Shown here piece after piece: positions 1-39,580 of a stretch of DNA of 39,580 nt. The translations under genes were made by a program, and so were the position numbers. Positions within the stretch are counted from its first letter, which is position 1. Every line of letters starts with the position of its first letter. Below the pieces are notes generated by a model. The model saw nothing but the letters and a program-made list of their open reading frames with translations, searched no databases and was not told where the DNA came from. Origin of the DNA: Candidatus Nomurabacteria bacterium. Lineage in GTDB: Bacteria; Patescibacteriota; Minisyncoccia; Phycocordibacterales; UBA9973. The DNA lies in contig JADLEY010000014.1 in assembly GCA_020845875.1 (NCBI GenBank), forward strand, positions 1 to 39,580, given 5' to 3'.

Positions 1-170
1 GCTACTGAAACGAAAGCGTTGGTGAGGGAGTGGAGGGTTCTGAACCCAAATTGACGATCAAGCTCTTCCTGAGAGAGTGACAGCAATGCCCTGATGTGTT
101 TTTCTGACACAACAGTTGTAGCAGGAGCGTCTACCAGTGCACTGAGCACTGGTGCATAATTTTTACTCAT
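1..170 (-). CDS. Partial gene of unknown function, N-terminal 56 codons only
   Basis: An open minus-strand frame starts with ATG at 168-170 (MSKNYAPVLSALVD...) and runs off the left edge without a stop. It is missing from the ORF track because it is cut. I do not recognise the family; the visible part is soluble, with no signal peptide. A strong promoter lies upstream at 219-247, which supports a real gene. There is no Shine-Dalgarno sequence. Codons 6-13 contain a perfect 8-bp inverted repeat (ACCAGTGC, loop ACTGA, GCACTGGT; 133-153) that could fold in the mRNA just after the start. Confidence 0.6.
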   Translation of the reverse strand, partial: MSKNYAPVLSALVDAPATTVVSEKHIRALLSLSQEELDRQFGFRTLHSLTNAFVSV

Positions 171-218
171 ATATGTATCGGTTTTTTGTTGTTGAAGAGC
201 AATACTACTCTTTTTTCT

Positions 219-247
219 ATTGTAGCATACCTAGTACAAAAAGTCAA
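219..247 (-). promoter_or_regulatory. Sigma70-type promoter of the partial gene
   Basis: On the minus strand TTGACT (242-247), a 17-bp spacer and TACAAT (219-224) form a near-consensus promoter. TGC immediately precedes the -10 box (extended -10). The predicted leader is about 42 nt. Confidence 0.7.
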
Positions 248-264
248 GTGCCCCTCCTGCATAC

Positions 265-289
265 AAAAAACCTCCCCGCTTAGGGGAGG
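265..289 (-). terminator. Rho-independent terminator of the lipoprotein gene
   Basis: A perfect 7-bp stem (CCTCCCC / GGGGAGG, loop GCTTA) is followed on the minus strand by six T residues. It lies downstream of the lipoprotein stop codon. Confidence 0.85.
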
Positions 290-320
290 CGTAAGAAATG
301 AACAATTATGAACAAAGTAG

Positions 321-1886
321 TTAGTGCCGTACAAATATTTGCGTCGGCTGGTCGCTGTAGAGCAAGTAGCCGTTCCACCAGTCTGCCGAGCTGATACCGG
401 GAACGGCCGAATGGCTCTGAGCACTGAGATCTGACCAGATACAGTTGAAGAGCTGCGCTGCATTGCTGGGCGGTGCACTGCTGCTGAAGAGCTTTGCTGT
501 AAATCCGCCCGAGCCGGCATTGAGATACCGATAGCTTGTCGATACTGCATCGCTGGCAAGCGCAAGCGAGAAGCCGTCTGCTTCTGCCGCATCAAACCCT
601 TCTGGCGTCACAGTCAGCGTAAGATACTTCGTCTCCCCTGCCGGTATCACCAGTTCGCCGGGAGACTGTGTCGCTGTCAGATAAATGACCGTCATGCCTT
701 CCGTAAACACAGAGACGGTATCGCCGCCGTTTTTGGAAATGCGGCACAGCGCAGTCACATCGCTTCCGCCAAAAGAAACCAACGGGGCCTTTAGGCGCAA
801 TGTATCGTTGGACTGGTTGTCCGCCCAGACAAGCGGAAGCGCAAGCTGTTTGAGCGCGACGCTTCCCCACTGCGGCGCAGTGAGCGCAATGCGAAATACT
901 TCTGTCGGCGCTCCGTTGGCGAGCTGTCCTGCTATCTGTTGTACTGCTATCTGCGGCACTGCCTTGTGCACAATGATATCGCTGCCGGTGCGGAGCGTAT
1001 CGTTGGTACGTACTATTCCAGAGGTGCTCGTGTAGCCTACAAATGCGGCAGTACGAACATTTGTCCCGGAAAGAGCGCCCGTGATTTGCTGCAGTCGCAG
1101 CTTCACCGTAAAGGTGCGTAGTACTCCAGCTTCTACCGGTACCGATATCGGCACTTCGGTAGTCACACCAGAAACGTCAGCCATGCCAAGGAGCGTTGCT
1201 CCTTCGTACACTTCTGCACGCTGCACTGCTGCAGGTTCGAGTATCTTCACTCCTACTGTCGTAATAGTGGCGGGAGCATTGGAAAGCGCCTCAATAGCAA
1301 GCGTCTCAACAGTCTCTCCCGACAGGCGTGCCGTCGGAGGAGTAGCTGCACTGAGCTTTGTCGTCAGCTTTGTTGTGGAAAAAACTGTCTCCTGTCCTGC
1401 AACGTATGCCATGTGCGGACCTGAGTAGTAATAATCACGAAGCGCAAGTGCAGGCACAATACTCCCTCCGGCAATCTCCACAGGAAACGAGAGGTACACC
1501 GAGATGTCTACCCGTTTGTTTTTTGGGAAAAACACAAGGTCTGCCCAATTACCTTCAGGAAGTACAGTGCTGCTGGTGAGTAATGCGGAATCGCCTGCTT
1601 CATACCGTATCACTACTCGCAGATTGTTCATCTTTGAAAATGGGATACCGGCGCTCGCAACATGCAGATGCACTTGTAGTACAGTATCTGCCGAGCCGCC
1701 GTGATACACAAACTGCCCTATGAGCACTGACGAAGCGGGCGTTTCGATAGTTTGATTCTGTAAGGCAGCGCTTCGAGAAAGCGTGCCGGGAACAGGGTCA
1801 TCAATTGGCGGAATTGGTGTAGGAGCGTCTTTTTTGCACGCAGCAAATACACTGAGAGAAAACAAACCGATGAGGAATTTTTTCAT
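321..1886 (-). CDS. Secreted lipoprotein with S-layer-like beta domains
   Basis: The 521-residue product starts with a lipoprotein signal peptide: basic MKK, a hydrophobic core, then a lipobox ending in AAC with Cys about residue 17, followed by a Pro/Asp-rich linker. It should be lipid-anchored outside the cytoplasmic membrane. The rest is beta-rich, Ser/Thr/Val-rich and without catalytic motifs that I recognise. A segment around residues 215-265 (VYEGATLLG followed by a TVKL strand) resembles YEGSTLIG...VTVKV in the S-layer-like protein at 27719-29704, which suggests a shared domain. It is a single-gene unit with its own promoter (1926-1954) and terminator (265-289). Function is unknown; a surface-structure role is inferred. 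Confidence 0.8.
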   Translation of the reverse strand: MKKFLIGLFSLSVFAACKKDAPTPIPPIDDPVPGTLSRSAALQNQTIETPASSVLIGQFVYHGGSADTVLQVHLHVASAGIPFSKMNNLRVVIRYEAGDSALLTSSTVLPEGNWADLVFFPKNKRVDISVYLSFPVEIAGGSIVPALALRDYYYSGPHMAYVAGQETVFSTTKLTTKLSAATPPTARLSGETVETLAIEALSNAPATITTVGVKILEPAAVQRAEVYEGATLLGMADVSGVTTEVPISVPVEAGVLRTFTVKLRLQQITGALSGTNVRTAAFVGYTSTSGIVRTNDTLRTGSDIIVHKAVPQIAVQQIAGQLANGAPTEVFRIALTAPQWGSVALKQLALPLVWADNQSNDTLRLKAPLVSFGGSDVTALCRISKNGGDTVSVFTEGMTVIYLTATQSPGELVIPAGETKYLTLTVTPEGFDAAEADGFSLALASDAVSTSYRYLNAGSGGFTAKLFSSSAPPSNAAQLFNCIWSDLSAQSHSAVPGISSADWWNGYLLYSDQPTQIFVRH

Positions 1887-1925
1887 ATATCTTTTTTTAA
1901 AGGTTCAACAATAGTGTTTGGCATT

Positions 1926-1954
1926 TTTATAGCACAAAACACCATTTACGTCAA
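1926..1954 (-). promoter_or_regulatory. Promoter of the lipoprotein gene
   Basis: Minus strand: TTGACG (1949-1954), 17-bp spacer, TATAAA (1926-1931) preceded by TGC. The leader is about 33 nt, A/T-rich and without a Shine-Dalgarno sequence. Confidence 0.7.
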
Positions 1955-1962
1955 TATATTTG

Positions 1963-2036
1963 TGGGAGTAGATGGATTCGAACCATCGACCCTCGAGGTA
2001 TAAGCTCGATGCTCTAACCAACTGAGCTATACTCCC
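1963..2036 (-). tRNA. tRNA-Ile (anticodon UAU)
   Basis: The minus strand folds as a complete cloverleaf: acceptor GGGAGTA/TACTCCC, D-arm GCTC...GAGC, anticodon stem TCGAG/CTCGA with loop CTTATAC, variable loop GGGTC, T-arm GATGG/CCATC with TTCGAAT. The anticodon is TAT, which reads AUA. The discriminator is A and the 3' CCA is not encoded. Most bacteria read AUA with a lysidine-modified CAU tRNA, so UAU is noteworthy. Confidence 0.92.
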
Positions 2037-2092
2037 AATCATTCACCCTTGTAACCGCTCGCTTCAGTGGACGGAAGGTGTATGGATTGTAG

Positions 2093-2098
2093 TACAAT
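2093..2098 (+). promoter_or_regulatory. -10 box of the 159-aa gene, near-leaderless
   Basis: TACAAT sits with only 8 nt (ACTAGCAT) between it and the ATG, so transcription should start 0-3 nt before the start codon. I see no convincing -35 box. Confidence 0.55.
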
Positions 2099-2106
2099 AC
2101 TAGCAT

Positions 2107-2586
2107 ATGGCAATAAATGAATTCGTGGCAAAGAAACTGGGAGAAATATTGGCGTTTGAGCGTGTCGGACAGGACACCCTGGAGCGAGGACGCGTAGCGC
2201 TCGAAGAAGCGCTTGGTCAAGAACGCATCACCGATAGAGAAGAGAAGATTCGTCTCTATAGTGAAGCAATCCTCCGCACTGCGACTGATGCAGGGGTCGT
2301 CGACACCACGCTAACAAAAGCTTCCGCGACAGAAAACAAACTCAAAAAGATGCGTGACCTCTATGTCGGTGACCAGTGGGACAATGCCACCGAACTTCTC
2401 GAATGGAGCGGATTTTTTGAAGGAGCAGCAATCGTCCACTATGCGCTGGTGCGCGGAGCCGCAGAAGGCCTCGGTGATGAAGCACTTATGACACTCGCCG
2501 AAGAAGCAAAAAATTACCACTACGAACTTCTCGAACTCGCCGAGAGCGAACTCGAGACCAAGGGACAAGACAAGGCTACGGCGTAA
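2107..2586 (+). CDS. Hypothetical all-helical protein, 159 aa
   Basis: The sequence is highly charged and predicted to be almost entirely alpha-helical, with no membrane segment or signal peptide. The C-terminal half is rich in Glu, His and Tyr (for example ELLEWSGFFEGAAIVHYAL and EEAKNYHYELLEL). That loosely resembles four-helix-bundle proteins, but I cannot place it in a ferritin or rubrerythrin family with confidence. It converges on the capA-like gene and overlaps its 3' end by 11 nt. The start is supported by a -10 box 8 nt upstream. Confidence 0.75.
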   Translation: MAINEFVAKKLGEILAFERVGQDTLERGRVALEEALGQERITDREEKIRLYSEAILRTATDAGVVDTTLTKASATENKLKKMRDLYVGDQWDNATELLEWSGFFEGAAIVHYALVRGAAEGLGDEALMTLAEEAKNYHYELLELAESELETKGQDKATA

Positions 2587-3601
2587 ACGTTTTTGTCACC
2601 AGCATACTTGCATCAAATGGCACAAGCGGTTGCGGGATGTACTCTTTGCTGAGCGGACTCACCTCTTCTTTGTGTGTCAGCACAAACGTCTGTGGGTCAA
2701 TAGTAACCGTTGCTACCATGCCGCGCATGGTGTGTAGAGAAAAATACTGATCGAAAATGAAGTTGCCCAGCGAGTAGTAGATGAGTTTGCCATTGTATTC
2801 TTCAACGCGCTGCATAACATGCGGATGCGATCCGATGACAATATCTGCTCCAGCGTCTATTGCCCCTCTAGCAAGTGCTTCTTGTCTACTATTTGCCGGA
2901 GAGTATTCATTACCAAAGTGAAATGATACCGCTAGTACATCTACCTGTGCCTTTGCGACGGCGATAACCTCTGAGAGGTGCGGGTCGCTTGCGAGCAGTA
3001 TGCCTGGCTGCGTAGCTGTCGCTGCAAGCCAGTTTGGCCCGACATCTGTCGCCGCCAAAAATCCCACCCGCACGCCGCGTACCGTAATAACGCGCACTGT
3101 AGAAGCATCTGCATAATTCTTCCCTGCTCCTGCGTAGAGAATACTGTTGTCTGCCAAATGCTGCATTGTCTCATCAAAGGCTGCGCGATCCCAATCGCCG
3201 ACATGATTGTTGGCAAAGGACACAATGTCGAAACCTGCACTGCGAAACGCTTCGACGCTTACAGGATTCATATGAAAAGAAAATCTGCTCCCGACATTGC
3301 GACCGCCAAGCGCCGCGGTACCTTCGAAATTGCCAAACGCAATATCCGCTGCCGCGATGTAGGGCGTGTGCGCAAAAAGTGCATGGTAGTCTCCTGCGAA
3401 ATTCTTTTCTATTGAACGGCGCACACCTCTGTCCATCATAATGTCGCCCGCAAGTACGAGCGTGATCGACTGCGGCGGTGTCTGCTGTGGTGAAGATACC
3501 TGTGTCGGAGCGAGGGCGTTTCTCCTCCCCCACAAGCACAGTGTTACTAGCAATATTCCGATAAGTATCGGAAGTAATTTATTTTTTGAGGACAATGCCA
3601 T
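2576..3601 (-). CDS. CapA/PgsA-family metallophosphatase-like protein
   Basis: The 341-residue product has an N-terminal transmembrane anchor (about residues 9-26) and then a domain of the CapA family (bacterial poly-gamma-glutamate capsule synthesis protein). Visible family motifs in order are AGDIMMDRGV, FGNFEG, FANNHVGDWD, SFHFGNEYS, GSHPHVMQ and YSLGNFIFDQ. Their Asp, Asn and His residues match the calcineurin-like metal-binding pattern. The domain should face outside the membrane and may act on surface polymers; no capBC genes are nearby, so a poly-glutamate role is not shown. The start overlaps the ftsH 3' end by 23 nt, so the two are probably co-transcribed. Confidence 0.88.
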   Translation of the reverse strand: MALSSKNKLLPILIGILLVTLCLWGRRNALAPTQVSSPQQTPPQSITLVLAGDIMMDRGVRRSIEKNFAGDYHALFAHTPYIAAADIAFGNFEGTAALGGRNVGSRFSFHMNPVSVEAFRSAGFDIVSFANNHVGDWDRAAFDETMQHLADNSILYAGAGKNYADASTVRVITVRGVRVGFLAATDVGPNWLAATATQPGILLASDPHLSEVIAVAKAQVDVLAVSFHFGNEYSPANSRQEALARGAIDAGADIVIGSHPHVMQRVEEYNGKLIYYSLGNFIFDQYFSLHTMRGMVATVTIDPQTFVLTHKEEVSPLSKEYIPQPLVPFDASMLVTKTFTP

Positions 3602-5465
3602 GCGCGGAAATAATCGCTTCGTATTCTGCCTGTTCGAGCGTTTCTACTTCGATGAGTTTTTTGGCGATAATATCAAGCACTGCGCGATGCTTCATCAGTA
3701 CCTCGGTGGCTGTTGAGAGACCTTCATCGATAATCTTCTTCACCTCTACACCAATAACACGCGATGCTGTCTCATCTGGACGCTGCTCTTCAATGATATC
3801 TCCCATGACAGGGCGCCCTCCATCGCTCTCGAGTGCTATTGGGCCGACCTTCTCGCTCATGCCCCAACGAGTCACCATCGCACGAGCAAGCGCAGTCACC
3901 ACCTGCAAGTCATTTGAAGGACCAGTTGTCACTTCGCCATAGACAATCTTTTCTGCCGCGTACCCGCCGAGTGTCATTGCAACATCAGCGAGAAACTCCT
4001 TGCGATTTTGAAGCTTGCGCTCTTCGAGCGGGAGCTTGAGTGTGTATCCACCTGCTTTGCCGCGTGCGACGATAGAGACTTTGTGCACAGGATCTGCATC
4101 AGGCAACACACTTGCCACCAGCGCGTGACCTGCTTCGTGGTAAGCGACGATTTCCTTTTCCTGTACCGTCAGCAGATGACTCTTGCGCTCAGGACCGAGC
4201 ATCACCTTTTCGATACTGCGAATGAGATCATACTGCGATACTTTCTTGCGGTTTTCGCGTGCAGCGAGAATTGCACCTTCGTTCATCAAGGAATACAGAT
4301 CAGCCCCTGAAAAGCCGCTTGTGCGTTCGGCAATTGTGCGCAGATGGACATCTTCTGCAAGCGGCTTCTTCGCTGCATGAACAGCAAGAATCTCTTCGCG
4401 ATCACGACGGTCAGGAAGATCGAGTGTCACTCGACGGTCAAATCGTCCAGGACGAAGGAGTGCGGGGTCGAGCACATCGGAACGATTGGTCGCTGCCATA
4501 ACGATGACTTTGTCGTTGGGCTCAAAGCCATCCATTTCAACAAGAATCTGATTGAGTGTTTGTTCGCGTTCGTCGTTTCCACCGCCGTAGCCGCCGCCAC
4601 GCACACGCCCGACCGCATCAATCTCATCTACGAAGATGATTGCTGGCGCCGCTCGCTTCGCCATTTTGAAAAGGTCACGCACACGGCTCGCTCCCACACC
4701 GACAAACATCTCCACAAATTCTGATCCTGACAAATGGAAAAATGGTACTCCTGCTTCTCCTGCTACCGCTCGCGCAAGGAGAGTCTTCCCTGTCCCAGGA
4801 GAACCAGTGAGCAAGACCCCTTTGGGAATGCGCGCACCAATCTCCAGAAACTTCTTAGGATTGCGAAGGAAGTCTACAATCTCTTTGAGCTCCTCCTTTA
4901 CTTCGCGTGCACCAGCGACGTCTTTGAAAGTGACCCGATTGTTTGGGTCACTTGGGTCGGTGACACGTGCCTTGGATTGACCAAATGTAAACGCCTGCAT
5001 CCCTGCGCCTTTCATTTGCCGTGAAAGCGACCAAAAGAAAAAGATGATGAGCACAATCGGTAACACAATCGGCAGTATCGACAAAAGGAGTAGTCCGAAA
5101 CTTGTCTTATCACTTACTTCTATCTCAACACTCGCAAGTTTGTCGGGACTAATGCTATAGACCGAGAGCGCTTCGAGAAGAGTACCTTCTGCTTCTTTCT
5201 TTGAGGTGAGCGTTGTTTCGTCTGTCTTGGTAATAGTGAGATCTTGTCCATTGACTTCGATATACTTCACCTCTCCTGCTTGTACCAACTGCGCCACATT
5301 CGAGAGAGGTATCACTTCCGGCTTTGCCCCCGTACCCGCAATCGCTGAATACAGCCCCGAAAGAAGTGCAAAAAGAATAACTACCGAAAGCAGATACGAA
5401 GAAAGTGGACGCTGCGGCGGCTTTTTTGCCGGACGTTTTGACGGTACAGGAGTAAGCTTTGCCAT
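3579..5465 (-). CDS. ftsH: ATP-dependent zinc metalloprotease FtsH
   Basis: This is the membrane-bound AAA+ protease that degrades misfolded membrane proteins and short-lived or tagged cytosolic proteins. At 628 residues it is of normal length. It has two transmembrane segments (about 22-42 and 123-146) flanking the extracytoplasmic domain. The AAA module carries Walker A GSPGTGKT (221-228, Ser where Pro is usual), Walker B IIFVDE (276-281) and the second region of homology with RPGRFDR. The zinc site is HEAGH (443-447) in the peptidase M41 domain. It diverges from smpB with a 57-bp gap and leads the capA-like gene. A TATAAT box 8 nt before the ATG suggests a nearly leaderless mRNA. Confidence 0.98.
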
Positions 5466-5473
5466 AGGTACCC

Positions 5474-5479
5474 ATTATA
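5474..5479 (-). promoter_or_regulatory. -10 box of ftsH, near-leaderless
   Basis: Consensus TATAAT on the minus strand, followed by 8 nt and then the ftsH ATG. Initiation is predicted within 0-3 nt of the start codon. Confidence 0.65.
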
Positions 5480-5510
5480 CACAAAAACGTCCTCTTTCGC
5501 TCTCTCATGA

Positions 5511-5516
5511 TAGGAT
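5511..5516 (+). promoter_or_regulatory. Extended -10 box of smpB, leaderless
   Basis: TGA-TAGGAT is followed by AGGAAT and the smpB ATG, so the -10 hexamer starts exactly 12 nt before the start codon. AGGA motifs here could alternatively serve as a weak Shine-Dalgarno sequence. Confidence 0.5.
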
Positions 5517-5522
5517 AGGAAT

Positions 5523-5966
5523 ATGGCAGAATACCTGCACAACAAAAAGGCAACATTTGATTATACCCTCTGGGAAACGTACGAATGTGGCATCGAACTC
5601 CTCGGGACAGAGGTAAAATCGATCAAACACCATCACGGCTCTCTTACAGGAGGGTATGTCGCCTTTGTCGATGGTGAGCTCTATCTCCTTGGCGCTCATA
5701 TTCCACCATGGCAGGAAGGCAACACACAGGGAGAATATGACCCATATCGCTCCCGTAAGCTTCTCGTCAGAAAGAATGAACTTGTTGCTCTCAAAAAAGC
5801 CTCGGATACGAAAGGGTTGACTTTTATCCCTATCTCATTGTACGGTAAAGGAACTCTCGTCAAGATGCAGCTTGCTATTGCACGGGGGAAAAAAGTCTTT
5901 GACAAACGAGATGTACTGAAGAAAAAAGCAGTACAGCGAGATATCGAACGCGCCCTGCGCGAGTAG
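5523..5966 (+). CDS. smpB: SsrA-binding protein SmpB
   Basis: SmpB binds tmRNA and takes the place of a codon-anticodon pair when stalled ribosomes are rescued. The 147-residue product shows the family signature: NKKATFDY near the N-terminus, ELLGTEVKSIK, GSLTGGYV, YDPYRSRKLL, the strand region FIPISLYGKGTLVKMQLAIARGKK and the basic tail KVFDKRD...DIERALRE. Length is normal. It is followed after 20 bp by ssrA on the same strand and diverges from ftsH. Confidence 0.98.
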   Translation: MAEYLHNKKATFDYTLWETYECGIELLGTEVKSIKHHHGSLTGGYVAFVDGELYLLGAHIPPWQEGNTQGEYDPYRSRKLLVRKNELVALKKASDTKGLTFIPISLYGKGTLVKMQLAIARGKKVFDKRDVLKKKAVQRDIERALRE

Positions 5967-5986
5967 TATCTCTCTTCGTATCATAA

Positions 5987-6369
5987 GGGACTGAAAGGTT
6001 TCGATGGATATGGTAGTTGCGGTATGCGTGTCGGATATGAGCGTAATACCGTTACTTCTTCGCTCATCTGATAACTGGCAACAGTATCTCCAAAGTAAAG
6101 TCTCCGTTTGCTTCAGCATTCGGCTTTGCTCCTGCATTCGCCTAACTTAGGCCGATCAGGTGTCGTCCGTTTTGTGCTGACGCGAAACGACACGGCATAA
6201 TAGCCGTCAGCTAGGCAGTACGCAGTGTCTCGTGCGTACACCAAATACGATGAGGCTCGGACGTGCACGTTTTGTCCGTTTCTTAGTGTGCGCCCTACAA
6301 TAGGCGGTCTACACACGTAGATGTGCCGCAGCACCATCTCCACACGGGGTTTCGATACCCCCAGTTCCA
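5987..6369 (+). ncRNA. ssrA: Transfer-messenger RNA (tmRNA)
   Basis: The ends form the tRNA-like domain: 5' GGGACTG pairs with 3' CAGTTCC, the 5' part continues AAAGGTTTCGATGG, and a T-arm-like GGGGTTTCGATACCCC lies near the 3' end. The tag frame ends in GCC-TAA at 6140-6145. The best resume codon is TCT at 6101 because it has U at -5 and A at -4, giving the tag SPFASAFGFAPAFA. Downstream, pairs such as GTGTCGT/ACGACAC and GCTGACG/CGTCAGC interleave as tmRNA pseudoknots do. The discriminator is A and CCA is not encoded. RNA boundaries are inferred from the acceptor stem; the tag start is less certain than its end. Confidence 0.93.
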
Positions 6370-6377
6370 CACCAACC

Positions 6378-6419
6378 ATACAAAAAACTCCATGCACTAG
6401 GTAATGGAGTTTTTTGTAT
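6378..6419. terminator. Bidirectional terminator between ssrA and the S74 remnant
   Basis: ATACAAAAAACTCCAT and ATGGAGTTTTTTGTAT form a 16-bp perfect stem. A-tract and T-tract flank the GC core, so it can work for ssrA (+) and for the minus-strand remnant. Confidence 0.9.
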
Positions 6420-6422
6420 TTG

Positions 6423-7010
6423 TTATTCCGTAGGATTTTCTACGGGAGGTTCGGGAAGTGTTTCTTCCTGTTGTGACTCTGGAACTGAGGACTCTTCTGT
6501 AGACTGCTCGGTTGGTATCTCTGGTGCTGATTCTTTAACAGGAACTTCTGGAGCCTGCTCCTCACTTGTATCATCAATGTTTCCTGCTGGCACTTGTGGT
6601 ACTTCAGGCACCTCCGGCTCCGTCCCACCATCTTCTTCTGGTGCAGCACTAGTACCACCAAGCAACTGATCAAGTTCTCCACGAGTCAGACAAGTCTCTC
6701 CTGCTTCATCAGTGACACAAATACGTTCCGTCTTCACCTCATGCGCAAATATCCTATTAATACCATTAGTGATATCTCCAAGCCATGCAGTAATCGCATC
6801 TCTCCAGGTATTCTCTCTGGTAAGGTTTGAGATATCAGTGATGTTTGCGTTGATCTCTTGTATTGCTTTGGTGAGGATGGGGGTCATGCCTGCGTAGTTG
6901 ACTTGGAGATAGTCATTGGGACCTTCTGAGACGAGTTCGGGGAAGTAGTGTTGGAGGTCTTGAGCGAGGAAGCCGATTTGGGATTGGGCAGCAGGGTCTC
7001 TGAGCCAGGT
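6423..7010 (-). pseudogene. 5'-truncated surface protein with C-terminal S74 chaperone domain
   Basis: The listed ORF (154 aa from ATG 6887) is only the end of a reading frame. The same frame continues upstream for 41 codons without a start codon, encoding RDPAAQSQIGFLAQDLQ and then YLQVNYAGMTPILTKAIQE, and then meets TGA at 7011-7013. This sequence matches the C-terminal intramolecular-chaperone (endosialidase/peptidase S74 type) domain of exported proteins common in CPR genomes. The tail is Pro/Glu-rich with PEVPEVP-type repeats. The N-terminal export module and S74 catalytic part are absent, so this is a remnant. Expression from ATG 6887 is possible but unproven. Confidence 0.75.
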
Positions 7011-7013
7011 TCA

Positions 7014-7290
7014 TAATATATGTATTGGGATGTATACCTTGTTCCTTGAAGATTTGGGAAGAGTATAGTTTTCCACAGGAGACCACTGTCCCCCCTCTTG
7101 CACTCATACGCTCCCGATCTTATAATGAATACAGACGCACCTTCAGCCATTTATCAGTTTCTCACTCGTCAGGGATTCTGACGTATATGGCACCCTTTCA
7201 TTTCGAAAGTTTCTGTTCCTCCATCGACGAACATTCAAAAACAAACACAACGCAACTCTCTCACTCACAACTTATATAGCGAAAACATTC
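7014..7290. other. Non-coding stretch upstream of the S74 remnant
   Basis: No intact gene is visible. The short frames here (for example 88 aa at 6884-7150) shift relative to the S74 frame at about 7014 and show no recognisable domain. The region is probably decayed coding sequence or junk left from the truncation event. I see no clear promoter or inverted repeat marking a mobile element. Confidence 0.5.
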
Positions 7291-7316
7291 AAGGCCTTCT
7301 TTCAAAAGAAGGCCTT
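7291..7316 (-). terminator. Terminator hairpin of the HolA-like gene
   Basis: AAGGCCTTCTT and AAGAAGGCCTT form an 11-bp perfect stem with loop TCAA. On the minus strand it is followed by a moderately T-rich stretch (GAATGTTTTC). It lies 26 bp downstream of the 205-aa gene. Confidence 0.75.
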
Positions 7317-7341
7317 CTCTTTTGGATGAGTAATAAAAAAA

Positions 7342-7959
7342 TTATGACTGAAGAATTACTTTCTCAACAAGTGCTTCGAGTGGCGCACCGATAGTCCACG
7401 CACGTTCTTGTGCAGTGATGAGATCGCGATACAGTGTGCGATATTTTCCCGAACGGTCAGTGGGGATGAGTGTGCGAAGTTTCCAATAGAGTATCGGTAG
7501 CACCGCTTCAATAGCGTGTTCGTTCATTGCGCTACGATACGCAAGCCAGCGAGACTTTTTGTCTTTCGCAGTGAGACACTCTGCTGCAGAAAAAATGGTC
7601 GAACGCGATGACGTAGATTTCGATACCCCTTTCTCTTGCGCAAGAGTTGCGCCACGTGATTGTATTTTTTTTATAAGTGCTGCAGGGAGTGCGTATTCTT
7701 CGCACAAAAATATTGTGTCACTCTCAGCGAGAGTATCGAGTGTTGTGTCAGCGAGATCGCTGTCGGCAAGTAAAAATTTTGCATGAATGAGAAGCGGCGC
7801 TGTGGCAAAGAGTGACGGCACTGCATACTGCACAAGCTCTCCCGCTGTCAGCATCGTGTCATCGCAGACAAAGTACTCGCGATCAGTGTGTGAGGCAATA
7901 AGCGATGCACACTGCGCACGGCGAAATTGAGGTTCTGGAGAAATAACAAGTGCAATCAT
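7342..7959 (-). CDS. Putative DNA polymerase III delta-like (HolA-like) protein
   Basis: The 205-residue product is a diverged candidate for the clamp-loader delta subunit. The N-terminal part looks like a small alpha/beta fold with acidic strand ends (ADSDLADTTLDTL...DTIFLCEEY). The C-terminal part has the helical pattern of the delta collar region, ending YRDLITAQERAWTIGAPLEALVEKVIL, close to the usual end of HolA in which a helical subdomain is followed by a final helix. It is much shorter than a standard delta (about 340 aa), so it could instead be a CPR-specific protein. Its ATG overlaps the stop of the upstream methyltransferase gene (ATGA), so the two are translationally coupled. Confidence 0.5.
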   Translation of the reverse strand: MIALVISPEPQFRRAQCASLIASHTDREYFVCDDTMLTAGELVQYAVPSLFATAPLLIHAKFLLADSDLADTTLDTLAESDTIFLCEEYALPAALIKKIQSRGATLAQEKGVSKSTSSRSTIFSAAECLTAKDKKSRWLAYRSAMNEHAIEAVLPILYWKLRTLIPTDRSGKYRTLYRDLITAQERAWTIGAPLEALVEKVILQS

Positions 7960-8417
7960 ACTTTGGGAGTGGTTTCCTTTACCTTGGTATACGCATCGCC
8001 AAATGATTGGTGCATCAGCGATTCATATTTCCCAAAAAAAATATTGGACACGACAAAGCCAATAAACGTCGTTGCAAAAAAGACGACTGAACCGGAGATG
8101 AGTGTGTAGCCAGTGACAAGAAGGAGGATGCCGAGATGCGTCGGATTGCGAACAAAACGATACGGCCCATACTCAAAATACTGCACAAACCGTGATGCCG
8201 GCTTGGCATGCCCTTTTGCAGAGGTGAGTTGCGCCCAGAGCATAAGGAGGGGTCCCATCCCCATAAGGATGATGCCTACCGTCTTTGCATAGGGCACATC
8301 AAATGAGATGTGTAAAAAGCTGTCGACCAAGAGTCCTGCCATACTTGCTACAAAATAAGCAAGGTACGATTTGGCAAGTTCGTGATGGATAGTGTTTTCT
8401 TCTGCTTGCTGTTCCAT
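7956..8417 (-). CDS. Isoprenylcysteine carboxyl methyltransferase/PEMT-family membrane protein
   Basis: The 153-residue integral membrane protein has about four hydrophobic segments. It carries the family signature GPYRFVRNPTHLG, which in ICMT/PEMT-type enzymes contributes to S-adenosylmethionine binding, followed by the C-terminal pattern FGKYESLMHQSFGDAYTKV. The substrate cannot be told from sequence. It should act in the cytoplasmic membrane. The start is fixed by an extended -10 box (TGC-TACAAT) exactly 12 nt upstream, which also sits directly behind the polA stop codon. It is coupled to the next gene by an ATGA overlap. Confidence 0.85.
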   Translation of the reverse strand: MEQQAEENTIHHELAKSYLAYFVASMAGLLVDSFLHISFDVPYAKTVGIILMGMGPLLMLWAQLTSAKGHAKPASRFVQYFEYGPYRFVRNPTHLGILLLVTGYTLISGSVVFFATTFIGFVVSNIFFGKYESLMHQSFGDAYTKVKETTPKV

Positions 8418-8423
8418 AGAGGG

Positions 8424-8429
8424 ATTGTA
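8424..8429 (-). promoter_or_regulatory. Extended -10 box, leaderless methyltransferase gene
   Basis: TGC-TACAAT, then CCCTCT, then ATG: the hexamer starts 12 nt before the start codon, so the A of ATG is the expected +1. Confidence 0.65.
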
Positions 8430-8433
8430 GCAC

Positions 8434-10794
8434 TTATTTTAGTTCGTCGAGACGATGACCTATTGCCACTGATATCGAAAGCGGCACCTCGGGAATCGCC
8501 ACTGGAAGCGGTGAACGGATAAACACCTCATGCATAGCTTTTTCGATGAGTGCTGCTACCTGCTCCGCTTTGTCTTCTGCCACCTCATAGACCAGCTCAT
8601 CATGAATCTGCAGAAGGAGATGTACGTCATCTGCAAGCCCTTCCTCTCGTACATCGTGGTCAACAAGGAGCATTGCGATTTTCAGAATATCCGCTTCGGT
8701 GCCTTGAATCGGAGCATTTGATGCCACTCGTTCAGCAAAGGCGCGGATAAACGGAAGCTTTGAATTGATCTGCGGGACATATCGACGCCGACCGAAGAGA
8801 GTTTGGGTATACCCCTGCGCTCGCGCACCTTCTTTTGCTTGGTCGAGATAGGTAGCTACTTCAGGAAAGGTCTGGAAGTAGTTGTCATAAAAAGCTTGCG
8901 CTTCTGCACGGCTTGCGCCGAGATTTTTTGCCAGCGCCGTCACTCCCATACCAAAGAGGATGCCGAAGTTGATAACCTTCGCCACGCGACGCATATCACT
9001 TGTCACCTCTGTCATTGGGACAGAAAACATGCGCGAGGCAACCGAGGCATGCACGTCTTCGCCACGAAGAAAAGTGTCAATGAGTTTCTTATCCCTCGAA
9101 AGAATAGCGAGTACACGAAGCTCGATCTGTGAATAATCGCTTCCGATGAACACATACCCAGGACTGGCGATAAATCCGCGGCGAATTTCTTTGCCGAGAT
9201 CACCCTTTGTGGGGAGATTCTGAAGATTGGGGTTGGCTGAAGAAAAGCGGCCTGTAGCAGTTCCGTGCTGAAAAAAATCTGCGTGAACGCGCCCATCTTC
9301 TCGGCAGTGTTCGAGGAGCGCTTCGACATAGGTCGTGAGCAGTTTTTGCGTTTCTCGATATTTCAAAATGAGCGGGACGACTGGGTGCGCATCGCGCAAC
9401 CCTTCGAGCACTTCAGCATTGGTAGTAAACGCACCGCTCGCTTTGCGCTTCCCTTTTGCTTTGAGTCCGAGATCGGTGAAGAGAAGCGCTGAGAGCTGTT
9501 TGGGAGAATTGAGATTAATTTCTTTACCGCCGATCGCCCTCGACACCTCGCGCTCAATGTCTGCGAGCGTCTGTGCGAGCTGCTGCTTAAGTGAACCGAA
9601 ATGCGCTTTGTCTATGAGAATACCCCGCTCATGCATTGCACGAACAATCGGAATGAGCGGCAGCTCTACCTTCTCAAACAGCTCTTTGAGCGAGTGCTTA
9701 CTGAGCTCGTCCAGGATAAACTCATGCGCCTCAGTGAGATTCTTGGTTTTGGTCCGTTCCAAAATCAATTCCCTCGTCGGCACGGTCTCCTCGGAGTACA
9801 ACACCCACAATGCAATCGAGGTCTCGATGAGCAGCTCTTCTTCTCCTTCCTGGATTTCGACAATAGGCGTCTCGATATCAAAAAGTTTTCGTACGCGCGG
9901 AATAAGACTACGAAATTCAAATCGTGAAAAGAGTGAGAGAAGTGCTTCAGTATCTACTTCTTGCGGATAGTTCTTTTCGGGAAGCGTATAAGAAATCGGT
10001 GCATCACGGCGAATAGTAGCGAGTGTTTTAGAAAAGAGTGCGTCTTCTTTGTGGGAGAGTAAGAGTTCGGTCATGCGCGGCGAGAGCTTCGCTCTCGCCG
10101 CTGCAGCTACTGTATCCTCTTCGAGCGCTTCATAAAGTCGTTCGATGGTGCCAAAAGTGTGAATAAGCAGTGTCGCTGTTTTTTCACCGATTCCTGGGAT
10201 GCCGATGATATTATCTGAGGCATCACCACGAAGCCCTTTGAAGTCCGTCACCTGGGCAGGAGCAAACCCATACCGCTCTTGTACTGCTCCTTCGTCGTAT
10301 TGCACCGTGTCTGTCACCCCACGCTTTAGCGTGTACACTTGTACTTTCTTTCCTTCGACAAGCTGAAGCGTGTCCATATCTCCCGAAGCGATAATGAGAG
10401 AAAGCGCCGATTCTCCTTTGTACTGTTCGACAAGCGTACCGATGATGTCATCTGCTTCAAATCCTTCGGCGTCGAGACAAGGGATGCCGAATGCATCAAA
10501 TATCTCACGCGACTGTTGAATCTGCGCGATGAGTTCCTCGTCTGTTTTTGCACGAGTACCTTTGTACGCATCATACGCGTGGTGACGAAACGTAGGCTTT
10601 GGTAAGTCATACGCTGCGACGATAGCAAACGGACGAAAAGTTTCAATGATACGGATAATCATTGAGGATAGTCCGTAGAGTGCGCCTGTTGGCGCCCCTT
10701 CGCTATTGGTGAAGTTTGGCAGTGCATGATATGCGCGGTGAATGAGCGCATGTGCATCGATGATAACAAGCGTGCGATTAATGGTCGGCGTCAT
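8434..10794 (-). CDS. polA: DNA polymerase I
   Basis: PolA fills gaps in repair and Okazaki fragment maturation. The N-terminal 5'-nuclease domain is intact (VIIDAHALIHRAYHAL, EADDIIG, GDMDTLQLV, GLRGDASDNIIGIPGIGEKTA). The polymerase domain carries motif A SDYSQIELRVLA, motif B RRVAKVINFGILFGMG and motif C QIHDELVYEV. Between them the 3'-5' exonuclease domain is reduced to about 65 residues without the DxE metal site, so no proofreading is expected. I place the start at 10794 (MTPTINR), not 10887, because the longer form adds 31 residues lying inside tsaE. With this start the product is 786 aa and overlaps tsaE by 17 nt. Confidence 0.97.
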   Translation of the reverse strand: MTPTINRTLVIIDAHALIHRAYHALPNFTNSEGAPTGALYGLSSMIIRIIETFRPFAIVAAYDLPKPTFRHHAYDAYKGTRAKTDEELIAQIQQSREIFDAFGIPCLDAEGFEADDIIGTLVEQYKGESALSLIIASGDMDTLQLVEGKKVQVYTLKRGVTDTVQYDEGAVQERYGFAPAQVTDFKGLRGDASDNIIGIPGIGEKTATLLIHTFGTIERLYEALEEDTVAAAARAKLSPRMTELLLSHKEDALFSKTLATIRRDAPISYTLPEKNYPQEVDTEALLSLFSRFEFRSLIPRVRKLFDIETPIVEIQEGEEELLIETSIALWVLYSEETVPTRELILERTKTKNLTEAHEFILDELSKHSLKELFEKVELPLIPIVRAMHERGILIDKAHFGSLKQQLAQTLADIEREVSRAIGGKEINLNSPKQLSALLFTDLGLKAKGKRKASGAFTTNAEVLEGLRDAHPVVPLILKYRETQKLLTTYVEALLEHCREDGRVHADFFQHGTATGRFSSANPNLQNLPTKGDLGKEIRRGFIASPGYVFIGSDYSQIELRVLAILSRDKKLIDTFLRGEDVHASVASRMFSVPMTEVTSDMRRVAKVINFGILFGMGVTALAKNLGASRAEAQAFYDNYFQTFPEVATYLDQAKEGARAQGYTQTLFGRRRYVPQINSKLPFIRAFAERVASNAPIQGTEADILKIAMLLVDHDVREEGLADDVHLLLQIHDELVYEVAEDKAEQVAALIEKAMHEVFIRSPLPVAIPEVPLSISVAIGHRLDELK

Positions 10795-11215
10795 AGGAAA
10801 TAGTGCGTTCGCTCCCTTCATGAGAGAGACGATACCAGTAAGTATCTTGCGGAAGTGCTGCAGCGATCCTCTCCGGCCATTCGACAATGACCACTGTACG
10901 CGGCTGCTTTAACAACGATTCCCACCTGAGTGGTATGAGTTCACTCTCTTTTTCAATACGGTAAGCATCGATATGAACGAGATGATCAAAACGCTCATCG
11001 GTTGTGTCATAGTACTTTGAGATGACAAACGTCGGGCTCTGTACTGCTACTGACACACCGAGCTCTCTGGCAATCGCCTGCGTGAGCGTCGTCTTGCCAG
11101 CACCAAGCTCCCCTGAGAGCGCCACAACAACTGCACTGTCCGTGGCAGCAGGAAGTGTGGTTGTAATGCGTGCCGCAATCTCTCCTATTTGCCCTTCATT
11201 AAACCGCTCATTCAT
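10778..11215 (-). CDS. tsaE: tRNA threonylcarbamoyladenosine biosynthesis ATPase TsaE
   Basis: TsaE is the ATPase that works with TsaB and TsaD to make t6A37 in ANN-decoding tRNAs. The 145-residue product has Walker A GELGAGKTTLTQAIA (about residues 31-45), the switch region QSPTFVISKYY, HIDAYRIEKESEL and the Walker B-like strand VVIVEWPERI. Length is typical. It is the first gene of a tsaE-polA unit, with a leaderless-type promoter at the start codon. Confidence 0.95.
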   Translation of the reverse strand: MNERFNEGQIGEIAARITTTLPAATDSAVVVALSGELGAGKTTLTQAIARELGVSVAVQSPTFVISKYYDTTDERFDHLVHIDAYRIEKESELIPLRWESLLKQPRTVVIVEWPERIAAALPQDTYWYRLSHEGSERTISYDADH

Positions 11216-11221
11216 GCCTCG

Positions 11222-11227
11222 ATTCTA
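11222..11227 (-). promoter_or_regulatory. Extended -10 box of tsaE, leaderless
   Basis: TGC-TAGAAT, then CGAGGC, then the tsaE ATG: -10 begins 12 nt before the start codon. Confidence 0.65.
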
Positions 11228-11254
11228 GCACATCACAGGACCCTCAAACGCACC

Positions 11255-11280
11255 GCGCCCCGCACATCAGTGCGGGGCGC
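11255..11280 (-). terminator. Strong GC-rich hairpin after the 667-aa surface protein
   Basis: GCGCCCCGCAC / GTGCGGGGCGC, 11-bp perfect stem, tetraloop ATCA. The T-tract is weak (GGTGCGTTTG on the minus strand). It separates the surface-protein gene from tsaE. Confidence 0.7.
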
Positions 11281-11319
11281 AAGTGTCGCTCTCAAAAGGT
11301 GGAGTAAACGAACAAGTCG

Positions 11320-13323
11320 TTAGGCATTTGAGGACGAGTCCTTCTTCTTGGTGAGCTGACGTCCGAGGACGATGAGCGCAAGAATGATGAGAATGAGAAG
11401 GAGCCATTCGATGAGCGTATCAGGAAGGAATGAACCAAATCCTATTGCGCTTGCACCGAGAACATTCGGGCAATCTTCTGAGACTGTCACGAGTGAGTAC
11501 GCAATTGCGCTCTCCTGTGCCTTGGTCGCAGTATTGGTGTAGACCACTTGTGCAGTCATCACCGTAAGATTGCCGCGGATCGCCTCAGTGTTCACTCGTC
11601 CGTGAACAAGTATGGTACCTGTCTCTCCCGGAGCAATATCGCCGAGCGCTACTGTGATAGTGCGATCAACGACATCATAGTCGCCACGAGATGCTGAGAT
11701 GAAGGTCACTTCCTTCTGGTGCGTCACCTGCAACACTGCATCGGTGAGCGTCTGGGTCGAAATGTTGCGGTAGGTAATCGTATAATCGATTTGTCCATTG
11801 ACACACATGCGATCATAGGTACTCTCGACGCGAAGTTCGAGTAGTGACGGCGCGCTCTGTGCAACTACCACATCACGGACGACTTGCGTCTTGATGATAG
11901 TAGTGGGCGTTGAAGGCGTGGTGGTCACCGTACCAGTGCGAGTCTGGAATCGAACGATATCGCCATAGGCGGTGCCATTCTGATTTTCGATTACTGCACG
12001 GTAGTAGTACACGGTTCCAGGAACAAGTCCGGTCACCGATGAACTAAAGTTGGTCGAGTTATTGTTTGACGGAATCGTCTGCGCACTTGTGCGATAGCCG
12101 AGCGAGCTTGACGGACCCCATTCAAACCATACCCGAGTCGTTCCTGAGTTCACATTCGGGATACCGAGACCGTTGAGCTGTGCTGACGTGGTACCAGTGA
12201 TGGTCGCTACTGTCGTTACAGCCTGCGGACGGACGTTTGACGCCTCGTCAACGCTGATAGTGAGCGTGCGTGTCTTGGTGCTGCCGTTATCACAGTCGAC
12301 ATACAGCGTGTAGGTCGTAGTGCGAGACGGGGTTACCGTAACACTGCCATCATCAGAACGATTGGCATACCCTGGAGTGAGATCGACACTGTCTGCGCCA
12401 GAAGTCTCCCAGCGAATACGCACCGAATCTCCGCGAGTGATGCTATAATCATCGGCCGAAAATTCGTCGATTGAACAGCTTTCATCTTCTTCGCGGTCGC
12501 GAACCGTAATGGTAAGCGTATCGGTATCTTCTATCTGACCATCCTCATACGCGGTGAGCGTATAAGTGGTGGTGTGATTTGGTTCTACTTCTTCGTAGCC
12601 GTCAACGTTGACATAACCGAGTGTCGGAGAGATTTTCACCTCATCACAACCAGTCGTGTGCCAAGTGAGTTCTACTTCATCGCCTTCTTCGATCGTATAA
12701 TCGTCAGCATCGAAATCATCGATACGACAATCATTGTTTGGAGTCGGCGTGTTGTTGTTGCCGCTAACGCGGAAGCTTGCCACGATAGTTCCCTGGGTAC
12801 TGTCAGCAGGGCCGACATTACCGATAGAGAGACCGTAGTTGTCAAAGAGTGCTGACTCGTTTGACACAGTCTGTCCGTTGTTTGCCTGATTAGGGAACCA
12901 ACGTACAGAACCAGGAATAAAGGAGAGTGACTCAGCCTCCGAAAGGTGCACTGTCGCGCTTCCAAGCGCATCAGGCCATCCGTAGACGAGGACTCCTCCT
13001 TGGAAAGTGTGAGTCGAGCTTACTGATGAGTTCTTGGGATTCATCCCAAGCGCAACATCATACGCAATCTCGCCACTAGTATTGTGATAATACACCATCA
13101 CCGAAATGATATCTCCCGGTTGTGCGTTTACCGAGGTGCTCCAACAGCCGGCACCCGCCCCTGCAGAACAAGGGTTTTGAGTGTCATTGGCAACCATCAC
13201 GGTCGGAAGATCATTGGGGTGATTGTTGAACTGCGTACCTGCGTACACGGTAGGAGTAGTCGAGAGAATCGTAGCCACTCCACATGCCGCTAGTACTGAA
13301 ACAAAAATCTTTTTGATATTCAT
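11320..13323 (-). CDS. Exported, membrane-anchored multi-Ig-like surface protein
   Basis: The 667-residue product has a Sec signal peptide (MNIKKIFVSVLAACG..., cleavage after about VYAG) and a C-terminal transmembrane helix near residues 640-658 followed by the stop-transfer tail KKKDSSS. Residues about 30-190 form a beta domain beginning QPGDIISVMVYYHNTS. Two Ig-like repeats follow, each starting C.I(D)(D/E)F.ADDY.I..GD.V...W.T.G. Then comes a fibronectin-type segment (TSAQLNGLGIPN...VWFEWG) and a DUF11-like domain (DYTITYRNISTQTLTDAVLQV...). It is a likely cell-surface adhesin or envelope component. It has its own promoter and terminator. Its ligand is unknown. Confidence 0.85.
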   Translation of the reverse strand: MNIKKIFVSVLAACGVATILSTTPTVYAGTQFNNHPNDLPTVMVANDTQNPCSAGAGAGCWSTSVNAQPGDIISVMVYYHNTSGEIAYDVALGMNPKNSSVSSTHTFQGGVLVYGWPDALGSATVHLSEAESLSFIPGSVRWFPNQANNGQTVSNESALFDNYGLSIGNVGPADSTQGTIVASFRVSGNNNTPTPNNDCRIDDFDADDYTIEEGDEVELTWHTTGCDEVKISPTLGYVNVDGYEEVEPNHTTTYTLTAYEDGQIEDTDTLTITVRDREEDESCSIDEFSADDYSITRGDSVRIRWETSGADSVDLTPGYANRSDDGSVTVTPSRTTTYTLYVDCDNGSTKTRTLTISVDEASNVRPQAVTTVATITGTTSAQLNGLGIPNVNSGTTRVWFEWGPSSSLGYRTSAQTIPSNNNSTNFSSSVTGLVPGTVYYYRAVIENQNGTAYGDIVRFQTRTGTVTTTPSTPTTIIKTQVVRDVVVAQSAPSLLELRVESTYDRMCVNGQIDYTITYRNISTQTLTDAVLQVTHQKEVTFISASRGDYDVVDRTITVALGDIAPGETGTILVHGRVNTEAIRGNLTVMTAQVVYTNTATKAQESAIAYSLVTVSEDCPNVLGASAIGFGSFLPDTLIEWLLLILIILALIVLGRQLTKKKDSSSNA

Positions 13324-13339
13324 ATACTTTCTCTATAAT

Positions 13340-13369
13340 ACTATACTTATTCGACTTTTCAGAGCTCAA
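13340..13369 (-). promoter_or_regulatory. Promoter of the 667-aa surface protein
   Basis: Minus strand: TTGAGC (13364-13369), 18-bp spacer, TATAGT (13340-13345). The leader is about 10-15 nt. Confidence 0.55.
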
Positions 13370-13404
13370 GCAAGCAAACGCCCGCTTCAGCTCTAAAAAA
13401 TAGA

Positions 13405-13429
13405 GGAAGGTGATAAAAAATCACCTTCC
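13405..13429 (-). terminator. Terminator of the 369-aa secreted protein
   Basis: GGAAGGTGAT / ATCACCTTCC, loop AAAAA, followed on the minus strand by TCTATTTTTTAG. Confidence 0.85.
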
Positions 13430-13461
13430 CATTATTTACTACCCATACTGCATAATCGCAA

Positions 13462-14571
13462 TTAATTACTGCGATATCCAAACCCGTTGCCGTAGCCGCT
13501 ACTTTGTGAACCACCGCCGTTGGTATACACTGTGCCGGTATTTCCGGTACTGGCATATACTGCGCCATAGTTGGTACTTTGGGTACCACCATGATGAGGA
13601 ATGAATATTGGCGGAGTATTATCTACTGTACCCCCAGTATTGCCATTACCCCAAGGAAATCCTGGTCCGTATGGAGGAGGATTGTTGGTGTAATTGCCTC
13701 CGTGATACACAGGCTGGCGTTGACGAGGTTGATTTACCACTATTGTAGTATTACGTCCTCTGTTCTGCCCTGTAATATAATACGCAGCCACATTACCGAT
13801 GGTAGAACCGATAGTATTTGCGAGTACCTGGCCACCAAACGTTTGTCCAAATGTCGGCTTCTGCTGTGTGTACACCACCTGTTGCCCAGAAGGGTACCCT
13901 TGGAAACCACTACCACTTCCACAAGGAAGTCTTTCGTTAGGGTTATAGGCATACATCCCGCCACTTACTGCCGGAGCAGTATTCTTGTTTACAGGATTTG
14001 CAGTAATGGTGGGATTTACATTTATGGTAATGTTTCCTCCTGCTGCTCTGATAACAGTATCAGAACTTGCATTTATTACCCCTCCATCTCTATCTTCTAC
14101 CACTTCAGGAGTGTAAAAGATAGGATTAAGGCAACCGTTACTACCGATCTTAGCAATTTCAAACTTCTGCCCCTGAAGAGTCATACCAATAGTTGGCGTG
14201 CCTGGAGCCAGTATGTTCAAAAATTCTGTACCACCATTGAGGTTAATACCGTAGTTCTTTTCTTTACCATTTGAAGAAGCAGTAAAGAAAGCATCATCGG
14301 GAGCTGTCACAATTGCGTTGTACAGTTGTGGCCCCCACACATCAATGTAATTTTGTGGTGTGGCAATAATCTCTGCCCCAGAAATATTCCCCTTTGTTGC
14401 AGCAGCCTTCAGATAAAGACCGGCATTTTCATCAGTGAATTTTGGAATAATATTCCCCATCCACTTCACATACGGGTTCAATTTTGGATTTTGGCCGTTG
14501 TCGATTGCTTTTGCAGTATGTACTGTCGTCATTGCTACAATGGCGAACAGAAAGTTAAGGAACTGTTTCAT
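13462..14571 (-). CDS. Secreted protein with Gly/Asn/Tyr-rich C-terminus
   Basis: The 369-residue product has a signal peptide (MKQFLNFLFAIVAMTTVHTAKA, predicted cleavage after AKA). The N-terminal 170 residues look globular; the rest is low complexity, rich in Gly, Asn, Pro, Tyr and Gln (NNPPPYGPGFPWGNG, YASTGNTGTVYTNGGG), like an extracellular disordered or adhesive region. There is a short hydrophobic Gly/Ala stretch near residues 240-262. I do not recognise the family. It is monocistronic, with a near-consensus promoter and a terminator. Confidence 0.78.
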   Translation of the reverse strand: MKQFLNFLFAIVAMTTVHTAKAIDNGQNPKLNPYVKWMGNIIPKFTDENAGLYLKAAATKGNISGAEIIATPQNYIDVWGPQLYNAIVTAPDDAFFTASSNGKEKNYGINLNGGTEFLNILAPGTPTIGMTLQGQKFEIAKIGSNGCLNPIFYTPEVVEDRDGGVINASSDTVIRAAGGNITINVNPTITANPVNKNTAPAVSGGMYAYNPNERLPCGSGSGFQGYPSGQQVVYTQQKPTFGQTFGGQVLANTIGSTIGNVAAYYITGQNRGRNTTIVVNQPRQRQPVYHGGNYTNNPPPYGPGFPWGNGNTGGTVDNTPPIFIPHHGGTQSTNYGAVYASTGNTGTVYTNGGGSQSSGYGNGFGYRSN

Positions 14572-14619
14572 AAAATCAAGGTTTGTTTTGAGTTTTTTGA
14601 ATGTTGTTTATTTGTGTAT

Positions 14620-14648
14620 ATCTTAGCACAAAGCCATATTTTTGTCAA
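14620..14648 (-). promoter_or_regulatory. Near-consensus promoter of the 369-aa secreted protein
   Basis: TTGACA (14643-14648), 17-bp spacer, TAAGAT (14620-14625) preceded by TGC. The leader is about 42 nt. This is one of the best promoters in the window. Confidence 0.8.
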
Positions 14649-14687
14649 GTACCCTCCTACGCTCTTTCCCTACCCCTCCTAGAGACC

Positions 14688-14723
14688 AAAAACACCATAC
14701 CCCCAAAGAGGTATGGTGTTTTT
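14688..14723. terminator. Bidirectional terminator downstream of the DoxX-like gene
   Basis: AAAAACACCATACC / GGTATGGTGTTTTT, 14-bp perfect stem, loop CCCAAAGA. Confidence 0.88.
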
Positions 14724-14740
14724 CTGTGGATAGTTCTAGA

Positions 14741-15124
14741 CTACCCGATAATTGCGAAGAGGGCACTGAGCATAAGGAGTGCTCCGACGAGTGCGAGATT
14801 TTTGAAGAAATTGATCTGCTCACTTTGGCGCCCCATAGGATCACTGACCGCCCAAAAGCGATGCATCATGAAAGTAGTTGGAATGAGGAAAAGTACCAAG
14901 AGCCACATACCAAGGACGATATAGAGCCCAAGGACAATCGACAGCCCTCCGATCGCAAGCATAATACCGGTAAAGATCACCGCTGCCCGAGGATAGGGTA
15001 CCTGCTTCATCTGTGCATATCCAGTGTAGCCTGAGAGGTTTTTGAAATGATTAAATGCGGCATAGAGGAAATAGCCGCCCAAAAGGATTCGTCCGATAAG
15101 AAAAAGTACTGACATAAATGACAT
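14741..15124 (-). CDS. DoxX family membrane protein
   Basis: The 127-residue protein has four predicted transmembrane helices. The DoxX signature is clear: IGRILLGGYFLYAAFNHFKN at the N-terminus and the conserved C-terminal block MHRFWAVSDPMGRQSEQINFFKNLALVGALL. Family members are linked to redox or quinone functions, but the activity here is unknown. It sits behind a promoter with TGC-TATACT (15165-15170) and ahead of a bidirectional terminator. Confidence 0.9.
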   Translation of the reverse strand: MSFMSVLFLIGRILLGGYFLYAAFNHFKNLSGYTGYAQMKQVPYPRAAVIFTGIMLAIGGLSIVLGLYIVLGMWLLVLFLIPTTFMMHRFWAVSDPMGRQSEQINFFKNLALVGALLMLSALFAIIG

Positions 15125-15164
15125 AGTTTCTCGCTGTTGCTAATGAATAACACTTACCTTTCCC

Positions 15165-15170
15165 AGTATA
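15165..15170 (-). promoter_or_regulatory. Extended -10 box of the DoxX-like gene
   Basis: TGC-TATACT on the minus strand, 40 nt before the ATG; it follows the DUF4015 stop codon by 15 nt. No good -35 box. Confidence 0.5.
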
Positions 15171-15179
15171 GCACAGCGG

Positions 15180-16421
15180 TTATTCGGGGAGAAGCGCACT
15201 GGTAGTATAGGTATTTGCCGGATCCCAGAGCATCCACGAAGGAAGTCCGAGTGTCTCACTTGCATCGATCTGCTCCCGTACCATTCCTGCGGTATATACC
15301 GCTCCGAGATTAAAGTCTTGAAGCCATGGGCGAAGCATTGCCGGATCAAGTCCTGCTGCTTCGAGCTTCTGTTTTCCTTGAGAAAGCGAATGCGTGATGA
15401 TTTCAGCAGGAGCTTCTGCGGGATGAGCAATCCCGTACGAGCCTGGGGCAAAATGAGACGGATACACCATTGGTGCTACCACATCAACATACGGCGCGAT
15501 ACGCTCGAGTTTTTGTCCGATCCCCAAATCATCACTCGCACTCATCGTCAGTCCAAAAAGATCAACAGAAAGTCGTACCCCCTCCTGTTTGAACAATGGT
15601 CCGATGTAGGCAAAAAACGATTCGATGATATCAGATCGCGTCCCTTCTGTCGAAACCTTTTGCAAAAAAGAGAGCGGCCCATCGGAAGGAAAACGGATAT
15701 AATCGAGATTGATTTCATCAAATCCTTGCGCATGCGCATCGCGCGCAATTGCCATCGTATAATCCCACACAAGACGACTGTCAGGGCGAAGCCAAGAGAT
15801 GCCCTTGTAATCGCGCCATAGAGCACCAGTGCGCGTATCGACAAATGCCTCACCAGGAAAACGATCTGCATAAAAAGGATCCTGAAACACTGACACCCTT
15901 CCGATAACATAGATACCTTTTTCGTGCAGACGAGCAATGAGCGATGAAAGGTCGGAAATATGATTGGTACCAGATCCTAGTGCCTGAAGAGAAGGATCGC
16001 GAGGTTGGTACGAAATTCTACCTGTCGCATCTTTGATATCGATAATGACCGCATTGATTTCGGTGGTATCTACAAGCGAAAGTATTCGATTGACCACCCT
16101 TTCACTCCCCGCACTAAAACCAGTCAGATACACCCCTCGAACAACAGAAGGGGTGGAAGCAGGCGGTACTACTGTTGGAGGAGCCACCTCTGAAGAGAAA
16201 TTGGCCAGCGCAATCGCCTGCGGAGGAAACGGCGGCGTAGTGAGAGTCATAGTACGACCAGAAGTTACAGGAGCAATCGCTCTCTCTTGGGTATATAAAG
16301 CTGTTTGCTCTGCAGCAAGATGTGCAATTTCGGTGTGTCCTGCTTTTTTCCATCCCGCAAAGAGTGCTACAAAAAACGCGACAATGATAAGCAGCCTGAG
16401 CGGATGTGAAGCAGTGTTCAT
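15180..16421 (-). CDS. DUF4015 putative glycoside hydrolase-like protein
   Basis: The 413-residue product has an N-terminal transmembrane or signal-anchor segment (about residues 8-24), a Pro/Ala/Thr-rich linker, and from about residue 95 a TIM-barrel-like domain of the DUF4015 (putative glycosyl hydrolase) family. Typical strands are RGVYLTGFSAGS, INAVIIDIKDATGRI, GIYVIGRVSVFQDP, GFDEINLDYIRFPSDG, RLSVDLFGLT, VDVVAPMVYPSHF and LGLPSWMLWDPANTY. Acidic residues at strand ends (DIKD, NLDYIRFP) are candidate catalytic positions. It probably acts on an extracellular polysaccharide. It starts 2 nt after a 20-codon gene, so both share one transcript. Confidence 0.88.
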   Translation of the reverse strand: MNTASHPLRLLIIVAFFVALFAGWKKAGHTEIAHLAAEQTALYTQERAIAPVTSGRTMTLTTPPFPPQAIALANFSSEVAPPTVVPPASTPSVVRGVYLTGFSAGSERVVNRILSLVDTTEINAVIIDIKDATGRISYQPRDPSLQALGSGTNHISDLSSLIARLHEKGIYVIGRVSVFQDPFYADRFPGEAFVDTRTGALWRDYKGISWLRPDSRLVWDYTMAIARDAHAQGFDEINLDYIRFPSDGPLSFLQKVSTEGTRSDIIESFFAYIGPLFKQEGVRLSVDLFGLTMSASDDLGIGQKLERIAPYVDVVAPMVYPSHFAPGSYGIAHPAEAPAEIITHSLSQGKQKLEAAGLDPAMLRPWLQDFNLGAVYTAGMVREQIDASETLGLPSWMLWDPANTYTTSALLPE

Positions 16422-16423
16422 AC

Positions 16424-16486
16424 CTACTTCTTTTCTTTCTTTGGTTTCTTTTGTTCCTTGCGACGACTATTGTTTCCCTTTGCCAT
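16424..16486 (-). CDS. Small basic protein, 20 aa (MAKGNN...KKPKK type)
   Basis: This short ORF is not in the ORF track. It encodes MAKGNNSRRKEQKKPKKEKK and ends in TAG. Its start lies 8 nt after a TATACT box (16491-16496 region), and its stop is 2 nt before the DUF4015 start. From memory, tiny Lys-rich proteins of the form MAKG(N/Q)...KKPKK occur in many bacteria, so this is probably a real conserved micro-protein. Function unknown; the charge suggests nucleic-acid or ribosome binding. Confidence 0.7.
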   Translation of the reverse strand: MAKGNNSRRKEQKKPKKEKK

Positions 16487-16502
16487 ACACTCGCAGTATA
16501 CC

Positions 16503-17009
16503 TTAGATTTCAGAACAAGCGATTGCTGCCATCTCTGGCATATAAGAGATGTCGGAAAGATTTGCGTAGACAAAGGTACCGTCCCCCCTATCCTTCATCT
16601 CTCCAAAACCAGTACGAGCACGCTGTTCATCAAATTGAACAAAAAGTTGTTCCGTTGCAGTCACTCCTTCACCTTTGGTGTGCCACCACAGCTCTGCTAC
16701 TGACAAACCATCCTCCGTACTCTCTTCAGTGAGTGCGCCGTCAAAAATACCTGTCTTGCTATCCTTTTCTGCAGGAAGCCAATTGAACGACCCTGTAAGC
16801 TCTCCGTCCAACGACACAATACGAAGTGCCGCACGGTCGCCTTCTGGTGTAGTCCATTCATAACAGCGATTGGTCGAAATCGGAGATGGAACTACTTCTT
16901 CAGGGAGCCGTGACGGAGGGAGGAACTTTTCCTTTTGTTGCTGAAACGAAAAAATGATAGCTCCAAGAAGGAAGAGTGTGAAGAAAAGAATACTTACTGT
17001 TTTTTTCAT
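16503..17009 (-). CDS. Membrane-anchored hypothetical protein, 168 aa
   Basis: An N-terminal hydrophobic segment (about residues 4-21) acts as a signal anchor or signal peptide. The exported part starts with CYEWTTPEGDRAALRI and contains G.FNWLPAEKDSKTGIF.G, a pattern I associate with a recurrent family of CPR lipid- or membrane-anchored proteins. There are no catalytic motifs. The gene has its own leaderless-type promoter that reuses the gltX stop codon: TAATAT contains the gltX TAA. Confidence 0.75.
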   Translation of the reverse strand: MKKTVSILFFTLFLLGAIIFSFQQQKEKFLPPSRLPEEVVPSPISTNRCYEWTTPEGDRAALRIVSLDGELTGSFNWLPAEKDSKTGIFDGALTEESTEDGLSVAELWWHTKGEGVTATEQLFVQFDEQRARTGFGEMKDRGDGTFVYANLSDISYMPEMAAIACSEI

Positions 17010-17015
17010 ATGCCT

Positions 17016-17021
17016 ATATTA
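17016..17021 (-). promoter_or_regulatory. Extended -10 box overlapping the gltX stop codon
   Basis: TGG-TAATAT, then AGGCAT, then ATG of the 168-aa gene (12-nt spacing). The TAA of gltX is part of the hexamer. Confidence 0.55.
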
Positions 17022-18332
17022 CCACATCGACAGTCGAGCGAGTGTCTTTTCTTTTCCAATAATTTCGGCGATAGTAAACGGATCTGGAGATTTTTCCTTC
17101 CCAGAGAGTGCGACGCGCAGCGGCCAGAGCACGCTACCTTTTCCTTCCTTTTCGGCGTACGGCATCACTACTGTCTTGATTCCTTCGCCTGACCAATCGA
17201 CTGTTCCCTCGAGAAGAGCGGCGAGAGTAGCAAGATGTACTTTTGCTTTATCGAGTGTCTCGTTTTTCCATACCAACATCGCACTGTCTACAGGCGGTTC
17301 TCTGAAAAGATACTCATGTTCTTCAAAAAATACAGCGACATCAGCAAATTTCGCGATTCGCTCACGAAGAAGTGTTTCCGCTTTGAGAAGTTCTTCCTTA
17401 GCTACCCACAATGGAACAAATGGTGTTGCGTGCGCAAAAAAATCTGCGGAGGAAAGCAACTTAATATATTCTCTATTGAACCAGTCGAGTTTTTCTTCTC
17501 GAAACACTGCCCCAGATTTTTGCATCCGTTCAAAATCAAAACGTTCGATAAGTTCAGAAACCGAGAAAATTTCCCGCTCACTTCCTGGGTCTGCAGGATT
17601 CCAACCAAGCATGGTGATGCAGTTAAATACTGCTTCTGGTAAATAGCCAAGCTTTGCATAATCAGTCATTGCAAGCGCTCCTTTTCGTTTCGAAAGTTTT
17701 TTCTTGTCGGCAGTCAGCACAAGTGGCAAGTGCGCGTACTGTGGAATACTCCATCCGAGCGCTTCATGTATTAAAATATGGCGAGGAGTATTAGAGATGT
17801 GTTCCTCCGCGCGAATCACGTGCGTTATTCCTTCATCATGATCATCGACCACTACTGCAAGGTGATACACCGGGTCGTCAATCGTACGCGCAATGACAAA
17901 ATCACCGAGATCAGTCGTATCAATCGTGATCGGTCCACGAATAAGATCGATAAAAGTAACCGTTTTGTTGGGATTTCGAAAACGGATGACATCTTTCTTA
18001 AGTCCTGATCCGTCCTTTGATTCTTCGTTCGATACGTATGCCTTATTTTCTTTAATGAGCTGTTGTAGCACTTCTCCATGTCGCTCTAAATTTTCTGATT
18101 GAATATACATTCGATCATGTTTAAGACCCAGCCATTGGAGAGCTTCATAAATATCATCTTTTGCCTCGGGAGTATTACGGGTGCGATCAGTGTCTTCGAT
18201 ACGAAGCACGAATTCACCTCCTTGCTGACGCGCAAACAACCACGCATACATCGCGGTACGGTATCCACCAGCATGTGCCTTACCAGTCGGACTCGGGGCG
18301 AAACGAGTCACTATTTTTTGAGAAGAGGTCAT
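17019..18332 (-). CDS. gltX: Glutamyl-tRNA synthetase
   Basis: This class I synthetase charges tRNA-Glu (and tRNA-Gln where GatCAB is used). The 437-residue product has the N-terminal signature TRFAPSPTGKAHAGGYRTAMYAWLFAR with the HIGH-type element, RIEDTDRTR, GWSIPQYAHLPLVL and the KMSKS-type loop KKLSKRKGA. It is shorter than most bacterial enzymes (about 470-490 aa), mainly in the C-terminal anticodon-binding part. The start is fixed by a promoter 12 nt upstream. Confidence 0.97.
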   Translation of the reverse strand: MTSSQKIVTRFAPSPTGKAHAGGYRTAMYAWLFARQQGGEFVLRIEDTDRTRNTPEAKDDIYEALQWLGLKHDRMYIQSENLERHGEVLQQLIKENKAYVSNEESKDGSGLKKDVIRFRNPNKTVTFIDLIRGPITIDTTDLGDFVIARTIDDPVYHLAVVVDDHDEGITHVIRAEEHISNTPRHILIHEALGWSIPQYAHLPLVLTADKKKLSKRKGALAMTDYAKLGYLPEAVFNCITMLGWNPADPGSEREIFSVSELIERFDFERMQKSGAVFREEKLDWFNREYIKLLSSADFFAHATPFVPLWVAKEELLKAETLLRERIAKFADVAVFFEEHEYLFREPPVDSAMLVWKNETLDKAKVHLATLAALLEGTVDWSGEGIKTVVMPYAEKEGKGSVLWPLRVALSGKEKSPDPFTIAEIIGKEKTLARLSMW

Positions 18333-18338
18333 GCACTG

Positions 18339-18367
18339 ATACTAGCAAAAAAATGAATTATTGACAA
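18339..18367 (-). promoter_or_regulatory. Leaderless promoter of gltX, sharing its -35 with a divergent gene
   Basis: Minus strand: TTGTCA (18362-18367), 17-bp spacer, TGC-TAGTAT (18339-18344), then CAGTGC and the gltX ATG. The -35 overlaps TTGACA used by the plus-strand gene at 18407. Confidence 0.7.
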
Positions 18368-18390
18368 AGAGGGTTTGTGTTTTATAGGAT
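18361..18390 (+). promoter_or_regulatory. Promoter of the small membrane protein
   Basis: TTGACA (18361-18366) with TATAGG at 16 bp or TAGGAT at 18 bp (18383-18390). The expected start is near 18395, so the in-frame GTG used by the ORF track (18377) lies upstream of the transcript. Confidence 0.6.
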
Positions 18391-18406
18391 ACATAAAAAA
18401 GATTGT

Positions 18407-18682
18407 ATGAGTACAGTATCTTTTATCATCTGGATTCTCTTTGTTCTGATTGGCGCAGTACTGAGTATTGAAAGCGGCGATTTGTACAAGGAAAAAGCGC
18501 ACCAGTTTGATATACGAAGAAGAAAAAGATACTTACGCGTTATTGGTATACCCCTCCTCTTCTCAGGCACACTTCTTGCTGTTCATTCACAACTTTTTTC
18601 CATCGTACTGCAGATACTTTGGTACGTGATTCTCTTTTTTATCAGTAGAGCGTTTCCTTCAAAAAAGCCCAGCAACCGTTAG
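18407..18682 (+). CDS. Small membrane protein, 91 aa
   Basis: Two hydrophobic segments (about residues 5-22 and 45-80, the latter perhaps two helices) surround a basic cytoplasmic loop (YKEKAHQFDIRRRKRY). No family recognised. I use ATG 18407 in place of GTG 18377 because the promoter -10 lies between them. It is monocistronic, ends inside a terminator hairpin, and diverges from gltX with an overlapping promoter. Confidence 0.7.
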   Translation: MSTVSFIIWILFVLIGAVLSIESGDLYKEKAHQFDIRRRKRYLRVIGIPLLFSGTLLAVHSQLFSIVLQILWYVILFFISRAFPSKKPSNR

Positions 18683-18698
18683 GACAGACTGGGCTTTT
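18663..18698. terminator. Bidirectional terminator between converging genes
   Basis: AAAAGCCCAG / CTGGGCTTTT, 10-bp stem with a 16-nt loop holding the stop codon of the plus gene; T-rich on both sides. Confidence 0.82.
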
Positions 18699-19428
18699 AT
18701 TTATTTCTACTATATTCGTAAAGCACCACTGAGGCAGCAACGGAAGCATTGAGGCTCTCACATTTGGGATCCATAGGAATGGTAAGCGTCACATCACACA
18801 ATTCAAGCGTCTTTTCACGAATGCCTTCTGATTCGTTTCCTACCACAAAGAGGGTCGGGGTATCGAATACATTGTCAGAGAGACGTGTGGTGCCATCCAT
18901 CACCAGCCCATACACCCAGAACCCTTTGTCCTTGAGTGTGCGAATGGTCTGATTGACATTGCCAATGTGAACAATCGGTACCCGAAGTGCCATACCTGCA
19001 GAAGTCTTGATCACTGTCCCTGTAATAGGAGACTGATGATGCTCGGGCATGAGAATAGCGCTTGCGCCAAACGCTGTTGCTGATCGAATGATGGCGCCAA
19101 CGTTATGCGGATCATGGAGCTCGTCGAGGAGTACAATACAGGGAGCTTTTTCATCCTTGATAGCAGCGAGTACCGTATCAAGTGATGTGTACAACGCAGA
19201 AGTATCAAGTTGTGCAATCACCCCTTGGTGTACCGAATCGCTCCCTACTTTCTTCTTCTCTTCTTTCATGGGAATAAATGAAAGATTATTTGCTTTCAAA
19301 AAACCAGTAATCTCAGCGTCAGTAGCAGCATTTTTGTCCAAAAAAACTTTTTTGACCGCGCGAGGATTACCTTCGAGTGCCTCCCGAAGTGCATGCTTAC
19401 CGTACAGATACATTTTTTCTTCTTTCAT
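18697..19428 (-). CDS. rlmB: SpoU-family 23S rRNA 2'-O-methyltransferase (RlmB-like)
   Basis: A 243-residue TrmH/SpoU methyltransferase. It has the N-terminal substrate-binding domain (YLYGKHALREALEGN) and the three SPOUT motifs: NVGAIIRSATAFGASAI, FVVGNESEGI and SLNASVAASVVLYEYSR. E. coli RlmB methylates G2251 of 23S rRNA; other SpoU targets are possible. The ORF track starts at 19521, but the first 31 codons are the tRNA-Tyr gene in translation. I use ATG 19428 (MKEEKMYLYG); ATG 19413 (MYLYG) is the alternative. Either start lies just behind the tRNA 3' end. Confidence 0.9.
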   Translation of the reverse strand: MKEEKMYLYGKHALREALEGNPRAVKKVFLDKNAATDAEITGFLKANNLSFIPMKEEKKKVGSDSVHQGVIAQLDTSALYTSLDTVLAAIKDEKAPCIVLLDELHDPHNVGAIIRSATAFGASAILMPEHHQSPITGTVIKTSAGMALRVPIVHIGNVNQTIRTLKDKGFWVYGLVMDGTTRLSDNVFDTPTLFVVGNESEGIREKTLELCDVTLTIPMDPKCESLNASVAASVVLYEYSRNK

Positions 19429-19431
19429 CTG

Positions 19432-19515
19432 TGCGCCGAGGAGGATTTGAACCTCCGTAGCCCATAGGGCGCCTGATTTACAGTCAGGTGCGATTGACCA
19501 CTCCGCCATCGACGC
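19432..19515 (-). tRNA. tRNA-Tyr (anticodon GUA)
   Basis: A class II tRNA with a long variable arm. The acceptor GCGTCGA pairs with TCGGCGC, the anticodon stem is CCTGA/TCAGG with loop CTGTAAA, and the T-arm is GGAGG/CCTCC with TTCAAAT. The discriminator is A and CCA is not encoded. A -10 box (TGG-TAGTAT, 19537-19542) lies upstream. rlmB begins 3 nt after the tRNA, so both are on one transcript. Confidence 0.95.
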
Positions 19516-19536
19516 AAACACAAAATGTGCAGGAAA

Positions 19537-19542
19537 ATACTA
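19537..19542 (-). promoter_or_regulatory. Extended -10 box of tRNA-Tyr/rlmB
   Basis: TGG-TAGTAT on the minus strand about 21 nt before the tRNA 5' end. Confidence 0.5.
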
Positions 19543-19562
19543 CCACACCAACGCCTTTTTTC

Positions 19563-20735
19563 CTAGGACACTGTTTTTTCTACGAGATATCCCTCGGGTA
19601 CCGCAGAGGCACTTGGAATATAAGCAAACGGCACAAGGAGATTGTGATAGTAGGCAAGTATCCGGTTCACAAAAAGATCAATCATTGACTTGGTCGCCGG
19701 ACCTTTTGCGAGAGCCGGATAGGTAGTAAAGATACCAAAATACACCGATCCATTTTTAGTATTCACAATACCGGCAAAGGTGTGATGGTAATTGATGAAA
19801 CCTGACTTTGCAGTCAACGCATGCGCATCTCTCTCGTCGATTGCACGCGGCTGGAGTACTCCAGGATCAACAGTTGGCACCGAAAGAATACTCGTAGCAT
19901 CGTAGCCTCGCATGCGGAGTGTATCATCAATATGCTTGATGATACGAAGTGTGAGATTACAGGTAGTATAGTTCCCCGAAAGCCCGCTTCCTGTGGTAAA
20001 CGACGCCGTCTCCTCTCCTACCCCATACGTATTTTTGAGATATAAGGCCATTGCCTCTTTTCCGCCCATCTTTTGGAAAAGTGCTTCAGCAGCAATATTG
20101 GTAGAGAAATTGTTTATCTGTTTCAGAAGGGATATAAGCGGTGCAGAATAAAAGATGTATTTTGTTCCTGGTCCATTATACGGTGCAGGAGCAATGCGAA
20201 CGACAACTGATGTACTAAGAGGGAGTCCTTTTTCTGCTTTCAGCGCGCGAGTCATTGCCGACTGTACACTTGCAGGAGTAGATTGCCAATTAAAGTAGGC
20301 ATCGGGAGAAATGACGATAGTGTTTATCTTGACTCCTGTTTCCTTGTACACGTCTTGAATGACGATCCGCAGATGCTCAATAGTGAAATGCGCATCGCCA
20401 GCGCCATTGAAATAGAGCGTGCTCCCTTTTTGAATAAAAGTTGTCTGATAACGAAAATTCTCTGGGAGCGTGTGTAGTGCCATGTCAAACACATAAAGTT
20501 TCGTCACTGATGCCGGTGCGGTACGCGTGTCTGCGTTGTAAGAAATGGTACGCCCTGACGGCTCTGCAATACAGATCGACTGATTATATGAGGACAGCCC
20601 TTGCGCTGCTGCCAAAGATAAAAATGCTGTCTCCAGTTCCTTTGGCGTTGCAGCAGCAGCAAAAACAGGTACCCCTATCGCAAAAAAGGAGGTACCTACA
20701 AGAAAGAGTGAGATAAAAAAATGTTTTACTTTCAT
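19563..20735 (-). CDS. dacB: D-alanyl-D-alanine carboxypeptidase/endopeptidase (PBP4, peptidase S13)
   Basis: A penicillin-binding protein that trims or cleaves peptidoglycan peptides outside the membrane. The 390-residue product has a signal peptide (cleavage near VFAAAA). The catalytic motifs are all present: SxxK as ASVTKLYV, SxN as FSTNIAAEALF and KTG as AKSGFINYHH (KSG). The family segment LYFNGAGDAHF corresponds to the usual GGGDP stretch. It is monocistronic, with a near-leaderless promoter. Confidence 0.92.
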   Translation of the reverse strand: MKVKHFFISLFLVGTSFFAIGVPVFAAAATPKELETAFLSLAAAQGLSSYNQSICIAEPSGRTISYNADTRTAPASVTKLYVFDMALHTLPENFRYQTTFIQKGSTLYFNGAGDAHFTIEHLRIVIQDVYKETGVKINTIVISPDAYFNWQSTPASVQSAMTRALKAEKGLPLSTSVVVRIAPAPYNGPGTKYIFYSAPLISLLKQINNFSTNIAAEALFQKMGGKEAMALYLKNTYGVGEETASFTTGSGLSGNYTTCNLTLRIIKHIDDTLRMRGYDATSILSVPTVDPGVLQPRAIDERDAHALTAKSGFINYHHTFAGIVNTKNGSVYFGIFTTYPALAKGPATKSMIDLFVNRILAYYHNLLVPFAYIPSASAVPEGYLVEKTVS

Positions 20736-20743
20736 ATAGTACT

Positions 20744-20749
20744 ATCATA
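20744..20749 (-). promoter_or_regulatory. Extended -10 box of dacB, near-leaderless
   Basis: TGG-TATGAT, 8 nt, then ATG. Confidence 0.55.
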
Positions 20750-20791
20750 CCAAAGACGACTGTCTTGAGTATACATTTCACCACAAACAGT

Positions 20792-20825
20792 TCAGCCGGT
20801 CACCCCCTCAGGGGTGACCGGCTGA
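20792..20825 (-). terminator. Terminator hairpin of clpB
   Basis: TCAGCCGGTCACCCC / GGGGTGACCGGCTGA, 15-bp perfect stem, tetraloop CTCA, 14 bp after the clpB stop. The T-tract is weak (ACTGTTTGTGG). Confidence 0.75.
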
Positions 20826-20839
20826 TACTGATGCCTGTG

Positions 20840-23545
20840 CTACGCAGTTTTTTGTGGTGCCGCTGCACTCTTGGCAAAAGAACGAGTGCGCTTCTTTTTA
20901 TTGTGCTGAACACCAACAAGGACATTGTCGCCATTCATTGAAACGCTGACCGCATCTCCTTCGACAATTGTCTTTTTGATGATGCGCTCTGCAATCGGAT
21001 TCAGAATCTTGGTCTGAATCAAACGATTGAGGGGACGTGCACCATACTGCGGAGTATATCCCACACGCGAAAGGTATAAAAGTACTTCGTCAGAAACGGT
21101 AACCTCGATCGTTTTATCTCGAAGTCGAGCAAGTACTTGCGACAGACGAATCTGGACAATATCTTTGATAACCTCAGGAGAGAGAATATCAAAAACAACG
21201 ATTTCGTCGATGCGATTAAGAAACTCCGGACGGAAATAATCTTTGAGCGCATCTTGGACCTTATCTTTCATGTGAGTATATTCTGCTTGTTCGCTATGAT
21301 TATGGAACCCTATTGTTTCCATTTTTTGAATATACTGACTACCGATATTACTCGTCATGATGATAATAGTATTTTTGAAATTGACTTTGCGTCCTTTACT
21401 GTCCGTCAATACTCCATCATCGAGTACTTGCAGGAGAACATTGAATACTTCTGGGTGAGCCTTTTCTACCTCGTCAAAAAGTACCACTGCGTAGGGACGA
21501 TGACGCACCTGTTCAGTGAGTTGTCCGCTCTCGTCGTGTCCAACATATCCTGGAGGAGAACCGATGAGTTTGCTGACACTGTGGCGCTCCATGTATTCAC
21601 TCATATCTACACGAATAAGCGCTTTTTCATCATTGAACATACACTCGGCAAGTGCTTTGGTGAGTTCGGTCTTTCCTACCCCTGTAGGGCCAAGAAAGAG
21701 AAATGATCCGATAGGACGGTTGGGATCGCCGATACCTGCGCGGCTACGACGAATTGTTTGAGCAATCTTTTCTACCGCTTCTTCTTGTCCGACCACACGC
21801 TTCTTCAGCTCAGCCTCCATATTAACAAGCTTTTCGCGCTCTTCTTCAAGCATCTTGACCAATGGCACCCCTGTCCATCGGGCAACGACTTCGGCGATGT
21901 CCTCTTCGGTAATCTCCTCTTTGAGAATACGGCGAGATTTTTGTAATTTTTTGAGACGAGTCATTTTTGACTCAAGCTCTCCCTTAAGTGCTGGCAAATG
22001 TCCGTAACGAATCTCTGCTGCACGACCAAGATCGGCACGCTGCTCAGCAGCGTCTGCCTCATTACGGAGCGTTTCAATATCTTTTTTGATTTTTCCAATA
22101 TCCTGCAGGAGAGTCTTTTCCGTCTTCCATTTCGTCTCAAGCTCTTTTGTCTTGTCTCCTACATTGGCAATCTCTATTTCGATGTCCTTGATACGCGCTT
22201 TTATGTCACGAGTATCGCCGCCTTGTTGGAGATGTTTATCAATATCTTTTTTGAGCGCTTCTTTTTCGATTTCCAAACGCATAATGCGGCGGTGCGCTTC
22301 TTCGAGCGGTGCCGGTTTGTTTTCAAGCGCCATACGGAGCGCCGAACACGCTTCATCAAGAAGATCGACTGCCTTATCCGGAAGATAGCGATTAGTGATA
22401 TAGCGCGTCGAAAGTGCTGCTGCTGCAACAATTGCATCGTCGGTGATATGTACACCATGATAAAGCTCGTATTTTTCCTTGAGTCCACGAAGAATAGCAA
22501 CTGTATCTTCTTGGCTTGGCTCTTCGATGTATACCGGTTGAAAACGGCGAGCAAGGGCCGGATCCTTTTCGATATGTTTCTGGTACTCTTTGAGCGTGGT
22601 TGCCCCGATTGCCCGCACTTCCCCGCGTGCAAGCGCTGGTTTGAGCATGTTTGCCATATCCATCATCCCTTCGGCTGCTCCGGCACCTACAATGGTGTGG
22701 ATTTCGTCAATGAAAAGGATAATTTTACCTTCGGCACGTTCAACTTCTTTCAAAATATTTTTGAGCCGCTCTTCAAACTCGCCACGATATTTAGTACCAG
22801 CAATGAGTGAGCCAAGATCGAGCGAAACAAGCTCTTTTTCTTTCAACGATTCTGGAACATCGCCTCTGGCAATGCGATTCGCGAGTCCTTCAGCAACAGC
22901 AGTCTTCCCTGTACCTGGTTCACCAATGAGAATAGGGTTGTTTTTTGTACGGCGAGAAAGTATCTGCATAACACGCATGATTTCGATATCGCGACCAATG
23001 ACAGGATCGAGCTTATCTTCACGAGCAAGTTTGGTGAGATTACGAGTATATTTGGTCAACATACGAAACTTCTTCGCACCTGTCGTCTCTGGTGTATGGT
23101 TGTGACGAACATCGATGACGCTTTGCATAAAAGTGCCACGATCAATACGAAACCGGGAAAGAAGTTCAGTTGCCTGATTTTTTACATCAAGCAGCGCGAG
23201 AAAGAGGTGCTCTGGCCCAACAAAGTTGTCTTTGATATCAGCGGCGACTTTCAGCGAAACCTCAATGGTCTGTGCAAGGTCAGCCGTGAGAAACATCTGA
23301 TAGCTTGGAGCAACCGTCGTTGACCCTTCGGCACTTTCGATGGTTTCAAGCACTGAGTCGGTCAAATGGATAGTATCAATATCCAGGCGATCAAGAATAG
23401 ACAAGACGATTGATTCTTCTTGAATGAGAAGTGCGGAGAGCAAATGGAGTGTGGAGACATTGTTTTGTCCACGCTCAATAGCGAGCTCATGAGCACGCTT
23501 GATCGCCTCTTTTGCTTTCGTGGTGAATTGGTTCAGAGGAGGCAT
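20840..23545 (-). CDS. clpB: ATP-dependent disaggregase ClpB
   Basis: ClpB threads aggregated proteins through a hexameric pore together with DnaK. The 901-residue product has a double Clp_N domain (1-150), AAA-1 with Walker A GEPGTGKT (208-215) and [12 protein letters not shown], a long coiled-coil M-domain (about 410-560) and AAA-2 with [20 protein letters not shown] and the [11 protein letters not shown] sensor-2 region. The long M-domain and absence of a ClpP-binding IGF-type loop (the region reads NPIAERI...) separate it from ClpA/ClpC. The C-terminus carries a basic Lys/Arg/Ala tail. The leader is long (about 80 nt). I looked for a CIRCE element and did not find one. Confidence 0.95.
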
Positions 23546-23631
23546 AAGAGGAAAAAGTAAAATGATAAATCAAAAACAGGGCTACAAGAGATGCAGACAG
23601 CGGCAGATAGTCAGTCGTTCTGAATACATCC

Positions 23632-23637
23632 AGTATA
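23632..23637 (-). promoter_or_regulatory. Extended -10 box of clpB
   Basis: TGC-TATACT with a possible -35 TGGAAA at 17 bp. The predicted leader is about 80 nt and C/T-rich before the ATG. Confidence 0.55.
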
Positions 23638-23677
23638 GCAAAATTCTCGCAGTATTTCCATCCGAGATTCCTACAGC

Positions 23678-23709
23678 TCAAACCCCCGCACAGTCGTGCG
23701 GGGGTTTGA
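23678..23709 (-). terminator. Terminator hairpin of the MscS-like gene
   Basis: TCAAACCCCCGCAC / GTGCGGGGGTTTGA, 14-bp perfect stem, tetraloop AGTC. No downstream T-tract. Confidence 0.7.
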
Positions 23710-23733
23710 AGAAAGAAATAGCTGCTTCTAGAA

Positions 23734-24420
23734 CTATTTTCCAGAAGAGAGATCTTCGGAGATTTTTGCTACCCAGCGACTTGCTGATTCTTTGCCACCA
23801 AGACCAAATGCGAGTCCGAGAGCGAGCGCAAGCATAAAGACAAGTCCTGTGAAGAGAATCTGTCCGAAGTATCCAAAGATACCGAGCTTGTCGAGCGCAG
23901 TCACAATAGCGAGAATCCAGATAGCGTAGTACGCAATCGAGCCGATAAGACGTGCTGAGCGAACGTTAGCAATTGCTGCAGAGCCACTGATAATCTTGCG
24001 AACAAAATCAGCAAGAATAGTACCAGCAACAAGCACAAGCACTGCCACAATGATTTGCGGAATGTATGAGAGCAAATCAGAGAGGAAGACGCTCACCTGC
24101 TCCAGACCAAGAATATTGATCGAAGCCATGAAAAATGCCAGCGCAATGAGCCATTTCACGAGCCATCCGAAAACACCACCTATGTGGAGCTTCCATCCTG
24201 CACGAGCAAGCGCCTCATTTGCACCCGCATTGGCAAAAAGCTTGTCGAGCTTGAGCATATCGACACCTGCGGTAACGAGCTTGCCAAGCGTGGTAGCGAT
24301 AATCCATCCAATGATGAATACGATAATAGCGAGCAAAATCTTTGGCACTGTCGCCACAAAGCCGTACCAGAGACTCTGCAGTGAAAGAACGAAAACTTCG
24401 CTCCAAGATTGAATAAGCAT
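23734..24420 (-). CDS. Mechanosensitive-channel-like conserved TM-helix protein
   Basis: The 228-residue integral membrane protein has about five hydrophobic segments. The repeated patterns (LLAIIVFIIGWIIATTLGKLV and IIVAVLVLVAGTILADFVRKI) match the conserved TM-helix repeat found beside MscS-type channels. It ends ALALGLAFGLGGKESASRWVAKI, a Gly/Ala pore-like helix. The cytosolic beta/alpha domain of true MscS is absent, so channel activity is inferred only. The leader includes a small hairpin (ACGCC/GGCGT) right before the ATG. Confidence 0.82.
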   Translation of the reverse strand: MLIQSWSEVFVLSLQSLWYGFVATVPKILLAIIVFIIGWIIATTLGKLVTAGVDMLKLDKLFANAGANEALARAGWKLHIGGVFGWLVKWLIALAFFMASINILGLEQVSVFLSDLLSYIPQIIVAVLVLVAGTILADFVRKIISGSAAIANVRSARLIGSIAYYAIWILAIVTALDKLGIFGYFGQILFTGLVFMLALALGLAFGLGGKESASRWVAKISEDLSSGK

Positions 24421-24499
24421 AAGGCTAAACGCCCGAGGGCGTAGGGTTCAAAAAGATACTACTAAACTTTACTGCGCGGGACTCCGCCAGTACCCTCCT

Positions 24500-24505
24500 A
24501 GTGTA
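24500..24505 (-). promoter_or_regulatory. Extended -10 box of the MscS-like gene
   Basis: TGG-TACACT on the minus strand; the leader would be about 75 nt and contain the hairpin at 24428-24442. Confidence 0.4.
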
Positions 24506-24568
24506 CCATTTTCTTCCCTGCAATACAGTCCACCTGTGAATAACCCTATTTTCACCAAAAAGAGGAAA

Positions 24569-25198
24569 TTATCTGGGGAAAATAAAGTGCGTGAAATCTT
24601 TAGAGGCAATTAGACGCTCGTGAGGATAATCAAATACATCTCGCAAAAGTTTGTCATACATTGAAACACGATACTTGAAGTCTTGAGTATCAAAAAGTGC
24701 ATAGGAGAGCTCTTTCCCCAACTCACTTTCCAATATCTGCACAGTCTTTTGCACAAAATTTTTACGAAGATTATCTCCAACAATAAGAAGATCAAGTCTC
24801 CCTTCTAATTGCTGAAGAAATACTCCGGAAATGACGAGAAACTGTATTTTTCCTGCAGGGCGAAAGCGTCGAGCAACATCCGCATGCTTGAAAAACTCTC
24901 CCTCAATAAGAAGTTGTCGAAGTTCGACGATATAAGGAAAGGAAGCGTCGAGATACCACCCTTGTGTTCGTTTCTTTTTTATCTTTCCTCGCGCAGTGGT
25001 AAATTCTTTGAAAAAACTCTTCTTCTGTATCAGCTTCATTGCTATCAGACCAGTGAGCACCTTGCGCGCTGCCGTCCTATGGACGCGTGAACGCTCAGAA
25101 ACATCTTGAATATCATATATCTGATCTGGATTGAGCAGAAAAAGACGCATGATCTTCACTCTACTGACACCGCCCAACAATTTGCCGAGAATTTCCAT
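24569..25198 (-). CDS. Winged-helix regulator with nucleotidyltransferase-like C-terminal domain
   Basis: The 209-residue product has an N-terminal winged helix-turn-helix (LLGGVSRVKIMRLFLLNP...VHRTAARKVLTGLIAMKLI) with a basic wing. The C-terminal half has the strand pattern of MNT-type nucleotidyltransferases (GRLDLLIVGDN...VQILESELGKELSYALFDTQDFKYRV). The GS-x9-DxD catalytic motif is incomplete, so this domain is likely sensory or inactive. The protein is of a type often seen in CPR genomes. A -10 box 12 nt from the ATG suggests a leaderless mRNA. Confidence 0.75.
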   Translation of the reverse strand: MEILGKLLGGVSRVKIMRLFLLNPDQIYDIQDVSERSRVHRTAARKVLTGLIAMKLIQKKSFFKEFTTARGKIKKKRTQGWYLDASFPYIVELRQLLIEGEFFKHADVARRFRPAGKIQFLVISGVFLQQLEGRLDLLIVGDNLRKNFVQKTVQILESELGKELSYALFDTQDFKYRVSMYDKLLRDVFDYPHERLIASKDFTHFIFPR

Positions 25199-25204
25199 AG
25201 CTCT

Positions 25205-25210
25205 ATATTA
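25205..25210 (-). promoter_or_regulatory. -10 box of the wHTH gene, leaderless
   Basis: TAATAT, then AGAGCT, then ATG (12-nt spacing). No TG extension. Confidence 0.5.
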
Positions 25211-25304
25211 CCCCCTTCTTTCCAAAGGAATTACCCAATAGTATATCGCCACGGGAGTCACTCTGGAATATTGCAGAGAGAGAAAATTGGTGGTGGAACA
25301 TAAA

Positions 25305-25659
25305 AAGAAAAGAACTGCTCCAACAGAGCAGTTCGATTTTTGGTTAAAAATGTGAAAAGGAGGTCCTCTTTTGGAGGGCAATTGTAGCTGATGTCCTTTC
25401 GCTTTAGAGCTGCGGGACGATACCCGTACAACAAACGTGCAGTGCGTCGTACATGGAGATATTGTTCCCGATGTAGGCGGCAAGAGCGTACGGAGACTCT
25501 CTATCAGAAATTCATCTGTGTAGGAGACATAGCGCTGGTGCTCCGACGGTGGGCCGTACAAGTATGCCTGACGCTTGTGACGAGTACCGACAATGCTGAG
25601 GACAAGAAAAAGAACAACAACCGTTGATATGTTTTTTGTCATATCGAGAAGTGGGTTGG
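25305..25659 (-). ncRNA. Orphan transcription unit, candidate ncRNA or small secreted-peptide mRNA
   Basis: On the minus strand a promoter (TGC-TACAGT at 25666-25671 with a weak TTGCTT -35) is followed about 350 nt later by a terminator. The only long ORF (144 aa, 25208-25642) starts inside this unit but runs through the terminator and into the next promoter, and it shows no recognisable domain. Its first 20 residues are hydrophobic, so a short secreted peptide cannot be excluded. The region matches no RNA family I know; I looked for RNase P RNA signatures and found none. Confidence 0.4.
25312..25334 (-). terminator. Terminator of the orphan unit
   Basis: GAACTGCTC / GAGCAGTTC, loop of 5, followed on the minus strand by TTTTCTTTTTATG. 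Confidence 0.85.
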
Positions 25660-25665
25660 ACTATC

Positions 25666-25671
25666 ACTGTA
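25666..25671 (-). promoter_or_regulatory. Extended -10 box of the orphan unit
   Basis: TGC-TACAGT on the minus strand, just downstream of the rplL terminator. Confidence 0.5.
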
Positions 25672-25694
25672 GCACACAAACAAAGAAAAAGCAA

Positions 25695-25728
25695 ACCAGC
25701 CACAGATTCTAGCGAATCTGTGGCTGGT
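25695..25728 (-). terminator. Terminator of rplJ-rplL
   Basis: ACCAGCCACAGATTC / GAATCTGTGGCTGGT, 15-bp perfect stem, tetraloop, followed on the minus strand by TTTGCTTTTTCTTTG. Confidence 0.88.
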
Positions 25729-25745
25729 ATTACCAGAAAGTGATG

Positions 25746-26114
25746 CTATTTAAGTTCCACCTTTCCTCCTGCTTCTTCAATCCCTTTTTTGATTGTTTCA
25801 GCTTCTTCTTTCTTCATACCGTCCTTGATAGTAGCGGGTGCTCCATCAACAAGGTCTTTTGCTTCCTTGAGACCGAGCCCGAGTGCTTCCTTGATGACCT
25901 TCATCACCGCAATCTTCTGCTCTCCTGCGTCAGCAAGCACAACAGTGAAGGAATCTTTTTCCTCTACTCCTGCTGCAGCTCCTCCGGCTGCCGGTGCTGC
26001 AGCGACTGCTGCAGCAGAGACGCCAAATTTCTCTTCGATCGCCTTGACGAGATCGTTGAGTTCCATAACCGATGCTCCTTCGAGCTCGGTAAGAAATGAA
26101 TCAAACTTTGCCAT
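25746..26114 (-). CDS. rplL: 50S ribosomal protein L7/L12
   Basis: The 122-residue stalk protein recruits translational GTPases. It has the N-terminal dimerisation domain ([29 protein letters not shown]), an Ala/Gly hinge and the C-terminal factor-binding domain ([56 protein letters not shown]). Complete. It follows rplJ by 25 nt. Confidence 0.98.
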
Positions 26115-26139
26115 AATAATGTTATATGATTAGTAGTAA

Positions 26140-26628
26140 TTAGCCTTGCTTCTTCGCGACTTCTTTTACCGCAATCGCCAGACGCTGCATCGGACTCTTG
26201 AGCAAAAACGCGATCTGCGACAAAAGTGTCTCGCGCGACGGAATAGTCGCAATAGACATCATGTACGCCTGATCTTTATATGCTCCTTCCAAGATACCAC
26301 CGACAATCGAAACATTGTCCTTATGAGTCTTTTGGAAGTCAAACACTTCGCGCGCCGGAGCAATCGGATCGGTGCCATAAGCCACCGCGATTTCTCCTTC
26401 AAGCTCGGGAAGTGAGCCCTCGTATGAGCGTTCGGCAAGTGCCCGCTTGATGAGTGTTTTCTTACCCACCCTGTACCCCACACCAGCAGCACGGAGCTGT
26501 CGGCGAAGTGCCTGTGCATCTGCCACCGTGAGTTTGTCAAACTTCACGAAAACGAGAGAGGACGCTTCTGCGAGAATACCAGCGAACGAAGAAACGATTG
26601 CGCGCTTCTGTTCTTTGTTGATTGCCAT
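26140..26628 (-). CDS. rplJ: 50S ribosomal protein L10
   Basis: L10 anchors the L7/L12 stalk to 23S rRNA. The 162-residue product shows EQKRAIVSSFAGILAEASSLVFVKFDKLTVADAQALRRQLRAAGVGYRVGKKTLIKRAL, typical of L10, and a C-terminal helix for L12 binding. rplJ-rplL form an operon preceded by an L10-leader element, so autogenous control is expected. rplK-rplA are not directly upstream. Confidence 0.97.
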   Translation of the reverse strand: MAINKEQKRAIVSSFAGILAEASSLVFVKFDKLTVADAQALRRQLRAAGVGYRVGKKTLIKRALAERSYEGSLPELEGEIAVAYGTDPIAPAREVFDFQKTHKDNVSIVGGILEGAYKDQAYMMSIATIPSRETLLSQIAFLLKSPMQRLAIAVKEVAKKQG

Positions 26629-26646
26629 ACGTGTTGAATTGTTAAT

Positions 26647-26745
26647 TGCCAGACGAACAGTCTGGGTGCAGAAAAAGGAGATATGAAATCTCGGTAAGGT
26701 TCACAGAGGCACTGCCTCCCACTTACTGTCTGTGATCTACACGAT
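26647..26745 (-). promoter_or_regulatory. Ribosomal protein L10 leader with attenuator
   Basis: The rplJ leader contains GACAGTAAGTG...CCTTACCGAG, the conserved arms of the L10-binding leader known from Firmicutes and other bacteria, with an internal AGGCAGTGCCT hairpin. It is followed by GAGAT-TTCAT-ATCTC and CTTTTT (26672-26692), a terminator-like attenuator, and a further CCAGAC/GTCTGG hairpin (26649-26665). L10(L12) binding is expected to reduce rplJL expression. Confidence 0.75.
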
Positions 26746-26748
26746 GAA

Positions 26749-26777
26749 ACCATACCACAAGAGGTCCCCTAATACAA
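26749..26777 (-). promoter_or_regulatory. Promoter of rplJ-rplL
   Basis: TTGTAT (26772-26777), 17-bp spacer, TGG-TATGGT (26749-26754). The -35 lies directly against the preceding terminator hairpin. Confidence 0.6.
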
Positions 26778-26778
26778 G

Positions 26779-26812
26779 ACTAGCCGTAGATTCCGAGGAA
26801 TCTACGGCTAGT
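26779..26812 (-). terminator. Terminator hairpin of the cupredoxin-like gene
   Basis: ACTAGCCGTAGATTC / GAATCTACGGCTAGT, 15-bp perfect stem, tetraloop CGAG, 14 bp after the stop codon. Confidence 0.75.
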
Positions 26813-26826
26813 GCCTCACACACAGA

Positions 26827-27396
26827 CTATTTTACTACAATTTCTCCGACCTCTTCTCCATCACAGGTGATAGGATAAGTACCTGAATCCATAGTAATCC
26901 ATGGAAGCGTGTAGTGCAGCGAACTGACTGCATACTTCTTTGGACCGAGCTCGATAGTATGGCTCTTTGCTGTCTCGTTGTCGATAAGGATGGTTGTCCC
27001 CTTTGCGACTTCAAATTTTTCTGGCGTAGCGTCACAAGACTCACCACTGAAACGAATAGAGATATCTTTGTACTTCTCGAGTGCTGCTATACGGGAAAGT
27101 ACATCTGCCGAAGCTACAGCTGATGATGCTGGTGGTATTGTCAAACTACCGTCACTTGCTTTCTCTTCTGCAAGAGGACACGGTTCGCCGGTAGTCTCGC
27201 TAAATTGATTGCCCGGCTTGCACCCATCAGGAAGTGTTGTCTCTTCTTCAGTAGGAGTTGTTGCATTTTTCTTGAACACTCCAGGAAGAAGGAAAAGTCC
27301 TGCCAATACTACAACAATTACCACTGCGGAGATAATGCCTCCCTTCTTTGTTGCCTGTTCGTTTCCTTGTTTGTTGTTCTGATTATTTTGATCCAT
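26827..27396 (-). CDS. Membrane-anchored cupredoxin-like protein
   Basis: The 189-residue product has a short Asn/Gln/Lys-rich cytoplasmic N-terminus, one transmembrane helix (about residues 20-40) and an exported part. The C-terminal 65 residues look like a cupredoxin beta-sandwich: FEVAKGTTILIDNETAKSHTIELG ... SGTYPITCDGEEVGEIVV. The His of KSHTI and the Cys of TCDG match two copper ligands of plastocyanin-like domains, but the second His after the Cys is missing, so metal binding is doubtful. I start at ATG 27396, not 27423, because the -10 box TATACT (27406-27411) lies between them. Confidence 0.75.
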   Translation of the reverse strand: MDQNNQNNKQGNEQATKKGGIISAVVIVVVLAGLFLLPGVFKKNATTPTEEETTLPDGCKPGNQFSETTGEPCPLAEEKASDGSLTIPPASSAVASADVLSRIAALEKYKDISIRFSGESCDATPEKFEVAKGTTILIDNETAKSHTIELGPKKYAVSSLHYTLPWITMDSGTYPITCDGEEVGEIVVK

Positions 27397-27405
27397 ATGT
27401 TTCGT

Positions 27406-27411
27406 AGTATA
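27406..27411 (-). promoter_or_regulatory. Extended -10 box of the cupredoxin-like gene
   Basis: TGG-TATACT, 9 nt, then ATG 27396. Confidence 0.55.
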
Positions 27412-27424
27412 CCACTCCATCAAC

Positions 27425-27452
27425 TTTACAACTCAAAAAAATATCTTATAGT
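27425..27452 (+). promoter_or_regulatory. Plus-strand promoter of an orphan unit
   Basis: TTTACA (27425-27430), 16-bp spacer, TATAGT (27447-27452): five of six matches in each box. It points into a region with no annotated plus-strand gene. Confidence 0.5.
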
Positions 27453-27458
27453 AAAATC

Positions 27459-27666
27459 ATAATTTCTTGCCAAATGATGACGCTTTTCTGGGCAATTGCG
27501 CAGCGTCTGACACACTACTATTGCACGATTCGGCCAAGCCTCCAGCGAGATAAAAGTATATCGTCCGCCGTCCTCACTGGCGACAAAAGCTGCGGTGAAC
27601 GTTCTCCTGTGTACTCTACCTTTCTCGAAACACCAAAAAACCACCCTTTGGGGTGGTTTTTTGGTG
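27459..27666 (+). ncRNA. Orphan plus-strand unit, candidate small RNA
   Basis: About 200 nt lie between the promoter at 27425-27452 and the strong terminator at 27631-27666. The plus-strand ORF (70 aa, 27474-27686) runs through the terminator and shows no domain; the minus-strand ORF (72 aa) starts inside the terminator. GACGC...GCGTC and other short inverted repeats are present. I do not recognise the RNA. It could also be decayed coding sequence on the minus strand. Confidence 0.35.
27631..27666. terminator. Bidirectional terminator after the S-layer-like gene
   Basis: CACCAAAAAACCACCC / GGGTGGTTTTTTGGTG, 16-bp perfect stem with loop TTTG. Confidence 0.88.
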
Positions 27667-27718
27667 TGTGTCCAAAATATTTTTAGACAGCACTTAACTA
27701 ATATCTTTTTTAGAAATA

Positions 27719-29704
27719 TTAGTTAATAACTTTGAACGGTGTTGCTGCATCAGAACCAAGACCAACAGTGTAGGAATTGATTGTTGCAGTGGATCCATCC
27801 ATAGCAGTAGCTGATGTAACTTCATCAACTGTCCATTCAATATCATTCAAGAGAGCTCGAACTTGTTTACTATCAGTCTGATTGGTACCAGATACGGTGA
27901 TAGTAAAGCGTGCCGTCTTTCCTTTAAGGATCTTGAAGAAGTTTTCTCCATTATAAGCGGTACCGTAAGCGGAGTTGTCTCCAGCTACGTTGTCAGTGAT
28001 ATTGGAGCAGTTGCTTGTACATACAATCGTACCTCCCTGTGAAGTAAGTGCTGCTCCAGCTGAATACTCTATTGAGTAGAGCGTGTCTACATCACCAGCG
28101 GTACTTGAAGATACAATATCTGCTACATCTTTGTTGATGTACACATCTTTCTTTCCGAAAGCAGTAACATCAACAACCCAAGTAAACTGAGCAATGTCAT
28201 TATTGGCGCTATCTACAGTGGTAATCTCTGTAGTTGGGCTTCCAACAATCGCTACACCAATACCATCGGTATAAAGTGTGTGAACCTTACCAGCAAATGA
28301 ACCGGTTTCGGTGAAGTCACCTTCATCATTACCAAATTCATCTTCGTACTTGGTGAGATCAACAGCAGTAACCTGGATAGTATCACCATTCTGGTAGCGA
28401 ACTTGATTGTTTGTGTCATCAAGATCAACCTTTACAGTGACCTCAACGGTATCGTCTGCATCAATATCGAGATTGATGTTATCAAACGTAACAGTTGCAC
28501 CAGTAACAGTTTCGGAGCCGATCAATGTTGAGCCTTCGTAAAGATAAGCCTTACGAGCAACATCAGTGATAGTGTCTGAAGTAGCAAGAGTAACGGTCAT
28601 TTCTTTAACGGTTACATCAACACCTTCATCTTCTTCAATCTCAAAGACACCGATAGTTACACCATTGGTGTCTGAAGAATCACTTACTTCGATCACTGAA
28701 GCATCAGGATCGTTGCTTGAAGATGAAATCGTCAAACTTGCCTCTTCTGGTGTGTCGATAGTAAAGTCATCCTCAAGATCTTCACCATCGGTAAAGATAA
28801 ATCCGGTACCATCAGTAAATCGGAATGAGTCCGTCTCTATACCGTACTGCCATGTTGCACCTTGATCTGCAGAATCAATAGTTGACGCTGCGTCAAAACG
28901 CACAGAAACATTGGTGGTTTCGTCTGATTCAAGAATTGCATTCAATCCAGAGAATCGGAGACGATACTCCTGAGATGTTGTTGTAAGAGTGCCGGCGCTG
29001 TACTCAGACCATGCGCTGCTTGAGCTAACATCCATAGATGCCACTTCTTTGCCCCCTACAAATACCGATGCTGAATCGAAGTATTTCCAAGGTTTTGATG
29101 AGTGGGCTCCTCCGTTAAGTTCTCCCATATAGAGATCGAAACGATCGAGACTAAGGTCCCCATCATTTTCAAGTTCAACATCAACAGAAACAAGTTCTAC
29201 ATCTTTCTGACCTTCACTAATGTCGCTCTTGTCAGCAGAAGCAATTGAAAAGTCCTTTACAGAACCTTCACCAGAAAGTGTGCCAGAAGAGCTACTTGAT
29301 CCTGTGCTGCAAGAAACACCAGTCAATGGAGAATATCCAGAGGTAGAGGTGCATCCAGCAGGAAGGTTAGAAGAACCAGTCGAAGAACCAGTTACTGTAG
29401 CAAGCTTTGCACCAGTCATAGCGCCAACGATACCGTCAGCTGTAAGACCGTTTGAAGCCTGGAAGCACTGTACTGCTACTTTGGTCTTTGGACCAAAGGT
29501 AGAAGTTTCGAGTCCAGGAGCGCCTGCTCCAACAGTAGCCACTTTACATGAAGTCATGTTAAGAGTCTGCTGGAGAGACATAACCTGAGCACCAGTCGAA
29601 CCCTGTTTGAGGGTGGTGGTGTGGTAGTAAGCAGCACTAGCAGAGATTGCAACAGCAAATACTCCGATGAATGCGCTTACAAATATTTTCTTTGTAATAG
29701 ACAT
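27719..29704 (-). CDS. S-layer-like surface protein with N-terminal peptidoglycan-binding domain
   Basis: The 661-residue product has a signal peptide (cleavage near AISASA). It continues with a PG_binding_1-type domain (about residues 32-105: LKQGSTGAQVMSLQQTLN ... FGPKTKVAVQCFQASNGLTADGIVGAMTGAKL) and a Ser/Gly-rich linker. The rest is about 500 residues of acidic, Ser/Thr-rich beta domains, including YLYEGSTLIGSETVTGATV...VEVTVKVDL, related to a segment of the lipoprotein at 321-1886. A cell-wall-binding N-terminus plus a repetitive acidic beta body, a strong promoter and a long structured leader suggest a major, highly expressed envelope protein, possibly the S-layer. That role is inferred. 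Confidence 0.82.
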   Translation of the reverse strand: MSITKKIFVSAFIGVFAVAISASAAYYHTTTLKQGSTGAQVMSLQQTLNMTSCKVATVGAGAPGLETSTFGPKTKVAVQCFQASNGLTADGIVGAMTGAKLATVTGSSTGSSNLPAGCTSTSGYSPLTGVSCSTGSSSSSGTLSGEGSVKDFSIASADKSDISEGQKDVELVSVDVELENDGDLSLDRFDLYMGELNGGAHSSKPWKYFDSASVFVGGKEVASMDVSSSSAWSEYSAGTLTTTSQEYRLRFSGLNAILESDETTNVSVRFDAASTIDSADQGATWQYGIETDSFRFTDGTGFIFTDGEDLEDDFTIDTPEEASLTISSSSNDPDASVIEVSDSSDTNGVTIGVFEIEEDEGVDVTVKEMTVTLATSDTITDVARKAYLYEGSTLIGSETVTGATVTFDNINLDIDADDTVEVTVKVDLDDTNNQVRYQNGDTIQVTAVDLTKYEDEFGNDEGDFTETGSFAGKVHTLYTDGIGVAIVGSPTTEITTVDSANNDIAQFTWVVDVTAFGKKDVYINKDVADIVSSSTAGDVDTLYSIEYSAGAALTSQGGTIVCTSNCSNITDNVAGDNSAYGTAYNGENFFKILKGKTARFTITVSGTNQTDSKQVRALLNDIEWTVDEVTSATAMDGSTATINSYTVGLGSDAATPFKVIN

Positions 29705-29721
29705 AAATATTTATCGTTATT

Positions 29722-29782
29722 AATCCACCTATGAACATAAAGTGCGGCAGTTCGACAAAACATGCCTTTGATAGGTGGGATT
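29722..29782 (-). promoter_or_regulatory. Structured 5' leader of the S-layer-like gene
   Basis: CCACCTAT (29725-29732) pairs with ATAGGTGG (29771-29778), extended by AAT/ATT with one bulged G, and encloses an inner GGCA/TGCC stem. It lies 18 nt before the ATG. A stabilising or regulatory 5' hairpin is plausible for a highly expressed mRNA. Confidence 0.55.
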
Positions 29783-29843
29783 GTCTGCAGCGGGAGCCTT
29801 TATCTCCCCCACCGCAAACGAATAAACAGAATCTCATATATAC

Positions 29844-29871
29844 ATAATATATATGACATCTGCCGTGTCGA
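29844..29871 (-). promoter_or_regulatory. Promoter of the S-layer-like gene
   Basis: TCGACA (29866-29871), 16-bp spacer, TATTAT (29844-29849), each five of six to consensus. The leader is about 130 nt. Confidence 0.6.
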
Positions 29872-29885
29872 CAGGGCCGATATCG

Positions 29886-30023
29886 CCCAGCCATAGATTG
29901 TTCTATCGCTGGGAATATGACCGTCGAAAACTAGTAATTTACGGAAGAATCGTACACTATTTCGTTTTCAACGATCACGATTGCGTGGCTTGCGCCACAC
30001 CGTCTATTGCACAACGCAAAGAC
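29886..30023 (-). ncRNA. Candidate structured RNA with four consecutive hairpins
   Basis: On the minus strand an extended -10 (TGC-TATTAT, 30030-30035) places +1 at about 30023, exactly where the first hairpin begins. Hairpins: GTCT/AGAC plus TTGC/GCAA with a one-base bulge (30002-30023); GTGGC-GCAA-GCCAC with a GNRA loop (29985-29998); AATCGT/ACGATT with inner TCGTT/AACGA (29948-29982); CCCAGC/GCTGGG with inner ATAGA/TCTAT (29886-29913). There is no ORF. It could be a free RNA or part of a long leader for the S-layer-like gene. No known family recognised. Confidence 0.45.
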
Positions 30024-30029
30024 TTCACC

Positions 30030-30035
30030 ATAATA
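30030..30035 (-). promoter_or_regulatory. Extended -10 box of the structured RNA
   Basis: TGC-TATTAT on the minus strand; 6 nt separate it from the first hairpin. No good -35. Confidence 0.45.
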
Positions 30036-30159
30036 GCACATATCCCTTACAGGGACTAGTACTCTTATGATTGGGAACAGTATATCGTACCCAATCTCTG
30101 GAGTGCAAAAACGGTGTGGAAATCCACGTATTTATGGAGACGCCTCAGTATGAGAGGTA
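30036..30159. other. Intergenic segment with three further small hairpins
   Basis: TCCCT/AGGGA (30043-30055), GATTGGG/CCCAATC (30069-30096) and GTGGA/TCCAC (30116-30127), plus CCTC/GAGG near the stop of the HTH gene. No ORF. One of these may end the HTH mRNA, but none has a T-tract. Confidence 0.45.
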
Positions 30160-30792
30160 TTACAGTTGAATAGGCAAGTAGAGACTCCAGCGCTTGTTGC
30201 CATGTTTCCTAATTTTACCAGAAGAAACAAGTGTCCCAAGCTCACGTTGGATAGTCTTTTCGCTCACATCAGGAAAAAGGGTCGAAATGTCCTTTATGTT
30301 TGCCGACTTACGATCATTGATATAAGAGACAATCTTTTCCTGTCGTCTTTCTTTATCTCCGTTTGACGTCTTTTTTCTCTTTGGTTCTGATTGTGCTGTT
30401 TTAAGGATTTGTTTTGACATAAAGGACATATCGTTTATGTCTTTTTTCTGTTGTTCGTGTCCTTTTGTTTCAAAGGTCATTGGAGGAAAGAGTGCTATCA
30501 ATTCTGCATTACTGTTATCGTACCCCGAAAAATAGCGAAGTTCGGATTCAATAATAGAAACATTTTTCTCACTGACCAACCCAGAGAGGCCTGCTGCACC
30601 GATAAGCGTCAAAATACGATTAACCACTTCGCGAACAAATAACTCATCGCTCTCTATCAGTTGCACTGCAAGGTCTCGAAGCTCAATACGAAGAGGGTCA
30701 CTCTCTGGTAAATGGCGTGTAATCAAAAAGAGGGCCGCAATCATTTTTTGTCCTTTTGAGAGAAACCCTGCTTTCCCTTGAAATCTCAACAT
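30160..30792 (-). CDS. HTH (DeoR-like) transcriptional regulator
   Basis: The 210-residue product has a helical N-terminal half, a charged Lys/Glu-rich linker (EPKRKKTSNGDKERRQEK) and a C-terminal winged HTH of DeoR type (ERRQEKIVSYINDRKSANIKDISTLFPDVSEKTIQRELGTLVSSGKIRKHG). The order (effector part first, HTH last) is opposite to classical DeoR. The upstream region carries repeated GTCCGTTA and GACATAAAGGAC motifs, which suggests autoregulation. Confidence 0.78.
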   Translation of the reverse strand: MLRFQGKAGFLSKGQKMIAALFLITRHLPESDPLRIELRDLAVQLIESDELFVREVVNRILTLIGAAGLSGLVSEKNVSIIESELRYFSGYDNSNAELIALFPPMTFETKGHEQQKKDINDMSFMSKQILKTAQSEPKRKKTSNGDKERRQEKIVSYINDRKSANIKDISTLFPDVSEKTIQRELGTLVSSGKIRKHGNKRWSLYLPIQL

Positions 30793-30801
30793 ATACAGTA
30801 A

Positions 30802-30867
30802 GTCCTTTATGTCTTATAGAAACTGTCCTTTTATAACGGACGGTGTTGAAAGTTTAACGGACAAAAA
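30802..30867 (-). promoter_or_regulatory. Putative operator cluster of the HTH regulator
   Basis: Minus strand: GTCCGTTA occurs twice about 22 bp apart (two helical turns). The second copy forms GTCC-N9-GGAC around a TATAAA-like box, followed by GACATAAAGGAC. The 12-mer GACATAAAGGAC recurs inverted inside the gene at 30416-30427. Confidence 0.45.
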
Positions 30868-30922
30868 GTTATTTGTACAGCGTAACACTGTGTTCAAATA
30901 ATCCTTATAAATACATAGTTTT

Positions 30923-30967
30923 TTATTAGCAACGCTGATATACTCTTGCAATACAACGCGCTAATAA
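30923..30967 (+). promoter_or_regulatory. ftsK promoter flanked by an inverted repeat
   Basis: TGA-TATACT (30939-30944) is an extended -10. TTATTAGC (30923-30930) and GCTAATAA (30960-30967) form 8-bp inverted arms around it, a possible operator. Confidence 0.45.
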
Positions 30968-30971
30968 GAAC

Positions 30972-33179
30972 ATGGCAAAAAAGAAAAACGGTTCACAAAA
31001 GAAAAATGCTGTCGCTCCTGCCGCAAAAAACCATATCCCCGTAGGTCTTTTATTTATACTCTGCGGGATCCTTGCAGGAGGCGGAATGCTCGGTAAAGCA
31101 GGTGTCGGTGGAGAGCTCTTTTCGACGTTTGCGACATGGTTCCTTGGTAAAGGCGCTGTTCTCTTTCCGCTTGTCTTCTTGATGATCGGGATTTCTATTG
31201 TCTTCAAAAAACACTTTGAGATAACGACAAAGCAGCTCATTTCTGGCACCATCGGTATGGTAACACTCTTGGGGCTCCTTTCTGTAGGAGAAAAACATCA
31301 CTATGGTGGCATCTTTGGTGAATCAGTAGCACTTCCCTTCGTGGCGGCATTTGACCGCACCTTTGGCAGTATTGTGCTGGTCTTTATTACACTTGGCTCG
31401 TTTGCGCTCTTCTTTGACCACACACCGCAAGTTCTTCCTTTTCTCTCTCGCCTCAAAGAAAAGCTTCGTTCACTTTTTTCATTCCACATCGACAGTGATG
31501 ATGACGATAGTGAAAAAGATTCAATAGTGACACTCTCTCCTGAGGAGTACCTCGACACCTCTGTAAAAGAAACAGCCTCAACAACGGAGGTATCAGTAAA
31601 AGAAAAAGAAATGAGAGTGACTGACGCCTCTTCTAATAACGAATTTTCTCTTAGTACCAAGACACAGAGACGATTTGGTACTTACACTCCGCCCGCACTT
31701 TCCCTTCTTGAATCAGATCGAGGCAAAGCGAACGTCGGTGATGTGAAGGCTAATGCCAATATCATCCGCCGTACTCTTGCAAACTTCGGTATCGAGGTTG
31801 AAATGGACGAAGTCACTATCGGCCCCACTGTCACCCGCTACGCACTCAAGCCAGCGCAAGGCGTAAAACTCTCGCGTATCGTCGGCTTGCAGTCAGACCT
31901 CGCTCTCGCGCTCGCAGCGCACCCTATTCGTATCGAAGCCCCTATCCCTGGTAAAAGCCTTGTAGGCATCGAAATCCCTAATAAAACCAAGGCGACTGTC
32001 GGACTCGCCTCGCTCCTTTCTGATCCGTCATTCCATTCTGATGTCCCACTTCTCGCTGGTATCGGACGCAATATTGCTGGTAAGCCGGTCTTTAAATCCA
32101 TTGCCAAGATGCCGCACCTTCTTATTGCTGGTACGACTGGTTCTGGTAAATCAGTAACTATTCACGCAATCATCACTAGTCTTCTCTACCGTCATGGTCC
32201 TGATGACCTGCGCTTCATCTTCGTCGACCCGAAGCGAGTCGAACTCACACTCTACAATACTATCCCCCACCTCCTAACACCAGTGATTACTGATTCAAAG
32301 AAGGCAATCCTTGCTCTTAAATGGGCAGCAAGTGAGATGAATCGCCGTTACGATATTCTCGAAGCAGAGAGTGTACGCGATATCGGCTCATATCATAAGA
32401 AAGTTGCAACAGGGAAAGTAAAAACAGGAGACGGTAGTGAGCCAGACCGCATGCCGTATATCGTGATCGTTATCGACGAACTTGCCGATATTATGCAGGC
32501 GTACCCGCGAGAGCTAGAAGCTGCTATTGTACGCCTCGCACAAATGTCGCGTGCAGTTGGTATCCACCTCATACTCTCGACCCAACGTCCTGAAGTCAAT
32601 GTCATTACAGGTCTTATTAAAGCAAATGTCCCAAGTCGCATCGCGCTGCGCGTACCGACACAGATCGATTCGCGCACTATCCTTGATGCTGCTGGTGCTG
32701 AGAAACTCCTCGGACAAGGAGATATGCTTGCTATCGTCGGCGACAATCAGGCAGAGCGCCTCCAGAGTGCCTTTATTACTGAAGATGAAGTGAAGAGTGT
32801 GGTATCATATCTAAAAAACGCGTACAAAGACGATGTACGTGACTCAATTGAACTCTCTGGTTCCGTATCGGGAGACAAAACGATGTTTTCTGACGACATG
32901 GACGGTGGTGAAGATGACGATCTCTACGAAGATGCGCGCCAAGTTGTTGTCGAAGCAGGAAAAGCGTCTACCTCCTATATTCAACGCAAGCTCAAGGTCG
33001 GATATTCGAGGGCTGCACGCCTTATGGATATACTAGAAGAGCGTGGCGTCATCGGTCCTGCCGATGGTTCCAAACCGAGAGATGTGCTCGTAGACAGAGT
33101 GAAAAACTCAACAATTGATCAGGTAGCTGAGGACATTGCTCGTAAAAACGAAACTGCCGAAGAAGACGAAACAGTATAG
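30972..33179 (+). CDS. ftsK: DNA translocase FtsK/SpoIIIE
   Basis: FtsK pumps chromosomal DNA through the division septum. The 735-residue product has a basic N-terminus, four predicted transmembrane helices (about 22-40, 62-78, 88-105, 130-150), a short acidic linker (SDDDDSEKDS), the alpha/beta motor with Walker A GTTGSGKS (387-394) and FIFVDPKRVELTLYN, and the C-terminal gamma winged helix (SYIQRKLKVGYSRAARLMDILEERGVIG). It ends EEDETV. The linker is much shorter than in E. coli. It is the first gene before the small membrane protein (6-nt gap) and recA. Confidence 0.97.
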   Translation: MAKKKNGSQKKNAVAPAAKNHIPVGLLFILCGILAGGGMLGKAGVGGELFSTFATWFLGKGAVLFPLVFLMIGISIVFKKHFEITTKQLISGTIGMVTLLGLLSVGEKHHYGGIFGESVALPFVAAFDRTFGSIVLVFITLGSFALFFDHTPQVLPFLSRLKEKLRSLFSFHIDSDDDDSEKDSIVTLSPEEYLDTSVKETASTTEVSVKEKEMRVTDASSNNEFSLSTKTQRRFGTYTPPALSLLESDRGKANVGDVKANANIIRRTLANFGIEVEMDEVTIGPTVTRYALKPAQGVKLSRIVGLQSDLALALAAHPIRIEAPIPGKSLVGIEIPNKTKATVGLASLLSDPSFHSDVPLLAGIGRNIAGKPVFKSIAKMPHLLIAGTTGSGKSVTIHAIITSLLYRHGPDDLRFIFVDPKRVELTLYNTIPHLLTPVITDSKKAILALKWAASEMNRRYDILEAESVRDIGSYHKKVATGKVKTGDGSEPDRMPYIVIVIDELADIMQAYPRELEAAIVRLAQMSRAVGIHLILSTQRPEVNVITGLIKANVPSRIALRVPTQIDSRTILDAAGAEKLLGQGDMLAIVGDNQAERLQSAFITEDEVKSVVSYLKNAYKDDVRDSIELSGSVSGDKTMFSDDMDGGEDDDLYEDARQVVVEAGKASTSYIQRKLKVGYSRAARLMDILEERGVIGPADGSKPRDVLVDRVKNSTIDQVAEDIARKNETAEEDETV

Positions 33180-33185
33180 ATCACC

Positions 33186-33587
33186 ATGCGCTATTCCAAT
33201 AAACAATTCCCGGCCCCTCTCACTCTCCTCATCGGATTGTTTGTGTTCAGTATCGGCGTCTTCACTATCCGCAATTCGCGCGATATTCTCTTTGGAACAC
33301 CACTGTCGGTGCAGATTGCTTCCGATGGGACAACGCTCAACGACGGCTTCCTTCCTTTTTCGGGAAACGCAGGTCATGCGCGGACACTTTCAGTAAACGG
33401 GCGTCCTCTTACCATTGATCGAGAAGGAAACTTTTCAGACGGACTGCTTCTCTCCCCTGGATACAATGTAGTAGAGGTTGCTTCGGAAAACCAATTTGGA
33501 AAGCAGAGCGTGCGCACATACCACTTGGTGTTCGACCAAGAGCACTCAGTGGCGCGTGCACTCGACAAAGAGACGTATCGCTATTAG
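33186..33587 (+). CDS. Membrane-anchored Ig-like protein, 133 aa
   Basis: One N-terminal transmembrane helix (about residues 12-28) and an exported beta-sandwich: [67 protein letters not shown]. This pattern resembles Ig-like carbohydrate- or surface-associated domains (Glucodextranase_B/Big type). The role is unknown. It lies between ftsK and recA with small gaps, so it is probably co-transcribed with both. Confidence 0.78.
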
Positions 33588-33609
33588 TGGAAGAGCTAAC
33601 ACAAGACAT

Positions 33610-34671
33610 ATGGCAGTAGCAAAAAAAACAAAAGCAAAAAAGGAACCAAAAGAAGATGGTGCATCCATTGATGAAACAATTCGTTCTATCCAGACAAAGT
33701 TTGGAGAAGGTGCAATTATGAAACTCGGTGAAGCGCCAAAAGTAGATGTCGGCACTATTTCAACCGGCTCTATCGGACTCGATATCGCCCTTGGTATCGG
33801 CGGACTTCCCCGTGGACGCATCATTGAGATTTTTGGCCCAGAATCATCGGGTAAAACGACACTCGCGCTCCATGTGGTCTCCGAAGCACAAAAGAAGGGT
33901 GGTATCTGTGCATATATCGACGCAGAACACGCAATGGATCCTGAATACGCAGGGAAAATCGGTGTCGATACCAAACAACTCCTTATCTCGCAGCCCGACA
34001 CCGGAGAGCAAGCACTTGATATTGCTGAGTCGCTTATCCGAAGCGGCAAGATAGATGTCGTGGTTATTGATTCCGTTGCTGCGCTCACTCCTCGTGCCGA
34101 AATCGAGGGCGATATGGATCAGCAACATGTTGGCCGCCAGGCACGTCTCATGAGTCAGGCACTTCGCAAGATGACTGCACTCGTCGCTCGCAGCAAGACC
34201 ATCGTCATCTTTATCAACCAAATCCGCATGCAGATCGGCGTCATGTTTGGTAATCCTGAAACAACCCCAGGAGGAAAGGCCCTCAAGTTTTATACGTCAG
34301 TCCGTCTTGATATCCGCCGTATCGCGCAGATAAAGAAGGGCGAAGAAGTAGTCGGCAGTCGCACGCGCGTGAAAGTCGTGAAAAACAAAGTTGCTGCCCC
34401 ATTCAAACAGACAGAGTTTGATATCATCTACGGCGAAGGTATCTCGCTCGAAGGAGAACTCATCGCGCTCGGTGAAAAGCTTGGCGTCGTTACCAAGAGC
34501 GGTACCAGCTATACCTACGTACCTGACGGCGACAAAGAAGAAGTAAAACTCGGACGCGGCTACGACTCAACGCGTGTCTTTATGCGCGAAAATCCAAAAG
34601 TCCGCGACGCTATTCTCAAAGACGTCCGTAAGCGCATGAAGGAAGTAGTAATGGAAAGCGCAGGAGAATAA
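33610..34671 (+). CDS. recA: Recombinase RecA
   Basis: RecA forms filaments on single-stranded DNA for homologous recombination and the SOS response. I start at ATG 33610 ([11 protein letters not shown]), giving 353 aa; the ORF track extends upstream into the 133-aa gene in another frame. Walker A is GPESSGKT (76-83), followed by [13 protein letters not shown], the Walker B strand [19 protein letters not shown], loop 2 [26 protein letters not shown] and the C-terminal domain. I see no LexA-type box upstream. It ends in a very long perfect terminator. Confidence 0.98.
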
Positions 34672-34686
34672 AGAGTTCCTTTCTCT

Positions 34687-34735
34687 ATAGCCATAAAAAC
34701 AGCACAGAAAATTTCTGTGCTGTTTTTATGGCTAT
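34687..34735. terminator. Very long perfect terminator hairpin after recA
   Basis: The left arm ATAGCCATAAAAACAGCACA and its exact complement form a stem of more than 20 bp with A and T tracts inside. Bidirectional in shape; insulates recA from efp. Confidence 0.9.
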
Positions 34736-34777
34736 GCGAACAAAATGCGATTTCAGAACAAAGTAAATCCCTCTAGT

Positions 34778-34805
34778 TTGCGTTTTGAAATGGGATTTGT
34801 ATAAT
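34778..34805 (+). promoter_or_regulatory. Promoter of efp, near-leaderless
   Basis: TTGCGT (34778-34783), 16-bp spacer, consensus TATAAT (34800-34805), then 9 nt to ATG 34815. Confidence 0.65.
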
Positions 34806-34814
34806 GTCGAAACT

Positions 34815-35399
34815 ATGTCAATGCTTGAATACAACGAAGTAAAGGAGCGTAAGATTATTCTTTGGGAAGGGCAGCCGTTTGAAGTGATTCACTCGCACGT
34901 CTTCCGCAAGCAACAGCGCAAGCCGGTCAATGCGACCAAGCTTAAAAATCTCATCACCGGTCGCGTGGCAGAAGTCTCCTTTGCCTCATCAGACAAAATA
35001 GAAGAGGCGGATATCATCACTCGCCCAGTGAAATATCTCTATACCAACAAGGGTGAAGTATGGCTCTGTGATATCAAGGACCCGAGCAAGCGCTTCACTA
35101 TCAAGGAAGAAATTGCGGGAGAAAAGATGAAGTTTATCAAGCAAAATACCGAAATAGAACTCATAGTCTTTACCAACGATGATGACGAAGAACTCGTCAT
35201 TGGAGTCAAAACGCCGATCAAAGTAGAGTTGCACGTAAAGGAAGCACCTCCATCCATCAAGGGCTCCACCGTCACTGGTGGTACAAAAATCATCACCCTA
35301 GAGACAGGAGCTACCGTCAACGCCCCCCTCTTCATCGAAGAGGGAGAAATCATTCGCGTCAACACAGAAACTGGCGAATACGTCGAGCGAGTAAATTAA
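34815..35399 (+). CDS. efp: Elongation factor P
   Basis: EF-P relieves ribosomes stalled at polyproline stretches. I start at ATG 34815 (MSMLEYNEVK), giving 194 aa, because the promoter -10 overlaps the longer ORF. The three beta-barrel domains are complete: the KOW-like domain I (IILWEGQPFEVIHSHVFRKQQRKPVNATKLKNLITG), central OB domain, and C-terminal OB domain (GSTVTGGTKIITLETGATVNAPLFIEEGEIIRVNTETGEYVERV). The tip loop reads FRKQQRKPVNAT and lacks the PGKG motif whose lysine is modified by EpmA/EpmB. Confidence 0.96.
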   Translation: MSMLEYNEVKERKIILWEGQPFEVIHSHVFRKQQRKPVNATKLKNLITGRVAEVSFASSDKIEEADIITRPVKYLYTNKGEVWLCDIKDPSKRFTIKEEIAGEKMKFIKQNTEIELIVFTNDDDEELVIGVKTPIKVELHVKEAPPSIKGSTVTGGTKIITLETGATVNAPLFIEEGEIIRVNTETGEYVERVN

Positions 35400-35419
35400 C
35401 CTAGAAAGACAGTCCTAGA

Positions 35420-36607
35420 TTACGGGTGACTATTTCCACAGGCCAGGACTCCTGTATGCCCATAAGCTCCTCCATTGTCGTAGCAACCCAGATAGACATA
35501 TGATCCGCCACAATTACCAATATACTGCGCCCCTTCTCCTTGGTGAGAGATTTGTACGTAACCCACGTTAGTACACCATGTAGGTTGAATAGCAGAACTC
35601 TGTTCTATATTACTCATAAGATATGGTGTAATACTTGTATCTATACAAGGTAGAAGATATCCCGTTTCTGGTGACCAGCAAGGAGTTTTGTTGTGCACAA
35701 GATATTCATCAGCATAATATGTACGATCCCCTGAGAGAACAAAGTTATAAAGTGGAGTATTCTGAGAAACTTTTTCCGAAGTGATCATCTCAATTTTTTC
35801 TGTACCGTGCTCAGTGATTAATTCATCTCCTTCCTCGAGCTTTGTCACCTTGATACCAATATTTTCTTTTTTTGTTTTTTCTGGATTGAGAGACTTCCAT
35901 CCTTCAGTCGTCATAAAAGGGTGTTCTGCGGTCACAAACGGTTTTTCTCCGTTAAATCCATAAATGATGCCGTCAGACTTTGGAGGTCGATGAAACGCAA
36001 GCACTGTATTGTTGCCTGTCTCCCCTTTGAGTACATCACCTATTTTAACATCCTCGATAAGCTTATACGTCCCGTCCGCCATGGTCACTTTTGTTCCTGC
36101 AATAAAACAAGCGTAGAGTGACTGCCACCCGCCAGATCCTCCAGGAATTCCTGGTTCTCCTTCATCGTCATCATCAGGAATCTCAGTATCAGGAACAATC
36201 ACTGGCATACAAGTAGTGATTTTTCCCGTGTTGTCTGAACATAAATACTTTGGCCCTGCAAGGGAAAGTACATAAGTACTACCATCTATTACTTTTGTAT
36301 CTTGCCATACTGATAGCGTATTGGTAGCAAATATGTCGTTTTGATTAGTAACATCATCAATATCAAGAAGTGACCCAGGGATTGCTTCTCCGCCTCCCTT
36401 AGCCTGAGAGGTTTGGCTGACATTGAGCAAATTCTTTACGTCATTATTTGGAGGAGTAGCAGTTGGAGGAAACCATGAAGAGTTACTGGGATCAAATTGC
36501 GCATCTACCAAACCAACTCCTATAGCACAGATCAATAGAAGTACTGCAACTGGTAGTTTTGAAAAAAACTTATTAAAAGTTTGACGAAATGATGAATAAG
36601 AAATCAT
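35420..36607 (-). CDS. Exported protein with intein-like Hint domain and Cys-rich tail
   Basis: The 395-residue product has an N-terminal transmembrane/signal segment (about 16-36) and the module shared with its two upstream neighbours (PPTATPPNN...LLNVSQTSQAKGG...LLDID). After a Gly/Pro/Asp-rich linker comes a complete Hint domain (about 167-306; nucleotides 35690-36109): splice-type Cys167 in CFIAGTKVTMADG, block B TAEHPFMT with His229, and the C-terminal block YADEYLVHNK with His305-Asn306. The residue after Asn is Lys, so this is a bacterial intein-like or cleaving Hint, not a splicing intein. The tail of about 90 residues has six cysteines. Last gene of a three-gene operon. Confidence 0.85.
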   Translation of the reverse strand: MISYSSFRQTFNKFFSKLPVAVLLLICAIGVGLVDAQFDPSNSSWFPPTATPPNNDVKNLLNVSQTSQAKGGGEAIPGSLLDIDDVTNQNDIFATNTLSVWQDTKVIDGSTYVLSLAGPKYLCSDNTGKITTCMPVIVPDTEIPDDDDEGEPGIPGGSGGWQSLYACFIAGTKVTMADGTYKLIEDVKIGDVLKGETGNNTVLAFHRPPKSDGIIYGFNGEKPFVTAEHPFMTTEGWKSLNPEKTKKENIGIKVTKLEEGDELITEHGTEKIEMITSEKVSQNTPLYNFVLSGDRTYYADEYLVHNKTPCWSPETGYLLPCIDTSITPYLMSNIEQSSAIQPTWCTNVGYVQISHQGEGAQYIGNCGGSYVYLGCYDNGGAYGHTGVLACGNSHP

Positions 36608-36628
36608 AGGTTTTTAACAATTGAATAA

Positions 36629-37021
36629 TTAAGGTTTTGGAACAGCAGGACAATCTGTAGTAAATTTGTGATCAGGATTGATGCACACATTCACTGAAGA
36701 AATATCATTGCCTTCCATTGTGTGAATAAAATAATCACCAACCACTTGAGTACTATTCCACACCGCGACATTATGTGCCGAAAGCGTTCCATCAATATCA
36801 AGAAGTGCTGGAAGCGACGCGACGCCATTTCCTCCTTTCTTTTGGAGTTCGGAAGCCGAATTAAGCACTACACTCTTGTTACCAGAAGGGGCAGAAGTCG
36901 ATGGTCCTATCCATGCGCCTACATACCCAATACCGATCGCAAACACAAGAAGAGTGAAAAACACACTAATTTTAATCGTAGAATCAGAAATATTTTTTTT
37001 AATAAAAGAGAATTTGTTCAT
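36629..37021 (-). CDS. Small exported protein, paralogue of its neighbours
   Basis: I start at ATG 37021 (MNKFSFIKKN), not 37063, because the first 14 residues of the longer ORF overlap the upstream gene. The 130-residue product has one transmembrane segment (about 18-36) ending in the export-type sequence GYVGAWIGPSTSAPSGN. The conserved module follows: VVLNSASELQKKGGNG...LPALLDIDGTLSAHNVAVWNSTQVVGDYFI. Two cysteines lie near the C-terminus. Same operon as the genes on both sides (17- and 21-nt gaps). Function unknown; a surface or pseudopilus-like role is possible. Confidence 0.75.
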   Translation of the reverse strand: MNKFSFIKKNISDSTIKISVFFTLLVFAIGIGYVGAWIGPSTSAPSGNKSVVLNSASELQKKGGNGVASLPALLDIDGTLSAHNVAVWNSTQVVGDYFIHTMEGNDISSVNVCINPDHKFTTDCPAVPKP

Positions 37022-37038
37022 AACAATAACTTTACTAT

Positions 37039-37533
37039 CTACAAAGTACAACTTATGGAGCACCCGTCTCCATTCGTTGCATTACCATCATCACATTGCT
37101 CTCCTGCTTCGACAAAACCATTCCCGCACTGTGGCGCACAAATAGTAAGTTTATGATTATTGGGATTAAGCGGATTTGAAGTATCTTCATAGACACAAAC
37201 AGGGCGAAGACCACTTGTCCAATTTTCTTGTCCGACAAGAAGTCCTTTCACAGTGAGATCTTGCGATGTCACTATATTTTCCCATGCATATAATCGCTCT
37301 GCAGAGGTGTTTCCTTTTATATCAAGAAGAACTCCTGGGACAGTTCCAAAGACACTACTACCCGTAGCATCTTTTGTTTGTGGAGTAGTGGTTGTATCGA
37401 GTGCTGGAGAGGCGTTCTTTAAAGGAGGAACAGCAGCTGGACCAGTAAACGCCTGTACAAGTGCGCCACCGCAAAGAACAAATAGTGTCGCACCGGCGAG
37501 AACAAGCTGTACAATCGAACGCTTGATATTCAT
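37039..37533 (-). CDS. Exported paralogue with C-terminal Cys-rich repeat (DUF4215-like)
   Basis: The 164-residue product has a signal/TM segment (about 8-28), the shared module (FTGPAAVPPLKNASPALDTTTTPQTKD...GVLLDIKGNTSAERLYAWENIVTSQDLTVKG) and a C-terminal repeat CGNGFVEAGEQCDDGNATNGDGCSISC. That last part is the cysteine-rich pattern of the Myxococcus/DUF4215 repeat, common on secreted proteins. It is the first gene of the three-gene operon, with a TGG-TACAAT box 13 nt before the ATG. Confidence 0.8.
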   Translation of the reverse strand: MNIKRSIVQLVLAGATLFVLCGGALVQAFTGPAAVPPLKNASPALDTTTTPQTKDATGSSVFGTVPGVLLDIKGNTSAERLYAWENIVTSQDLTVKGLLVGQENWTSGLRPVCVYEDTSNPLNPNNHKLTICAPQCGNGFVEAGEQCDDGNATNGDGCSISCTL

Positions 37534-37540
37534 GTTCTCT

Positions 37541-37546
37541 ATTGTA
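37541..37546 (-). promoter_or_regulatory. Extended -10 box of the three-gene surface operon
   Basis: TGG-TACAAT, 7 nt, then ATG 37533; nearly leaderless. Confidence 0.55.
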
Positions 37547-37596
37547 CCAGTCCTACACCTTTCTTGTGAAGAGGATACTGTGGAAAAGACAAGGTG

Positions 37597-37626
37597 TTGC
37601 CATCACGTATCGTTCTGTGGTACAAT
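37597..37626 (+). promoter_or_regulatory. Promoter of nusA-ppa
   Basis: TTGCCA (37597-37602), 18-bp spacer, TGG-TACAAT (37621-37626). Confidence 0.65.
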
Positions 37627-37636
37627 CGCTAAATCA

Positions 37637-37663
37637 GATGTCCGTCCCGAAAGGTCGGACATC
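37637..37663 (+). promoter_or_regulatory. Hairpin at the 5' end of the nusA mRNA
   Basis: GATGTCCG / CGGACATC with an inner CC/GG extension and one mismatch, starting about 5 nt after the predicted +1. It is followed by GGCGTTTTATC. It may act as an attenuator or a 5' stabiliser. Confidence 0.5.
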
Positions 37664-37701
37664 GGCGTTTTATCAAGAACAATTACATAACAGAAGAATA
37701 T

Positions 37702-38973
37702 ATGTTTGACATCAAAGCATTAAAAATGTCGATTGAGCAACTCGAGGGAGAGCGCCGAATCTCCCGCGACAAGCTCATAGACGCCATCGAGCAAGCCTTT
37801 GCCGCAGCATACAAGAAAGAATACGGGAAAAAAGGTCAAGTCGTCCGTGCTCACATGGATATGGATGCTGGTACTGTCACCTTTGAGCAGGTGAAAACCG
37901 TTGTGGACAAAGATTCTGTTCGGTTTGACGAAGATACAAAAGAAGACGCTACTGCCCCAGTAGATACCGAAACAGAGTTTGACGAACGCGAACACTACAA
38001 TGAAGAAAAGCATCTTCTCCTCGAAGACGCACGCATAATCAAGGAGGACGCGGTGGTTGGAGATGAAATCGTTTTTCATCTTGAACCAAAAGATGACTTT
38101 GGCCGCATCGCTGCCCAGACTGCCAAGCAAGTCATTATGCAGCGTATTCGCGAAGCAGAACGCTTCAGCATCCTTGATGAGTTCGGAGGTAAAGAGGGGG
38201 ACATAGTTAGTGGCTATATCCAAAAAGTAGACCGTGGTGTCGTCTTCCTTGATTTCAATCGAGCAACCGGTATCCTTCCTCCCCAAGAACAAATCCCTAG
38301 CGAACGCTACAACCGCGGTTCTCGTCTGCGCGGCTATCTCTACCATGTCGAAGAGTCTCCTCGCGGTGTGACGCTTCGTATTTCTCGTACACACCCTAAA
38401 TTCCTTGAGAAACTTTTTGCCCTTGAATCCCCAGAAGTTGCCAGTGGTGTCGTCGAACTCAAATCCATCGCCCGCGAACCAGGAAGCCGATCTAAAATTG
38501 CTGTATGGACCGACGATCCTGCGATTGACCCTGTTGGTTCTTGTGTGGGACAAAAAGGCGTCCGTGTCTCGACAGTCATGAGTGAACTTTCTGGAGAAAA
38601 AATCGATATTATCGAATGGTCACCAGACCCAGAAGAATTTGTTTGCAAGGCGCTCTCTCCAGCAAAAGTGCTCGATCTTGAACTCAATGAAGAGGAGCGT
38701 AAGGCGACTATCGAGGTTGCGCCTGACCAACTCTCGCTCGCTATCGGAAAAGGAGGGCAAAATGTGCGCCTTGCTGCAAAACTCACAGGATGGAAAATAG
38801 ATATCAAAGGAAGTGATGTAGCACCGAGCGAAGCGGTCTCCGACAATAGTCTCCCAAACGAAGGAGAAGGCTTTACTTCGCTCGCCTCCTTCTCCGTTGA
38901 TACCAAACCATCTCTAGAAGAGGCAGCAACTCCTACGGACACTGTAGAGGTTTCCGAACAAGAATCAGAATAA
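37702..38973 (+). CDS. nusA: Transcription termination/antitermination factor NusA
   Basis: NusA binds RNA polymerase and nascent RNA to control pausing, termination and antitermination. The 423-residue product has the N-terminal RNAP-binding domain (RRISRDKLIDAIEQAFAAAYKKEYG), S1 (EGDIVSGYIQKVDRGVVFLDF), KH1 (ISRTHPKFLEKLFALESPEVASGVVELKSIAREPGSRSKIAVW) and KH2 (DQLSLAIGKGGQNVRLAAKLTGWKIDI). The N-terminal domain holds an acidic insertion (about residues 75-105). The C-terminal tail is acidic and disordered; the AR repeats of E. coli are absent. rimP is not upstream. Confidence 0.97.
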   Translation: MFDIKALKMSIEQLEGERRISRDKLIDAIEQAFAAAYKKEYGKKGQVVRAHMDMDAGTVTFEQVKTVVDKDSVRFDEDTKEDATAPVDTETEFDEREHYNEEKHLLLEDARIIKEDAVVGDEIVFHLEPKDDFGRIAAQTAKQVIMQRIREAERFSILDEFGGKEGDIVSGYIQKVDRGVVFLDFNRATGILPPQEQIPSERYNRGSRLRGYLYHVEESPRGVTLRISRTHPKFLEKLFALESPEVASGVVELKSIAREPGSRSKIAVWTDDPAIDPVGSCVGQKGVRVSTVMSELSGEKIDIIEWSPDPEEFVCKALSPAKVLDLELNEEERKATIEVAPDQLSLAIGKGGQNVRLAAKLTGWKIDIKGSDVAPSEAVSDNSLPNEGEGFTSLASFSVDTKPSLEEAATPTDTVEVSEQESE

Positions 38974-38986
38974 TTATTTCACCCCT

Positions 38987-39511
38987 ATGAACCTTCTCCA
39001 CGACATTAGTGCAGGCAAAAATGCGCCCGACGTTATCAACGTTATTATTGAGATCCCAAAAGGATCAAAAAATAAATACGAAATAGATAAGGAAACCGGC
39101 CTTATCACCCTCGACCGTGCAATGCACACGAGCCAAGATTATCCGTTTGATTACGGCTTTATGCCGCAGAGCCACTGGGAAGACAGCGACCCGCTCGACG
39201 TCGTTGTCCTCACCACCTATCCACTCGTCCCAGGAATACTGGTCAAAGTACGCCCCGTCGCAGTGCTCCACATGGTAGATGATGGTGAAAGTGATGCAAA
39301 GGTTATTGCAGTGCCCGAAAAGGACCCCCGCTTCGATGCGATCAAAGATCTCTCTGATATCAATCCTCACACCATGAAGGAGATAGAGCACTTCTTCCAT
39401 ACCTACAAGCAACTCCAAAAGAAAGAGGTTCGCATAGACGGTGTCGGCGATGCTGAGTCATCAAAGGAAATCGTCATGAAATCACAGACACTTTACGCTG
39501 AAAAAGGATAG
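38987..39511 (+). CDS. ppa: Inorganic pyrophosphatase (family I)
   Basis: It hydrolyses pyrophosphate to drive biosynthesis. The 174-residue product contains EIPKGSKNKYEIDKETG, DYPFDYGFMPQSHWEDSDPLDVVVL (family I metal-binding core, with Asp residues of the DxDPxD type) and VIAVPEKDPRF. Length is typical. It follows nusA by 13 nt and is probably co-transcribed. Confidence 0.98.
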   Translation: MNLLHDISAGKNAPDVINVIIEIPKGSKNKYEIDKETGLITLDRAMHTSQDYPFDYGFMPQSHWEDSDPLDVVVLTTYPLVPGILVKVRPVAVLHMVDDGESDAKVIAVPEKDPRFDAIKDLSDINPHTMKEIEHFFHTYKQLQKKEVRIDGVGDAESSKEIVMKSQTLYAEKG

Positions 39512-39522
39512 TAATAACACGG

Positions 39523-39551
39523 CTGACAAGTCGTCTTATATGTGCTAGAAT
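39523..39551 (+). promoter_or_regulatory. Promoter of the right-edge gene
   Basis: CTGACA (39523-39528), 17-bp spacer, TGC-TAGAAT (39546-39551), 11 nt before ATG 39563. Confidence 0.65.
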
Positions 39552-39562
39552 GTAGCCATACT

Positions 39563-39580
39563 ATGAAAAAGACTCTTGTA
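39563..39580 (+). CDS. Start of a gene cut by the window edge
   Basis: ATG at 39563 opens MKKTLV and runs off the edge. A strong promoter directly upstream supports it. The MKK start hints at a signal peptide, but nothing more can be said. Confidence 0.45.

Follow-up and report, generated by a model that had tools for sequence, protein, structure and literature searches.

The DNA analysed here, a stretch of 39,580 nucleotides (hereafter the window), encodes a protein of 395 amino acids in which a preliminary description, made from the sequence alone, recognised an intein-like Hint domain between an export module and a six-cysteine tail. The asparagine that ends this domain is followed by a lysine. 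This raises the question of whether the domain is a functional Hint, and what a self-processing domain with a lysine in this position might do in a surface protein of a bacterium, probably one of the CPR/Patescibacteria, whose genome is only 506 kb (estimated completeness 98%).

Identification of the Hint domain

Residues 167–306 form a complete mini-Hint, with Cys167 in block A, T226-x-x-H229 in block B and YNF...LVH305-N306 in blocks F and G (Table 1). The domain is 140 aa long and lacks an endonuclease insertion, as had been read from the sequence. It terminates in LVHN (residues 303–306), and the +1 residue is Lys307, i.e. not Cys, Ser or Thr. The preliminary description had proposed a profile search and a structure prediction as checks. 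A Pfam search with the single sequence returned Hom_end_hint (2e-6) and Vint (2.5e-6), the latter above its own gathering score. A family profile of 46 members matched the solved BIL domains 6tmm/6y75 (1e-19) and 2lwy (1e-15), and inteins at 1e-7 to 1e-11. C167, H229, H305 and N306 are invariant across the alignment of the 46 members, in which identity falls to about 35%; these members were selected for their HN end, and C167 and H229 lie outside that selection. A Pfam match to Ataxin AXH was rejected as a separate domain and is taken as fold overlap inside the Hint region.

The AlphaFold2 model of residues 161–312 (mean pLDDT 90.8, pTM 0.85) has the horseshoe-shaped, all-beta fold of a Hint domain. 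A Foldseek search with this model gave 6y75 as the top match (E 7e-10, TM 0.81), followed by 2lwy (8e-8) and the gp41-1 intein (1e-7), with hedgehog 1at0 further down (E 4e-4, TM 0.64). Profile and fold therefore agree on the identity of the domain, and its boundaries, Cys167 at 36107–36109 and Asn306 at 35690–35692 on the minus strand, map exactly to those first proposed. When the whole protein was modelled, confidence was mainly confined to the Hint domain, and the pLDDT of the N-part was mostly below 50.

Table 1. Features of the Hint-containing protein and of its upstream paralogues (positions in the window)
Feature	Position	Strand	Basis or remark
Hint-containing protein, 395 aa, predicted exported	35420..36607, including stop	-	Single open frame
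Predicted signal peptide, residues 1–36, predicted cleavage VDA/QF	36500..36607	-	Sequence read
N-part, residues 37–166: leader motif W.PPTATPPNN..N.S..Q.K.GG, 2 cysteines, acidic/Gly linker	36110..36499	-	
Hint domain, residues 167–306	35690..36109	-	Profile, structure model, fold search
Cys167, block A nucleophile (predicted N-S acyl shift)	36107..36109	-	Invariant in 46 members
His229 of block B TAEH	35921..35923	-	Invariant in 46 members; T226 in at least 90%
His305-Asn306, block G, predicted C-terminal cleavage residues	35690..35695	-	Invariant in 46 members (chosen for HN end)
Lys307, +1 residue, family signature	35687..35689	-	+1 Lys in 39/62 non-redundant members
C-terminal tail, residues 307–395 (89 residues), 6 cysteines	35423..35689	-	Alignment A5
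Upstream paralogue, ~130 aa, leader and short two-Cys end, no Hint	36629..37021	-	Matches N-part of Hint protein and leader profile
Upstream paralogue, 164 aa, leader and DUF4215/Cys-rich acidic repeat	37039..37533	-	DUF4215 3e-8, TIGR02232 5e-13, leader profile

The host protein and its locus

The predicted signal peptide is accompanied by a helix at residues 20–37 of the model. Cleavage would probably occur at VDA/QF, a prediction supported by an x-A motif at the equivalent position in paralogues and leader homologues. The leader profile (A7) matches the Hint protein, both adjacent paralogues and exported proteins from other members of the phylum. This is consistent with the export module that had been proposed ahead of the Hint domain. 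The leader motif is also found at the head of exported proteins whose repeats are Gly-rich or resemble those of tail fibres (L010, L011, L014, L016 and L019; e.g. NVGIGTTSPTQKLDILG).

The six-cysteine tail, also pointed out previously, was confirmed: all six cysteines are invariant in an alignment of the three same-genus copies. The tail profile was found in 3/147 family genomes, always behind a Hint of this type and never outside Hint proteins in these 147 genomes. No tail relatives were found in viral contigs, and the tail has no match in Pfam. The protein contains nine cysteines in total (two in the N-part, one in the Hint and six in the tail), an odd number that is compatible with a free Cys167.

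The gene is one of three paralogues on the minus strand, located between an EF-P-like gene and nusA. The paralogues share their leader with the Hint protein and differ in their C-terminal parts, and all three form one array. The start of the ~130-aa paralogue was taken as the ATG at MNKFSF. A promoter-like site of the array (37570–37541, minus strand) was no better than expected from shuffling of the region. No second Hint was found in the 506-kb genome itself. In a second genome of the genus (G006) the array is retained beside nusA, and the homologue (L003) has an identical architecture with 53% identity over residues 16–395. An assembly artefact was rejected on the grounds of this independent genome. 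A prophage origin of the window was likewise rejected, given the position of the array in G006 and the chromosomal genes in the window (FtsK-like, recA, EF-P-like, nusA and pyrophosphatase-like, identified from translations). In the nine further members of the genus for which nusA was matched, no paralogue was found within about 1.5 kb on either side (less at contig ends); in G025 and G038, where the upstream side was read, other exported-looking genes are located near nusA.

Between the two species, identity amounts to 74% in the Hint domain, whereas the flanking parts drift (N-part 41%, tail 40%), which argues for selection on the domain itself. In a third genome of the genus (G059, locus L004) the same Hint and tail are attached to an unrelated N-part. 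The host region is variable in general, as the same Hint is found on unrelated N-parts and tails.

A lysine following the terminal HN

The lysine after the terminal asparagine is not confined to the window protein. It is a signature of the family, including its phage members. Among 62 non-redundant members (< 70% identity), 39 have Lys at +1 and 55 have Lys or Arg within +1 to +3. The 35 viral members in this set have Lys (29) or Arg (3) at +1 in most cases. With a 50% identity cut-off, Lys is found at +1 in 28/43 lineages, against a flank background of 4.4%. The corresponding binomial probability of about 1e-27 ignores shared ancestry and is a descriptive figure. Motifs within the domain, rather than at its C-terminal end, served as seeds for the viral set; the cellular members were collected with a profile that included four residues past HN and are less independent than the viral ones.

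The lysine is retained where it is the final residue of the protein (HNK-stop; L078, L116) and where it is the sole linker between tandem Hints (L066, with five such junctions, and L058). By contrast, the 14 PT-Hint and related controls, read from translations, have Cys (7), Ala (3), Ser (2), Glu (1) or Thr (1) at +1, and Lys or Arg within +1 to +3 in only one case. One clade of the family (L009, L026–L028) has Val or Thr in place of the lysine and keeps all catalytic residues.

It had been stated that a lysine at +1 rules out ordinary splicing. This holds for canonical class-1 transesterification but not beyond it, as A-type BILs are able to splice by amine attack in the absence of a +1 nucleophile (PMC4031507), and BIL2 reportedly forms an isopeptide with a Lys (PMC8616854).

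The fold and the chemistry of Hint domains are already known. The open-access papers searched contained no link of Patescibacteria with Hint or intein-like domains, nor of VHNK with inteins, and other literature may differ. A Lys-marked Hint branch common to surface proteins of small-genome bacteria and virion-like proteins of phages has apparently not been described in the papers searched.

Distribution and phage relatives

The occurrence of the Hint in related small genomes is sporadic. A search with the whole protein matched 16/119 family genomes, several via the leader only, and eight carry the Hint (own genome counted). The Hint profile matched 10/397 genomes of the order and 19/380 of the phylum, the own genome being included in both. 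Relatives with 35–75% identity are found in related small genomes and on many phage contigs. A scan of viral contigs returned 78 loci, the best being 55% identical, whereas annotated phage records (INPHARED) gave distant matches only. Some of the phage host proteins match PHROG families, among them central tail fibre J (L072), tail fibre (L061) and, for L066, a family of head proteins; others had no informative match. Viral and cellular members are intermixed in the tree, whose backbone is poorly resolved and whose bootstrap support is not settled.

Several of these host proteins have unusual arrangements. One phage protein (L066:547-6060, viral contig IMGVR_UViG_3300042563_003881) contains seven tandem Hints, the final copy without a terminal HN; its five single-Lys junctions read VHN-K-CFIAG, and the copies are probably duplicates. 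In L072:2980-5070, which is tail-fibre-J-like, and in L113 the Hint is located at the extreme N-terminus of a phage protein (Met-Cys-Hint) and is followed by HNK. The viral protein of L116:1129-3903 has four Hint-like copies, the first of which lacks Cys1 and ends in HN-Ala, whereas the others keep Cys1 and HN-Lys/Arg. Phylum-wide genomes (L040–L053) encode proteins with long open frames (about 1000–1900 codons) that carry a more distantly related Hint, in most cases preceded by Gly-rich sequence; their junctions read HN-[D/E/N]-K or HN-AEK, placing the Lys at +2 or +3. Another more distant relative, an exported protein from Aeromonas caviae (L134, NZ_AP026896.1, ~1480140-1480607), combines a signal peptide, a Hint and a Gly-rich tail, and also reads HNK. 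The 4.9-Mb record is labelled as a plasmid, but given that size it is more likely a chromosome.

Proposed mechanism and alternative explanations

We consider it probable that the domain is an active Hint mini-domain of the A-type BIL kind within a Sec-exported surface protein, which would act outside the cell, mainly by cleavage and possibly also by amine ligation. A self-processing domain that is active and mainly cleaves is favoured because of the chemistry of A-type BILs and BIL2 (PMC4031507, PMC7664689, PMC8616854). A-type BILs without a +1 nucleophile mostly cleave, and can partly splice when an amine attacks the thioester at Cys1 (PMC4031507; PMC7664689), and for BIL2 of Tetrahymena isopeptide formation with a Lys epsilon-amine has been reported (PMC8616854). 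The papers found contained no report on the activity of any member of the Lys-marked branch.

After export and folding, Cys167 would undergo an N-S acyl shift, aided by the Thr and His of block B, which would convert the N-part into a thioester. Cyclisation of Asn306 would break the bond to Lys307. The main outcome would be cleavage, freeing the acidic N-part and a six-cysteine tail of about 9.5 kDa with an N-terminal Lys. As a secondary outcome, the thioester may be taken over by an amine, either the alpha-amine newly formed on Lys307 or that of a Lys side chain, which would link the N-part to the tail or to an adjacent molecule. A point against an active Hint is that Cys167 might be blocked in an oxidising environment. 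Furthermore, some phage proteins finish with the Hint (HNK-stop) and others begin with it (Met-Cys-Hint). In such positions, one of the two cuts would set free next to nothing. Tail release can therefore not be the general or only function.

The lysine could itself be the acceptor. Its epsilon-amine, just past HN, would then attack the Cys167 thioester, so that the N-part ends up on Lys307 via an isopeptide bond, and Asn306 cyclisation would free the Hint. The frequency of Lys at +1 and of Lys/Arg within +1 to +3, also among lineages below 50% identity, is in line with this speculation, as are its retention as last residue and as sole tandem linker, its near absence from the PT-Hint and related controls, and the Lys isopeptide bonds reported for BIL2, the nearest solved fold (PMC8616854). 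However, the lysine slides between +1, +2 and +3 and may be replaced by Arg, including at +1 in three viral members, which fits a role of charge better than a fixed nucleophile. One clade has Val or Thr instead and keeps all catalytic residues, the acceptor Lys of BIL2 is said to be in a neighbouring ubiquitin-like domain and not at +1, and a lowered lysine pKa would be required. Because of the sliding position and the replacement by Arg, we regard a built-in lysine acceptor as unlikely. Slightly less likely still is that the phage and small-genome bacterial branch as a whole, with its own Lys acceptor after HN, makes branched proteins with isopeptide links at the surface of cells and on virions, as an ATP-free bacterial counterpart of BIL2.

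Release of a toxic C-terminal effector, here the six-cysteine tail, as in polymorphic toxins, has some appeal, since PT-HINT (PF07591) matches 34/46 family members at E <= 0.01 and distant plasmid relatives are annotated as polymorphic toxin-type HINT proteins. This seems improbable, as the tail has no Pfam match, inspection revealed no immunity-gene candidate beside the Hint gene, and the controls have Cys, Ser or Ala at +1 rather than Lys. In addition, exchange within the genus affects the N-part and spares the tail, the reverse of polymorphic toxins. At the lower end of our expectations, just below the toxin reading, is an inactive, structural Hint that serves as a folded spacer. Such a role would suit the variable flanks and the location of some members at one or the other protein end, but all four catalytic positions are invariant over deep divergence.

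The surface protein of a reduced-genome bacterium is thus tied to virion-like proteins of phages via one domain that is predicted to be self-processing. Furthermore, the residue after the Asn, usually held to be unconstrained in BILs, is strongly constrained in the Lys-marked branch. Should ligation to lysine be true, it would explain how surface fibres could be crosslinked or trimmed without ATP or sortase in very small cells or phages, and would provide a new protein-ligation tool.

Comparison with known systems

The A-type BIL of C. thermocellum (2lwy) has the Hint fold, Cys1, the block B TxxH and the terminal HN in common with the window Hint, and both have a variable host region and neither an endonuclease nor a +1 nucleophile. 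This likeness is supported by the profile match (E 1e-15) and the Foldseek match (8e-8) to 2lwy. The two differ in sequence (about 25% identity), in the Lys after HN of the window Hint, and in the host of the latter, a predicted exported protein that is encoded by a very small genome and has close relatives among virion-like phage proteins. The best structural match is BIL2 of the Tetrahymena BUBL1 locus (6y75, 6tmm; TM 0.81), whose thioester is reportedly resolved by a Lys amine, giving an isopeptide. BIL2 is, however, eukaryotic and flanked by ubiquitin-like domains, and its acceptor Lys is reported to belong to the adjacent Ubl domain.

The PT-HINT domains of polymorphic toxins share the fold, the block F Asn, the terminal HN and secreted hosts. 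They lead into toxins, the controls have mostly Cys, Ser or Ala at +1, and the window protein scores 16.8 bits, below the Pfam gathering score of 27.7. Class-1 inteins, e.g. gp41-1, have the fold and blocks A, B, F and G in common with the window Hint but possess a +1 nucleophile and a conserved host enzyme, as opposed to Lys at +1 and a variable, predicted exported host. The Hedgehog Hint/Hog shares the fold, and its Cys thioester is resolved by an external nucleophile. Unlike Hedgehog, the window Hint keeps the terminal HN and is followed, with no sterol-recognition region seen, by a Cys-rich tail that has no match in Pfam.
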